Below, in pieces: positions 1-53,202 of a stretch of 53,202 nt of DNA. Source of the stretch: Nitrospirota bacterium (GTDB lineage: Bacteria > Nitrospirota > JACRHL01); contig JAOUMB010000016.1 in NCBI GenBank assembly GCA_029881725.1, positions 1-53,202 of the forward strand. Reading direction: 5' to 3'. The stretch's first letter is position 1; each line of letters begins with the position of its first letter. A program made the translations under genes and the position numbers. The notes below the pieces were generated by a model. The model searched no databases and was not told the origin of the DNA. It was given only the letters and a program-made list of their open reading frames with translations.

Positions 1-66
1 GCCCTTGACCGCATGACCCCAGCCCAGTATTACTTCAAGCAACTGCCCCGGCCCGAGGCAGCATAA
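1..66 (+). CDS. C-terminal fragment of a probable transposase/integrase
   Basis: The first 21 codons are open from the window edge to a TAA at 64-66 and encode a peptide containing LDRMTPAQYY. A short tail of the form xLxxMTPAxY is typical of the end of the rve integrase core in IS3- and IS481-type transposases. The bases just after it (about 67-128) read like the terminal end of an insertion sequence. The rest of the gene lies outside the window, so the IS family cannot be assigned. The match is short, so this is a suggestion rather than a firm call. Confidence 0.4.
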   Translation, partial: ALDRMTPAQYYFKQLPRPEAA

Positions 67-397
67 ACCCGCAGGAAATCCACTTATCCAAACGGGCCAA
101 CCTGTTCAAACAATCGGGGCCACCTCTACCTTCCCTTGGGGGGTACCAGTTAAACCGGATTTTTCCTGCCCACGGCCTTTGCCTCGACTTCGGGCCTGGG
201 CAGGCCATTGGTGATCCCCTCCGCCTGACATCCCACGGCAGGGCAGTAAACCGCGCTCCCATCCTCCCCCCTCAAATATCGCCGTACGCGGAGCACCTGT
301 GAGCTGGTGTAGCGGAACACCCTTGCGCACTCCACATACCTCATGTCATCTTTGACGAACACGGGTGACAATTCAATCCGGGGGATCGAGAGGCTTC
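67..397. other. Intergenic stretch next to the putative IS end
   Basis: About 330 bases separate the putative transposase tail from the peroxiredoxin gene. Positions 67-128 may be the non-coding end of an insertion sequence. No clear sigma-70 promoter was found for the downstream gene: a TTGACG at 352-357 has no well-spaced -10 partner. A minus-strand reading frame across 150-344 is treated separately. Confidence 0.4.
150..344 (-). CDS. Possible small hypothetical protein
   Basis: A minus-strand frame of about 64 codons starts at an ATG near 344 and encodes a peptide with the segments YTSSQVLRVRRY and YCPAVGCQAEG, followed by a C-terminal PRPEVEAKA. The composition looks protein-like, with a possible CxxxxxC pair, but I do not recognise a family. 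Against it: no Shine-Dalgarno is visible, and it uses AGG arginine codons more than the surrounding genes do. A longer version would start at 371. It may be a real small gene or a chance frame beside the IS end. Confidence 0.3.
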   Translation of the reverse strand: MRYVECARVFRYTSSQVLRVRRYLRGEDGSAVYCPAVGCQAEGITNGLPRPEVEAKAVGRKNPV

Positions 398-973
398 ATG
401 CGTGCGCACGACAGCAGACGGGAAAAACCGGGCGTGAGCGCCGGGATGAGCATCGCTCTGGCGGGGGTGGCGGCACTGGTGGTGCTGGGGATGTTTTTGA
501 CCCGCGCCTCCGGAAGCGACCTGCTTCCCGTTGGCATCAAGGGGCCATCCTTCTCCCTCCCCAACCAGCACGGGAAGGTGATCCGCAACACCGACCTGGC
601 CGGTTCCTGGTGGGTGCTCTACTTCTACCCCAAGGACGATACCCCCGGCTGCACCAAGGAGGCGTGCGCCTTTCGGGACCACCTGGACCGCCTCACCGGC
701 GAAGGCGTGCGCGTGCTCGGGGTTTCCTTTGACGACGTGCCCTCCCATCTGGCCTTTGCCGAAAAATACCAGCTCACCTTCGACCTGCTTTCCGATCCGC
801 AGGGCAACGCCATCCGCGACTGGCGGGCCAAATCCACCATTCCCGGCATCGCCCGCAGGGTGTCCTACCTGATGGACGGGACCGGCACCATCCGCAAAGT
901 CTATCCGGGGGTGGATCCCTCCCAGCACGCGCTGGAAATCCTCAACGACGTGCAGCACCTGAAAGCGGGCTGA
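398..973 (+). CDS. Membrane-anchored peroxiredoxin (BCP/AhpC-TSA family)
   Basis: Thiol peroxidase that reduces H2O2 and organic hydroperoxides. The 191-aa product has an N-terminal hydrophobic anchor (about residues 17-34) followed by a thioredoxin-fold domain. The BCP signature TPGCTKEAC supplies the peroxidatic Cys85 and a resolving Cys90, the atypical 2-Cys arrangement known from E. coli Bcp. The ATG at 398 is preferred because GAGAGG lies about 5 nt upstream; a GTG at 365 in the same frame would add 11 residues with no ribosome site. The anchor implies that the domain works on the periplasmic face, whereas classical Bcp is cytoplasmic. It is followed 65 bp later by a small zinc-ribbon gene on the same strand, and the two may be co-transcribed. 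Confidence 0.88.
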   Translation: MRAHDSRREKPGVSAGMSIALAGVAALVVLGMFLTRASGSDLLPVGIKGPSFSLPNQHGKVIRNTDLAGSWWVLYFYPKDDTPGCTKEACAFRDHLDRLTGEGVRVLGVSFDDVPSHLAFAEKYQLTFDLLSDPQGNAIRDWRAKSTIPGIARRVSYLMDGTGTIRKVYPGVDPSQHALEILNDVQHLKAG

Positions 974-1038
974 CCTTTCGCTTTCCCGCCCGTTTGCTAT
1001 CTTTAATAGTGGGTGGGGGGGTTACAAGGAGCCGGCCC

Positions 1039-1188
1039 ATGACCAAGGAAACCCATACCTGCTCGGTGTGCGGCAAGGATTCGGAAACCACCATCTGCCG
1101 CACCTGTGAAGCCAAGATTCGCGGCGAGATTCTGGAGGAAAAGGACAAGGTGGAAAAGGCCGGCCACACGGACACCGGCCGCCGCTGA
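1039..1188 (+). CDS. Small zinc-ribbon protein (49 aa)
   Basis: A 49-residue protein with two CxxC knuckles (Cys8/Cys11 and Cys20/Cys23) spaced 8 residues apart, followed by a highly charged helix rich in Lys and Glu. This is the pattern of a zinc-ribbon domain with a helical tail. The ATG at 1039 is chosen because AAGGAG at 1026-1031 sits 7 nt upstream; an in-frame TTG at 994 lacks one. Its function is unknown. Proteins of this size and layout are usually annotated as hypothetical and may bind RNA or a protein partner. It is convergent with the formate dehydrogenase gene, whose stop codon is 22 bp away. Confidence 0.75.
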   Translation: MTKETHTCSVCGKDSETTICRTCEAKIRGEILEEKDKVEKAGHTDTGRR

Positions 1189-1210
1189 TCCGCTCCCCGG
1201 ATTTTCCGCC

Positions 1211-3895
1211 TCACGCCAGCGGCGCGATGCGCGCTGCCACGCACTTGTATTCGGGGATTTTTGACTCCGGATCCAGTTGATCGTGCACCAGCCGGTTCAC
1301 CGGCGCCTCGGCAAAGTGATACGGCACAAACACCACCCCCGGCAGGGCCGATTCCGCCTGCCGCACGGTCACCTCCACGGTTCCCCGCCGCGTGCCCAAC
1401 ACGGCGCGGGCGCCGTCCTTCAGCCCCGCCTCGCGCAGGGTGTCCGGGTGGAGTTCCGCCCACGGATCGTGCACCAGGGCATCCAGCACCGACGCGTGGC
1501 GCGACAGGGTGCCGGTTTGATAATGGGTGAGAATGCGTCCGGTGGTGAGCAGCAGCGGGAATTCCGCGTCCGGCGCCTCCGCCGGGGGCACCAGCCGGGG
1601 CGGGAGGAAGGCGGCCCGGCCCCGTACCGGGCCGTTTGCGTGCAGGATTTCCGTGCCCGGATGATCCGCCGTGGGGCACGGCCAGCACAGGGCGCCTTTT
1701 TGCAGCCGCTCCGCCGACATGCCGCCGTACAGGGGCGTGAGCGCCGCCATCTCGGCCATCACCTCCGCCGGATCGCCGGTGGCGTGTTCAAATCCGGTTT
1801 TACGGAGCAAGTCGGCCAGAATATCGCCGTCGGCGCGGGCCATCCCCGGCGGATGAAGAACCGGGGTCACCGGCTGCACCCGGCGCTCCGTGTTGGTCAC
1901 CGACCCGGCCCGCTCCAGGGTGGATGCGGCGGGCAGGATCACGTCGGCAAAGGCGCAGGTTTCGGTGAAAAACACGTCCTGCACCACCAGAAATTCCAGG
2001 CGTTCCAGCGCCTCGGCCACGTGCCCCAGGTCCGGGTCCGAAAGGGCCGGGTTTTCGCCCATCACGTGCAGGGCGGTCAGCTCTCCCGCGCGGGCGGCGC
2101 GCATCATTTCCACCACGGTGAGCCCCGGCGCATCGGGCAGATCGCGTCCCCAGGCGTCCGCAAATTTCCGGAGCGCCTGCGGGTCGGCCACCGGCTGATA
2201 ACCGGGCAGCACGTTGGGCAGCACCCCCATATCGGACGCACCCTGCACGTTGCTCTGCCCGCGCAGGGGATTCAGGCCGGCGCCGGGCCGCCCCAGGTTG
2301 CCGGTGAGCAGGGCCAGGCCCGCCACCGCCGCGCAGTTGACCGTTCCCGCCACGTGCTGGGTGAGGCCCATGCCCCAGCCGGTGAGCATGGTGTTGGCGT
2401 TGCCCAGCACCTGCGCCGCCTGACGCATGGCAAAGCGGGACACGCCGGTGACCCGGGCCAGCTCCGCCATGTCCAGCGCCAGCAGTCCCTCCCGATAGGC
2501 GGGAAAACCTTCCGTGTGAGTGTCGATGAAGTGCCGGTCGGCAAGGCCCGCGTCCAGCACTTCCCGCGCCATGCCCGACACCAGCCACGGGTCGGTGCCG
2601 GGGCGCTGTTGCAGGTGCAGGTCCGCCTCCAGGGCCAGCCCCACCCGGCGCGGGTCCGCCACCACCAGCCGGGTGCCGCCCCGCTGGGCCTGGCGGACGA
2701 AAGTGGCGATGACCGGATGGGTTTCCAGGGTGTTGGTGCCGATCAGGAAGATGGCGTCGGCCTTTAAAAAGTCGGTGTTCGGGTTGGTGGCCGCGCCGCT
2801 GCCCACCATGGCCGCCAGGGCGGACACGGAGGCCGAATGGCACAGGCGCGCGCAGTGGTCCACGTTGTGGCTGCCGAGCCCGGCGCGCAGCCACTTTTGA
2901 AACAGGTAGTTGTCCTCGTTGGTGCATTTGGCCGAGCCCAGCCCGCCCACGGCCCGCCCCCCGTTCCGTTGTGCGGCGTTCCGCATGGAGTCGGCCACCC
3001 GCGTCAGCGCCTCATCCCAGGATGCTTCCCGAAATCCGTCCCGCCCGCAGGCGGTTTTGGTTGCGGAATCCTTGCGCATGAGGGGGGTGGTGAGCCGTTC
3101 CGGGCTGGTCACAAAGTCCAGCCCGAAGCGCCCCTTCACGCACAGGCGGCCCTGATTGGCGGGATATTTCAACTCGCTGGTGACCGCGTGAATGGCCCCT
3201 TCCGCCACGTGGCAGGTAATGCCGCATCCCACGCCGCAGTAGGGGCAAATGGTGTCGATGGCGGTCATTCCCTCCATCGGCGGGGCACTGGGGGAAAGCG
3301 CCCCGGTGGGACACGCGGCCACACATTGGCCGCACGCCACACAGGCACTTTCGGCCAGTGCGGGCACGCCGGAAAAGGCCAGACGCCGCTCCGGCCCAAG
3401 GCCGTCCCAGCCGATCACCCGGTGCCCCTGGAGGTCGGAGCAGGCGCGGATGCAGCGCCCGCACTGGACGCATGCGGACAGGGCCACGGCAATGGCCGGA
3501 TGGGCGCGGTCGCTGTGGTTTTCGGCCTCCCCGTGGATGGGCAGGCCCATGTGCGCGGCGAGCCGTTCCAGTTCGCACTCCCCGCGCGGATCACCCGGCG
3601 GGCGGCAGGGTGCGGGGTGATCGGCCAGCAGCAGGGCCACCACCTGACGGCGCGCGGCGATCAGTTCCGGGGTGTCGGTGGTGATCCGCGCACCCTCGGC
3701 ACACGGGGTGTGGCAGGCCGGAACCGGGCGCGGGACCCCTTCGAGCATCACCGCGCACAGACGGCAGGTGCCTTCCGGCGGCAGACCGCGCATGTGGCAC
3801 AGGGTGGGCGGCTCCACCCCGGCCGCCCGGGCCGCGTCCAGCAGGGATGCGCCGGACGCCACCGTGACCGGCACACCGTTGACGGTAACCTGCAT
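1211..3895 (-). CDS. Formate dehydrogenase catalytic (alpha) subunit, orphan NuoG-type copy
   Basis: Molybdenum bis-MGD oxidoreductase that oxidises formate to CO2. About 894 aa. Order of domains: N-terminal [2Fe-2S] plant-type domain (TLC...GTCRLC...C), a NuoG-like His-Cys region, two [4Fe-4S] ferredoxin clusters (CVQCGRCIRAC and CVACGQCVAAC), the proximal [4Fe-4S] site starting CPYCGVGC, then the molybdopterin domain and the C-terminal dinucleotide-binding barrel. The active-site ligand is Cys in ARLCHSAS, followed by the conserved His; no selenocysteine is used. The His-Cys region reads HPAPC with the second Cys missing. ATG 3895 matches the family N-terminus (MQVTVNG). An in-frame ATG at 3937 has GGAGGT about 12 nt upstream and would add 14 residues. 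No NuoE or NuoF partner genes adjoin it, unlike the paralogue at 19062-21785. Confidence 0.92.
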   Translation of the reverse strand: MQVTVNGVPVTVASGASLLDAARAAGVEPPTLCHMRGLPPEGTCRLCAVMLEGVPRPVPACHTPCAEGARITTDTPELIAARRQVVALLLADHPAPCRPPGDPRGECELERLAAHMGLPIHGEAENHSDRAHPAIAVALSACVQCGRCIRACSDLQGHRVIGWDGLGPERRLAFSGVPALAESACVACGQCVAACPTGALSPSAPPMEGMTAIDTICPYCGVGCGITCHVAEGAIHAVTSELKYPANQGRLCVKGRFGLDFVTSPERLTTPLMRKDSATKTACGRDGFREASWDEALTRVADSMRNAAQRNGGRAVGGLGSAKCTNEDNYLFQKWLRAGLGSHNVDHCARLCHSASVSALAAMVGSGAATNPNTDFLKADAIFLIGTNTLETHPVIATFVRQAQRGGTRLVVADPRRVGLALEADLHLQQRPGTDPWLVSGMAREVLDAGLADRHFIDTHTEGFPAYREGLLALDMAELARVTGVSRFAMRQAAQVLGNANTMLTGWGMGLTQHVAGTVNCAAVAGLALLTGNLGRPGAGLNPLRGQSNVQGASDMGVLPNVLPGYQPVADPQALRKFADAWGRDLPDAPGLTVVEMMRAARAGELTALHVMGENPALSDPDLGHVAEALERLEFLVVQDVFFTETCAFADVILPAASTLERAGSVTNTERRVQPVTPVLHPPGMARADGDILADLLRKTGFEHATGDPAEVMAEMAALTPLYGGMSAERLQKGALCWPCPTADHPGTEILHANGPVRGRAAFLPPRLVPPAEAPDAEFPLLLTTGRILTHYQTGTLSRHASVLDALVHDPWAELHPDTLREAGLKDGARAVLGTRRGTVEVTVRQAESALPGVVFVPYHFAEAPVNRLVHDQLDPESKIPEYKCVAARIAPLA

Positions 3896-4053
3896 CACGT
3901 CACCCGAAGGCAGTTTCAAGGATTGGCCATGGCACATGCATACCTGTACACCTCCCCTTCAGTATGCCCAACCCCCCACCCAAGTGCCACGCGCACTGCG
4001 GTGCTACGCGCACGGCGATATTCGCTGCGCGAGGTTTTCCTCCGAACAGCAAC

Positions 4054-4260
4054 GGGGAACCCCCACGTCCGTCGCATGGTGGAGGCCTTTTGCCCGTCCA
4101 TTTGCCGGAAACCCATTCAGATATCACAGTTCGCTGGGCGAACAAAAAGCCGGGGCAACACCTGGGGATCCCCACGCCCGTCGCATGGTGGAGGCCCTTC
4201 CCCGTCCATCTGCCGGAAACCCATTCGGATATCGGAGTTCGCCGAGCGAACAAAAAGCCC
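4054..4260. repeat. Two imperfect ~108-bp direct repeats with an internal hairpin
   Basis: Unit 1 runs about 4054-4152 and unit 2 about 4164-4260. Shared blocks include GTCGCATGGTGGAGG (4071 and 4180), GCCGGAAACCCATTC (4104 and 4212) and GCGAACAAAAAGCC (4138 and 4246), a constant offset of 108-109 bp. Each unit ends with a perfect 6-bp inverted repeat GTTCGC-NNN-GCGAAC (4129-4143 and 4237-4251) whose 3-nt loop differs between copies. Transcription of the orphan formate dehydrogenase would pass through both units only if it starts upstream of them. Confidence 0.8.
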
Positions 4261-4291
4261 CGCCGCATGGATTGGAGGTGCGGCGGGGCTT
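4246..4291 (-). terminator. Rho-independent terminator-like hairpin, minus strand
   Basis: The 13-bp arms at 4255-4267 and 4279-4291 (AAGCCCCGCCGCA and its complement) flank an 11-nt loop. Read on the minus strand, the stem is followed by TTTTTG. It would stop leftward transcription about 350 bp before the orphan formate dehydrogenase, acting either as an insulator or as an attenuator if that gene's promoter lies further right. Confidence 0.65.
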
Positions 4292-4477
4292 GGGAGGGGG
4301 CATCCGTGGGAGGGGTTCCCTGGGTGCCCCGCTTGGGGGAAAACGCATGTCCGCTTCGGCTGCGGGGGCGAATCACAAGTTGTTTGGTGAGGCTCACCAT
4401 ATCGGGGAGAGCCCTGTGATGTCAAGGATCGTGCGCACACTTTTTTCGGTATTCTGGGTGGCGATGGAACGGAAGCG

Positions 4478-5275
4478 ATGACCACCCTGATTCATGTAAC
4501 CGACACCCACCTGTTCGCCGCCCCGGACGGCTGCCTGAAGGGGGTGAACACGCTGGACACCCTGCGGCGGGTGGTGGCGGATGCGGTGGCGCGCCACCCG
4601 GAGGCGGTGTGGGTGCTCACCGGGGACCTGTCACAGGATGAAACGGTGAAATCGTACCGGCTCCTGTCGGAGGCCTTGGGGGCGGTGCCGGGGCGGATTT
4701 TCGCCCTGCCCGGCAATCACGACGATCCGGATGCCATGCGCGCCGGTTTTGCGCGGGATAGGCACATCCGCATGGACGGTTCGTTCTTTGCCGGGGGCTG
4801 GCAGGTGGTGCTGGTGAACAGCCGCATTGCGGGAAAGGTGGCGGGACGGGTCTCAAAAGGGGAACTGGCGCGGCTGTCCGGCGCGCTGGCGGCACACCCA
4901 AGGCATGCGGCGCTGATCTGCGTGCACCATCAGCCGCTGCCGGTGGGATCGCCGTGGATCGACGAAATCGGCATGGAAAACGGGGATGAACTGCTGGATG
5001 TGGCGGGGGCGGCTCCCAACGCACGCGCCCTGTTGTGGGGGCACGTGCATCAGGAATACGACGGATCCCGGAACGGGTTACGCACGATATCCTCCCCCTC
5101 GACCTGTATCCAATTTGCGCCCAATTCACCAGCATTTCAACTGGACCGGACAGCGCCCGGGTACCGCGTTGTTCAGCTAAATGCTGAAAATGGTCTGGAA
5201 ACCCGCGTGGTACGTGTGGGTGCCGCCCCGGAATTTATTTACGAACCGGGCGATCCGGGCTACGAAACCGGGTGA
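4478..5275 (+). CDS. cpdA: 3',5'-cyclic-AMP phosphodiesterase CpdA
   Basis: Calcineurin-like metallophosphoesterase of 265 aa that hydrolyses cAMP to AMP in the cytoplasm. It shows the complete dimetal site in order: D9-x-H11 near the N-terminus (TDTH), GDLSQDE, GNHDD, HHQ and GHVHQEYDG. The last segment, with a following STCIQF, is characteristic of CpdA within this superfamily. The length is close to E. coli CpdA (275 aa). The ATG is preceded by purine-rich GGAACGGAAG. It stands alone between a divergent formate dehydrogenase and a downstream methyltransferase 86 bp away. Close relatives act on other cyclic nucleotides or phosphodiesters, so the exact substrate is inferred. Confidence 0.88.
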   Translation: MTTLIHVTDTHLFAAPDGCLKGVNTLDTLRRVVADAVARHPEAVWVLTGDLSQDETVKSYRLLSEALGAVPGRIFALPGNHDDPDAMRAGFARDRHIRMDGSFFAGGWQVVLVNSRIAGKVAGRVSKGELARLSGALAAHPRHAALICVHHQPLPVGSPWIDEIGMENGDELLDVAGAAPNARALLWGHVHQEYDGSRNGLRTISSPSTCIQFAPNSPAFQLDRTAPGYRVVQLNAENGLETRVVRVGAAPEFIYEPGDPGYETG

Positions 5276-5311
5276 ATCCCCCCTCCCGCCGGGGCACCGG
5301 GCGGGTTGGGC

Positions 5312-5317
5312 TATAAT
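5312..5317 (+). promoter_or_regulatory. Candidate -10 element for the methyltransferase gene
   Basis: A consensus TATAAT lies 45 bp before the ATG at 5362 in an otherwise GC-rich spacer. No convincing -35 hexamer sits 16-18 bp upstream, so promoter activity is only suggested. Confidence 0.35.
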
Positions 5318-5361
5318 CAGATTTTTATATTTACCCTCATGTGTGCAGCCGGCTACCCCTC

Positions 5362-6729
5362 ATGACCCGCTACCTGACCAACGTCCGCCACCAGTACGAG
5401 AACCTCCCCTACCCGCACCGGAATCCGGCGGAGGAGAAAACGCGCCTGATCCGCCCCACCTCGGAGCGGCTGTGCAACCTGAACCACCACTGCTATCGGG
5501 GGCGGCGCAATTTTGACGACTTTTCCGCCCTGATCGCCGGCGGCGGAACCGGCGACGGAACCATCTATCTGGCGGCCCAGTTGACCCGCCACCCGCAGGC
5601 GAAGGTGGTGCACCTGGACATCAGCACCGCCAGCATCGAGGTGGCGAAAAAGCGCGCCAAGGTGCGCGGGCTGACCAACATCGAATGGGTGCACGGCTCG
5701 ATTCTGGACGTGGCGGAGGTGTGCCCGGGGCCGTTCGACTACATCAACTGCACCGGCGTGCTGCACCACCTGGCGGACCCCGACGCGGGGCTATCCGCGC
5801 TGAAGGCCGTGCTGGCGCCGGGGGGCGCCATGGGGCTGATGGTTTACGCCCGCTACGGGCGCACCGGCGTGTATCAGATGCAGGAACTGATGCGGCTGGT
5901 GAACGACGGCGAGGAGGACATCGGCACCCGGGTCGGCAACGCCCGCACGGTGCTGGCCAACCTGCCGCCCTCCAACTGGATGAAGCGCAGCGAGGACATC
6001 ATCACCGACCACGTGCGCTTTGGCGATGCGGGGGTGTTCGATCTGTTCCTGCACGAGCAGGACCGGGCCTATACGGTGCAGGAAACCTATGAGTTTGTGG
6101 AGCGGGCCGGGCTGCACCTGCTGGATTATGCCTGGGCCCGGGAGCGCATGGCGCTGGAGCCCTCCACCTGGCTGAAAAACCCGCTGCTGCTGGAGCGCAT
6201 TTCCACACTGCCGGTAATGGAGCGGCGGGCCATCGCGGAACTGACCTCCGGCACCCTCACCCGCCAGCACGTCTATGCCGCGCCGGAGGCCGACCGCAAG
6301 GCCCAGCCCGGGGTGGAGATGGTGCCGTTTCTGGTGGACTTTCCCGACCCGCGCACCCACGTGCTGCTTTCCGCCCACATGCGCCGCCAGCCGGGAGTGC
6401 CGGTGGAGGGGGGCACGGCCTCGGGCAAATTCTCGTTCACGCCGCGGCGGTACACGGCGGACATCTTTCAATATCTGGACGGCAACACGCCGCTGGGCGG
6501 GATTTTTGAAAAAATCCGAGGCGGAAAGTCCGGCCCGTCGGACGACGAACTGCTGGCGGATTTTGCGCCGGTGTACGAAGCCTTCGCCATGGCCGACGCC
6601 ATGCTGCTGCGCCACCAGGACACCCCACCCACGGTGGAGGTGATGCACGGGGACGCCCTGCCCAAGGGGGGGAGCAAGGCGGGCAAGCCCCAAAAAGCGG
6701 CCAAGGGGAAAAAAAAGAAAAAGCGCTAG
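5362..6729 (+). CDS. SAM-dependent class I methyltransferase with C-terminal extension
   Basis: About 455 aa. The N-terminal half is a Rossmann methyltransferase: glycine-rich motif I AGGGTGDGTIYLA, an acidic motif II (VHLDIS), and motif IV/post-IV INCTGVLHHLADP, followed by LAPGGAMGLMVYA. The opening Y-x-NLPYPHRNP resembles methyltransferases annotated as type 11/12 with peptide or small-molecule substrates, but the acceptor cannot be read from sequence. The C-terminal ~150 residues form a separate domain of unknown role and end in a Lys-rich tail (GKKKKKR), which could bind nucleic acid or an acidic surface. The ATG at 5362 is preferred to an in-frame GTG at 5341; neither has a strong ribosome site. 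The gene is convergent with dapE, 101 bp away. Confidence 0.8.
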   Translation: MTRYLTNVRHQYENLPYPHRNPAEEKTRLIRPTSERLCNLNHHCYRGRRNFDDFSALIAGGGTGDGTIYLAAQLTRHPQAKVVHLDISTASIEVAKKRAKVRGLTNIEWVHGSILDVAEVCPGPFDYINCTGVLHHLADPDAGLSALKAVLAPGGAMGLMVYARYGRTGVYQMQELMRLVNDGEEDIGTRVGNARTVLANLPPSNWMKRSEDIITDHVRFGDAGVFDLFLHEQDRAYTVQETYEFVERAGLHLLDYAWARERMALEPSTWLKNPLLLERISTLPVMERRAIAELTSGTLTRQHVYAAPEADRKAQPGVEMVPFLVDFPDPRTHVLLSAHMRRQPGVPVEGGTASGKFSFTPRRYTADIFQYLDGNTPLGGIFEKIRGGKSGPSDDELLADFAPVYEAFAMADAMLLRHQDTPPTVEVMHGDALPKGGSKAGKPQKAAKGKKKKKR

Positions 6730-6830
6730 GCGTCGCCTCGCAGCCAACCCGGACGGACGTCAGCCACCACACCAGCACGCCAATCGCCACCGCTCCCGCA
6801 AGAAGCGCGAAAGCTTTCCACGGGTCACGT

Positions 6831-7973
6831 TCAACCGCACAAACGGGCCAGCACCCCCTGATAAATTTGGCTGAGCCGCTCCAAGTCATCCACGGCGGTG
6901 CATTCGTTCACCTTGTGGATGGTGGTGTTCACCAGCCCCAGTTCCGCCACCGCCACCCCGTGCGGGGCGATGAAGCGGGCGTCGGAGGTGCCGCCGGTGG
7001 TGGACAGTTTTCCCTCGCGCCCGGTGACCTCCCGAATGGCCGCCTGCATGGCCTCGGTGAGCGGGCCGGGGTCGGTGAGGAAGGGCATGCCGGAGAGCAG
7101 CCAGTCCAGGTCGTACTTTAGGCCGTGGCGGTCCAGGATTTCGCGCACCTGCCGGTCGATGGACTCGGGGGTGGATTCGGGCGAAAAGCGCAGGTTGAAC
7201 TGGAGCGACAGATGCCCCGGGATCACGTTGCTGGCCCCCACCCCGGCGCGGATGTCGGTCATTTGCAGGCGGGTGGGCTGGAAAAATTCGTTGCCGTTGT
7301 CGAACCGGTGTGCGGCCAGATCCGCAAACGCGGGCATGCTGGTGTGAATCGGGTTTTCGGCCCGCTCCGGGAACGCCACGTGCCCCTGCACCCCATGCAC
7401 CGTGAGGGTGCCGGTCACCGAGCCACGGCGGCCGTTCTTGATGGTGTCACCCAGCGCCTCGGTGGAGGACGGCTCGCCCACGATGCAGAAGTCGGGCAAC
7501 TCGTCCCGTTGGGCAAGCCACTCGATCATGTGGCGGGTGCCGTGGGCGGCGTCCCCTTCCTCGTCCCCGGTAATCAGAAAGGCGATGGAGCCTTGGGGGT
7601 CCGGGTTTTCCGCCAGGCGGCGCTCCACCGCGCACAGGGCGGCGGCAATGGCCCCCTTCATGTCCGCCGCGCCCCGGCCATACAAAACGCCGCCCTCCAC
7701 GGTGGCCGAAAACGGCGGGTGGGCCCAGTCGGCGGCCGGCCCCGGCGCCACCACGTCGGTGTGCCCGGCAAAGCAGACCACCGGCCCTTCCGTTCCCCGG
7801 CGGGCGTAGAAATTGGCGATGCCCTGCTCGGTCAGGTCGTGCACCTCGAACCCCAGCCGCGCCAGCCGCTCGGTAAGGATGCGCTGGCATCCGGCGTCCT
7901 CCGGGGTGACGGAGGGGGCCGCGATCAGTTCACGGGCCAGATCCAGCGGCGTATGGGAGTCGGCTTGCGGCAT
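6831..7973 (-). CDS. dapE: Succinyl-diaminopimelate desuccinylase DapE
   Basis: Zinc peptidase-family M20 enzyme that removes succinate from N-succinyl-LL-2,6-diaminopimelate in the lysine/meso-DAP pathway, supplying peptidoglycan. The 380-aa product carries the dimetal site: AGHTDVV, GRGAADMKG, TGDEEGDA and the C-terminal NTTIHKVNE, plus the dimerisation-domain segment VQGHVAFP. Its length matches the family (375-380 aa). I place the start at ATG 7973 and not 8024 because a good sigma-70 promoter (7983-8011) lies between them, so the longer form would begin upstream of its own transcript. The mRNA would be almost leaderless. The next gene rightward is divergent. Confidence 0.93.
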   Translation of the reverse strand: MPQADSHTPLDLARELIAAPSVTPEDAGCQRILTERLARLGFEVHDLTEQGIANFYARRGTEGPVVCFAGHTDVVAPGPAADWAHPPFSATVEGGVLYGRGAADMKGAIAAALCAVERRLAENPDPQGSIAFLITGDEEGDAAHGTRHMIEWLAQRDELPDFCIVGEPSSTEALGDTIKNGRRGSVTGTLTVHGVQGHVAFPERAENPIHTSMPAFADLAAHRFDNGNEFFQPTRLQMTDIRAGVGASNVIPGHLSLQFNLRFSPESTPESIDRQVREILDRHGLKYDLDWLLSGMPFLTDPGPLTEAMQAAIREVTGREGKLSTTGGTSDARFIAPHGVAVAELGLVNTTIHKVNECTAVDDLERLSQIYQGVLARLCG

Positions 7974-7982
7974 AACCGGGGA

Positions 7983-8011
7983 AGAATAGGGTTCCGGCGG
8001 GGGTTGGTCAA
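7983..8011 (-). promoter_or_regulatory. Sigma-70 promoter for dapE
   Basis: On the minus strand, TTGACC (8006-8011) and TATTCT (7983-7988) are separated by 17 bp. The -10 ends only 9 nt before the ATG at 7973, so the predicted transcript has a leader of a few bases at most and no Shine-Dalgarno. Confidence 0.65.
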
Positions 8012-8038
8012 ACGCCGGTTTCATGCCGATAGGAGGGG

Positions 8039-8545
8039 ATGACCTGGGAAGTGCCCGTTGTCCATTCCGTCAACCGCCGCAAGGCGTGGCCGTTTTACGC
8101 CCTGCTGCTGGCGCTCGGTGTGCCCACGGGGTGGCTGGTGCCTTCCCGGTACATCCCCTATGCGGTGCTGGCGTTGATGGGCGGGCTGATCCTGTGGGCG
8201 TTGCTGTCGCGGGAGATCTTCACCCGCGACCACCGGCGCGGCATGCGGATGGTGCGCAAAAAGCGCTTCGACGAGGCCATCCCCCACTTTGAGGCGGCCT
8301 ACGCCTTCATGGAACGTCACCCGTGGATCGACCGCTGGCGCTCGCTGGTGCTGTTGTCCATCTCGGGCATGAGCTACCGGGAGATGGCCCTGTGCAACGT
8401 GGCCTTCTGTTACGGGCAGCAGGGCAAGGTGCGCGAGGCCACCGCCATCTATGAACATGTGCACCGGGAGTACCCGGACAACGGCATCGCCATTTCCGCG
8501 CTGAACATGCTGCGCGGAGCGGGGAACGGCCCGGCTGAGGGATAG
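8039..8545 (+). CDS. Two-helix membrane protein with TPR-like domain, copy 1
   Basis: 168 aa. Two predicted membrane helices (about residues 18-33 and 39-57) are followed by a soluble helical domain with a recurring signature: RFDEAIPHFE, RHPWIDRWR, SYREMALCN and a final YPDNGIAISAL. The same signature occurs three more times in the next two genes, so this is the first of four module copies. The A/Y/P spacing resembles tetratricopeptide repeats (xxGQQGKVREATAIYExVxREYP), which usually mediate protein contacts. No enzymatic motif is seen. The ATG at 8039 is close to AGGAGGGG (8031-8038), an unusually tight spacing; a GTG at 8051 is a possible alternative. The function is unknown. Confidence 0.75.
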   Translation: MTWEVPVVHSVNRRKAWPFYALLLALGVPTGWLVPSRYIPYAVLALMGGLILWALLSREIFTRDHRRGMRMVRKKRFDEAIPHFEAAYAFMERHPWIDRWRSLVLLSISGMSYREMALCNVAFCYGQQGKVREATAIYEHVHREYPDNGIAISALNMLRGAGNGPAEG

Positions 8546-8557
8546 CCGGTGGGAACC

Positions 8558-9610
8558 ATGAAACGTCCGTACGTTCATCAGAAATCGGCACCCGGCACGC
8601 TCCTGTTCTGGGCCGGATACCTGCTGAACCTGTGGCTGGCCCTTGGCGTGGCCAGCAAGGCGACCATATGGGCCGGAAAGGCGTTCAAGGTTCCGCCCGG
8701 CGGGACACTGGCGTTTGCGGTGGCGGGCGTGCTTCTGGTGGGCGGAACGGTGTTCTGGCTGTTGAGCCGGCTCCGCGCCTGGCCGTTGCGCCATCACCTG
8801 AAGGGGTGGCAATTGATGGAGCAGCAGCGATTCGCGGAGGCAATTCCGGAATTCGAGGCCAGCTACCAGTGGTTTTCCCGCCATCCGTGGCTGGACCGCC
8901 TGCGCGCGCCCCTGCTGCTGGACCCGTCCGGAATCAGCACCCGCGAATCGGCCCTGCTCAACATCGCCCACTGCCACGACCTGCTGGAGGACCGCCCCTC
9001 GGCGGAAGCGGCCTACCGGCGGGTGCTGGAGGAATTTCCCGAAAGCCCGGCTGCCCGCCTCTCGCTCCACTGGCGAAAACAGCTTTCCGGGGAGAATCCG
9101 CCCGGCTCCGAAACCCCCGACGATGCACGGCTGTGCACGGTGCAGTGCTCCGGTGCGGCCAGACTCGGCATCGGCCTGCTGTTCGGGGTGCCGCTTGGGC
9201 TCAGCATCGTGGACGCCCTGAACGCCCCCTCCCACCGGCTGGCGTTGGCCGCGGCGTGGGGAACCTGTTTTCTGGTGTACGCGGGGGTTCGCTCCCGGTT
9301 GCTGCGGCACCTGCACCAGGGAGTGATGGAGCTGCGGAGCCGCCGCTATGCGGAGGCCATCGCCGCGTTCGAGGCCCAGGACGCCCTGGTGGTCCGCCAC
9401 CCGTGGCTGGACCGCTACCGGGCGGCCATCTTCCTCTGGGCGTCCTCCATGAGCGTGCGGGAAACCGTGCAGGTCAACATCGGGCTCTGCCACGTGCGCA
9501 TGGGCGATCGGGATCGGGCCGAGGCCCAGTACCGAAAGGTGCTGGAGTCCTTCCCCGACAGCGTGATGGCCCACGATGCCTTGCGGATCATTCGGAGCAT
9601 GGCCGCTTGA
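8558..9610 (+). CDS. Fused double-module membrane TPR-like protein, copies 2 and 3
   Basis: About 350 aa, made of two tandem copies of the module seen in the gene before it. Each half has a pair of hydrophobic helices followed by the helical signature. Half 1: RFAEAIPEFE, RHPWLDRLR, STRESALLN, EFPESPAARLSL. Half 2 (from about nt 9150): RYAEAIAAFE, RHPWLDRYR, SVRETVQVN, SFPDSVMAHDAL. With four membrane segments, both soluble domains should lie on the same side. ATG 8558 is chosen; an in-frame GTG at 8549 is possible. The stop overlaps the start of the next gene (TTGA). Likely a fusion after gene duplication; role unknown. Confidence 0.75.
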   Translation: MKRPYVHQKSAPGTLLFWAGYLLNLWLALGVASKATIWAGKAFKVPPGGTLAFAVAGVLLVGGTVFWLLSRLRAWPLRHHLKGWQLMEQQRFAEAIPEFEASYQWFSRHPWLDRLRAPLLLDPSGISTRESALLNIAHCHDLLEDRPSAEAAYRRVLEEFPESPAARLSLHWRKQLSGENPPGSETPDDARLCTVQCSGAARLGIGLLFGVPLGLSIVDALNAPSHRLALAAAWGTCFLVYAGVRSRLLRHLHQGVMELRSRRYAEAIAAFEAQDALVVRHPWLDRYRAAIFLWASSMSVRETVQVNIGLCHVRMGDRDRAEAQYRKVLESFPDSVMAHDALRIIRSMAA

Positions 9611-10140
9611 AGAGTTACCCCACCGTGCGGCAGACCTCCTATCAGGCGCTGGCGCTGGTGCTGTTCAACTGCCTGCTGCTGGGCGGGATGGCCGGGCTGG
9701 CGGGGGCGGTGCTGTACGCCTATGCCAAGGTGGTCCACGGCATTTACAACCCGCTGGTGATGGCGGTGCCGTGGGTGCTGTTTCTCATCCTGCCCCTGGG
9801 CCTGCCGCAACTGGCCGCGCGCGGCCACCGGCGCGGCGCCGGCAGGCTCAAGCGGGAGCAGTTCACCGAGGCCATCGGCGAGTTTCAAAGCGCCTACGAC
9901 TTCTTTTCCCGCCACCCGTGGCTGGACCGCTACCGGGCGCTGATCCTGTTCAACGCCTCGGCCTTCAGCTACCGGGAGGCCGCGTTGATAAGCATTGCCT
10001 ACTGCCACGCCCGAATGGGCAACGTGGCCGGATACCGGGCGTATCTGGAGCGCGCGCTGGCGGAATTCCCCGACAGCCAGATGGCGAAGAACTCGCTGAA
10101 CATGCTCGATGCGCTGGAAGCCAACCTGAAAAACGGGTAG
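9607..10140 (+). CDS. Two-helix membrane protein with TPR-like domain, copy 4
   Basis: 177 aa starting at a TTG that overlaps the preceding TGA (9607-9610), implying translational coupling. Two N-terminal membrane helices are followed by the same helical domain: QFTEAIGEFQ, RHPWLDRYR, SYREAALIS and EFPDSQMAKNSL. It completes a run of four module copies in three genes (8039-10140). The coding frame continues open upstream inside the previous gene, so the start rests on the overlap and on where the hydrophobic N-terminus begins. No catalytic residues or known family beyond TPR-like repeats. Confidence 0.72.
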   Translation: MKSYPTVRQTSYQALALVLFNCLLLGGMAGLAGAVLYAYAKVVHGIYNPLVMAVPWVLFLILPLGLPQLAARGHRRGAGRLKREQFTEAIGEFQSAYDFFSRHPWLDRYRALILFNASAFSYREAALISIAYCHARMGNVAGYRAYLERALAEFPDSQMAKNSLNMLDALEANLKNG

Positions 10141-10165
10141 TCCCCCCTTCCGCGTCCGTTTCCGG

Positions 10166-10194
10166 CTGACCTGATTCCGGGCATCGGCTATACT
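10166..10194 (+). promoter_or_regulatory. Sigma-70 promoter for metH
   Basis: CTGACC (10166-10171) and TATACT (10189-10194) are separated by 17 bp. The -10 ends 12 nt before the metH ATG, so the leader would be about 6 nt and no ribosome site is visible. No cobalamin riboswitch can fit in the 66-bp gap. Confidence 0.6.
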
Positions 10195-10206
10195 TACCGC
10201 CACATT

Positions 10207-13200
10207 ATGAATATTCGTCAGTTTGTAAAAGACAATGTCCTGATCATGGACGGCGGCATGGGCACCATGCTGATGGGCTACGATCTGGACCTGGAACGGG
10301 ACTTTCTGGGCAAGGAGAACTGCTCCGAAGTCCTGTGCGAAACCCGCCCGGAGGTGATTCGCGAGATCCACGAGGCGTATCTGAAAGCCGGAGCCCACGC
10401 GGTGGAGACCAACTCCTTCGGTTCCAGCCGCATCGTGTTCGACGAATTCGGCCTGTCCGGCCGGGAGCGGGAATTCAACGTCATGGCCGCGCGCATCGCC
10501 CGCGAGGCGTGCGAGAAGTACGCCACCCCGGACATGCCGCGCTTCGTGATCGGTTCCATGGGGCCCGGCACCAAGCTGCCGACCCTGGGACACACCACCT
10601 ACGACATTCTGGAAGCGAGTTACCACGAGCAGGCCGCCGGACTCATCGAGGGTGGCGTGGACGCCCTGCTGGTGGAAACCGCCCAGGACCTGTTGCAGAT
10701 GAAGGCCGCCATCAACGGCTGCAAGCGCGCCATGGACGATGCGGGCCTCAAGGGGGACGACCGCCCCCTGCTCATGGCCCAGGCCACCTTCGAGACTACC
10801 GGCACCATGCTGGTGGGCACCGAAATCGCCGCCGCCGTCAACGCGCTGGAGGCGCTGGGGGTGGATGTGATCGGCCTCAACTGCGCCACCGGCCCGCGCG
10901 AGATGGCCCCGCACATCGAATACCTGTCCCGCCACACCACCTGCATGATTTCGGTGCTGCCCAACGCCGGGCTGCCGGAACTGGTGAACGGCAAAACCCA
11001 CTACCCGCTTTCGCCGGATGAACTGGCCGACTGGCACCGCCGCTTTGTGGAAGAGGACGGGGTGAACATCGTGGGCGGGTGCTGCGGCACCACCCCGCCG
11101 CACATCGAGGCCACCGCCCGCCGCATCGGCCAACGCGCCCCGACCCCGCGCACCCCGGAACCGCAGGCCGGGGTATCGTCCATCTATCGCTACGTGCCCT
11201 ATGCCCAGGAGAACGCCGTGTTCGCCGTGGGCGAGCGCACCAACGCCAACGGTTCCCGCGCCTTCCGCGACATGCTGGCCGCCGAGGACTGGGACGGCAT
11301 CACCCGGTTGGGGGTCGACCAGTCCCGCGAGGGGTCCCACGCGGTGGACGTGTGCGTGGCCTATGTAGGCCGCCCGGAAGCGTCCGACATGGATCAGGTC
11401 ATGCGCCGCTTCGTGTCGGGGGTGGACGCGCCGCTGATGATCGATTCCACCGAAACCGAGGTGATCGAAACCGCCCTCAAGCGGGCCGGCGCCAAGTGCA
11501 TGATCAACTCCATCAACTTCGAGGATGGAGAGGAACGGCCCGCCCGCGTGCTGGAACTGGCGCGCCGCTTCGGCGCCTCGGTGGTGGCCCTCACCATCGA
11601 CGAAGACGGCATGGCCAAGACCGCCGCCAAAAAGCTGGAAATCGCCCGCCGTCTGCGCGACTTTGCCTGCGGCACCCACGGCCTGCCCGAGTCCGACCTG
11701 ATCATCGACCCGCTCACCTTCACCATCTGCACCGGTGTGGAGGACGACCGGGAGCTGGGCATCGAGACCCTGAACGGCATCCGCGCCATACACGAGGCCC
11801 TGCCCACCATCCAGATCATGCTCGGCCTGTCCAATATCTCGTTCGGCCTCAAGCCCCGCCCGCGCCAGTTGTTGAACTCCGTGTTCCTGGCCGAGTGCCA
11901 GCAGGCGGGCATGAACATGGCGATTCTGCACACGGCCAAGATCCTGCCCCTGTTCAAGATCGACGAGGCCCGGCAGAAGATCGCCCTGGACCTGATCCAC
12001 AACCGCCGCACCGACGGGTACGACCCGCTGATGGAACTGATGGCCCTGTTCCCCGAGGGGGAAGTGGTGGAGGCCGAAGTCGACACCGCCCCGAAAACCG
12101 TCGAGGAACGCCTTCATCTGCGCATCGTGGACGGCAATCGCAACGGCCTGGATGTGGACATCGACGAGGCCCTCGCAACCCACCCGCCGCTGCACATCAT
12201 CAACGAGATCCTGCTGGGCGGCATGAAGGTGGTGGGCGAACTGTTCGGCTCCGGCAAGATGCAGCTCCCCTTCGTTCTCCAGTCCGCCGAAACAATGAAA
12301 GCCGCCGTGGCCCTGCTGGAACCGCACATGGACCGCGCCGAAGGCAGCGCCAAGGGCACCCTGGTGCTGGCCACGGTGAAGGGCGACGTGCACGACATCG
12401 GCAAAAACCTGGTGGACATCATCCTCACCAACAACGGCTACCGGGTCATCAACCTGGGCATCAAGCAGCCCGCCGACGCGGTGCTGGCCGCCGTGCAGGA
12501 ACACCAGCCGGACGCCATCGGCCTGTCCGGCCTGCTGGTGAAGTCCACCGTGATCATGCGCGAGGACCTGGAGCGCTTCGCCGCCGAAGGGGTGACCACC
12601 CCGGTGCTGCTGGGCGGCGCCGCCCTCACCCGCAAGTACGTGGAGGAGGACTGCCGCACGGCCTATCCCGGCGGCCGCGTGGACTACGCCCGCGACGCCT
12701 TCGACGGCCTGCACCTGATGGACTCCATCATGTCCGGCGAGGCCCCCGCCCAGGCAAAAAGTGACAAAACTGACGTTTCCCCCCCGGTGGCGGACCGCGA
12801 GTCCGTGGTGCACACCCTGGCGGACGAACTGGAAGAGCGCTTCCGTGACGCCCCGGCGGCACCCGGCCATTCAGGTGTGGCCTGGCAGGGGGCCGAACTG
12901 CCGGAACCCCCGTTCTGGGGCCCCCGCGTGCTGGACTCCATCCCGTTGCAGAACATTGCCCCGTTCATCAACGAGACCATGCTCTACCAGTTCCAGTGGG
13001 GGTTTAAGAAGAAGTCGGTGCCCGAGGAATACGCCGGCCGCTTCGATGAATTTGTGAAGGAGAAGGTGCGGCCGATCTACCACGATCTGCTACGCCGCTG
13101 CGCCCAGGAGAAGATTCTGGAGCCGCGCGCGGTCTACGGCTATTGGCCGTGCAACTCCGACGGCAACGATCTGGTGCTGTACGTGCCGGAGAGCTCGGCG

Positions 13201-13701
13201 GAACTGGCGCGCTTTGCGCTGCCGCGCCAGTCGGCCAAAAAGGGCGGCCTGTGCCTGGCGGACTTCTTCCGCCCCGTGTCCTCCGGGGTGCGCGACGTGG
13301 TGGGGCTGCAACTGGTGACCATGGGCCAGAAGGCCGCCGATCTGGCCCGCGAATGGTTTGCCCAGGACCGCTATCAGGACTATCTGTACCTGCACGGGCT
13401 CACCGTGGAAATGGCCGAGGCGCTGGCCGAGGTGGTGCATCAGCGGGTGCGCGCCGAGATGGGCTTTGCCGCCGACGACGCCCGCGACACCCACAAATTG
13501 ATTCATCAGGGGTATCGCGGCGCGCGGTACTCCTTCGGCTATCCGGCCTGCCCCAACCTGGGCGACCAGAAGCTGCTGCTGGAACTGCTCAACGGTTCCG
13601 CCATCGGCGTGGAGATGAGCGAAGGGGACCAGTTGCACCCGGAAGCCTCCACCAGCGCCGTGGTCACGCTGCATCCGCAAGCGCGCTACTTCGGCATCTA
13701 G
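10207..13701 (+). CDS. metH: Cobalamin-dependent methionine synthase MetH
   Basis: Transfers the methyl group of 5-methyltetrahydrofolate to homocysteine via methylcobalamin. The 1164-aa protein has all four modules. Homocysteine-binding barrel: about 1-320, zinc ligands in LNCATG and GGCCGTTPPH. Pterin-binding barrel: about 340-610, starting VGERTNANGS. B12 cap and Rossmann domain: about 625-850, with the lower-ligand motif DVHDIG near residue 727. C-terminal AdoMet reactivation domain: about 880-1164, with GYRGARYSFGYPACPN. It is somewhat shorter than E. coli MetH (1227 aa) but nothing essential is missing. The presence of the AdoMet domain means it can be reductively reactivated. A long antisense frame opposite it is a GC-bias shadow. 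Confidence 0.97.
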   Translation: MNIRQFVKDNVLIMDGGMGTMLMGYDLDLERDFLGKENCSEVLCETRPEVIREIHEAYLKAGAHAVETNSFGSSRIVFDEFGLSGREREFNVMAARIAREACEKYATPDMPRFVIGSMGPGTKLPTLGHTTYDILEASYHEQAAGLIEGGVDALLVETAQDLLQMKAAINGCKRAMDDAGLKGDDRPLLMAQATFETTGTMLVGTEIAAAVNALEALGVDVIGLNCATGPREMAPHIEYLSRHTTCMISVLPNAGLPELVNGKTHYPLSPDELADWHRRFVEEDGVNIVGGCCGTTPPHIEATARRIGQRAPTPRTPEPQAGVSSIYRYVPYAQENAVFAVGERTNANGSRAFRDMLAAEDWDGITRLGVDQSREGSHAVDVCVAYVGRPEASDMDQVMRRFVSGVDAPLMIDSTETEVIETALKRAGAKCMINSINFEDGEERPARVLELARRFGASVVALTIDEDGMAKTAAKKLEIARRLRDFACGTHGLPESDLIIDPLTFTICTGVEDDRELGIETLNGIRAIHEALPTIQIMLGLSNISFGLKPRPRQLLNSVFLAECQQAGMNMAILHTAKILPLFKIDEARQKIALDLIHNRRTDGYDPLMELMALFPEGEVVEAEVDTAPKTVEERLHLRIVDGNRNGLDVDIDEALATHPPLHIINEILLGGMKVVGELFGSGKMQLPFVLQSAETMKAAVALLEPHMDRAEGSAKGTLVLATVKGDVHDIGKNLVDIILTNNGYRVINLGIKQPADAVLAAVQEHQPDAIGLSGLLVKSTVIMREDLERFAAEGVTTPVLLGGAALTRKYVEEDCRTAYPGGRVDYARDAFDGLHLMDSIMSGEAPAQAKSDKTDVSPPVADRESVVHTLADELEERFRDAPAAPGHSGVAWQGAELPEPPFWGPRVLDSIPLQNIAPFINETMLYQFQWGFKKKSVPEEYAGRFDEFVKEKVRPIYHDLLRRCAQEKILEPRAVYGYWPCNSDGNDLVLYVPESSAELARFALPRQSAKKGGLCLADFFRPVSSGVRDVVGLQLVTMGQKAADLAREWFAQDRYQDYLYLHGLTVEMAEALAEVVHQRVRAEMGFAADDARDTHKLIHQGYRGARYSFGYPACPNLGDQKLLLELLNGSAIGVEMSEGDQLHPEASTSAVVTLHPQARYFGI

Positions 13702-13716
13702 CGGGAAAGGGGGGAC

Positions 13717-14088
13717 ATGATTCGCCTCCTTCTACTGGCGGCCATGGGGGGCCTGCTGGTGTACATGATCTTCCGCTATCAGGGCGAACGGCAGCGGCGC
13801 GCCAAGGTGCTGGATCAACTGCGGGATCAGGTGGGCAAGCGCGGCATCGTCACCGAAACCTGTTCCCGGCACCACGGCATTGTGCGCCTCAACGGCACCG
13901 GCTATGCCGCGTGCACCGACGGCGAGTCCCTGGGCCCGCGGGTGATGGTGGAAGTGGTCGAGGTGCACCGCTTTCGCCTGCTGGTGCGCAAGGTGGAGGG
14001 CATGGGCCACCTGGTGGACGTGGACGACATCAAGCACACTCCCCGCCCTCCCCGCCCGGCGCCCGAGGGCCCGCGCCCGGAGGCGTAG
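13717..14088 (+). CDS. Small NfeD-like membrane-anchored protein
   Basis: 123 aa. One N-terminal membrane helix (about residues 2-18) is followed by a basic linker and a compact beta-rich domain with GIVRLNGTGYAAC and GPRVMVEVVEV, reminiscent of the C-terminal OB-fold of NfeD proteins (a beta-barrel with a G-x-V-x-L-x-G-x-x-Y/W start). It ends in a Pro/Arg-rich tail. NfeD proteins pair with membrane proteases or stomatins; none adjoins here. GGGGGG just upstream of the ATG gives a usable ribosome site. It follows metH by 15 bp and is probably on the same transcript. The assignment to NfeD-like is by fold pattern only. Confidence 0.6.
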   Translation: MIRLLLLAAMGGLLVYMIFRYQGERQRRAKVLDQLRDQVGKRGIVTETCSRHHGIVRLNGTGYAACTDGESLGPRVMVEVVEVHRFRLLVRKVEGMGHLVDVDDIKHTPRPPRPAPEGPRPEA

Positions 14089-14097
14089 ACCCCTTCG

Positions 14098-14126
14098 TTG
14101 ACCCCTGCCGGGTCCCCTCCTATACT
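14098..14126 (+). promoter_or_regulatory. Sigma-70 promoter for tldD
   Basis: TTGACC (14098-14103) and TATACT (14121-14126) are separated by 17 bp, giving a predicted start near 14133 and a ~50-nt leader with GAGAGA before the GTG at 14183. Confidence 0.7.
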
Positions 14127-14182
14127 GAGGCGATGGGCCGCACGCGGCCGCCAACCCGCCTTTTTCATCCGAGAGATATTTC

Positions 14183-15622
14183 GTGACCCGCATTACCGAT
14201 CCCCGCCTGCTGCTCGACGCCAACCAGTTGACCACCGGCAAGGTGGACCAGATTCTGGGCAAGATCCTGGGCGGCCCGGTGGACTACGCCGACGCCTATT
14301 TCGAATACACCTTCTCCGAGTCCGTGAGCATGGAGGAGGGCATCGTCAAAAAGGCCTCCCGCAACCTGTCCCAGGGGGCCGGGGTGCGCGGCGTGGCGGG
14401 GGAAAAAACCGGCTACGCCTACTCGGACGACATTTCCCTGAACTCGCTGGAGGAGGCCGCCCGCACCGCCCGCGCCATCGCCGGCAGTGAAGGCGGCAGC
14501 GCCCCGGCGGTGGGCGTGAACAAGGCGGGCAAAGCGCACAACCTGTATCCGGTGGATCAGCCTCCCACCGAGGTGGCGGTGGCCGACAAGGTGGCCCTGC
14601 TGCGCAAGATCGACGCGGTGGCCCGTGCCGTGGATCCGCGCATCATCAACGTGATGGCCTCCTTCACCAGCCAGTACAAGGTGGTGCTCATCGCCACCTC
14701 CGAAGGGCTGGTGGTGGGCGACATCCAACCCCTTTCGCGCCTCAACGTGAGCTGCATCGCCCAGGACGGCAAGGGCCGCCAGATCGGCACCTACGGCGGC
14801 GGCGGACGGCGCGAATACGGCCAGTTCACCGAGGACAACACCTTCGAGTTCTATGCCAAGGAGGCCGCCCGCCAGGCGCTGGTGAACCTGGACGCGGTGG
14901 ACGCCCCCGCCGGCACCATGGACGTGGTGCTGGGCAACGGCTGGCCCGGCATCCTGCTGCACGAAGCCGTGGGCCACGGGCTGGAGGCGGACTTTAACCG
15001 CAAGGGGGTGTCGGCCTTTTCCGGCATGATCGGCAAGCAGGTGGCCAGCCCCCTGTGCACCGTGGTGGACGACGGCACCCTCACCGGACGGCGCGGCTCC
15101 ATCAACGTGGACGACGAGGGGGTGCCCTCCACCCGCACCGTGCTGATCGAACACGGCATCCTGAAGGGCTACATCAACGACCGCATGAACGCACGCCTGA
15201 CCGGCGCGGAGCTGACCGGCAACGGCCGCCGCGAGTCCTACGCCCACGCGCCCATGCCGCGCATGACCAATACCTTCATGGAAAATGGCGAAACCCCGCC
15301 GGAGGACATCATCCGCAGCGTGAAAAAGGGACTCTACGCCGTCTCCTTCGGCGGCGGACAGGTGGACATCACCAACGGCAAATTCGTGTTTTCCGCCAGC
15401 GAGGCATACCTGATCGAGAACGGCAGGATCACCACCCCGGTAAAGGGCGCCACCCTGATCGGCAGCGGCCCCGAGTCGCTCAAGCGCGTGTCCGCCGTGG
15501 GCAACGACATGGCCCTGGATTCCGGCATCGGAACCTGCGGCAAGGAGGGGCAAAGCGTACCGGTCGGCGTGGGCATGCCGACGATCCGATTGGACGCCAT
15601 TACCGTCGGCGGCACGTCCTAG
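14183..15622 (+). CDS. tldD: Metalloprotease TldD
   Basis: Zinc protease subunit that, together with TldE/PmbA, trims unfolded or leader peptides (in E. coli microcin B17 and CcdA processing). The 479-aa protein has the HExxxH zinc motif as LLHEAVGHGLEADF near residue 260 and the downstream family blocks (GRRGSINVDDEGVPS, GRRESYAHAPMPRM and the C-terminal GICGKxGQ-like stretch). It starts at GTG 14183 with GAGAGA 8 nt upstream; no in-frame ATG fits the family N-terminus better. A PmbA/TldE partner gene is not in this window. A perfect bidirectional terminator follows. Confidence 0.95.
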   Translation: MTRITDPRLLLDANQLTTGKVDQILGKILGGPVDYADAYFEYTFSESVSMEEGIVKKASRNLSQGAGVRGVAGEKTGYAYSDDISLNSLEEAARTARAIAGSEGGSAPAVGVNKAGKAHNLYPVDQPPTEVAVADKVALLRKIDAVARAVDPRIINVMASFTSQYKVVLIATSEGLVVGDIQPLSRLNVSCIAQDGKGRQIGTYGGGGRREYGQFTEDNTFEFYAKEAARQALVNLDAVDAPAGTMDVVLGNGWPGILLHEAVGHGLEADFNRKGVSAFSGMIGKQVASPLCTVVDDGTLTGRRGSINVDDEGVPSTRTVLIEHGILKGYINDRMNARLTGAELTGNGRRESYAHAPMPRMTNTFMENGETPPEDIIRSVKKGLYAVSFGGGQVDITNGKFVFSASEAYLIENGRITTPVKGATLIGSGPESLKRVSAVGNDMALDSGIGTCGKEGQSVPVGVGMPTIRLDAITVGGTS

Positions 15623-15679
15623 GCGGACCGCCAACTCCGACCCGCGCCATGCACGGGGCCCCCGTTCCATCCTGATCAA

Positions 15680-15728
15680 AACCAAAAAAGGCGGCACGGC
15701 TGAGATGGCCGTGCCGCCTTTTTTGGTT
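15680..15728. terminator. Bidirectional rho-independent terminator between convergent genes
   Basis: A perfect 21-bp stem (arms 15680-15700 and 15708-15728, 7-nt loop) with a GC-rich core GGCGGCACGGC and A6/T6 tracts at each foot. It serves both tldD (plus) and the convergent hydrolase gene (minus). Confidence 0.95.
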
Positions 15729-15738
15729 ACGTGAACGC

Positions 15739-16584
15739 TTAGTCGGCCAACCGGTCCCCCTCGAACACCACCGTCTGCCCGGGCTCCATGCCCAGGAATT
15801 TTTTGCCCACCGCCTTTTTAAACCCGTCGGCCTTGGGCGTCAGAACGGGGAAGGTGCCGTAGTGGTGCGGTATTGCATAGCGGGCTTTTACCGCCTTGGC
15901 CGCTTCCGCCGCCATGTCGGCCTCCATGCCGAAGTGGCCACCGATGTTGATCAGCGCCACGTCGATGCAGTTGCACGCCCCGATCACCTTCATGTCCTCG
16001 AAGTAGGCGGTATCGCCGGTGTCGTAGATCACCGGACCGCCGTCGATTTTGATCACGAAGCCCCCCGGTGCGCCGCCGAATACGTGGTCGGGCTGGTTCG
16101 GCCCGGCGTTGGGGTTCTGCATGCCGGAGGAGTGCACCGCGGGCACCATCTGCACCCGCACCCCCTCGGCCAGTTGAATCTCGCCGCCCGGGTTGATCAT
16201 GGTGTCGAAACCAATCTGGTCCTTGGGGAACCCTTGCAGCTTGACCATGTTCTGCAGCAGCTCATAGCTGCCCGCCATGCGCGCGCCGGTCTTTTTGGCC
16301 AGTTCCGCCGCGTCGGCGATGTGGTCGAAGTGGCCGTGGGTGACCAGAATATGGTCCACCCGGCCGATCTTCGCCAGCGGATCGGCCCCGTCCTTGGCCG
16401 CCGGATTGACCGGGTTCCTGAACCACGGGTCGAGGACGATCACGTGCCCGGACGGCGTTTCGATGGTGAACGTGGCGTGCCCGTGCCAGGTGATTCTGGT
16501 TTTGCCTTCATCGGCATGGGCCGGTGCGGGCATGGAAACGGCGGCGGCAAACAGCGCCACCGCGCAAAGCAATGCAAGACGCAT
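15739..16584 (-). CDS. Secreted metal-dependent hydrolase, metallo-beta-lactamase fold (UPF0173-like)
   Basis: 281 aa. It begins with a clear signal peptide (about 24 residues, cleavage after AHA), which is unusual because most UPF0173 members are cytoplasmic. The mature part has the MBL-fold metal motif HGHFDH, the later VHSSG and GDTAYF blocks, and PHHYGTFPVL near the end. UPF0173 proteins are annotated as metal-dependent hydrolases of unknown substrate. The ATG at 16584 has an excellent ribosome site (GGAGGGGAGGG upstream); in-frame extension to 16722 lacks one and would bury the signal peptide. Convergent with tldD, divergent from the formate dehydrogenase operon. Confidence 0.88.
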   Translation of the reverse strand: MRLALLCAVALFAAAVSMPAPAHADEGKTRITWHGHATFTIETPSGHVIVLDPWFRNPVNPAAKDGADPLAKIGRVDHILVTHGHFDHIADAAELAKKTGARMAGSYELLQNMVKLQGFPKDQIGFDTMINPGGEIQLAEGVRVQMVPAVHSSGMQNPNAGPNQPDHVFGGAPGGFVIKIDGGPVIYDTGDTAYFEDMKVIGACNCIDVALINIGGHFGMEADMAAEAAKAVKARYAIPHHYGTFPVLTPKADGFKKAVGKKFLGMEPGQTVVFEGDRLAD

Positions 16585-16683
16585 GATGATCCCTCCCCTC
16601 CTGATGCAAAAGCTGACGCGGTTGATCGCGCGTAAGTAGGGGCCATCGTTGCAGATTCCAGCGGCGGGGACAAGAGCATTCCC

Positions 16684-16712
16684 TTGACCATCCCCTCCCC
16701 CCGTGATAAAAA
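16684..16712 (+). promoter_or_regulatory. Candidate promoter of the formate dehydrogenase operon
   Basis: TTGACC (16684-16689) is followed after 17 bp by TAAAAA (16707-16712), a four-of-six match to the -10. This would start transcription near 16719, about 30 nt before the first gene of the operon. The -10 is weak, so an activator may be needed. Confidence 0.35.
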
Positions 16713-16750
16713 TCACCCTCACACCCGCCGCGTGACTGACGGAAACTCAG

Positions 16751-17422
16751 GTGGAGCACCACCGGGAAGCGCGGAACGGGAATCTGGTTTGCGCCGACCG
16801 TCTGGGCACCCCCGCCACAACCTGGTTGTTACTGGAGGCTGTCATCGAGCGGAGCACGCGAACCTATCGGGCCACCCTGGGAGCCCCCCCGCTCCCTGTC
16901 GAACGGGTGGAACCGGACCCCAAACGGCAAAAGAAGCTCACCCGCGCCATCGAGCGCTACCTGCTCGCCACCCCCGTTCCCAAGGGGCGCGCGCCGGAAG
17001 CGGTGGACGTGATGGGCCTGCTGGCCGCCGTTCACGCCCTCTATGGCTGCCTCACCCGGCCCATGGTGGAGTTCCTGTGCCGCGCCGCCGAGCTGTATAC
17101 CGGGCAGGTGTATGCCGCCGCATCGTTTTATCCGGACATCTACCTGGACCCCAAGGGACGCCACCATCTGAAGGTGTGCACCGGCACCGCCTGCCACGTG
17201 AAAGGGGCCGACCGGCTGGCCCGCGCCTGCTCCCGCGCCCTGGGCGGCGTGCCCGCCGGCGAGGCGGATGCGCACGGGGATTTTTCCTATTTCAACACCT
17301 CCTGCGTGGGGGCCTGTTCGCTGGCCCCGGTGCTGATGGTGAACAGCGACATGTATGGCGACCCGGATCCGGACCGCATCCCCGCCCTCATCGCCCCCTA
17401 CCGTGACCGGGAATACGAATGA
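16751..17422 (+). CDS. fdsG: NAD-dependent formate dehydrogenase gamma subunit (NuoE-like)
   Basis: 223 aa. Thioredoxin-like [2Fe-2S] protein that passes electrons within the diaphorase part of the enzyme. The cluster ligands follow the NuoE pattern: C-x4-C in CTGTAC and C-x3-C in SCVGACSLAP. The helical N-terminal part (LAAVHALYGCLTRPMVEFL) also matches the family. The start is uncertain: GTG 16751 gives a somewhat long, poorly conserved leader of about 50 residues, and a TTG at 16826 is an alternative. The stop overlaps the next gene by 4 nt (ATGA), as in other fds operons. Partner genes are fdsB and fdsA downstream. Confidence 0.85.
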   Translation: MEHHREARNGNLVCADRLGTPATTWLLLEAVIERSTRTYRATLGAPPLPVERVEPDPKRQKKLTRAIERYLLATPVPKGRAPEAVDVMGLLAAVHALYGCLTRPMVEFLCRAAELYTGQVYAAASFYPDIYLDPKGRHHLKVCTGTACHVKGADRLARACSRALGGVPAGEADAHGDFSYFNTSCVGACSLAPVLMVNSDMYGDPDPDRIPALIAPYRDREYE

Positions 17423-19065
17423 GCCAGCGCCCACCGGATAACTATCCCCGCATCTTCGTCGGCACCGGCTCCTGCGGACTGGCCGCCGGCGCCGACCGGG
17501 TGTTCGACGCCGCCAAATCCTTCGTGCGCGAGGCCAGCCAGGACATCCATCTGGTGCGCACCGGCTGCCTGGGCATGTGCCACCGGGAACCGGTGCTCGA
17601 GGTCCACCTGCCGGGCCGCACCCGCGTGGTGTACGGCGGCGTGCAGCCGGAGCAGGTGACCGAACTGCTGGCGCGCCACTTCTACCAGCCCGATCTGGAG
17701 CACGACCCGCAGGTGATCGGCCAGCGGGAACCGGATCACGAATCCCGCCCCTACGAGCGGGTGCCGATGCTGGGCGACCTGCCCTTCTTCACCGGCCAGC
17801 AACCGGTGCTGCTGGCCCGCGCCGGGCGCATCGACCCCCATTCCCTGGTGGACTACGAGGCGGAAGGCGGCTACAGCGGCATCCGCAACGCCCTGGCCCT
17901 GAAGCCGCAGGAGGTCATCGACCGGGTGCGCGATGCGGGCCTGCGCGGACGCGGCGGCGGCGGATTCCTGACCGGCGACAAGTGGGCCCTGGCCGCCAGC
18001 CAGCCCGATACCGACCGGTTTGTAATCGCCAACGGCGACGAGGGCGACCCGGGGGCGTTTTCCGACCGCAACCTGCTGGAGAGCGATCCACATGCGGTGA
18101 TCGAGGGCCTGATGATCGCCGCCCACGCGGTGGGGGCCACCCGCGCCTTCATCTATACCCGCGCCGCCTACGCCACCGCCATCCACCGGCTGGAGGTGGC
18201 CCTGGCCTTCTGCAAAAAGCGCGGCTACATCGGCGACGACAGCTTCGGCAGCGGCCGCCCGCTGGACATTCAACTGCGCAAGGGCAGCGGCGCCTACATC
18301 TGTGGCGAGGAGACGGCACTCATCGCCAGCCTGGAGGGGCTCCCCCCCATGCCCACCGAAAAGCCGCCCCACACCGCCCAGCGCGGTTACATGGGCCACC
18401 CCACGGTGGTCAACAACGTGGAAACCCTGGCCACGGTGAGCCACCTGTTCGTGGACGACACCACCGACAAGGCCCTGGCCGCCACCACCAAACTGCTGTC
18501 CCTGTCCGGCGACATCGCCCGTTCCGGGGTGGTGGAGGTGCCCACCGGCACCCCCCTGCGGCAGGTGATTTTCGACATTGGCGGCGGCGTGGCCAACGGC
18601 AAGGCCTTCAAGGCGGTGCTGGTGGGCGGGCCGGATGGCGGCTTTCTGCCGGAATCGCTGCTGGATACGCCGGTCGACTTCGACCGTCTGAAGGCCATCG
18701 GCTCGCAACTCGGCTCCGGCGCGCTGGTGGTGGTGAGCGACGCCACCTGCATGGTGGGGCTGGCCCACTACTTCGCCCGCTTCGAGGCCGAGGCCTCCTG
18801 CGGCAAGTGCGTGCCGTGCCGCATCGGCACCACCCGTCTGGTGGAACGCCTGGAGCGCATCATGCACGGGCAGGCGGAGCGCGTCGAACTGGATACCCTG
18901 CTCGGCCTGTGCACGGTGATCCGCGACGGCTCCCTGTGCGGATTGGGGCGCGCGGCCCCGAACCCGGTGGTCACCGCCCTCGCCCACTTCAAGGACGATT
19001 TTTTGTCCCACATCGACGGCCAATGCCCCACCGGGGCCTGTGATTCAGCGGAGCAAGACGCATGA
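17419..19065 (+). CDS. fdsB: NAD-dependent formate dehydrogenase beta subunit (NuoF-like)
   Basis: 548 aa. FMN- and NAD-binding diaphorase subunit that delivers electrons from the Fe-S chain to NAD+. Domains in order: N-terminal thioredoxin-like ferredoxin domain (about 1-110; GTGSCG and GCLGMC), NuoF core with the FMN-binding GLRGRGGGGFLTGDKW (about 175-195), the acidic NGDEGDPGAF, a SLBB-type segment, and the C-terminal [4Fe-4S] site SCGKCVPCRIGT plus a distal Cys. The ATG overlaps the fdsG stop, and the TGA overlaps the fdsA start by 4 nt, so the three subunits should be translated in stoichiometric amounts. Homologous subunits serve NAD-reducing hydrogenases, but the neighbouring FdsA fixes the role. 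Confidence 0.93.
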   Translation: MSQRPPDNYPRIFVGTGSCGLAAGADRVFDAAKSFVREASQDIHLVRTGCLGMCHREPVLEVHLPGRTRVVYGGVQPEQVTELLARHFYQPDLEHDPQVIGQREPDHESRPYERVPMLGDLPFFTGQQPVLLARAGRIDPHSLVDYEAEGGYSGIRNALALKPQEVIDRVRDAGLRGRGGGGFLTGDKWALAASQPDTDRFVIANGDEGDPGAFSDRNLLESDPHAVIEGLMIAAHAVGATRAFIYTRAAYATAIHRLEVALAFCKKRGYIGDDSFGSGRPLDIQLRKGSGAYICGEETALIASLEGLPPMPTEKPPHTAQRGYMGHPTVVNNVETLATVSHLFVDDTTDKALAATTKLLSLSGDIARSGVVEVPTGTPLRQVIFDIGGGVANGKAFKAVLVGGPDGGFLPESLLDTPVDFDRLKAIGSQLGSGALVVVSDATCMVGLAHYFARFEAEASCGKCVPCRIGTTRLVERLERIMHGQAERVELDTLLGLCTVIRDGSLCGLGRAAPNPVVTALAHFKDDFLSHIDGQCPTGACDSAEQDA

Positions 19066-21785
19066 GCCCGTCCGCCACCAGCACCGTCACCCTGACCATC
19101 GACGGCCAGCCGGTCACCACCGGCGCGGAGCACACCATTCTGGAGGCCGCGCGCAGCGTTGGGGTCCACATCCCCACCCTGTGCTGGGACCCCAAGACAA
19201 AGCCGTTCGGCGGCTGCCGGGTGTGCCTGGTCACCGTCACCGGCACCGACCGGCCGGTGGCCGCCTGCACCACCCCGTGCGCCGACGGCATGGCGGTGGA
19301 TACGGCGGGGGCCCGTAACCTGGTGCGCGACGTGCTGAACCTTCAGATGTCCGACCACCCGGAGAACTGCACCACCTGCGCCGCCTCCGGCCACACGGAA
19401 CTGCACGATCTGGCGGACCGGTTCGGCGCCGCCGCGAGCGATTCCCAAAACCCCTTCGCCGGGGCCCGCCGCACCCAGCCGGACGAAACGGAAAACCCGT
19501 TCATCATTCGCGACTTCGGCGCCTGCATCCAGTGCGGCAAATGCATCCGCATCTGCGACGAGGCGCGCGGCGTGGTGGCCATCGGCTGGAAGGACGGCGG
19601 CTTCGGCCTGAAGGTGGCCGCGCCGTTCGACGACGTGCTGGATTGCGAATTCTGCGGCCACTGCGTGGACGTGTGCCCCACCGGCTCCCTGCGCGAAAAG
19701 ATGGCCGAGGGCGCCCCGGTGCCGGACCGCACCGTCACCACCATTTGCGGCTACTGCGGCGTGGGGTGCGGCATGCACGTGCAACTGGCCGGGGATCAGG
19801 TGGTGCGCGTCACCCCCGAGCACGGCAACCCGTGCAACGACGGCGCCCTGTGCGTAAAAGGCAAGTTCGGCTACGACTTCGTCAACCACCCGGACCGGCT
19901 GGGGAGCACACCGCAAAAGGGCGACCGGGTGACCGGACCGCTGGTGCGCAGGAACGGAAAACTGCAACCGGCGGAGTGGGAGGAAGCGCTGGACCTGGTG
20001 GCGGAACGGCTGCTGGCCATCAAGGCCGCCCACGGCCCCCATGCCATCGCGGGCATGCCATCGGCCAAGTGCACCAACGAAGAGAACTACCTGTTCCAGA
20101 AGATGCTGCGCGGCGGACTGGTCACCAACCACATCGACCACTGCACCCGCCTGTGCCACGCGGCCTCCACCAAGGGGCTGATCATGTCCTTCGGCACCGG
20201 GGCCATGACCAACTCCACGGACGATTTCGAGGCCGCCGACGTGGTGTTCGCGGCGGGCACCAACACCATCGAAAACCACCCGGTCTCCGCCCTCAAGCTC
20301 AAGAAGGCCATTCGCAACGGCACCAAGCTGATCGTGGCCGATCCGCGCCGCATCGAAATGGTGGAGTGGGCTCACATCTGGCTCGACCTGCAACCGGGCA
20401 CCAACGCGGCCCTGTTCACCGGCATGCTGCACGTGATCGTGGAGGAGGACCTTCTCGATCACGACTTCATCGCCGCCCGCACCGAAGGGTTCGAGGCCGC
20501 CATCGAAACCGCGCGCCGCTACAACCCGGAATTTGTAAGCACCATCACCGGCGTGGCCCCCAACAAGATCGTGGACGCCGCCCGCCTTTACGGCCGGGCC
20601 AGGGCCGCCGCCATCTTCAACGGCATGGGCATCACCCAGCACAGCTCCGGCACCGACAACATGCTGTGCCTGACCAACCTGGCCCTGGCCACCGGCAACG
20701 TGGGCCGGGCGGGAACCGGGGTGAATCCCCTGCGCGGCCAGAACAACGTGCAGGGCTCCTGCGACATGGCCGGCATCCCCACCGAACTGCCCGGCTATCA
20801 CCTGATCGCCGACCCCGCCGTGCGCGAGAAATTTTCCACCGCCTGGAACGCCCCGGTGCCGGACTGGATCGGCAAAACCCTGGTGGAAATCACCGATGCG
20901 GCCTACGAAGGGGAGATCAAGGCCATCTACGTGCTGGGCGAGAACCCGGTGCTGTCGGACCCGGACGTGAACAAGACCACCGAGGCCCTCAAGCGCCTGG
21001 ACTTCCTGGTGGTGCAGGACATCTTTCTGACGGAAACCGCCGAACTGGCGGACGTGGTGTTGCCCGGCGCCAGTTTTCTGGAGAAGGACGGCACCTTCAC
21101 CAATACCGACCGCCGGGTGCAGCGGGTGCGCACCGCCCTGCCCCGCCCGGCGGGGGCGCGGGACGACCTGCACACCATCATGGAGATCAGCAACCGCATC
21201 GGCCTGCCCATGCACTACAGCGGCCCGGAGGCGGTGTGGGACGAGATCCGCACCCTGTGGCCCCACGTGGCGGGCATGCGCTACGACCGTCTGGAAGCGG
21301 GCCACGGCCTGCAATGGCCCTGCCCCACCGAGGACCACCCCGGCACCCCGTTTCTGTATGCCGAAACCTTCCCCATCGGAAAGGGGAAATTCCACCCGGT
21401 GGAGTTCGTGCCCCCCCGGGAACTGCCGGACGACGAATACCCCTACATGCTCACCACCGGGCGCTGGCTGCTGCACTACCACACCGGCTCCATGACCCGC
21501 CGCTCCCGCGGTATCGACACGGCCCTGCCGGAGGGGTTCGTGGAGATCCACCCGGACGACGCGGAGGCGCTGGACGTGGTGCACGACCAGATGGTGCGGG
21601 TCACCTCCCGGCGCGGTACCATTCAGGTGCGGGCGCTGGTGTCGAACCGCTCGCGCAAAGGGGTGGTGTTCATTCCGTTCCATTTCGCCGAGGCCGCCGC
21701 CAACGCGCTGACCAACACCGCCCTGGATGAAAAATGCAAGATTCCGGAGTTAAAGGTCTGTGCGGTGCATATTGCCCCGCTTTAA
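19062..21785 (+). CDS. fdsA: NAD-dependent formate dehydrogenase catalytic (alpha) subunit
   Basis: 907 aa. Bis-MGD molybdenum or tungsten enzyme oxidising formate, or reducing CO2 in reverse. Layout: N-terminal [2Fe-2S] domain (TLC...GGCRVC...C), a His-Cys region (HPENCTTC with the expected fourth ligand position occupied by Thr), two [4Fe-4S] ferredoxin clusters (CIQCGKCIRIC, CEFCGHCVDVC), the proximal cluster (CGYCGVGCGMHV), the molybdopterin domain and C-terminal barrel. The metal ligand is Cys in TRLCHAAS followed by His; the VADPRR segment carries the conserved Arg region. It is the paralogue of the orphan copy at 1211-3895, of almost the same length. It overlaps fdsB by 4 nt. No chaperone gene (fdsC/fdhD) is seen in this window. 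Confidence 0.95.
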   Translation: MSPSATSTVTLTIDGQPVTTGAEHTILEAARSVGVHIPTLCWDPKTKPFGGCRVCLVTVTGTDRPVAACTTPCADGMAVDTAGARNLVRDVLNLQMSDHPENCTTCAASGHTELHDLADRFGAAASDSQNPFAGARRTQPDETENPFIIRDFGACIQCGKCIRICDEARGVVAIGWKDGGFGLKVAAPFDDVLDCEFCGHCVDVCPTGSLREKMAEGAPVPDRTVTTICGYCGVGCGMHVQLAGDQVVRVTPEHGNPCNDGALCVKGKFGYDFVNHPDRLGSTPQKGDRVTGPLVRRNGKLQPAEWEEALDLVAERLLAIKAAHGPHAIAGMPSAKCTNEENYLFQKMLRGGLVTNHIDHCTRLCHAASTKGLIMSFGTGAMTNSTDDFEAADVVFAAGTNTIENHPVSALKLKKAIRNGTKLIVADPRRIEMVEWAHIWLDLQPGTNAALFTGMLHVIVEEDLLDHDFIAARTEGFEAAIETARRYNPEFVSTITGVAPNKIVDAARLYGRARAAAIFNGMGITQHSSGTDNMLCLTNLALATGNVGRAGTGVNPLRGQNNVQGSCDMAGIPTELPGYHLIADPAVREKFSTAWNAPVPDWIGKTLVEITDAAYEGEIKAIYVLGENPVLSDPDVNKTTEALKRLDFLVVQDIFLTETAELADVVLPGASFLEKDGTFTNTDRRVQRVRTALPRPAGARDDLHTIMEISNRIGLPMHYSGPEAVWDEIRTLWPHVAGMRYDRLEAGHGLQWPCPTEDHPGTPFLYAETFPIGKGKFHPVEFVPPRELPDDEYPYMLTTGRWLLHYHTGSMTRRSRGIDTALPEGFVEIHPDDAEALDVVHDQMVRVTSRRGTIQVRALVSNRSRKGVVFIPFHFAEAAANALTNTALDEKCKIPELKVCAVHIAPL

Positions 21786-21797
21786 CGAGCGAGATTC

Positions 21798-22916
21798 ATG
21801 GCTACCAAAGACATCCTGATCTACAGCACCCGCGGCTGCCCTTACTGCATCGTCGCCAAACGGGCCCTGGAGGGGCGCGGCATTCCGTACCGGGAGATCG
21901 ACATCACCCTCACCCCCCACGTGCGTGACGAGCTTTCCGCCAAGACCGGAGAGTGGACCGTGCCGCAAATCTTCGTGGACGGAAAATACATCGGCCAGGA
22001 CGACGAACTGGTGGAGATGGTCAACGCCGGGGAACTGGACCCGAAGGGCGGCGCCGTGTCCGCCCGGCGGGATGAGGCGCCGGTGCGCGACGTGCTGGTG
22101 ATCGGCGGTGGCCACACCGGACTGGATGCGGCCCGGATGCTGGCCGAAACCGGCCTGTCGGTGGCCGTGCTGGAGCGCGCCCCGCACGCCCCCAGCATCG
22201 ACCCGGAGCGGGACCGGCGCATCGCCCAGGCCGAGCGCGCCGGGGTGGAGTGGCTGGAAGCGGAGGCCTTCGGGCTGGAGACCGGCGGGCAGCACCCGGC
22301 GGTGGTCACCCTGGAAGAGCCGCTTGCCGCCCGTGCCATTCTCATCGCCACCGGCGCCCGGGACCGCAACGCGGACCTGCCGGGCGAGGAGGCCTTGTCC
22401 GGCAAGGGTGTTTCCCGCTGCGCCGAGTGCGACGGGGCCTTCTTTACCGGTCTGGACGTGGCCATCACCGGCAACGACGAGCGCACCGCCCGCGCCGCCC
22501 TGGATCTGGCCCCCACCTGCCGCTCGGTGACCCTGGTCTGTCCCGACGAGGCCCTGGCGGCCAACCGCGCCACCCGGGAGCAGATCGAGGAACTGGCCAA
22601 CATCACCGTCCGCACCGCCACCCGCATCGCCGCCGTGCATGGCGACCGGCACGTGACCGGCGTGGATCTGGAAGGGCCGGACGGCGCCTCCAGCCTGGAC
22701 GTTTCCGGGGTGTTCTTCTACCTGAACGGAGACCGCCCGGCCGGCGCCTTCGCGGGCGAGGAGCTGGCCGACGGGGGCACCATTGCCGCCTCCGCCACCG
22801 GCGCCACCGGCACCCCCGGCGTGTTCGCCGTGGGCACCGTTACCGGCCGGAACGACGCCCCACCCGACGCCGTGGCGGCCGCCGTGGAGGCGATCCACGA
22901 ATTCCTCTCCGCCTGA
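21798..22916 (+). CDS. Glutaredoxin-thioredoxin reductase-like fusion with eroded cofactor motifs
   Basis: 372 aa. Residues 1-85 form a dithiol glutaredoxin (CPYC at 14-17, WTVPQIFVDG for the cis-Pro glutathione loop). Residues about 96-372 resemble a thioredoxin reductase: N-terminal FAD motif VLVIGGGHTGLDAA, ATGARDR, and the redox pair C208AEC211DG. Two other expected sites are poor: the NADPH Rossmann motif reads AITGNDERTARA in place of GxGxxA, and the final FAD-binding GD motif reads GVFAVGTVTG, with Thr in place of the ribityl-contacting Asp. It starts 12 bp after fdsA and is probably in the operon, suggesting a redox-repair or electron-shuttle role for the formate dehydrogenase. A catalytically altered or structural reductase is equally possible. 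Confidence 0.82.
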   Translation: MATKDILIYSTRGCPYCIVAKRALEGRGIPYREIDITLTPHVRDELSAKTGEWTVPQIFVDGKYIGQDDELVEMVNAGELDPKGGAVSARRDEAPVRDVLVIGGGHTGLDAARMLAETGLSVAVLERAPHAPSIDPERDRRIAQAERAGVEWLEAEAFGLETGGQHPAVVTLEEPLAARAILIATGARDRNADLPGEEALSGKGVSRCAECDGAFFTGLDVAITGNDERTARAALDLAPTCRSVTLVCPDEALAANRATREQIEELANITVRTATRIAAVHGDRHVTGVDLEGPDGASSLDVSGVFFYLNGDRPAGAFAGEELADGGTIAASATGATGTPGVFAVGTVTGRNDAPPDAVAAAVEAIHEFLSA

Positions 22917-23034
22917 CTTCTCCACAATATGATTAATCCTTAGCCACTATCTGGCCGATACAGGAATACACCTGCACGGGACTGAACGTCCTGTTCATAA
23001 CTGTTTTCCTGTAGACCTATGAGGAGATGGCTGG

Positions 23035-23430
23035 ATGAATTCACAAACCCAATGGACGGCGCTCGGTGTGATGGGGCTTGCGCTGATGGTTTCCATCGGA
23101 GTGGGCATGGCCCGTACCGGCGCCACCCCGGACGGCAACCTGACCGCCAAGGAACAGGAGCGTATCGGCTATTCCGTCGCCCTGGATCACTACGTGGACA
23201 AGTCCCGCAAGCTGAACGTGAACTGGACCTGGCAGACCGAGAAGGGTCACCGGGTGATGCACGAGCATCTGTGGGGCCAGTGGCGGGGTACCGAGCAGGA
23301 AGTGCTCGGCTATGAAACCGCCATGAACAGCTGGTCCGACCGCCTGCACGGCATACAGCAGGAGCAGCTGGGCCTGCGCATCACCCTGGAGCACCAGGCC
23401 AAGCGCCGCCAGTTGCGCCGGGCTTCTTAA
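23035..23430 (+). CDS. Small membrane-anchored or secreted protein of unknown function
   Basis: 131 aa. One hydrophobic segment (about residues 8-25) follows a short polar N-terminus, so the rest is periplasmic or the segment is a signal peptide. The remainder is basic and mostly helical (GYSVALDHYVDK, WGQWRGTEQEVLGYE, RLHGIQQEQLGLRI), with no cysteines or catalytic pattern. The ATG has GAGGAG 8 nt upstream. It is separated from the formate dehydrogenase operon by 118 bp and followed by a strong terminator, so it is probably its own transcription unit. No family recognised. Confidence 0.75.
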   Translation: MNSQTQWTALGVMGLALMVSIGVGMARTGATPDGNLTAKEQERIGYSVALDHYVDKSRKLNVNWTWQTEKGHRVMHEHLWGQWRGTEQEVLGYETAMNSWSDRLHGIQQEQLGLRITLEHQAKRRQLRRAS

Positions 23431-23498
23431 GCAGAAGGCTCCCCGGTGGCCGCTGCACGCCTGGCGTGCCCGGCTGCCGGTGATGTCCCCTCGCTATA

Positions 23499-23537
23499 AA
23501 AACGCCCCGTCCCCGTTAACCGGGGGCGGGGCGTTTT
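23499..23537. terminator. Bidirectional rho-independent terminator
   Basis: Arms 23499-23514 and 23522-23537 form a 16-bp stem (AAAACGCCCCG base-pairing with CGGGGCGTTTT, one G-U pair) around a 7-nt loop. It separates the convergent 131-aa gene and cysQ and can serve both. Confidence 0.9.
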
Positions 23538-23558
23538 CGTTTGTCGGTTTCGTTCCGT

Positions 23559-24344
23559 TCAGATGGCGTCGGCGTGGCCGATCAGGGTCATCACCGGTTC
23601 GAACAGCCTGGCGTTGGTGGCCGCCACGCCCTTCACCAGCGGGTCGGGCTGGTTGAAGGTCTGGGGGTGCCCCCCCAGCACGCGCACCTGCCCGCCCCCC
23701 TCGGTCACCAGCAGGGCGCCGGCGGCGAAGTCCCACTCGTTTTTCGGGGTGAGGGTGAAGGTCAGGTCGGCCATGCCGGAGCCAATCATCGCCAGCTTGT
23801 AGGCAATGCTGCCGATGGGCTCGATGGTGTAGTCCTTGAAGCGCTCAAACTCGCCACGCGCCACCTCGGAGCGGCTGGCCAGGATGGTGGCCTGCGGCAG
23901 GGCGTCACACTCGGTCACCGCCACCGGCTTGCCGTTCAGCCAGACCCCGCCACCGCGCACCGCGGTAAACAGCTCCTTGCGCGCCGGGTTGAAAATGGCC
24001 GCCACGGCAATCTCGCCCTCCACCGCCAGGGCAATGGAAATGGCAAACTGGGGGATGCCCTTGATGAACTCCTTGGTGCCGTCGATGGGATCCACGATCC
24101 ACACCCGCGAGCGGGACAGGCGATCCGGGCTGTCCCTGGTCTCCTCCGACAGCCAGCCGTCTTCCGGCCGCTCGCCCAGCAGGATGCGCTTGAGGACCGC
24201 GTCCGCCTCCAGGTCCGCGTCGGTCACCGGGTTTCCGGCGCCCTTTTCGCGGACTTCGTACTCTTCCTTGTAATAGCCCATGACCACCTCACCGGCCTGA
24301 TGGGCGGCACGGGTGGCGAGGTCCAGATCGGCTTGAATATCCAT
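23559..24344 (-). CDS. cysQ: 3'(2'),5'-bisphosphate nucleotidase CysQ
   Basis: 261-aa member of the inositol monophosphatase superfamily that hydrolyses 3'-phosphoadenosine 5'-phosphate to AMP, removing a by-product of sulfate activation and sulfotransfer. The metal-binding blocks are present: GNPVTDADL, LSEET, DPIDGTKEFIKG (the KEF after DPIDGT is typical of CysQ rather than SuhB) and NEWDFAAG near the C-terminus. The ATG has AAAGGA 6 nt upstream. It lies 49 bp behind the winged-helix regulator on the same strand and may be co-transcribed with it. It ends at a strong terminator. Confidence 0.93.
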   Translation of the reverse strand: MDIQADLDLATRAAHQAGEVVMGYYKEEYEVREKGAGNPVTDADLEADAVLKRILLGERPEDGWLSEETRDSPDRLSRSRVWIVDPIDGTKEFIKGIPQFAISIALAVEGEIAVAAIFNPARKELFTAVRGGGVWLNGKPVAVTECDALPQATILASRSEVARGEFERFKDYTIEPIGSIAYKLAMIGSGMADLTFTLTPKNEWDFAAGALLVTEGGGQVRVLGGHPQTFNQPDPLVKGVAATNARLFEPVMTLIGHADAI

Positions 24345-24393
24345 GATGTCCTTTATGCGGAAAGGCAGAGGCGGGAATAAGTGGATACCGGCA

Positions 24394-25008
24394 TTATACC
24401 GGCTCTTCCAGCAGGAGTGCGTTCAGATCGACCACAATGTCCCCGGAAAATGTCGCCTTGCCGGCCCATTCCCGGCATTCGGCCAGCGCTTCCGGCGCTC
24501 CGGCGAACAGCACCCGGTCCACCCGGTGCGCCCCGGCCTGCGCGGCATCCAGCGGATCGCGCCCCAGAAAGGGGCCGCCGGTACCGGCCACGCCCACCAG
24601 TTCGAGCTTCAGTTCCTGCAGGGTAAGAAAGGCCGCCTCGGCCACCGGCCCGTCCCCGTACAACATCACCCGGCGCTGGCCGTTGTCGCGCAGTTCGGCA
24701 AAATGTCTCAGAAACGCCCGGCGCGCGGAGCGGTACATGGAGAAGGAATCGCTCAGAAAACGGGTGGACAGGCGCCCCTTCTCCGCCATTCCCCCGGGGG
24801 TGAGCAGATACACCATGCGCCGGGGCGAGAGCTTGCTTACCTTGATCAGTTCCTCGCGCATCAGGCGCTTGAGGGACAGGTTCACCAGACCAAGGGCAAT
24901 GCCCATGCGGCGCGAAAGCTCGCGCTGGGTCAGCGTGCCGTTTTGGTGAATCAGTTCCAGCAGCCGCAGGGTGCGGCCCGGATCGTCGCTTGCGGGCGGT
25001 TTGTTCAC
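24394..25008 (-). CDS. Winged-helix transcriptional regulator with C-terminal nucleotide-fold-like domain
   Basis: 204 aa. Residues about 12-75 are a winged helix-turn-helix of MarR/Lrp type (TLTQRELSRRMGIALG, then LVNLSLKRLMREELI and the wing RRMVYLLTPGG). The C-terminal half (about 110-200) has a Rossmann-like pattern (RRVMLYGDGPVAEAAF, then LELVGVAGTGG), suggesting ligand or NAD sensing as in Rex-like or EPS-associated regulators. It starts at a GTG inside a perfect palindrome and directly behind a TTGACA promoter, so the transcript appears leaderless and the gene probably represses itself. Nearby targets could include cysQ. The ligand is unknown. Confidence 0.82.
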   Translation of the reverse strand: MNKPPASDDPGRTLRLLELIHQNGTLTQRELSRRMGIALGLVNLSLKRLMREELIKVSKLSPRRMVYLLTPGGMAEKGRLSTRFLSDSFSMYRSARRAFLRHFAELRDNGQRRVMLYGDGPVAEAAFLTLQELKLELVGVAGTGGPFLGRDPLDAAQAGAHRVDRVLFAGAPEALAECREWAGKATFSGDIVVDLNALLLEEPV

Positions 25009-25017
25009 ACTGTGAAC
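25003..25017. promoter_or_regulatory. Palindromic operator-like site at the regulator start
   Basis: GTTCACA-C-TGTGAAC is a perfect 7-1-7 inverted repeat. It spans the GTG start codon (25006-25008), overlaps the first bases of the -10 (25016-25021) and covers the predicted transcription start, the position expected for autorepression. Confidence 0.65.
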
Positions 25018-25044
25018 TTAACCGCTTGCCGCACTTTCTGTCAA
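25016..25044 (-). promoter_or_regulatory. Promoter of the winged-helix regulator
   Basis: A consensus -35 TTGACA (25039-25044, minus strand) is followed after 17 bp by TTAAGT (25016-25021), a weak -10. The expected start falls at or next to the GTG start codon, so the mRNA would be leaderless. Confidence 0.55.
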
Positions 25045-25057
25045 TTGCCAGGACCGT

Positions 25058-25073
25058 CCATCACCGGTGATGG
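25058..25073. repeat. Perfect 16-bp palindrome
   Basis: CCATCACCGGTGATGG reads the same on both strands. It lies 14 bp behind the -35 of the regulator and 47 bp past the end of the 168-aa gene. It could be a second protein-binding site or part of a weak terminator; there is no T tract. Confidence 0.5.
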
Positions 25074-25120
25074 TGGCGGACGATGGCCATTCCGGAGGGC
25101 ACCGGGACCCTCCCGGCGGA

Positions 25121-25627
25121 TTACATTTCCAGCAGGTCGAGCTGGTCTTCCGCCATGCGCGAAAAGGCGTTCATCTGCTCGTCATCGTCCTTGATGTCGA
25201 ACACGTCCATCTCGAATTCCTTGACCAGCCACTCGGAGCCGTCGCGGCCAAACACCTCCCGGCGATACCCCTCGTTGTCCAGCAGGCCCTGCAGGACCTC
25301 CTTCTGGTCGTCGTCCCACTTCACCGCGAAGCAGGTGTTGAGGAACTTGTCCGACTGGTAGGAGATGCCGTACCAGCAGGTGAACGCTGTGTGGTAGGAG
25401 AACAGCCAGCCGTAATAGCCCTGCCAGTCATACTTGCGCTTGATGGTGATGTCGAAGAAGCGGGCGATCTCACCGATCATGGTGCTCATCAGCTTGCCGA
25501 AGTTGTCCTTGACCAGCGTCTTGTAACGCTCGGCCACTTCCGGCGACGGATTGTCCCCGGCAGCCTCGTGCTCCTTGACCGTGTCCAGGTCCTTGGGGGT
25601 AAACGCACTGAAACGGATCATCGACAT
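25121..25627 (-). CDS. Acidic soluble protein of unknown function (168 aa)
   Basis: 168 aa, no signal peptide or membrane helix. The centre is rich in aromatic residues (KYDWQGYYGWLFSYHTAF, FTCWYGISYQ), and the C-terminus is acidic and helical (FDIKDDDEQMNAFSRMAEDQ). I do not recognise a family. The ATG at 25627 has AGGAG about 8 nt upstream; a second Met two codons later is an alternative. A consensus TATAAT on the minus strand (25694-25699) sits in the 87-bp gap before it, so it may have its own promoter. It follows the DUF4388-type gene on the same strand. Confidence 0.72.
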   Translation of the reverse strand: MSMIRFSAFTPKDLDTVKEHEAAGDNPSPEVAERYKTLVKDNFGKLMSTMIGEIARFFDITIKRKYDWQGYYGWLFSYHTAFTCWYGISYQSDKFLNTCFAVKWDDDQKEVLQGLLDNEGYRREVFGRDGSEWLVKEFEMDVFDIKDDDEQMNAFSRMAEDQLDLLEM

Positions 25628-25714
25628 ATCACAACTCCTGCGATTCCGTAAAAATCTGGTTTCCGCCCGAACGGCAGGTTGGGGCGGATAAGCATTATAT
25701 TCTACTTGGCCGGG

Positions 25715-26815
25715 TTACCCCGCGTGAAGGGAAAAACCGTTTTCCTCCGGTTCATAGATCAAACCGTCCATGCTCATGGATTCGGGCAGCAGCCCCTCCA
25801 TCTGCAAGGTACCGATGGTTTCCGGGTAACGGCCGGTGAGCAGGCGGTAGGCGCCGATCGCCTTGCGCACCTTGTACTCCTTCTGGGACGTTACCGAAAC
25901 GGCAAAATCGGAAATCGTATCCGTCGGCGGCTCCGTGGCATTGGCATAAAACAGCCAGCCGCACCCGATCATCAGGGTGGTGCACACCAGTGCCAACAGG
26001 GACGATTCACGCCTGCCCGGGACTTCCCGGGCTTGCGATTTTCCCGTCTGCTCCTTCCGGGCGGCCTCCTCTGCTTCCAGTTTGCGGGCGTCGGAGCGCG
26101 GGTCGTACTCGCCCACCTTCTCCACCAACCCCTTTTCCACCAGGTTGGCCAGCGCGCGCAGGGTTTCAAAGGCGCCGTGCGGACTGTGGTCGACGATCAT
26201 CTCCACGTTGTTCTTGCCGTTGGCGCGGCCGAACACGTAGCGCTCCTCTTCCGGCGCGTCGTCTCCCACGGTAGCCCCGGCGGTGGGCGCGAACAGGATG
26301 ATCACCGACGGCACCCGGTCCTGGATGTAGGGCCACTCGTCAGAGCGCACCGCGGTATCCATCAGCACGTCATCGGTGTTGATCGGACGGGGGGCGTCGC
26401 CAAACGGCACGCGGATCGCCACGTCGGCCTCGAAAGTGTAATCCCCCTCCAGCCAGCGGAACAGGCTGTAGACGGTCTCCTTCATGTAATGCTCGACCAG
26501 CGGCTTCCAGGTTTCCGGCGGCACCCGCCCTTCTTCGGCCAGTACCTTGTCCAGCGGCTCCCCCTCCTCGGCGCGCATCTGCACGCGGGACAGGTGACCT
26601 TCGGACAGGGCCCCCTTGCGCAGCAACCACTTGCATACGCGGGGCGCCACCGGGCGCAGGGAGCTCTCCGCCCACACCACGTCACCGGCCCGGAACCATA
26701 CCGTCACGGTTTCGTCCCGGGAATAGACCTCCAGCATGCCGTCCTTGCGCTGCATCTTGACGAGCTGCAGCACGTCGGTTGCCGTAAAGTCGAGCAGGGA
26801 ACCGATCAGAGCCAT
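25715..26815 (-). CDS. DUF4388/PATAN-type protein with a C-terminal membrane anchor and pilin-like tail
   Basis: 366 aa. The N-terminal ~100 residues match the DUF4388 (PATAN-like) pattern: GSLLDFTATDVLQLVKMQRK, then GMLEVY and VVWAES. Such domains occur in bacterial signalling and gliding proteins. A second helical part follows (about 105-240; ETVYSLFRWLEGDYTF and LANLVEKGLVEKVGEYD, a winged-helix-like pair typical of this family). A charged linker leads to one membrane helix (about 275-296) and a periplasmic tail with a short repeat-like YRLLTGRYPETIGTL, similar to the post-helix part of type II secretion pseudopilins. GGAGGAG lies 7 nt upstream of the ATG. It is 32 bp behind the 654-aa gene. 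Role unknown, probably signalling or envelope-linked. Confidence 0.75.
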   Translation of the reverse strand: MALIGSLLDFTATDVLQLVKMQRKDGMLEVYSRDETVTVWFRAGDVVWAESSLRPVAPRVCKWLLRKGALSEGHLSRVQMRAEEGEPLDKVLAEEGRVPPETWKPLVEHYMKETVYSLFRWLEGDYTFEADVAIRVPFGDAPRPINTDDVLMDTAVRSDEWPYIQDRVPSVIILFAPTAGATVGDDAPEEERYVFGRANGKNNVEMIVDHSPHGAFETLRALANLVEKGLVEKVGEYDPRSDARKLEAEEAARKEQTGKSQAREVPGRRESSLLALVCTTLMIGCGWLFYANATEPPTDTISDFAVSVTSQKEYKVRKAIGAYRLLTGRYPETIGTLQMEGLLPESMSMDGLIYEPEENGFSLHAG

Positions 26816-26847
26816 CTGTTACTCCTCCGTAACCACCGTTATCGCCG

Positions 26848-28809
26848 TCAACCGGCGGCCCCGGATACCTCGGCCGCCGCCGCCGCCAACACGCGGCGTC
26901 CGCCACGGTTGCGTTCGTAACGGCGGGAAAGCATCCGCAGCGTCAGATAAGCCAAAAACAGGTAAACCGCCAACAATGCGGCGGCCGCCGCCCGAACCAC
27001 CGGCCAGCCGCCCATGGACACCCCCAGCGCCCACTCCGGGATGGTGCCCAGCAGGGCAATCCACCACACGGTAAAGCCCACCACCATCAGGTGGAACCCG
27101 GCCACGTTGTAGCGCCCCTGGGTCAGTTCCCGCGCACCGGGGATAAAGGCCATCGCCACTTTGCCCACCCGGTTGGTGGTGCGGTTGAACTGGCCCTTGA
27201 GGGCGATAATATCGGCTTCATTGCCGGCGGTGCGGCCGAGCTTTTCGGCGCAGCCGCCGCACAGGTGCATGTCGTGACCGAACTTCACGCAGTCGTGACA
27301 GGTGGACACGCCGCACACGTCACAGTCGTACACCTCACGTCCGGCCAGCAGGCGCGGAACGAAGATGAACAACAGGATGGACAGCACCAGCAGCCCGGGG
27401 GCCAGCAGCGGGGTCACCGGCCCGAACAGGCCGTGCCACAGGGGGGTGATGAAGCGGTGCCAGCCCTGGGTTTCGGTGAGCAACAGCATGCGCGTCTCGT
27501 TGCCGGAGGTACCCAGCAGGTAGACGAAGCCGTCCCCCATTTTTTCCCCCTGGGCAGTGACCCGCACGAATCCTTCCGGATCCATGCCCTGCGCCCGGGC
27601 GATGGTGGCCCGCTGGGAGGCAAAATCAAAGCGTTGCGCCTGGGTCTTGGCCAGGTTGAACAGGGTTTCCACGGGGGCCAGCGGCTGCACCGCCACCTCG
27701 CCGAACATGCGCTCCGCCTCGCGCACTTTGCCCGCCTTGAACAGGGCCGTGGCGATGTTGTTGCCGATGCGCACCCGGTCGCCGCCGTGGCGTTGGGCCA
27801 GTTCGTACCAGGACACCGCATCCAGGTAGCGGCCCTCCCGCACCGCCTGGTTGCCCAGGGCGAACGGCACCAGCCAGTTGCGCACTTCGGTGCTGTCGCT
27901 CGGCTTTTTCGGCATCGCCAGGGGAGGCGGGAAGGCCCCCCCGGCGTTCTCGGCCAGCGCCGCGCCCACGTTGCCCTGACGGGGGGTGGATACGGCGAAC
28001 AGGGGAGAAACCACAAACGGCCCGAGTAAAATCGCAATCAGCAGGGTGACCTGAACCTTGCGTTCGCGGGACGGGTCACCCAGCCAGGTGAACGCGGCCC
28101 AGCACAGCACGATCCACCCCAGCTTGAGTCCGGCGGCCACCGGCATGGCCAGTGCCGCCACACAGCCGCCCAGCAGCAGCCAGCTCGGCATGCGGAAGCG
28201 CGACAATTCGCGCCCCCGGTGCTCCACCATCTTGATGGTGCGCACGATGCCCGGAATCAGCAGGAACAACAGGGTCGACGCCGCGGCCAGCCACAGCACC
28301 ACCACGCCGTAGGCGACCCAGGTGACACCCACCCAGTAGTGCTTCAGCCCCACCACGGCCCCCTTGAAAAACCACTCGAAGGCGGACGGATACTGGCTGC
28401 TTTTCCAGTGAACATTGGAGCGCACCAGATACCCTTCGGGGGCCTCCGGGGCCACCTGAATCGCCGCCTCGGCGAACCGGTCGGCGGCGGCAATGGCATG
28501 GTTGTCCAGTTCGTTCATGGCCCGCTGGGCCAGTACGGTGCCGGCGGCCTCGAGGTTGGAGATGCCCTCCGCATCGCGGGCGATCATCAGCTGCCGGAAG
28601 GCCTTTTCAAAGGCCTCCGGGTCTGCGCCTTTGACCAGGGTCGCGCGCACCTGGGTCCAGGCCGCCTCCACCTTGCGCTCCGCCGGTTCCGCCTTCTTGG
28701 CGGCCTTGGCCGCCTGGGCGGGAACCGCCAATGCCGCCAGCAGCATCACCATGGACATGATCCTGCCGAAGCTCTTGAATCGGCCCGGGAATCTGGTCAT
28801 CACCTGCAT
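26848..28809 (-). CDS. Polytopic membrane protein with TPR-like segment and zinc-ribbon cluster
   Basis: About 653 aa. N-terminal hydrophobic signal/anchor, a helical periplasmic part (about 50-150), three or four membrane segments (about 160-270), a soluble TPR-like stretch (VREGRYLDAVSWYELAQRHG, then NNIATALFKAGKVREAERMF), another helix near 470-490, a Cys/His-rich knuckle region (about 493-520; CDVCGVSTCHDC and HLCGGC), then two or three more helices. The Cys pattern fits one or two zinc sites. ATG 28809 is chosen; GTG 28812 and ATG 28800 are alternatives. The gene starts 3 nt after plsY ends (TAG-GTGATG), so it is coupled to phospholipid genes. No known family. Confidence 0.72.
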   Translation of the reverse strand: MQVMTRFPGRFKSFGRIMSMVMLLAALAVPAQAAKAAKKAEPAERKVEAAWTQVRATLVKGADPEAFEKAFRQLMIARDAEGISNLEAAGTVLAQRAMNELDNHAIAAADRFAEAAIQVAPEAPEGYLVRSNVHWKSSQYPSAFEWFFKGAVVGLKHYWVGVTWVAYGVVVLWLAAASTLLFLLIPGIVRTIKMVEHRGRELSRFRMPSWLLLGGCVAALAMPVAAGLKLGWIVLCWAAFTWLGDPSRERKVQVTLLIAILLGPFVVSPLFAVSTPRQGNVGAALAENAGGAFPPPLAMPKKPSDSTEVRNWLVPFALGNQAVREGRYLDAVSWYELAQRHGGDRVRIGNNIATALFKAGKVREAERMFGEVAVQPLAPVETLFNLAKTQAQRFDFASQRATIARAQGMDPEGFVRVTAQGEKMGDGFVYLLGTSGNETRMLLLTETQGWHRFITPLWHGLFGPVTPLLAPGLLVLSILLFIFVPRLLAGREVYDCDVCGVSTCHDCVKFGHDMHLCGGCAEKLGRTAGNEADIIALKGQFNRTTNRVGKVAMAFIPGARELTQGRYNVAGFHLMVVGFTVWWIALLGTIPEWALGVSMGGWPVVRAAAAALLAVYLFLAYLTLRMLSRRYERNRGGRRVLAAAAAEVSGAAG

Positions 28810-28812
28810 CAC

Positions 28813-29391
28813 CTATCTTCGCCGCTCCGCGATCAGCCGCCGCACGTTGTCGGTATGGCGCACCAGCACCACCACCGACAGGGCACAGGCGAACGGAAGG
28901 AACCAGCCCGATGGCCCCCACAGCCAGGCCACCACCGGCAGGGATCCAAATCCCGCCAGCGCGCCCACGGCCGACACCTTGCTCACCGCCACCGCCGTCA
29001 CCCAGAGGGTGAAGGCTATCAGCGCGGTTGGAAAGTGCAGGGCCATCAGAACTCCAAATCCGGTCGCAACTCCCTTGCCGCCACGGAAGCGCAGGAACAC
29101 GGGAAAAATGTGTCCCAGAACCGCCGCAGCAGCTGCCAGAAATGCGGTTTCGGAAGACTGACCCCAGCCCGCCGCCACCCATACTGGCGCAAATCCCTTC
29201 AGTACATCGAGCAGGAGCGTTACCGCGCCCGCCCCGCGCCCCAGTGTGCGATTGACGTTGGTGGCGCCGATATTGCCGCTGCCGCGGGATTGCAGATCCC
29301 GCACCCCCATGGCCCGGGCCACCAGCACGCCGAACGGTACCGCACCCGCCAGGTACGCCACCACCACCAGGGCGATGTCCAACAAACTCAT
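28813..29391 (-). CDS. plsY: Glycerol-3-phosphate acyltransferase PlsY
   Basis: 192-aa polytopic membrane enzyme that moves an acyl group from acyl-phosphate to sn-glycerol 3-phosphate, making lysophosphatidic acid, the first step of phospholipid synthesis in bacteria with PlsX/PlsY. Signature loops are present: SGNIGATNVNRTLGR, the middle FLRFRGGKGVATG and the C-terminal VRHTDNVRRL. Several hydrophobic helices fit the expected topology. GAGGTGA lies just upstream of the ATG. plsX is not in this window. The next gene in transcription order begins immediately after its stop. Confidence 0.95.
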   Translation of the reverse strand: MSLLDIALVVVAYLAGAVPFGVLVARAMGVRDLQSRGSGNIGATNVNRTLGRGAGAVTLLLDVLKGFAPVWVAAGWGQSSETAFLAAAAAVLGHIFPVFLRFRGGKGVATGFGVLMALHFPTALIAFTLWVTAVAVSKVSAVGALAGFGSLPVVAWLWGPSGWFLPFACALSVVVLVRHTDNVRRLIAERRR

Positions 29392-29463
29392 CGGTCACCT
29401 CGCGGAAAATGTTGATGCCATTGTTGGGGAAATTGCCACGCACTCAGGCGCGGAACAGGAAGA

Positions 29464-30021
29464 TCAGGCGCCCGTGTCACGGGTGGTGGAACCACTCAGG
29501 TAGGCGCTGCCGTAGCGTACGCCGGACACCACCGCCATGGCCATTGCGGCCCACAGCACGCCGGTGCCGATCAGGGTCACGTCGAACACCCACAACTGCC
29601 AGCCCAGCAGCAGCATGATGATCGCCGTGCATTGCAATACGGTTTTCCATTTGCCCCACCGGTCGGCGGGCATCACCACGCCCTCCGATGCGGCGATGGC
29701 GCGCAGGCCGGTCACCGCCATCTCGCGCCCCACGATGACGATCACGATCCACGCCGCCGCCAGATCCCTCTCCACCAGCATGATCAGGCCGGACAGAATC
29801 AGCAGCTTGTCGGCAATCGGATCCAGCAGCTTGCCCAGCGGGGTGACCAGACCGTGCTTGCGGGCGAGGTAGCCGTCCAGCAGGTCGGTCAGGGCCGCCA
29901 CCAGAAACACCAGCGCGGCGTAGAAATCGATCCACGGGTCAGGCCTCTGGGCCAGCACCACGAATACCGGAATCAGCGCGATGCGCGCCAGGGTGATGAT
30001 GTTGGGAATATGCGGGTTCAC
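29464..30021 (-). CDS. pgsA: CDP-diacylglycerol-glycerol-3-phosphate 3-phosphatidyltransferase PgsA
   Basis: 185-aa integral membrane enzyme that makes phosphatidylglycerol phosphate from CDP-diacylglycerol and glycerol 3-phosphate. It has the CDP-alcohol phosphatidyltransferase signature D-x2-D-G-x2-A-R-x8-G-x3-D-x3-D, seen as DLLDGYLARKHG and GKLLDPIADK. The start is set at GTG 30021 because it overlaps the kdsC stop (GTGA), and the N-terminus MNPHIPNIITLARI matches the family; a longer frame to 30048 would overlap kdsC without need. It lies 72 bp before plsY, in the envelope cluster. Confidence 0.94.
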   Translation of the reverse strand: MNPHIPNIITLARIALIPVFVVLAQRPDPWIDFYAALVFLVAALTDLLDGYLARKHGLVTPLGKLLDPIADKLLILSGLIMLVERDLAAAWIVIVIVGREMAVTGLRAIAASEGVVMPADRWGKWKTVLQCTAIIMLLLGWQLWVFDVTLIGTGVLWAAMAMAVVSGVRYGSAYLSGSTTRDTGA

Positions 30022-30560
30022 TGGTAGCGCGCCACGATGTCGTCCCACTTGCCCTGGGCCTTGAGGATCAGTTCACACACCTCGCGCACCGCGCCGCGCC
30101 CGCCGGGGGGGCCGGTCACGTGGTGGGCGCGGGCGTGGGCTTCCGGGGCGCCGTTGGGCACGCTCACCGCCAGCCCGGCGTGTTTGAGCAGGGCGATGTC
30201 GATCAGGTCGTCCCCCACGTAAGCCACCTGCTCCAGGGTCAGGCCCCGCTGTTCGGCGATTTCGCGGGCGGCGGGCAGCTTGGCGGTGCACCCCTGAACC
30301 AGAATTTCCAGCCCCAGTTCCCGCGCCCGGGTGGTCACCACGTTGGAATCCCGCCCGGTGATGATCCCGGCCGGAACCCCGGCCTTCTGCAACAGGGTCA
30401 GCGCCAGGCCGTCCATGATGTTGAAGCCCTTTCCCTCCACCCCGTTGTTGTCCAGAAAGATGGTACCGTCGGTGAGCACCCCGTCCACATCCAGCAGCAG
30501 CATGCGCACCTTGCGGGCGCGGGCCACGGTATCTTCGGAAAAACGGTGCAAGTCAGCCAA
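30018..30560 (-). CDS. kdsC: 3-deoxy-D-manno-octulosonate 8-phosphate phosphatase KdsC
   Basis: 180-aa HAD-superfamily phosphatase that converts KDO-8-phosphate to KDO. Motif I is DVDGVLTDG (about residues 24-32), motif II is IITGRDS, and motif IV is VGDDLIDI; the small size (no cap domain) is typical of KdsC. The start is a TTG at 30560 that overlaps kdsD by 8 nt; no in-frame ATG upstream of motif I gives a normal N-terminus. The product feeds CMP-KDO formation by KdsB, encoded a few genes earlier on the same strand. Confidence 0.94.
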   Translation of the reverse strand: MADLHRFSEDTVARARKVRMLLLDVDGVLTDGTIFLDNNGVEGKGFNIMDGLALTLLQKAGVPAGIITGRDSNVVTTRARELGLEILVQGCTAKLPAAREIAEQRGLTLEQVAYVGDDLIDIALLKHAGLAVSVPNGAPEAHARAHHVTGPPGGRGAVREVCELILKAQGKWDDIVARYQ

Positions 30561-31517
30561 GTCCCAGCTTGAGCAGGTCGTGCAGATGCACGATCCCCAC
30601 CATGCGTCCGTCGTCCACCACCACCAGACTGGTGATCTGATGGCGCTCCATCAACGTCACCGCTTCGGCGGCCAGGGCGTCGTGGGCGATACGCTTGCCC
30701 CCCGCGCTCATCACCTCGCCGGCGGTCTTGTCCAGAAACGAGGTACCGGACTCCAGCTGGCGGCGCAGGTCGCCATCGGACAGCACCCCCAGCAACTGCC
30801 CGTCCGCGTCCACCACGGTGGTGATGCCAAGGCGCTTCTTGGTGATCTCCATGATCGCGTCGCGCATGGGCGTGTCCGGTGACACCCGGGGGATGTCGGC
30901 ACCGGTATGCATGCCGTCGCTCACCCGCATCAACAGGCGCCGCCCCAGGGACCCGCCCGGATGGGACAGGGCGAAATCCTCCTCGCCGAACCCCTTGGCC
31001 TCCAGCAGGGCCACGGCCAGGGCATCGCCCATGGCCAGCGCGGCGGTGGTGCTGGCGGTGGGGGCCAGATTCAGGGGACACGCCTCCTGGGCCACCCCCA
31101 CGTTGAGCACCACGTCGGCCACCCGCCCCAGGGTGGAGTCGTTTTTGCCGGTGATGGCGATGATGGGCACCCCCAGCCGCTTCAGGGACGGCAGGATGGA
31201 CAGCAACTCCGAGGTTTCGCCGCTGTTGGACAGGGCCACCACCAGATCGTCGCGCCCCACGATGCCCAGATCGCCGTGCAACCCTTCCGCCGGGTGCAGA
31301 AAGAACGCCGGGGTACCGGTACTGGCCATGGTGGCGGCGATTTTCTGGCCGATCAGACCACTCTTGCCCATGCCGGTAACCACCACCTTGCCGGTGATCT
31401 TCATGCACAGGTCCACGGCCTCGGAGAACTCCGCTCCCAGTTTCTTTCCCAGGTCCGCCACGGCCTGGGCCTCGATTTCAAATACCCGCTTGCCGCGGGC
31501 AATGGATTCGGTGTCGG

Positions 31518-31521
<4 letters not shown>
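30553..31521 (-). CDS. kdsD: Arabinose-5-phosphate isomerase KdsD
   Basis: 322 aa. Interconverts ribulose 5-phosphate and arabinose 5-phosphate, the sugar needed for KDO synthesis. A SIS domain (about 30-180; [21 protein letters not shown], then [11 protein letters not shown]) is followed by two CBS domains (about 205-320). A longer open frame reaches 31890, but GTG 31521 is the start because it overlaps the kdsA stop as GTGA, and the residues from [10 protein letters not shown] fit the family N-terminus (KdsD ~325 aa). It sits between kdsA and kdsC, consistent with coordinated KDO synthesis. Confidence 0.95.
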
Positions 31522-34850
<3,329 letters not shown>

Positions 34851-34854
34851 GCCG

Positions 34855-35535
34855 TTACCGGATCAGGTTCCCCAGCCGCCCGAAGCGCGGCCAGTTGTCC
34901 CCCCACGACCAGTAAATGATCACCGCCTTGCCATGAATCTGGCGCATCTCCACAAACCCCCAGAAACGGGAATCCAGGCTGTGATCCCGGTTGTCCCCCA
35001 TCACGAAATAGCTGTCCGGCGGTACCGTGACCGGCGCCATGAAGTCCCGCGGCTGCAACTCCGCCGGAATGGTGCCCCGGTCCAGATGCTGCTCCTGCGG
35101 GACGGTGTAGGGATCGCCATTGATGTACACCTGCTTGTCCACCACCTCAATGGTGTCTCCCGGCAGGCCGATAATGCGCTTGATAAAATCCTTGGATTCG
35201 TCTTCCGGGTAGGCGAACACGATGATGTCGCCCCGCACCGGCTGGCGCAGGGGCAGAATCCGCTTGTCGGAGAAGGGCAGCCGGGTGCCGTAGAGGAACT
35301 TGTTGACCAGCAGGTGGTCGCCAATCTGAAGGGTTTCCAGCATGGAGCCAGAGGGGATTTTATAGGCTTGCACCACATAGGTGCGGATCACCAACGCCAG
35401 CACCACCGCGATGGCAATCGCCTCGGCATACTCCCGTACGCGGGAGTGGCGGTGAACCGGGGTCGCCAGATGATCGTCTTCCCGGGGGGTGGCCTCGTGG
35501 CGGGCGACATCCTTGTTGCCAAACGGCCAGCGCAT
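34855..35535 (-). CDS. lepB: Signal peptidase I LepB
   Basis: 226 aa. Membrane serine protease that cleaves signal peptides of exported proteins. One membrane helix (about 35-52, AEAIAIAVVLALVIRTYVV) precedes the catalytic Ser in IPSGSMLETL and Lys in DFIKRIIGLPGD; boxes D and E appear as FVMGDNRDHSLDSR and GKAVIIYWSW. One helix at the N-terminus fits the shorter, non-enterobacterial type. The ATG overlaps the lepA stop by 1 nt (TGATG), the common lepA-lepB arrangement. Its likely clients in this window include the giant exported protein and its companions. Confidence 0.96.
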   Translation of the reverse strand: MRWPFGNKDVARHEATPREDDHLATPVHRHSRVREYAEAIAIAVVLALVIRTYVVQAYKIPSGSMLETLQIGDHLLVNKFLYGTRLPFSDKRILPLRQPVRGDIIVFAYPEDESKDFIKRIIGLPGDTIEVVDKQVYINGDPYTVPQEQHLDRGTIPAELQPRDFMAPVTVPPDSYFVMGDNRDHSLDSRFWGFVEMRQIHGKAVIIYWSWGDNWPRFGRLGNLIR

Positions 35536-37334
35536 CAGTCGTCCACCTTGAGTACCGCCAGAAACGCCGACTGGGGCACCTCCACGCTGCCAACCTGTTT
35601 CATGCGTTTCTTCCCCGCCTTCTGTTTTTCGAGCAATTTCCGTTTGCGCGAAATATCACCCCCGTAGCACTTGGCGGTCACGTTCTTGCGCAGCGCCTTG
35701 ACGGTGGTGCGCGCCATGATCTTGTTGCCGATGGCCGCCTGGATAGCCACGTCGTACATCTGACGCGGGATCAGTTCCTTCATCTTCTCGGCGATGGCCC
35801 GGCCCCGGTGCTCCGCCTTGTCCCGATGCACGATGAACGACAGGGCATCCACCACCTCCCCGTTAAGGCGGATGTCCACCCGCGCCAGATGGGAATCCCG
35901 GTAACCGAGTGGTTCGTATTCAAAGGAGGCGTAGCCCCGGGTCACGCTCTTCAGGCGATCGAAAAAGTCGAGAATCACCTCGTTGAGGGGCAGATCGTAA
36001 TTTACCTGCACCCGGTCCGCGGTCAGATAGGTGAGATCGGTCTGCATCCCCCGCCGTTCCTGGCACAGGGTCATGATGGCCCCCAGAAACTCCTCGGGGG
36101 TGATGATGCCGGCCTTGATGTACGGTTCCTCGAAACGCTCGATGTTGGTGGGCGGCGGCAGTTCCGCCGGGTTGTGTACCTCCACCACCTTGCCGTCGGT
36201 CTGGGTGACCCGGTAGACCACGGTGGGGGCGGTGGAGATCAGGTCCAGGTCATATTCGCGCTCCAGGCGCTCCTGAATGATCTCCATGTGCAGCAGCCCC
36301 AGAAACCCGCAGCGGAAGCCGAACCCGAGAGCCAGCGAGGTTTCCGGCTCAAACACGAAACTGGCGTCGTTGAGCTGCAACTTACCCAGGGCCTCACGCA
36401 GCTCCTCGAACTGGGCCGAGTCCACGCAATAGAGGCCGCAGAAGACCATGGGCCGCACCTGGCGGAAGCCGGGCAACGGGGCATCACACGGAGTGGCCCG
36501 GTCGGTCACGGTATCGCCCACGCGGGTATCGCCCACCTCGCGGATGGCGGCGGTGAAATACCCCACCTCGCCGGCGGACAGCCCCCCTTCCAGCGGGCGC
36601 ATGGCGGGCAGAAACACACCCACCTCGGTGACCTCGAACTCCTTTTTGGTGTGCATCATGCGGATGCGCTGCCCCTGGGTGAGGTGGCCGTCCACAATGC
36701 GCACCAGCACCACCACGCCCCGGTAATTGTCGTACCAGGAATCGGTAATCAGCGCTTTCAGCGGCCCTTCCGGCTCCCCCGTGGGGGGCGGCACGTGGCG
36801 CACGATGGCCTCCAGCACCTCGTGGATGCCGATGCCCTCCTTGGCGCTGACCAGAATGGCCTCTTCGGCGGGCAGACCGATCATCTCCTCCACCTGCAAC
36901 TGCACCGCCTCCGGGTCGGCGGACGGCAGATCGATCTTGTTCACCACCGGCACGATTTCCAGATCGTTTTCCACCGCCAGATAGACGTTGGCCAGGGTCT
37001 GCGCCTCCACCCCCTGGGTGGCGTCCACCACCAGCAAGGCGCCGTCACAGGCGGCCAGAGACCGGGAGACTTCGTAGGCAAAGTCCACATGACCGGGGGT
37101 GTCGATCATGTTCAGGATGTAGTCGTTGCCGTCGTCGGCCCGGTACAGCAGGCGTACCGCGTGGGCCTTGATGGTGATGCCGCGTTCGCGCTCCAGGTCC
37201 ATGTCATCCAGAACCTGCTTCTGCATGTCGCGCGCGGTCACCGCCCCGGTCACCTCCAACAGGCGGTCCGCCAGGGTGGATTTTCCGTGGTCGATGTGGG
37301 CGATAATCGAAAAATTACGGATGTGCGACAGCAC
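35535..37334 (-). CDS. lepA: Elongation factor 4 (LepA)
   Basis: 599 aa. Ribosome-associated translational GTPase. G motifs: AHIDHGKST (G1), RERGITIKA (G2), DTPGHVDF (G3), NKIDLP (G4), SAKEG (G5). The C-terminal LepA-specific domain is present ([18 protein letters not shown], then MKQVG). It starts at GTG 37334 with GGAG 7 nt upstream, directly giving the conserved [16 protein letters not shown] sigma-70 promoter lies 46-75 bp upstream, so lepA heads the long envelope cluster on the minus strand. Confidence 0.97.
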
Positions 37335-37379
37335 GGAGCGCTCCAGCGGGGAAATTCACGGGGGCCGCGAAAGCCCGGT

Positions 37380-37409
37380 AGTATACGTGCTTCGTCCCCC
37401 TACCGGCAA
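37380..37409 (-). promoter_or_regulatory. Sigma-70 promoter for lepA and the downstream cluster
   Basis: Minus-strand TTGCCG (37404-37409) and TATACT (37380-37385) are separated by 18 bp. The -35 overlaps a small inverted repeat CCGGCA-N4-TGCCGG (37403-37418). The predicted leader is about 40 nt. Confidence 0.6.
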
Positions 37410-37437
37410 GCATGCCGGGAGGCGTCCGCGGTGAATG

Positions 37438-38274
37438 TTACGGAGCCAGCGGCAGGCCGGGCGACGGGGTCGATTCGCAGCCGCCTCCGGATACTGCAAT
37501 CACCCGGTAAAGCACGGGCGCACCGCCCGGAACCGTGTCGTCCAGCCAGCGGGCCTCGCGGACGGGATCGCCGGTAAGGCGCTGAAAATCCGCCGCCGCG
37601 TCCGGGTTGTCACTGCGTTCCACGTGATACCCGGCCACTCCGGGAACCGGCTGCCATACCAGCAGCACACCACGCCGGCTGACGCGAGGTGCGCGCGGCT
37701 GATCCGGGGCTTGGGGAGCCGCCTGGTCGCCACCACTGGCGGCGCCAAGCGTCAGGGTCAGCACCCGCTCGCCACCCGCCGCGGAAGCCGGGAAGGAGTG
37801 GCTGCGCTGGGCCGTCATGTCGATCACGGCGGCGCCGTCGGTAAGGGTGACCGCACGGCCGGAACACACGCCACCGCTGTTCACCGGTGGCTCCCAGGAC
37901 AGGGTGATGGTGCTCCCCTCCCGGATCGAAGCGCCCAGTCCGGTGGCCGGGGTGGCCACGTGCAGTTCCCAGTCACCCGCCGCGCCGCGCATATCCCGTT
38001 TCAGGTCGGAAATCGCCATGCCATTCTGATGGAACCATACCTGCAACGGACCGGCCAGAAGCGCGGGCACGTCCAGGCCCGGGTCATAGGCATCGGTGGC
38101 TTGCGGCGCAATACCGGCCGTCACCTGGGCGATCTGCGCGCCCGGCCCCCACGCGGCACGGGCGGTCAACGCCAGCGACATGCCCGCATCCTGCGCCAGC
38201 ACCGCCGGAGCGGAAGCCAGCGCCAGGAGCAGCCCGGCCGTAACGGCCCGCCACCGGTAGGAGTCGCGGATCAT
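37438..38274 (-). CDS. Secreted beta-sandwich protein with fibronectin-III-like domain
   Basis: 278 aa. A signal peptide (about 28 residues, cleavage after VLA) is followed by a domain with ATDAYDPGLDVP, LQVWFHQ and SDLKRDMR, then GDWELHVATP and STITLSWEPP; I have seen this pattern in exported proteins next to FN3 domains, but name no family. The C-terminal ~85 residues are FN3-like (PRAPRVSRRGVLLVWQPV, then GYHVERS and VLYRVIAV), and a short Pro/Gln linker separates the two parts. The ATG overlaps the stop of the giant gene (ATGA, 38271-38274), so the two are translated together. It likely works with the giant protein outside the inner membrane. Confidence 0.8.
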   Translation of the reverse strand: MIRDSYRWRAVTAGLLLALASAPAVLAQDAGMSLALTARAAWGPGAQIAQVTAGIAPQATDAYDPGLDVPALLAGPLQVWFHQNGMAISDLKRDMRGAAGDWELHVATPATGLGASIREGSTITLSWEPPVNSGGVCSGRAVTLTDGAAVIDMTAQRSHSFPASAAGGERVLTLTLGAASGGDQAAPQAPDQPRAPRVSRRGVLLVWQPVPGVAGYHVERSDNPDAAADFQRLTGDPVREARWLDDTVPGGAPVLYRVIAVSGGGCESTPSPGLPLAP

Positions 38275-41200
38275 GGCACCTCCACGCTGTAGGTGCCCAC
38301 GGCGGTGGGCAGCAGCCGGATGAAGTAGGCCCGATGCGGCAACAGCAGGTCGCCGGACACCACTGGCTGGAATGTGGTAGCGCCGCCGCTGCCGGTGAGG
38401 AAGTAAAGCTCCGGCCCGATCAGCGATGCGGTAACCGCGTTGCCAAAGGTCCAGGTGGCGCCACCCGCCTCGCGGATCACCAGATCGGCCACCGCCACCG
38501 GCGTGTTGTGCGGGTTGGAAATCAGCGTCATGCCGTTGGCGGCCAGCGGCACCGGCGGGTACAGCCCCAGATCGGCGCCGACAATATCCAGCACCGACTG
38601 GGTTCCCGAGGCGGCTACAAAGATGCCGCGTCCCGGATTCAGGGTGGCCGTGGTGGCATCCAGCACCACAAAGTCGCCATCCGGGACCGCATCGCCGTTA
38701 ATGTCGCTGCCGCCCGCGGGATCCCATCCCCAGGCCTTCACGGCAATGGTCTGACCACTGCCGCAGGGTCCTACCGGACCCGCGCCGGAAGAAGTGGCGC
38801 CACCGGAAACACAGCTTCCGACAATCGGCAGCAGGTTGGTGGCCACCACCGGGTTCGCCAGTTGTCCCGGCACCGAAACCGGGTTCAGGCCAAGACGCAG
38901 GGCCGTGTGGAAGCTCACCTCATTGGACGGGGCCGAAGCGCGTCCGGCGCCGTCATAGGCCATCAGTATCACGTACACCTGCGCGTTCTCCGGCAGACCC
39001 GTCACGGTGAATTCCTGGGTCAGGCCCTCGGCTCCGGGCAGTAACGGCACCCACACCTTGTGAATTTCGGCGGGTGCGGCCAGCGCGATGGGACGCACCG
39101 CCCACTGGAATTCGTAACGGGCCGCGCGGCCGCCCGCTGCCTGCGGCGCGCTCCACGTCAGACGAGCCTCTCCGGTGCGCACGGTTCCCGCCACCAGGGA
39201 CAGGTCGTTTACCGCCGAAGGCCGGGTGCTGCCCACCACATCGTCCACCTGGGTGGTGAACTGCACTACCGCGTCGCCCGCGCGGAACAACTCCACCGGG
39301 CGGCGCTCCAGCACGCCGTTTACCCACTCCCAGCGTACCGGCACCAGTGCCGCATAGTGCACCGTGCCGCTGGCCAGGCCGCCCAGCAGGAAGGCCTGCC
39401 GGGTGCCCGCGGGCATCGGGGCCGGCACATAGGGAATGCGCACGGCGGCATCAAAGCTGGCCGCATCCACAATCGGGCTGGTGGAAACACGCAGGTCGTA
39501 CGAGGTGGGGCCGCCGTCCGGCGCCGTCCACACCAGGGTCACGTTGGAACTGCTGATGGCGGTGGCGGCCAGATCGGTCACCACCCCCAACGGGGCCTGG
39601 GCGGTGGTAACGCTGACCACGTTGGACACCGGTGCATAGTGACCCGGATTTCCATCCACCCCCTTCACCGCAAAGTGATAGGTGGTGCCCGGCTCCAGGC
39701 CGGTAATGACGGTGCTGTTGGCCACGCCATAGGTTTCCCCGGCGGTCACCGCGGGGGCCACGAACTCGCTGCGGGCCACCTTGTCGAACGGAATTTCGAA
39801 ATTGTCGGGGCCGCCCACCTCGGAGATCGGCAACGGCGCGATGCGCACGTCGTATCCGAATACCGGGCCGCCCGGAACGACGCTGCCGTCGTTGCCGACG
39901 CCGGTCCAGGTCAACCGCGCCTGGGTGCTCGGAACCGCCCCGGCGGTCGCCACCAGGTCGGTGATTCCACCCGGGGGATCCGTATCCCCGGAAGACAGGG
40001 TTACCGTCAGGGATGCCATGTTCGAACGGTTGCCCCACAGGCTGTGCGCTCCGGTGGCCGGATCGATCCGGTTGTCCCGGTCACCGGCCATCAGCGCCGC
40101 ATGCCAGACGGGCTGCGCCGTCTCGTCCTGCACCGTGCGGGCAAAGTTGATGGTGGCGGTTTGCGCGGTGCCGAAACTTGCGGGCATGGGCACCGGCAGG
40201 ATCTGCTCCGCCTGGTCAAAACAGATTTCATTGGCCGGATCGGCAACGGTGGCCACCGCGCAGTCAATGATCGTCTTGCTGGACCAACGCAGGTCATAGC
40301 CTCCCGCCAGCCCGGTGGAACCATCACCGCCCGGAGCGGTCCAGCCGACCACCACCCCGCCACCGGAACGGCCCATCTCGCTCAACGTGATATCCGACGG
40401 CGGAACCCGGTCGGCCCGCCACGCCACATCCAGGGCCTGGCCGAAATGCCGCGACGTGCTGTCACTCGCCCGGCTGCTGCCTCTCTCCGCCCAACGGTTT
40501 ACCAGTTCGGACGGGGCAACCGCTTCCTGAGCCCCCCAACCGGTTCCATTCCACCACAGCTTGTAGGGGCTTAGATAACTGGTGTACTTGAGGTCCTGCG
40601 ACCCAGTGCCGCCTTCCAGGACCAGCGCGAGCATCTCATCGGACCATGGATCGGCCTTGATTTCCACCGCCACCGGGATCGACATCAAACGGTTTTGGAC
40701 GCCGGAAGTATAGTAAACCGTGCGGTAGAGGCGCGCGATATCCTGGGTGGAGGCGGACCAACTGTTGGTGGCCGGGGACCAGGTGCGCGAACGGACGCGA
40801 TATCCACGGTCCGAGAACGGCCCGTGCACCTCCGTGTACAGGGCCACCAGATTCCCGCGGGTGTCCCACGCCAGGTCAAAATTACGCCCGGCCACCACCG
40901 AGGGGGCTTGGTCCAGGACGGTATACGAGACTCCGGACGGCGCCTCCCCCAACGTGGTCCTCGCCGCAAACACTTCAGGCGCACCCCAGGCGGCACCCCA
41001 GAAGTTGCTGACCAGCGCATGCTCGATAATGGTCGAACTGAATAAAGGCATGTCATAGGCAAACTGGGCCAGAATCGCCACCCGGTCCGTGTTGCGGTCC
41101 CCTTCCGCCTCGACAAATACCGGTCCGCTGCTGGAGAGTGCAGACGCACTGGCCGTGGGCGCGCTCCAGGTGAGCGTACCCGGATCCCAAGTCACTGCAA

Positions 41201-44200
41201 ACAGGCTTCCGCTTCCCGATTCACCCCACACCACCACGGCCTTGCCGCTTTGTCCCTGCCAGGCGCCGTCAAATCCGGCCTTGCGGACACCCGCCTCGCC
41301 CCGCCCGGCGGAACTGCTGATCACGCCAGCGGAATACTGGCTCACAAAGGCGCCGGTCGCGCCATCCCAGACAACCGCATGCAACTGGGCCGCCGCATTC
41401 AGATAGACCACCAGGATCTGCCGGGTTCCGGAACGGGGAACCAGACGGACCCATTGCACGTCGGACAGGGAGGTGTTCATTGGCACAGTGCCCACCCGCA
41501 CTTCCTGTGCGGGCGTCATGTCCGCGGCTCCCGCGCCGGTATTGTAAACCTGCGAATAATAGAGACGCCCGTCCACCCCCCCATACACCAGCAGGGCGCT
41601 GTGCGACGCGGGCACGGCCGGATCGACCCCCTGTTCGTATGCCAGATCGAAGGCCTGCGTGTAGTAGGAGGAGGTGGCCGGTACGGTTCCCAATTTCTCC
41701 CACGCAGTCCCGTCCGCCAGGGTGCGGTACAGGTCAACCGAGCGCAATCCAAGGGAGGAGCGTCTGGCCGCCTGGCCTACCGCCATCAGATACTGGCCCG
41801 GCGCGGCCGGGTTGGCGGCCATCACGTTCCACAGGTCGTTCACCGTGGTGGTGTGTGGCAGCGTGCTGGACGGGCCGGACAGCAACGGTGGCGCAAGCTC
41901 GGTGGTACCGGTCCAGTCGCGCACCTTCAGCCCGCTATCGACGATGGCCCCCAGATAGCTGACCTTGGCCCGCACCTGATCCTGCGCCACGGTAATGCCG
42001 AACGGCAGTCCCGCGCGTCCCCCGTCCGGGTTGACCACCTCAAGGGTGTAGGTTCCCGTTGCGGTGGCCAGGATATCCACATTAGCGCGCACCGTCGCAC
42101 TGCTGACCCACACCACCTGATCGCCCGGCAACGCGGGCGCTGGTGGGCGTGGTTGCAGGTCACGCGGCATGATCCCGGCCGCCGGGCCACCCCCGGTGGC
42201 GGTAGCGACAATCGCGGCTTGAGGCATGAAGCCGGCGCCATCAATGCGGATGGAAAGATCCGTGGCGGCCGGTCGACCGACCGCCGGAGAGAGCAGCGAC
42301 ACCACCGGCGCCGGGTTCACCTGCAGCATGCCGGAGCGCAGGTCACTCAACCCCGCGGGGGAAGTCACCCGCACCGATACGGCGCCCGGCATCGTGGTGG
42401 AAGCCAGGGTGAGATCGAATGTAGCGCTCTTGCCGCCGGGATCCACCAGCGGAGCGGTAAATGAAATCCCGCTCCAGGGAGCGCCCGCGCCATCCTCGAA
42501 GGAGAGGGTGAAATCCGCCGGGTCAAACCCGCTTCCGGTCAGGGTGACACCGGTGATGACCCGGGCATTGGACGCGTCGAGCCCCAGTTGCGCGCCTTCG
42601 GCGAAGGAGGCCGAGGCGGGCACCTGGAGGCTGCCGATGGTCGGGCCGGTGGCGGTGGCCACCAGCAGGAAGTCACGCACCTCCACCATTGCACCATCAC
42701 CGTTTTGCACCCGAATGGAACGCATTCCGGATGGGGCGCCGCCGGTGACGCTCAGGGACAGGTCCAGATCGGTGGCGGTGGCGGAACCCAGCACGGTGCC
42801 GGAGATTTCCGGGTCCACCGTGCCATCCGGCAACAGGAACTGAACGCCGGGCTGCGGCACGGTGGTGAAACCGGAACCGGTAATGGTAACCGCCGCCCCG
42901 GTCGTCCCCTGGACAATATCCGAGGCGTCCGCTCGGGTGGTGGTGTCCACGATGCCGGTGACGGTGAATCCGCTCAACACCTGAACCGCGCTGCTCCGGG
43001 TAAAGCGTCCGCCATCGGGGTTTTCCAGGGTCAGCGCATAACTGCCCACCGAGGCCAGCGGTTCCACCTTCACCGCCACATGGGCCTCACTGGTGTTGGC
43101 CGTGTGCACGCCAACCACATCCACCTGGGTGGACAGGGTGCTGAAGTTGCAGGAATCCCCGATGCACACCCGGGGGGTTCCCTGGATGTTGGACCCACGC
43201 ACCACCAGGCTGTTGTGGTCGCCGGTCACATCCACATAGGTGTGTCCCCGGGTCAGCACGCTCGGGGTGACACTGACCACGCCGGGGGCGGGATTGACCG
43301 TGAACGGGTGGCTGGCGCTGGAACCATTGGAGTTGTAAATGGTGACCGTGCCCGTACCGGGCTCCGCCCCTGCGTCCACCCGGACGGGAACCGTAAAGCT
43401 GGTAAAGCGCACGCCACCGGACCACACCTCGCGCACGTAAACGGTCAGTTCCTTGTCGATTACCAGTTCTTTCTGGGTATATGTCTTGCTCGGGTCGTAG
43501 TCACTCTGGGTTTTGGTGGTCAACAGGTGAATCCCGGAATTGCTGAACCGGATGCGGCTCAGATCGATGCCGGAAAATTCCGTTCCGGAAATCGTCACAC
43601 TGGCCCGGCGGGCCCCGGCGCCAACCGCCGGAAGCCCAGTGCTGTTGACCGTCACGGAGGTGACTCTCAGAATCCGGGGCGCCACGATGTTCAGGATCGC
43701 GGGTGCGGTAAAGCTAACTCCGTTTGGATTACTGACGGTAATGTCGCGCGGGATCCGGTCCGCCGTATCGGTTGCGGTCACCTGCACCCGCAGGGTCTCC
43801 GGGGTCAGGCGCTGTACCGCCCACACGGTGATATCGGCGGTCCCGCCTGCGGGAATATTCGGATCGTTGATGGCCACCGTGGCCTGCGGATGGAAACCGG
43901 TCCCGGTTACCGTAAGCCACACCGTTTCGCCCTGCCCCAGGGCGGGAGGGGAGACGCCAGTGATGGTCGGAGCCGGATTCAGCACCAACGGCGTCAGCAG
44001 GCCGAACCCGCCGTCCGGATTGGTCACGCGCACGGTCACGGGGGTTTCCGCCTTTATCTCCGGCACCGTCACCTGGGCGGAAACCGAGCCCCCCGGCGCG
44101 GTGGTGGCGCCCACGATCGCGGGCAGCCCGTCACCGGACGCATCGTCGAAGGCCACCACCGCGCCGGGCTGGATGTACAGACCGGAAACGGTCATCTGGA

Positions 44201-47200
44201 AGGTTCCCTGGCCCGATGCGGGCGATACCACCGACAGGGATGGGCGCGGATTGAGGGTCAGGCCGCCAAACAGGGTGCTGCCCGCCGCAGCGGCATTGGA
44301 CACGCTCACGTCCACCGCCAGCGGCGCGCTCAGGGTCAGATCATTACTGGTGACGGTGACCGCCAGCGACTGCCTGCCGTCCGGCTGGGTGTTGCACTGG
44401 GCGGGAATTTCCAGACACCCTCCCGCCACCGGCGCGAGGGTCACGTCCGGACCCAGAGAGGTGGCAATGGACGCCACGGTACCCACGCCACCGGTGGAAA
44501 AGTCATAGCCGATCAGCGTGACCGGAACTCCGGATGCCGCCTCTCCGGCCACACCCGGCAGCATGCCGGTCAGCACCGGTGCGCTGCCGTCCGCGCTGCG
44601 CACGATCACGCCACTGGTCATCAATGCGGTGGTGCCTCCGGCCAGTTGCAACTCCAGATCGTATGCGCCAACCGGCGCATCGGCGGCCACGGTAAGGGCC
44701 GGGAGGACCAACTGCGAAAATCCGGACGCAGGTTCATCGATGGTGGCGGAAACGCACGCCACGGTACCGCCGGCACACATGGGCTCGACGCCGTTCTGCA
44801 GGAACCGCAGGACCGCGCCCACCGGCTCCAGATAGGTTCCGCCCACCGTGACCGGCACCACCTGACCATGGAACAACAGGGATGGACTGACCGACAGCAT
44901 GCGTGCGACGGCGCCGATTTCCAGCGCGTCGAATCCGATGGCAAAGCCGTTGGTCTCCGGGGAAGGGCCACCCCGGGTCACCAACACGTCCCGTGTTCCA
45001 ATCGGCGCATCCACGGCCACCGCGACCGGCACCGAGAAATCGACTCCGGCGGTGGCCAGAGCACCCCCGGTCACGCCCTGTCCGAACACGCGCAGATCGT
45101 CACCCGCTACAAGATTGTTGCCGGTAACCGTCACGCTTCCCACCGCGCCCTGTCCAAGCAACGGGGGGGTAATCGAGAGAATTTCCGGCATCGCCATGTT
45201 CAGGCAGGTCCCCGCCTGGCCGTCGTAGGCCGGATTGGTGATGCCGCCGCCCTGCTGGCCGCCGGAACAGGTGAGGGTGCCGCCGAACAGGGGGCCGGTG
45301 CGGGACAGCACGGCCACCCGGCCGCCGCCACCGCCGGTTCCCATGCCCGGGTCGAGACTGGTCCCGAGGGGTGACCCGGAGCCACCCTGGGCGGAAACCG
45401 CGCCGGTACCGGCAACGGCGTTGCCCAGGATCAGAAGCGAGCCGCCGGAACCGCCACCCGCCCCCTTGGCCCAGTCACTTCCGGGCTTGGTTCCCCCGGC
45501 TTCCCCTTCCCACATCTTCAGGCCATCGGTCCCGTCCGCGGCCACGGTGCCGTTGAGGGTCACCGTTCCGGCCACGTCCAGCACCACCGCCCCACCGCCA
45601 TTGCCACCCGGCCGCCACCAATGCCCATTGGAATAGACATAGCCACTACCGCCACCGCTGCCGGGTCCAAACGGGAAACTCAAACAGTTCGGGCGTACAC
45701 ATACGCCGTCCAGGTCGTAGGTCGCCCCGCCGGATCCGGCATTCTGACCGTCCCCCCCGCGGCCGCCAAAACCTCCACCTTTGCCCGAGTCGAATGTGGT
45801 GTTGGAACGGGCGGAGGGTGGACCACCCCCAGGCCCTTCTCCAGGAGCCCCGAGGCGCCCACCCGGATACCCGGTGCCGGTGGCGTCCACCTTGCCGGTC
45901 GCCTCGATCGTCATGTTGCCCCCCACCGCGAGGCGCGCAAAGCGGGATTCGGGATCCACCGACAGGGTGCCGCCCGCCTGAACCAGCACGTTGCCCGCCA
46001 CGGTTACGGTAATGTCACCCACCAGGGCCAGGGTGGCCCCGGAGCCCACGGTAATCGATGCGCAGGAATTGGGGGTGCTGGCATTCAACTCCACGCGCAC
46101 TCCGGCGCCAATGGCATCACAGTTACTCAGCGCACCCAGGGTGACGGTCAGTGCCGGCGCTGCAATCCGTCCATCCGGGTTGACTACCGTGACGGTGGCG
46201 TCGGCGGGTCCCGGCAGGTTCAACACCAGATCGATACGGGTCTGGGACACGTAGGTCTGGGTAGCCAGTTGCCCACCCCCTCCGACCAGCACCGTGGCCA
46301 ACGGGTCAAACCCGATACCCGACAGGGTGAACCGCTTTCCAAGCTCCCCGAGAGTACCATTACCAGGCGTGATGGCCGTGACCACCGGAACCGCACGCAC
46401 CACCAGCGCATTGCCAAATACCGTCCGTCCCCCCCGGGAATCGGTCAGGATGAGATCACGCGGTGCATCAAAGGGTGCATCCGGATCGATCACCGCATCA
46501 AACTGGATCTGGGTATCCGATACCACCACCGCGCCGGACACCGCGACCCCGGTACCGCTGAAGCCAATGCCGGTTCCCGGGTCCACCAGGGAAAATCCGG
46601 AACCGGTGACCGTGACCGGAACGGTCGTCCCCTGGTCACTGGTCCCCGGCGTGAACGTCGTGATGCCGGGCGAGGCGGTCACCTCAAAGGTTCCGGGCGC
46701 GGAGACCACTGCAGTACCGCCGTCCGGGTTGGTCACGGTTACCGAACGGGGCCCCGGTGCGGCGTTGGAGGCCACGGAAAGCTCGACCTGGACCTGGGAA
46801 CTGTTCTGCCAGACCACCGACAACACCTGCACCGCCGCCCCGAAATCAAACGACACCCCCGGTTGCAGGTTGGAACCGGTCACGGTAACCGTGCGGGACA
46901 CTGCCCCCACACCGGCAGTGTTTGGAACCACAGTCGACAGACCGACGCGGCGTTCCACAACCACCATCCCGGTGCCAACCCCGGTACTGCTGTCCGGGTT
47001 CACCACCCGCACATTGGACGGTCCGGGGGGCGCGTCGCCGGCCACCGATACGGTCATGGTCAATAACTGGTCACCACCCGGAAGTGCCGGGGGCGTCAGT
47101 ACCGGGGGAGTGGTGATGCGGATGCCACCGTTGTCGAACACGACCTGCGAGCCGGTGCCGAAGCCGGTTCCGGCAATCACCACCTGTACCCCCGCGGATT

Positions 47201-50200
47201 CCTGCGGGATGCACCCGGGCGCGGTGGAAAGCGTACAGGTCGAACTGGTGGTCACCCCGCCGATATTTGGAGCCGGCAGCACATTCAGGGCATTGGTCAG
47301 GGTCGCGGGCATGGCGCCGGGGACACCCACCTGATTCGGGTTGGTCACCTGAAGGCTCTGGAACCCGGGAGCCAGATCGCCAATGTCCACCGTGACCTCC
47401 AGCAGCGTGGCATTGCGGTAGGCCACGTCCACCACCTGGATCAACGGATTGCTGAAAGAGACGATCGGCGGGTTCAGGAATCCGGTGCCCTCCACCCGGA
47501 GCAACTGGCCGGTGGAGCGGGCGCCGATGGCGGCCGGAGAACTGGGCGGAACCGATGGCAGGGCTCCGTCATAAATGGTCGCGGAGATGGACGGGTCCGG
47601 CGGTGCCACCCGGTCGAAAGCCAATGCCAGCGGGGTGCCGGAAACCGGCAGTCTGCCCGGCAGACCAAGCGCGCTCCATGCCGCACCGTTCCATGCGTAG
47701 TAGGTAAGTCTCGAGGACCGGCCGGCATCGCCATTCCAGTCCACCACCCCGGCCAGTAACGTGGTGCTGGCCGGGTCGGAATCGAGCACAATCAGACGCG
47801 GGTCGGGCAACGGGGATGGAGGCGTCACGCCCAAATCCGGAGCGGGCAGTGGCACGGTGCTGGACCAACCGACCGACGCACTCCACCGGCTTGCGCGCGG
47901 GGCGTACGCTCCGGATACACCGAATACCAGCAATGCCTCTTCCTGCACGTGGGACCAGGCCACGTCAAACGCCTCGCCCCCCGCCCGCATGGTGGCACCG
48001 GAACCCAACACCGGCGTCGCCAGTTCCGGTCCCGTGGTGCCCCAGGCATCTCCGGACCAGACCTGGCCATACAATTCCCCCACGCTGGTGGTGCTGACCA
48101 GGGCCACCCGTGCGGAACGCCGGGAAGGGGCCAGACGCACGCGGTTGATCACCGCGGCCGGATCTCCGGATGCGTTCTGGGCGGGTTTGCCGGCCCAGGA
48201 AGGAGGGGTCGCCCCCACCGGATATGGGGTCCACACCGCCGCCTGCGGCGCAATCAGACCGGCCGCACCCCACGCCACCATCGCCTGTTCCGAGGTGATG
48301 CCGAACCAGGTGGCATCGAATGCCTCCGTGGACACTCCATAAATGCCCGCGGGGCGGAGAATCGTTTCCGCACCAAAGGCGGTGCCGTTCCATTCGGCGG
48401 CGCACAGGGCGCCGTCCTGGCGCACAAACGCCAGCACCGCCTTGGTTCCGGCACGGTTGGGGGCCAGCCGCACCCGGGTGACCGGATTGGCCACATCATT
48501 GGCACACCCGGCAATGCCGGGCGCATAAACGGTATCGAGATCGCTGCCGTCAAACACGGTACGGTAGCGGAGGGTGCCGTCGGCAAGGCCGTACACCGAC
48601 AGGAAGCTTGCGGATCCATTCAGGGCCACCACATCCACCGCACGGCCACCGGCGGCAAGGAGTGCCGGCGTCGTGGAGCCGGCGGTCCAGGACTCCGCCG
48701 CGCGATCGCGGACACCTCCGGTGATCACTGGCATCCGGGTACGGAACAACAACCCGTCCGCCTGATCCACCACGGCAGCCAGCATCTGTCCGCCGGTAAG
48801 AATGTCGGAGTGAACGGCTGCGCCCGGTTGTGCCAGGGGAGTACCGACGACGCCCTCGCTGCTCCAACCGAAACCGTTCCAGTAACGGGTTTTCGGCTGG
48901 CTGGTACCGTCCATCAGCACCAGATCGGCACTGTTGGTTCCCGCCGGGGGGGGCAACACCCGCAGCCGCGTCCGGTTGGACAGGGTGCCACCGGGATCAC
49001 GGTCAAACACCGTCAGGTCGCGGCACGGCTCGCCCGCCACTGCCGAAAGGCAGGTTTCGGTCAGGTTCACTTCCGATTCCACCGGCACGGAAACCCAGGC
49101 GGTCATCTGATTGAAGGAATCAAAACGGGTACGGGCGGTCACCCCGGTCCCCCCCACCTGAACGGTGGAGGCCAGGATGAACCCGTGACCTTGCACCCGC
49201 ACCGGAGTGTCGGTTTGTCCGGCAAACACCAGATCGGGGGCAATGCCGGTAATCACCGGACGGGACTCGACAACCAGCGTGCCCGCCACTTGGGTGGAGC
49301 CGCCGTCCGGATTGACCACGTTGAACAGCGCCGCACCGGCGGGGGCGTTCTCCGCCACGAACACCGGCACGGTAATGGTGCCCGCCCCGGGATCCACTGC
49401 CGCGGGACCGGTTGGCACCACCGCCGTGGTAACAAAATTCAGCACCGCCCCGGCCTGCAGGTTGGAAACCGACACCCCCAGGGTGTAACTAAACCCCCGT
49501 GGCGCCGCCGCGCCCAACACGCCGTCCACACTCACCCCGGTAACCACCGGTGCGGGCACCACGGTGAACAGGTTCGCGGGCACCGAGGCCGAAAAATCAG
49601 CGTTGACCACCTGTACCGGCTTGGGACCGGCAACCGCCGAAAAACCCACCTGAACAAAGGCATCGATCCGGTCCGGAGGATACACGGTGGTGTTGGTGAT
49701 GGTAATTCCGTTGAGAGGTGCCCCCGGCTGCGCGCCGTCGATTTTAAACACCGCACCGGCACGGACATCGGTACCGGTTACCGAAACCAGCATGGGTGCC
49801 CCGCCCTGACCGAGGCTGACCGGATTCATCGCGGTCGCGGTCGGGGCAATCCCCGGGGTGCCGACCTGACAGGTTCCGTCGCCACCGCTCTGAACCAGAG
49901 TGGAGCCGGTTCCCAGCCCGCGGGAACCACCCAGGCAACTCATATCGGACGTTGCCATTCCGCCCGGCGTGGAATACACCATCACCCGCCCGCCGGCGCC
50001 GCCACCACCATCAGAACATACTACGAGGCCATTACCATCACCCCCTTTTCCCCCCGTGGCCCGCAAGTGGATCACGCCGGGAATGGTGGTGGTCAGGGTG
50101 GAAGCGGAAACCACGATCGCACCGCCGGAGCCACCGCCGCCGCCACCGCCCAGGCTCTTGAATTTCGTAAAGGTTCCCCCACCCCACGTTTGCCCATCCG

Positions 50201-50924
50201 TACCGTTTGCGGTAACCATGCCGTCCAGCGTGAACGTACCGCCTACCACCAGACGGATGCTTCCACCCCCGGTACCTCCGGCCATCGACAACGTTCCGGA
50301 ATCGTTTAGCCCGGTGCCACCCGAACTGCCAGGGAACAGTGGCGCCAGTGCGTTGCCGTAGGCGATGCCACCCGGCATCCCCCATGCCAGTCCGGTATCC
50401 GCCTGCCCGCCCGCGCCGCCGTGGCCGGCGCCGGAGCCGGCACAGTTGTTACCCCAGGTCATGCTCCCCGCATTGCGCCCGGCACCGCCGCTGCCTGGGG
50501 GCTGGGAAAGGGCCGCCTGCCCGTCCAGATCGATGCGCGCGCTGGAGGCAACGGTCAGGTTACCCGCAATATCGAAAAGAGAAAAATCGGTGACATTGGT
50601 CACCTTGAGGATCGCGCTGGCCTGCACATTCATGTTGCCGGCCACCGTAACGCTGCCACCGTTGTTCACGATCGCCGCGACGGTAAATGCCCCGCCATCC
50701 GGGTCCGCCGGGTCCCCCGCCGCGGACCAGACGGTCAGATCACCGCCGCAATTGTACCCCTCCAGGGCAGCCGCAACCGGCGCCGGTACCTGGGGAACCC
50801 CCCCAACCAGACACGATACGGCAGCGCGCGACTCCACCACGCCACCCAGCAGCGGCAGCAGAAAAGCCACGAGAATCAGTATGGGTCCGAATCGTTTCGT
50901 CATGTTGGTTCCGGCAGGGGGCAT
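38271..50924 (-). CDS. Giant exported repeat protein (4217 aa): Gly-rich, IPT/TIG, propeller-like and FN3 segments
   Basis: One uninterrupted 12.65-kb gene. A signal peptide follows MTKRFGPILILVAF; ATG 50924 is preferred because GGGGAGGT lies 8 nt upstream (GTG 50927 and ATG 50903 are alternatives). Approximate layout: 95-320 Gly-rich beta-solenoid-like part; 370-655 IPT/TIG Ig-like repeats (recurrent VTGTGF, NPDGG); 660-1110 propeller-like region with W-N-G motifs (TRYWNGFGWSSEG, YYAWNGAAWSALG); 1130-1595 IPT repeats; 1600-1910 a second Gly-rich part; 1915-2985 IPT repeats; 2990-3510 a second propeller-like region; 3510-4005 FN3 repeats; 4010-4217 a terminal domain with NPVSVPG and GRGIFVAAS. 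No sortase, autotransporter or obvious membrane anchor is seen. Probably an adhesin or surface scaffold; function not established. Confidence 0.9.
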   Translation of the reverse strand: MPPAGTNMTKRFGPILILVAFLLPLLGGVVESRAAVSCLVGGVPQVPAPVAAALEGYNCGGDLTVWSAAGDPADPDGGAFTVAAIVNNGGSVTVAGNMNVQASAILKVTNVTDFSLFDIAGNLTVASSARIDLDGQAALSQPPGSGGAGRNAGSMTWGNNCAGSGAGHGGAGGQADTGLAWGMPGGIAYGNALAPLFPGSSGGTGLNDSGTLSMAGGTGGGSIRLVVGGTFTLDGMVTANGTDGQTWGGGTFTKFKSLGGGGGGGSGGAIVVSASTLTTTIPGVIHLRATGGKGGDGNGLVVCSDGGGGAGGRVMVYSTPGGMATSDMSCLGGSRGLGTGSTLVQSGGDGTCQVGTPGIAPTATAMNPVSLGQGGAPMLVSVTGTDVRAGAVFKIDGAQPGAPLNGITITNTTVYPPDRIDAFVQVGFSAVAGPKPVQVVNADFSASVPANLFTVVPAPVVTGVSVDGVLGAAAPRGFSYTLGVSVSNLQAGAVLNFVTTAVVPTGPAAVDPGAGTITVPVFVAENAPAGAALFNVVNPDGGSTQVAGTLVVESRPVITGIAPDLVFAGQTDTPVRVQGHGFILASTVQVGGTGVTARTRFDSFNQMTAWVSVPVESEVNLTETCLSAVAGEPCRDLTVFDRDPGGTLSNRTRLRVLPPPAGTNSADLVLMDGTSQPKTRYWNGFGWSSEGVVGTPLAQPGAAVHSDILTGGQMLAAVVDQADGLLFRTRMPVITGGVRDRAAESWTAGSTTPALLAAGGRAVDVVALNGSASFLSVYGLADGTLRYRTVFDGSDLDTVYAPGIAGCANDVANPVTRVRLAPNRAGTKAVLAFVRQDGALCAAEWNGTAFGAETILRPAGIYGVSTEAFDATWFGITSEQAMVAWGAAGLIAPQAAVWTPYPVGATPPSWAGKPAQNASGDPAAVINRVRLAPSRRSARVALVSTTSVGELYGQVWSGDAWGTTGPELATPVLGSGATMRAGGEAFDVAWSHVQEEALLVFGVSGAYAPRASRWSASVGWSSTVPLPAPDLGVTPPSPLPDPRLIVLDSDPASTTLLAGVVDWNGDAGRSSRLTYYAWNGAAWSALGLPGRLPVSGTPLALAFDRVAPPDPSISATIYDGALPSVPPSSPAAIGARSTGQLLRVEGTGFLNPPIVSFSNPLIQVVDVAYRNATLLEVTVDIGDLAPGFQSLQVTNPNQVGVPGAMPATLTNALNVLPAPNIGGVTTSSTCTLSTAPGCIPQESAGVQVVIAGTGFGTGSQVVFDNGGIRITTPPVLTPPALPGGDQLLTMTVSVAGDAPPGPSNVRVVNPDSSTGVGTGMVVVERRVGLSTVVPNTAGVGAVSRTVTVTGSNLQPGVSFDFGAAVQVLSVVWQNSSQVQVELSVASNAAPGPRSVTVTNPDGGTAVVSAPGTFEVTASPGITTFTPGTSDQGTTVPVTVTGSGFSLVDPGTGIGFSGTGVAVSGAVVVSDTQIQFDAVIDPDAPFDAPRDLILTDSRGGRTVFGNALVVRAVPVVTAITPGNGTLGELGKRFTLSGIGFDPLATVLVGGGGQLATQTYVSQTRIDLVLNLPGPADATVTVVNPDGRIAAPALTVTLGALSNCDAIGAGVRVELNASTPNSCASITVGSGATLALVGDITVTVAGNVLVQAGGTLSVDPESRFARLAVGGNMTIEATGKVDATGTGYPGGRLGAPGEGPGGGPPSARSNTTFDSGKGGGFGGRGGDGQNAGSGGATYDLDGVCVRPNCLSFPFGPGSGGGSGYVYSNGHWWRPGGNGGGAVVLDVAGTVTLNGTVAADGTDGLKMWEGEAGGTKPGSDWAKGAGGGSGGSLLILGNAVAGTGAVSAQGGSGSPLGTSLDPGMGTGGGGGRVAVLSRTGPLFGGTLTCSGGQQGGGITNPAYDGQAGTCLNMAMPEILSITPPLLGQGAVGSVTVTGNNLVAGDDLRVFGQGVTGGALATAGVDFSVPVAVAVDAPIGTRDVLVTRGGPSPETNGFAIGFDALEIGAVARMLSVSPSLLFHGQVVPVTVGGTYLEPVGAVLRFLQNGVEPMCAGGTVACVSATIDEPASGFSQLVLPALTVAADAPVGAYDLELQLAGGTTALMTSGVIVRSADGSAPVLTGMLPGVAGEAASGVPVTLIGYDFSTGGVGTVASIATSLGPDVTLAPVAGGCLEIPAQCNTQPDGRQSLAVTVTSNDLTLSAPLAVDVSVSNAAAAGSTLFGGLTLNPRPSLSVVSPASGQGTFQMTVSGLYIQPGAVVAFDDASGDGLPAIVGATTAPGGSVSAQVTVPEIKAETPVTVRVTNPDGGFGLLTPLVLNPAPTITGVSPPALGQGETVWLTVTGTGFHPQATVAINDPNIPAGGTADITVWAVQRLTPETLRVQVTATDTADRIPRDITVSNPNGVSFTAPAILNIVAPRILRVTSVTVNSTGLPAVGAGARRASVTISGTEFSGIDLSRIRFSNSGIHLLTTKTQSDYDPSKTYTQKELVIDKELTVYVREVWSGGVRFTSFTVPVRVDAGAEPGTGTVTIYNSNGSSASHPFTVNPAPGVVSVTPSVLTRGHTYVDVTGDHNSLVVRGSNIQGTPRVCIGDSCNFSTLSTQVDVVGVHTANTSEAHVAVKVEPLASVGSYALTLENPDGGRFTRSSAVQVLSGFTVTGIVDTTTRADASDIVQGTTGAAVTITGSGFTTVPQPGVQFLLPDGTVDPEISGTVLGSATATDLDLSLSVTGGAPSGMRSIRVQNGDGAMVEVRDFLLVATATGPTIGSLQVPASASFAEGAQLGLDASNARVITGVTLTGSGFDPADFTLSFEDGAGAPWSGISFTAPLVDPGGKSATFDLTLASTTMPGAVSVRVTSPAGLSDLRSGMLQVNPAPVVSLLSPAVGRPAATDLSIRIDGAGFMPQAAIVATATGGGPAAGIMPRDLQPRPPAPALPGDQVVWVSSATVRANVDILATATGTYTLEVVNPDGGRAGLPFGITVAQDQVRAKVSYLGAIVDSGLKVRDWTGTTELAPPLLSGPSSTLPHTTTVNDLWNVMAANPAAPGQYLMAVGQAARRSSLGLRSVDLYRTLADGTAWEKLGTVPATSSYYTQAFDLAYEQGVDPAVPASHSALLVYGGVDGRLYYSQVYNTGAGAADMTPAQEVRVGTVPMNTSLSDVQWVRLVPRSGTRQILVVYLNAAAQLHAVVWDGATGAFVSQYSAGVISSSAGRGEAGVRKAGFDGAWQGQSGKAVVVWGESGSGSLFAVTWDPGTLTWSAPTASASALSSSGPVFVEAEGDRNTDRVAILAQFAYDMPLFSSTIIEHALVSNFWGAAWGAPEVFAARTTLGEAPSGVSYTVLDQAPSVVAGRNFDLAWDTRGNLVALYTEVHGPFSDRGYRVRSRTWSPATNSWSASTQDIARLYRTVYYTSGVQNRLMSIPVAVEIKADPWSDEMLALVLEGGTGSQDLKYTSYLSPYKLWWNGTGWGAQEAVAPSELVNRWAERGSSRASDSTSRHFGQALDVAWRADRVPPSDITLSEMGRSGGGVVVGWTAPGGDGSTGLAGGYDLRWSSKTIIDCAVATVADPANEICFDQAEQILPVPMPASFGTAQTATINFARTVQDETAQPVWHAALMAGDRDNRIDPATGAHSLWGNRSNMASLTVTLSSGDTDPPGGITDLVATAGAVPSTQARLTWTGVGNDGSVVPGGPVFGYDVRIAPLPISEVGGPDNFEIPFDKVARSEFVAPAVTAGETYGVANSTVITGLEPGTTYHFAVKGVDGNPGHYAPVSNVVSVTTAQAPLGVVTDLAATAISSSNVTLVWTAPDGGPTSYDLRVSTSPIVDAASFDAAVRIPYVPAPMPAGTRQAFLLGGLASGTVHYAALVPVRWEWVNGVLERRPVELFRAGDAVVQFTTQVDDVVGSTRPSAVNDLSLVAGTVRTGEARLTWSAPQAAGGRAARYEFQWAVRPIALAAPAEIHKVWVPLLPGAEGLTQEFTVTGLPENAQVYVILMAYDGAGRASAPSNEVSFHTALRLGLNPVSVPGQLANPVVATNLLPIVGSCVSGGATSSGAGPVGPCGSGQTIAVKAWGWDPAGGSDINGDAVPDGDFVVLDATTATLNPGRGIFVAASGTQSVLDIVGADLGLYPPVPLAANGMTLISNPHNTPVAVADLVIREAGGATWTFGNAVTASLIGPELYFLTGSGGATTFQPVVSGDLLLPHRAYFIRLLPTAVGTYSVEVP

Positions 50925-51129
50925 CACGCGCTACCTCCCCACGTTATACACGGCCCCCCGGAAAACATATGCAGAGATCTTGCCGCATTCTCATACTTTT
51001 TTCCAGAAAGGGTCAAACACTTTATGTTTCCAACAGTTGCAATGAAGCCTCCAGCCCGGGGAAGCGGACTCCGCCCCCTCCGGAAGGCCTCGGCGGGTGC
51101 CGGAAAGAAATCCTTTTCCCACTTGCGGC
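50925..51129. other. 205-bp intergenic gap before the giant gene
   Basis: This A+T-richer gap probably holds the promoter of the giant gene. On the minus strand TTGACC is followed by TATGAG after only 15 bp, and a TATAAC lies closer to the start without a good -35. No hairpin followed by a T tract was found after the upstream SUMF1-like gene, so read-through from it is also possible. Confidence 0.4.
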
Positions 51130-51899
<770 letters not shown>

Positions 51900-51900
<1 letters not shown>

Positions 51901-52721
51901 CAGTCACCTGCCCCATCCCCATCGACGGAAAGCGCGCACCGAAACCCCATGGAGCGGTGTTTCTTGTCCGGAGGCGATGCCATGGTACGATTGGTCACCC
52001 GCGCATACACCTCGCCCGGAAGCATCCAGCTACCCCCCCGCGAGCCCCGCAGGGTCTCGCCGAACGAGGCCCGTTCCAGATCGGAACCGGGGTAGCCCCG
52101 GTACCAGTCCTCGACCCATTCGGCCACATTGCCGCACATGTCCATCACCCCATAGGGGCTCATATCCCCGTCCAGGGTGCCCACCGGGACCGTCCATCCG
52201 AACTCCGCGTCGCGGGTGTTGCAGCGGTCGGTGGAAAATTCATTTCCCCACGGATAACGGCGGCCATCCGTCCCGCGCGCGGCCTTTTCCCATTCCGCCT
52301 CGCTGGGCAGGCGTTTTCCCGCCCAGGCGCAGTAGTTGCGGGCATCGGTCCAGTCCACATAAACCACCGGGTGGTTGTCCAGTCCGGCGGGGAATTCCCC
52401 CTCCTTCCAGGCGAAATACCCGGCAAAACGGGGGTCCGCCGGAGCCTCGCGCCCGGTGGCGGCGACGAACTCCCGGTAGGCGGCGTTGGTGACCTCGGTG
52501 CGGTCGATCCAATAGGCCGGCAGGGTGCGCGTGTGCCTCGGCACCGAATCCACGGCCACCTCAATCCCCACCCGCCCGTCACTGGCGTCGGCCCCCATGG
52601 TGAAGGCCCCGGCGGGAATGCGCACCATGCCCTCGGGGGCCTCACCGGCCACCCCGATTCCAGCAACCAATGTAAGCATCAGTGCCAGAGCGACTCCCCC
52701 CTTATCCAGCAGTTTGTCCAC
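51900..52721 (-). CDS. Exported SUMF1/FGE-like protein lacking the catalytic cysteines
   Basis: About 273 aa with an N-terminal signal-like segment (Lys-containing start, then a hydrophobic core ending near AGEA). SUMF1-type domain: MVRIPAGAFTMGAD, LPAYWIDRTEVTNAAY, WTDARNYCAW, LPSEAEWEKAARG, YPWGNEFS, MCGNVAEWVEDW, RGGSWMLPG and GFRCAL. As in its paralogue, no Cys follows GGSW. GTG 52721 is chosen because it gives a sensible signal peptide; GTG 52748 and ATG 52679 are alternatives. It overlaps the end of the cytochrome-like gene by about 20 nt, so it should be in the same transcript. Confidence 0.85.
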
Positions 52722-53202
52722 CGGAGCACCAGGTAACGTTTCCGGCACTGGACGTGGTGGCGGAACCGGGGGACTGATAGCTGCAGAAATCCATCACCTC
52801 GCCGTGACAGCGCAGGGCGCAACGGAAGCGGTCGCCTTCGAATTTCCACACCGGCTTGGCCGCCACGGTGCCCTCCGCCTGGGGACCGAAGTTGATCAGG
52901 TGGGTGTTGACCACCCCGTCCAGCGCCCCGTCCACGTCGTCCGGGGGCAGCAGGCCGCCGTTGCCATCGCCATAAATGGTGTTGGTGGCCTCCACATTGG
53001 AGTGCACGTTGTAGTGGCACTCGTGGCAGTAGGCGCCGGTCCACTCCAGGTGATACATGTGCAGGTTGCCGTTCCACCAGTTGGCTCCACCCTGGCCGGG
53101 CACTCCGTTGGGATAGGTGGGCGAACCGAAGAAACGGGTCCAACTGGTATCGGTGCGGGACGCCCCCGGCCAGTTGGGGTCGAAGGCGCGCCGGTCGTGG
53201 CA
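52702..53202 (-). CDS. Multiheme cytochrome c-like protein (partial, runs off the right edge)
   Basis: The frame is open to the window edge and its first visible residues are CHDRRAFDP, the last part of a CxxCH heme site cut by the edge. A second site is CHECH (CxxCH) and a third candidate is CALRCH, which has one residue too many (Cx3CH). Further Cys residues occur near the C-terminus (DFCSYQ, TWCSGG). No downstream membrane anchor is seen, so it is probably periplasmic or surface-exposed. It is the first visible gene of the cluster leading to the two SUMF1-like proteins and the giant protein. A shorter form starting at 53103 would lose the first heme site. Confidence 0.8.
   Translation of the reverse strand, partial: CHDRRAFDPNWPGASRTDTSWTRFFGSPTYPNGVPGQGGANWWNGNLHMYHLEWTGAYCHECHYNVHSNVEATNTIYGDGNGGLLPPDDVDGALDGVVNTHLINFGPQAEGTVAAKPVWKFEGDRFRCALRCHGEVMDFCSYQSPGSATTSSAGNVTWCSGGQTAG

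Follow-up and report, generated by a model that had tools for sequence, protein, structure and literature searches.

A 4217-residue modular exported protein encoded in a Uet-like porin-cytochrome cluster of Nitrospirota

How an exported protein of 4217 residues with a repeated internal architecture was assembled, and what it might do for the cell that makes it, are the questions raised by the window analysed here, by which we mean the whole stretch of 53,202 nucleotides of a Nitrospirota contig. Descriptions of porin-cytochrome conduits usually centre on the haem proteins, the barrel and a set of small helpers. The gene for this giant stands at the end of a cluster that resembles such a conduit and is predicted to carry electrons over the outer membrane, and the giant is more interesting for that neighbourhood than for its duplication.

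Gene, export signal and domain order

The giant is encoded on the minus strand, as is every window feature given coordinates below, by an uninterrupted reading frame at 38271-50924. A Shine-Dalgarno-like GGGAGG lies at a normal distance upstream of the ATG at 50924; the listed open reading frame is longer by one codon and begins with the GTG at 50927. Residues 1-35 (50820-50924) resemble a signal peptide, with basic, hydrophobic and small-residue regions, and an equivalent stretch opens all four orthologues. The three further orthologues, which are full-length and similar in size, come from Nitrospirota MAGs of the same family (JAOUFN01, JACRHL01 and JALWRU01) and share 52% (G003), 41% (G001) and 39% (G002) identity with the giant, the tail being the best-conserved part. 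They were recovered by an alignment-based search; a single-sequence search of the genome contigs with the whole giant returned no match, and no second copy was found in the window's own genome at the search sensitivity used. That genome does contain another large frame, of 2465 aa and with a TIG domain, at G000:C108:58407-58604 (L001).

The giant contains no haem motif, and its conserved cysteines fit an exported protein. An earlier, sequence-only reading of this DNA had seen no known anchor or secretion signal beyond the signal peptide, and Pfam and NCBIfam bear this out, as neither returned a match in the giant to sorting or translocator domains of the T9SS, PEP-CTERM, LPXTG, autotransporter or two-partner kinds. 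The type II secretin GspD scores above its cut-off in the window's genome.

Family-specific profiles resolve the product into a signal peptide, a Gly-rich module (G1, residues 95-352; 49869-50642), TIG/IPT repeats 1-3 (364-652; 48969-49835), a propeller (P1, 668-1100; 47625-48923), TIG repeats 4-8 (1129-1592; 46149-47540), a second Gly-rich module (G2, 1643-1907; 45204-45998), TIG repeats 9-18 (1915-2973; 42006-45182), a second propeller assigned by its homology to P1 (P2, 2998-3508; 40401-41933), four FN3 domains (3524-4001; 38922-40355) and a terminal domain C (4008-4217; 38274-38903) that belongs to no Pfam or NCBIfam family. All four orthologues share this order, and their long TIG block counts nine or ten repeats. 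Only one of the eighteen TIG repeats rises above the Pfam cut-off (PF01833, 25.6 bits against 20.9), ten stretches of the giant match NCBIfam NF058597, CoaZ_rpt_PGGG (133 bits against a cut-off of 30), and the FN3 region matches PF00041 (3.8e-14; 53.1 bits against 25). The sequence-only reading had described a Gly-rich region, TIG repeats and a propeller occurring twice in this order before FN3 repeats and a distinct terminal domain, and the order stands; the two halves it drew are nevertheless unequal, with three TIG repeats in one and ten in the other, and five further repeats that it had not listed lie between them.

An AlphaFold2 model spanning G1, the first three TIG repeats and P1, built from 12 rows, has a mean pLDDT of 74, with the TIG repeats at about 85-92 and part of G1 below 50. 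The TIG part matches plexin IPT domains in Foldseek, and the FN3 part likewise models and matches fibronectin. Much of the Gly-rich region models at low confidence, and the solenoid proposed for it earlier is not established. P1 is predicted, at moderate confidence, to form about seven three-stranded units, and its model superposes on the seven-bladed PLL/PHL/BP39L lectins (target TM 0.6, E about 1e-6 to 1e-7); the six-bladed AAL/AFL fucose lectins score nearly as well.

Origin of the repeated modules

Off-diagonal similarity beyond the IPT repeats had been expected between the halves, and it appears when they are compared with each other by BLAST, a search of the whole protein against itself having printed no off-diagonals. 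Residues 91-708 align with 1639-2285 (E 6e-42, without composition correction, so that the score is inflated), and the propeller regions align at 745-1085 and 3074-3465 (E 6e-10, composition-corrected). Profiles built from the four orthologues match between G1 and G2 at 99.67% (E 1.5e-25, score 172, against a column-shuffled maximum of 18) and between P1 and P2 at 99.2% (E 1.4e-19, score 149, shuffled maximum 22), and the comparison of G with P profiles gave no match. Gly-rich and Ig-like sequences may score spuriously and uncorrected BLAST is inflated, which is what an account of the halves as convergent or generic repeats would draw upon; the composition-corrected propeller alignment, the profile comparisons and the column shuffles all argue against that account, and we consider it very improbable. 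On these alignments, G1/G2 and P1/P2 are true internal duplicates.

What was duplicated is a separate matter. The sequence-only reading had suggested a large-scale tandem duplication of more than a thousand residues per half. Duplication of modules is borne out, and a single contiguous block is not: the TIG repeats show no common register, their numbers differ, and relatives carry other combinations of the same modules. The repeats after G1 do not pair in order with those after G2, T1 being nearest to T6 and T13, and T3 to T13 and T8, which leaves an en-bloc event unsupported by TIG register. Among relatives, the protein of G156 reads T-G-T6-G-T3-P...-G-T-F3-C, those of G130 and G272 read T2-P-T3...T-P-F4-C, and that of G370 reads T11-P-F3-C. 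The G-T3-P unit is common to the giant and G156 (giant residues 185-965 aligned with 1150-1886, 2e-38), so that at least this unit predates the giant's family, and the identical order in the three full-length orthologues places the repetition itself before that family as well.

In the propeller tree, P1 and P2 each form one clade across the giant's family (100/99 or better), and the copies were therefore distinct before the family's last common ancestor. It also groups the P1 clade of this family with its P2 clade (81/88), consistent with a duplication on the stem leading to the family. The tree of the Gly domains gives no decision on such an event; in it G2 forms one clade, and the G1 clade includes, in addition, a single long-branched Gly domain from G156. 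Propellers from family f24 were considered as orthologues of the giant's two; pairing P2 with Pb was mildly rejected (p 0.042), and pairing P1 with Pa was not rejected.

The gene cluster and its recurrence

The stop of the giant gene is overlapped by the gene for a 278-aa exported companion (37438-38274), homologues of which are present at several giant loci of other families. The companion has a weak FN3 match, and past it, downstream, lie lepA, lepB, a cytidylyltransferase gene and the CTP synthase gene. On the other side of the giant are two genes for FGE-like (SUMF1-type) proteins, a lipoprotein (51130-51900; PF03781, 1.8e-53) and a second protein (51900-52748; PF03781, 3.8e-57). We had considered these neighbours as sulfatase-activating enzymes and rejected the assignment, because the catalytic Cys pair is absent from both copies in the window and from relatives with the motif pattern. 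Nearly every Uet-like locus examined has one to three such FGE-like genes alongside the 11-heme cytochrome. That cytochrome, which is UetJ-like, is represented at the end of the window by its C-terminal part (52702-53202), 81% identical to the G003 copy. The contig break falls inside its gene, and contig C10 of the same genome carries the N-terminal part together with one NHL gene and the gene for a barrel-like protein; the 11-heme cytochrome, one NHL gene and the barrel-like gene are what this genome shows of the cluster. The porin-cytochrome context had been missed in the sequence-only reading because most of the cluster lies beyond the contig end.

In G003 the run is as follows: divergently oriented trihemes, a Reg_prop protein, a pentaheme, an NHL protein, a tetraheme, a PpiC protein, the barrel-like protein, a second NHL protein, the 11-heme cytochrome, two FGE-like genes, the giant and the companion. 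The 11-heme cytochromes of G001 and G003 have 11 CXXCH motifs, and in both genomes the tetraheme, trihemes, PPIase and two NHL proteins occur together in the cluster. The barrel-like protein is exported, 620-632 aa long, ends in F and has no Pfam match. The Reg_prop (two-component regulator propeller) protein at the cluster start (L033:7669-9081, minus strand) is conserved across families.

This gene set resembles the undecaheme electron transfer (Uet) porin-cytochrome cluster known from Tenderiales and Gallionella, which PMC10734462, with reference to Eddie et al. 2022, outlines as comprising the undecaheme UetJ, the tetraheme UetA, the trihemes UetDEG, the isomerase UetB, the NHL proteins UetHI and the barrel UetC. 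Common to the two, on that outline, are an eleven-CXXCH cytochrome, a tetraheme, trihemes, a PPIase, a barrel-like protein and two NHL proteins. The match is to the gene set as described there rather than to Tenderia sequences, and we accordingly call the giant's cluster Uet-like.

When 396 Nitrospirota genomes were searched for the 11-heme protein, 31 were positive. Among the loci examined, a large FN3-tailed protein of about 1760-4300 aa lies inside the cluster at 13, in six families; these are counts among relatives and not fully independent observations. The loci with giants come from f1 (4 genomes, including G002, whose 11-heme gene lies on small contigs of its own, so that adjacency to the giant is unseen), f8 (5), f24 (2), f22 (1), f28 (1) and f29 (1 of 4). 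No giant was seen at four f25 loci, one f31 locus and three f29 loci, and the full Uet-like clusters among these indicate that the giant is not essential to the conduit; some contigs in the set were too short to show whether a giant is present. Its position also varies: in f1 it follows the FGE-like genes, in f8 it is located upstream of the 11-heme gene, and in f24 it has the 11-heme gene on one side and the FGE-like genes on the other. The N-terminal parts differ between families, and what is common is the FN3 region followed by a C-like terminal domain, reduced in the large proteins of f29 (G298) to FN3 and a weak C match. Within 61 related genomes, all eight C-domain proteins longer than 1500 aa are giants of f1 and f8. 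The f8 genomes encode other C-domain FN3 proteins of 192-1010 aa, located elsewhere, and at five f8 loci (L037, L038, L039, L081 and L082) the giant and the 11-heme gene are separated by the gene for a second FN3-C protein, 686-744 aa long. We also considered C as a general sorting signal and rejected this for the giant's family, in which it occurs in one copy per genome.

Large frames with related content were met elsewhere. In G009, a 1694-aa frame cut at both contig ends (L041:1-5082) has NHL, FN3 and P1-like regions and three CXXCH motifs; its match to P1 (25% over 440 aa, 1e-10) places this propeller type in fusion with a cytochrome. In G022, a 3807-aa protein (L040:612-12035, minus strand) combines 41 CXXCH motifs with an FN3 region, and further multihaem genes lie next to it.

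Possible roles and relation to known systems

We propose that the giant is a long modular surface scaffold or adhesin of the Uet-like electron-transfer cluster, a reading that we give an even chance of being correct. In this proposal, the protein would be exported by Sec via its signal peptide and would fold in the periplasm with disulfides, the SurA/PpiC-type isomerase encoded in the cluster being at hand, before crossing the outer membrane, perhaps by type II secretion. The eighteen TIG repeats and the four FN3 domains could then form a stalk on the order of 100 nm, bearing the two propellers and two Gly-rich modules as putative binding heads. The conserved FN3-C tail, common to giants with differing N-termini, may dock at the conduit or the outer membrane, though this docking is a guess because AlphaFold2 gives no confident fold for C. 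So placed, the giant might hold the cell or its cytochromes against a matrix, a mineral or a neighbour.

Two other accounts have to be weighed against the proposed scaffold or adhesin of the conduit. The giant may be an all-purpose adhesin for biofilms or particles, encoded downstream of the cytochrome cluster by accident of position and unrelated to electron transfer, and we regard this as a real, if minority, possibility, given that TIG, FN3 and a lectin-like propeller fold are adhesin-type content, that some clusters have no giant and that the shorter C-domain proteins of f8 are encoded elsewhere. Such an adhesin would sit less easily with a linkage seen repeatedly across six families whose gene orders differ, and with companion homologues at several of the loci. 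It appears unlikely that the giant is instead a periplasmic, chaperone-like scaffold that serves in assembling the conduit and is never exposed outside the cell; the PpiC and NHL propeller proteins of the cluster probably act in the periplasm and no secretion signal beyond the signal peptide was found, yet some 22 Ig-like domains, if extended, would exceed the width of the periplasm, and the size and domains would be typical of extracellular proteins.

Returning to the conduit-associated scaffold, we tentatively suggest a wider pattern, in which Nitrospirota undecaheme conduits would come with dedicated, module-swapping giant surface proteins; these, marked by the FN3-C tail, would place the conduit or the cell at an extracellular electron donor or acceptor. 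A search of the literature open without subscription returned no description of giants in Uet clusters, and it is conceivable, on a similarly guarded estimate, that dedicated giants are a structural, haem-free part of the electron-transfer machine that has not been described before. If giants do belong to conduits, they would help to explain how minerals, electrodes or partners are held at electron-transfer distance, and an FN3-C tail beside an undecaheme cytochrome would provide a searchable sequence marker. The swapped N-terminal modules, for their part, form a ready-made set of cases in which to follow the evolution of giant surface proteins through duplication of modules.

Comparison with known families places the giant's parts more readily than its whole. 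NF058597, a choice-of-anchor Z repeating domain, resembles the TIG-like repeats of the giant in the ten matching stretches, but it is a repeat-level model that does not cover the propellers, the Gly-rich modules or the tail. The likeness to PLL, PHL and BP39L lectins consists in the predicted fold superposition of P1; the propeller has no lectin match by sequence in Pfam or PDB, so that PLL-type membership by sequence was rejected and sugar binding is a suggestion from the fold. The TIG and FN3 folds are like those of plexin IPT domains and fibronectin FN3 arrays, but these are generic Ig-like folds and carry no functional implication. At the level of the cluster, the Nitrospirota loci share the core set with Uet and go beyond the Uet set outlined in PMC10734462 by a pentaheme, a Reg_prop propeller protein, FGE-like genes, the giant and its companion.
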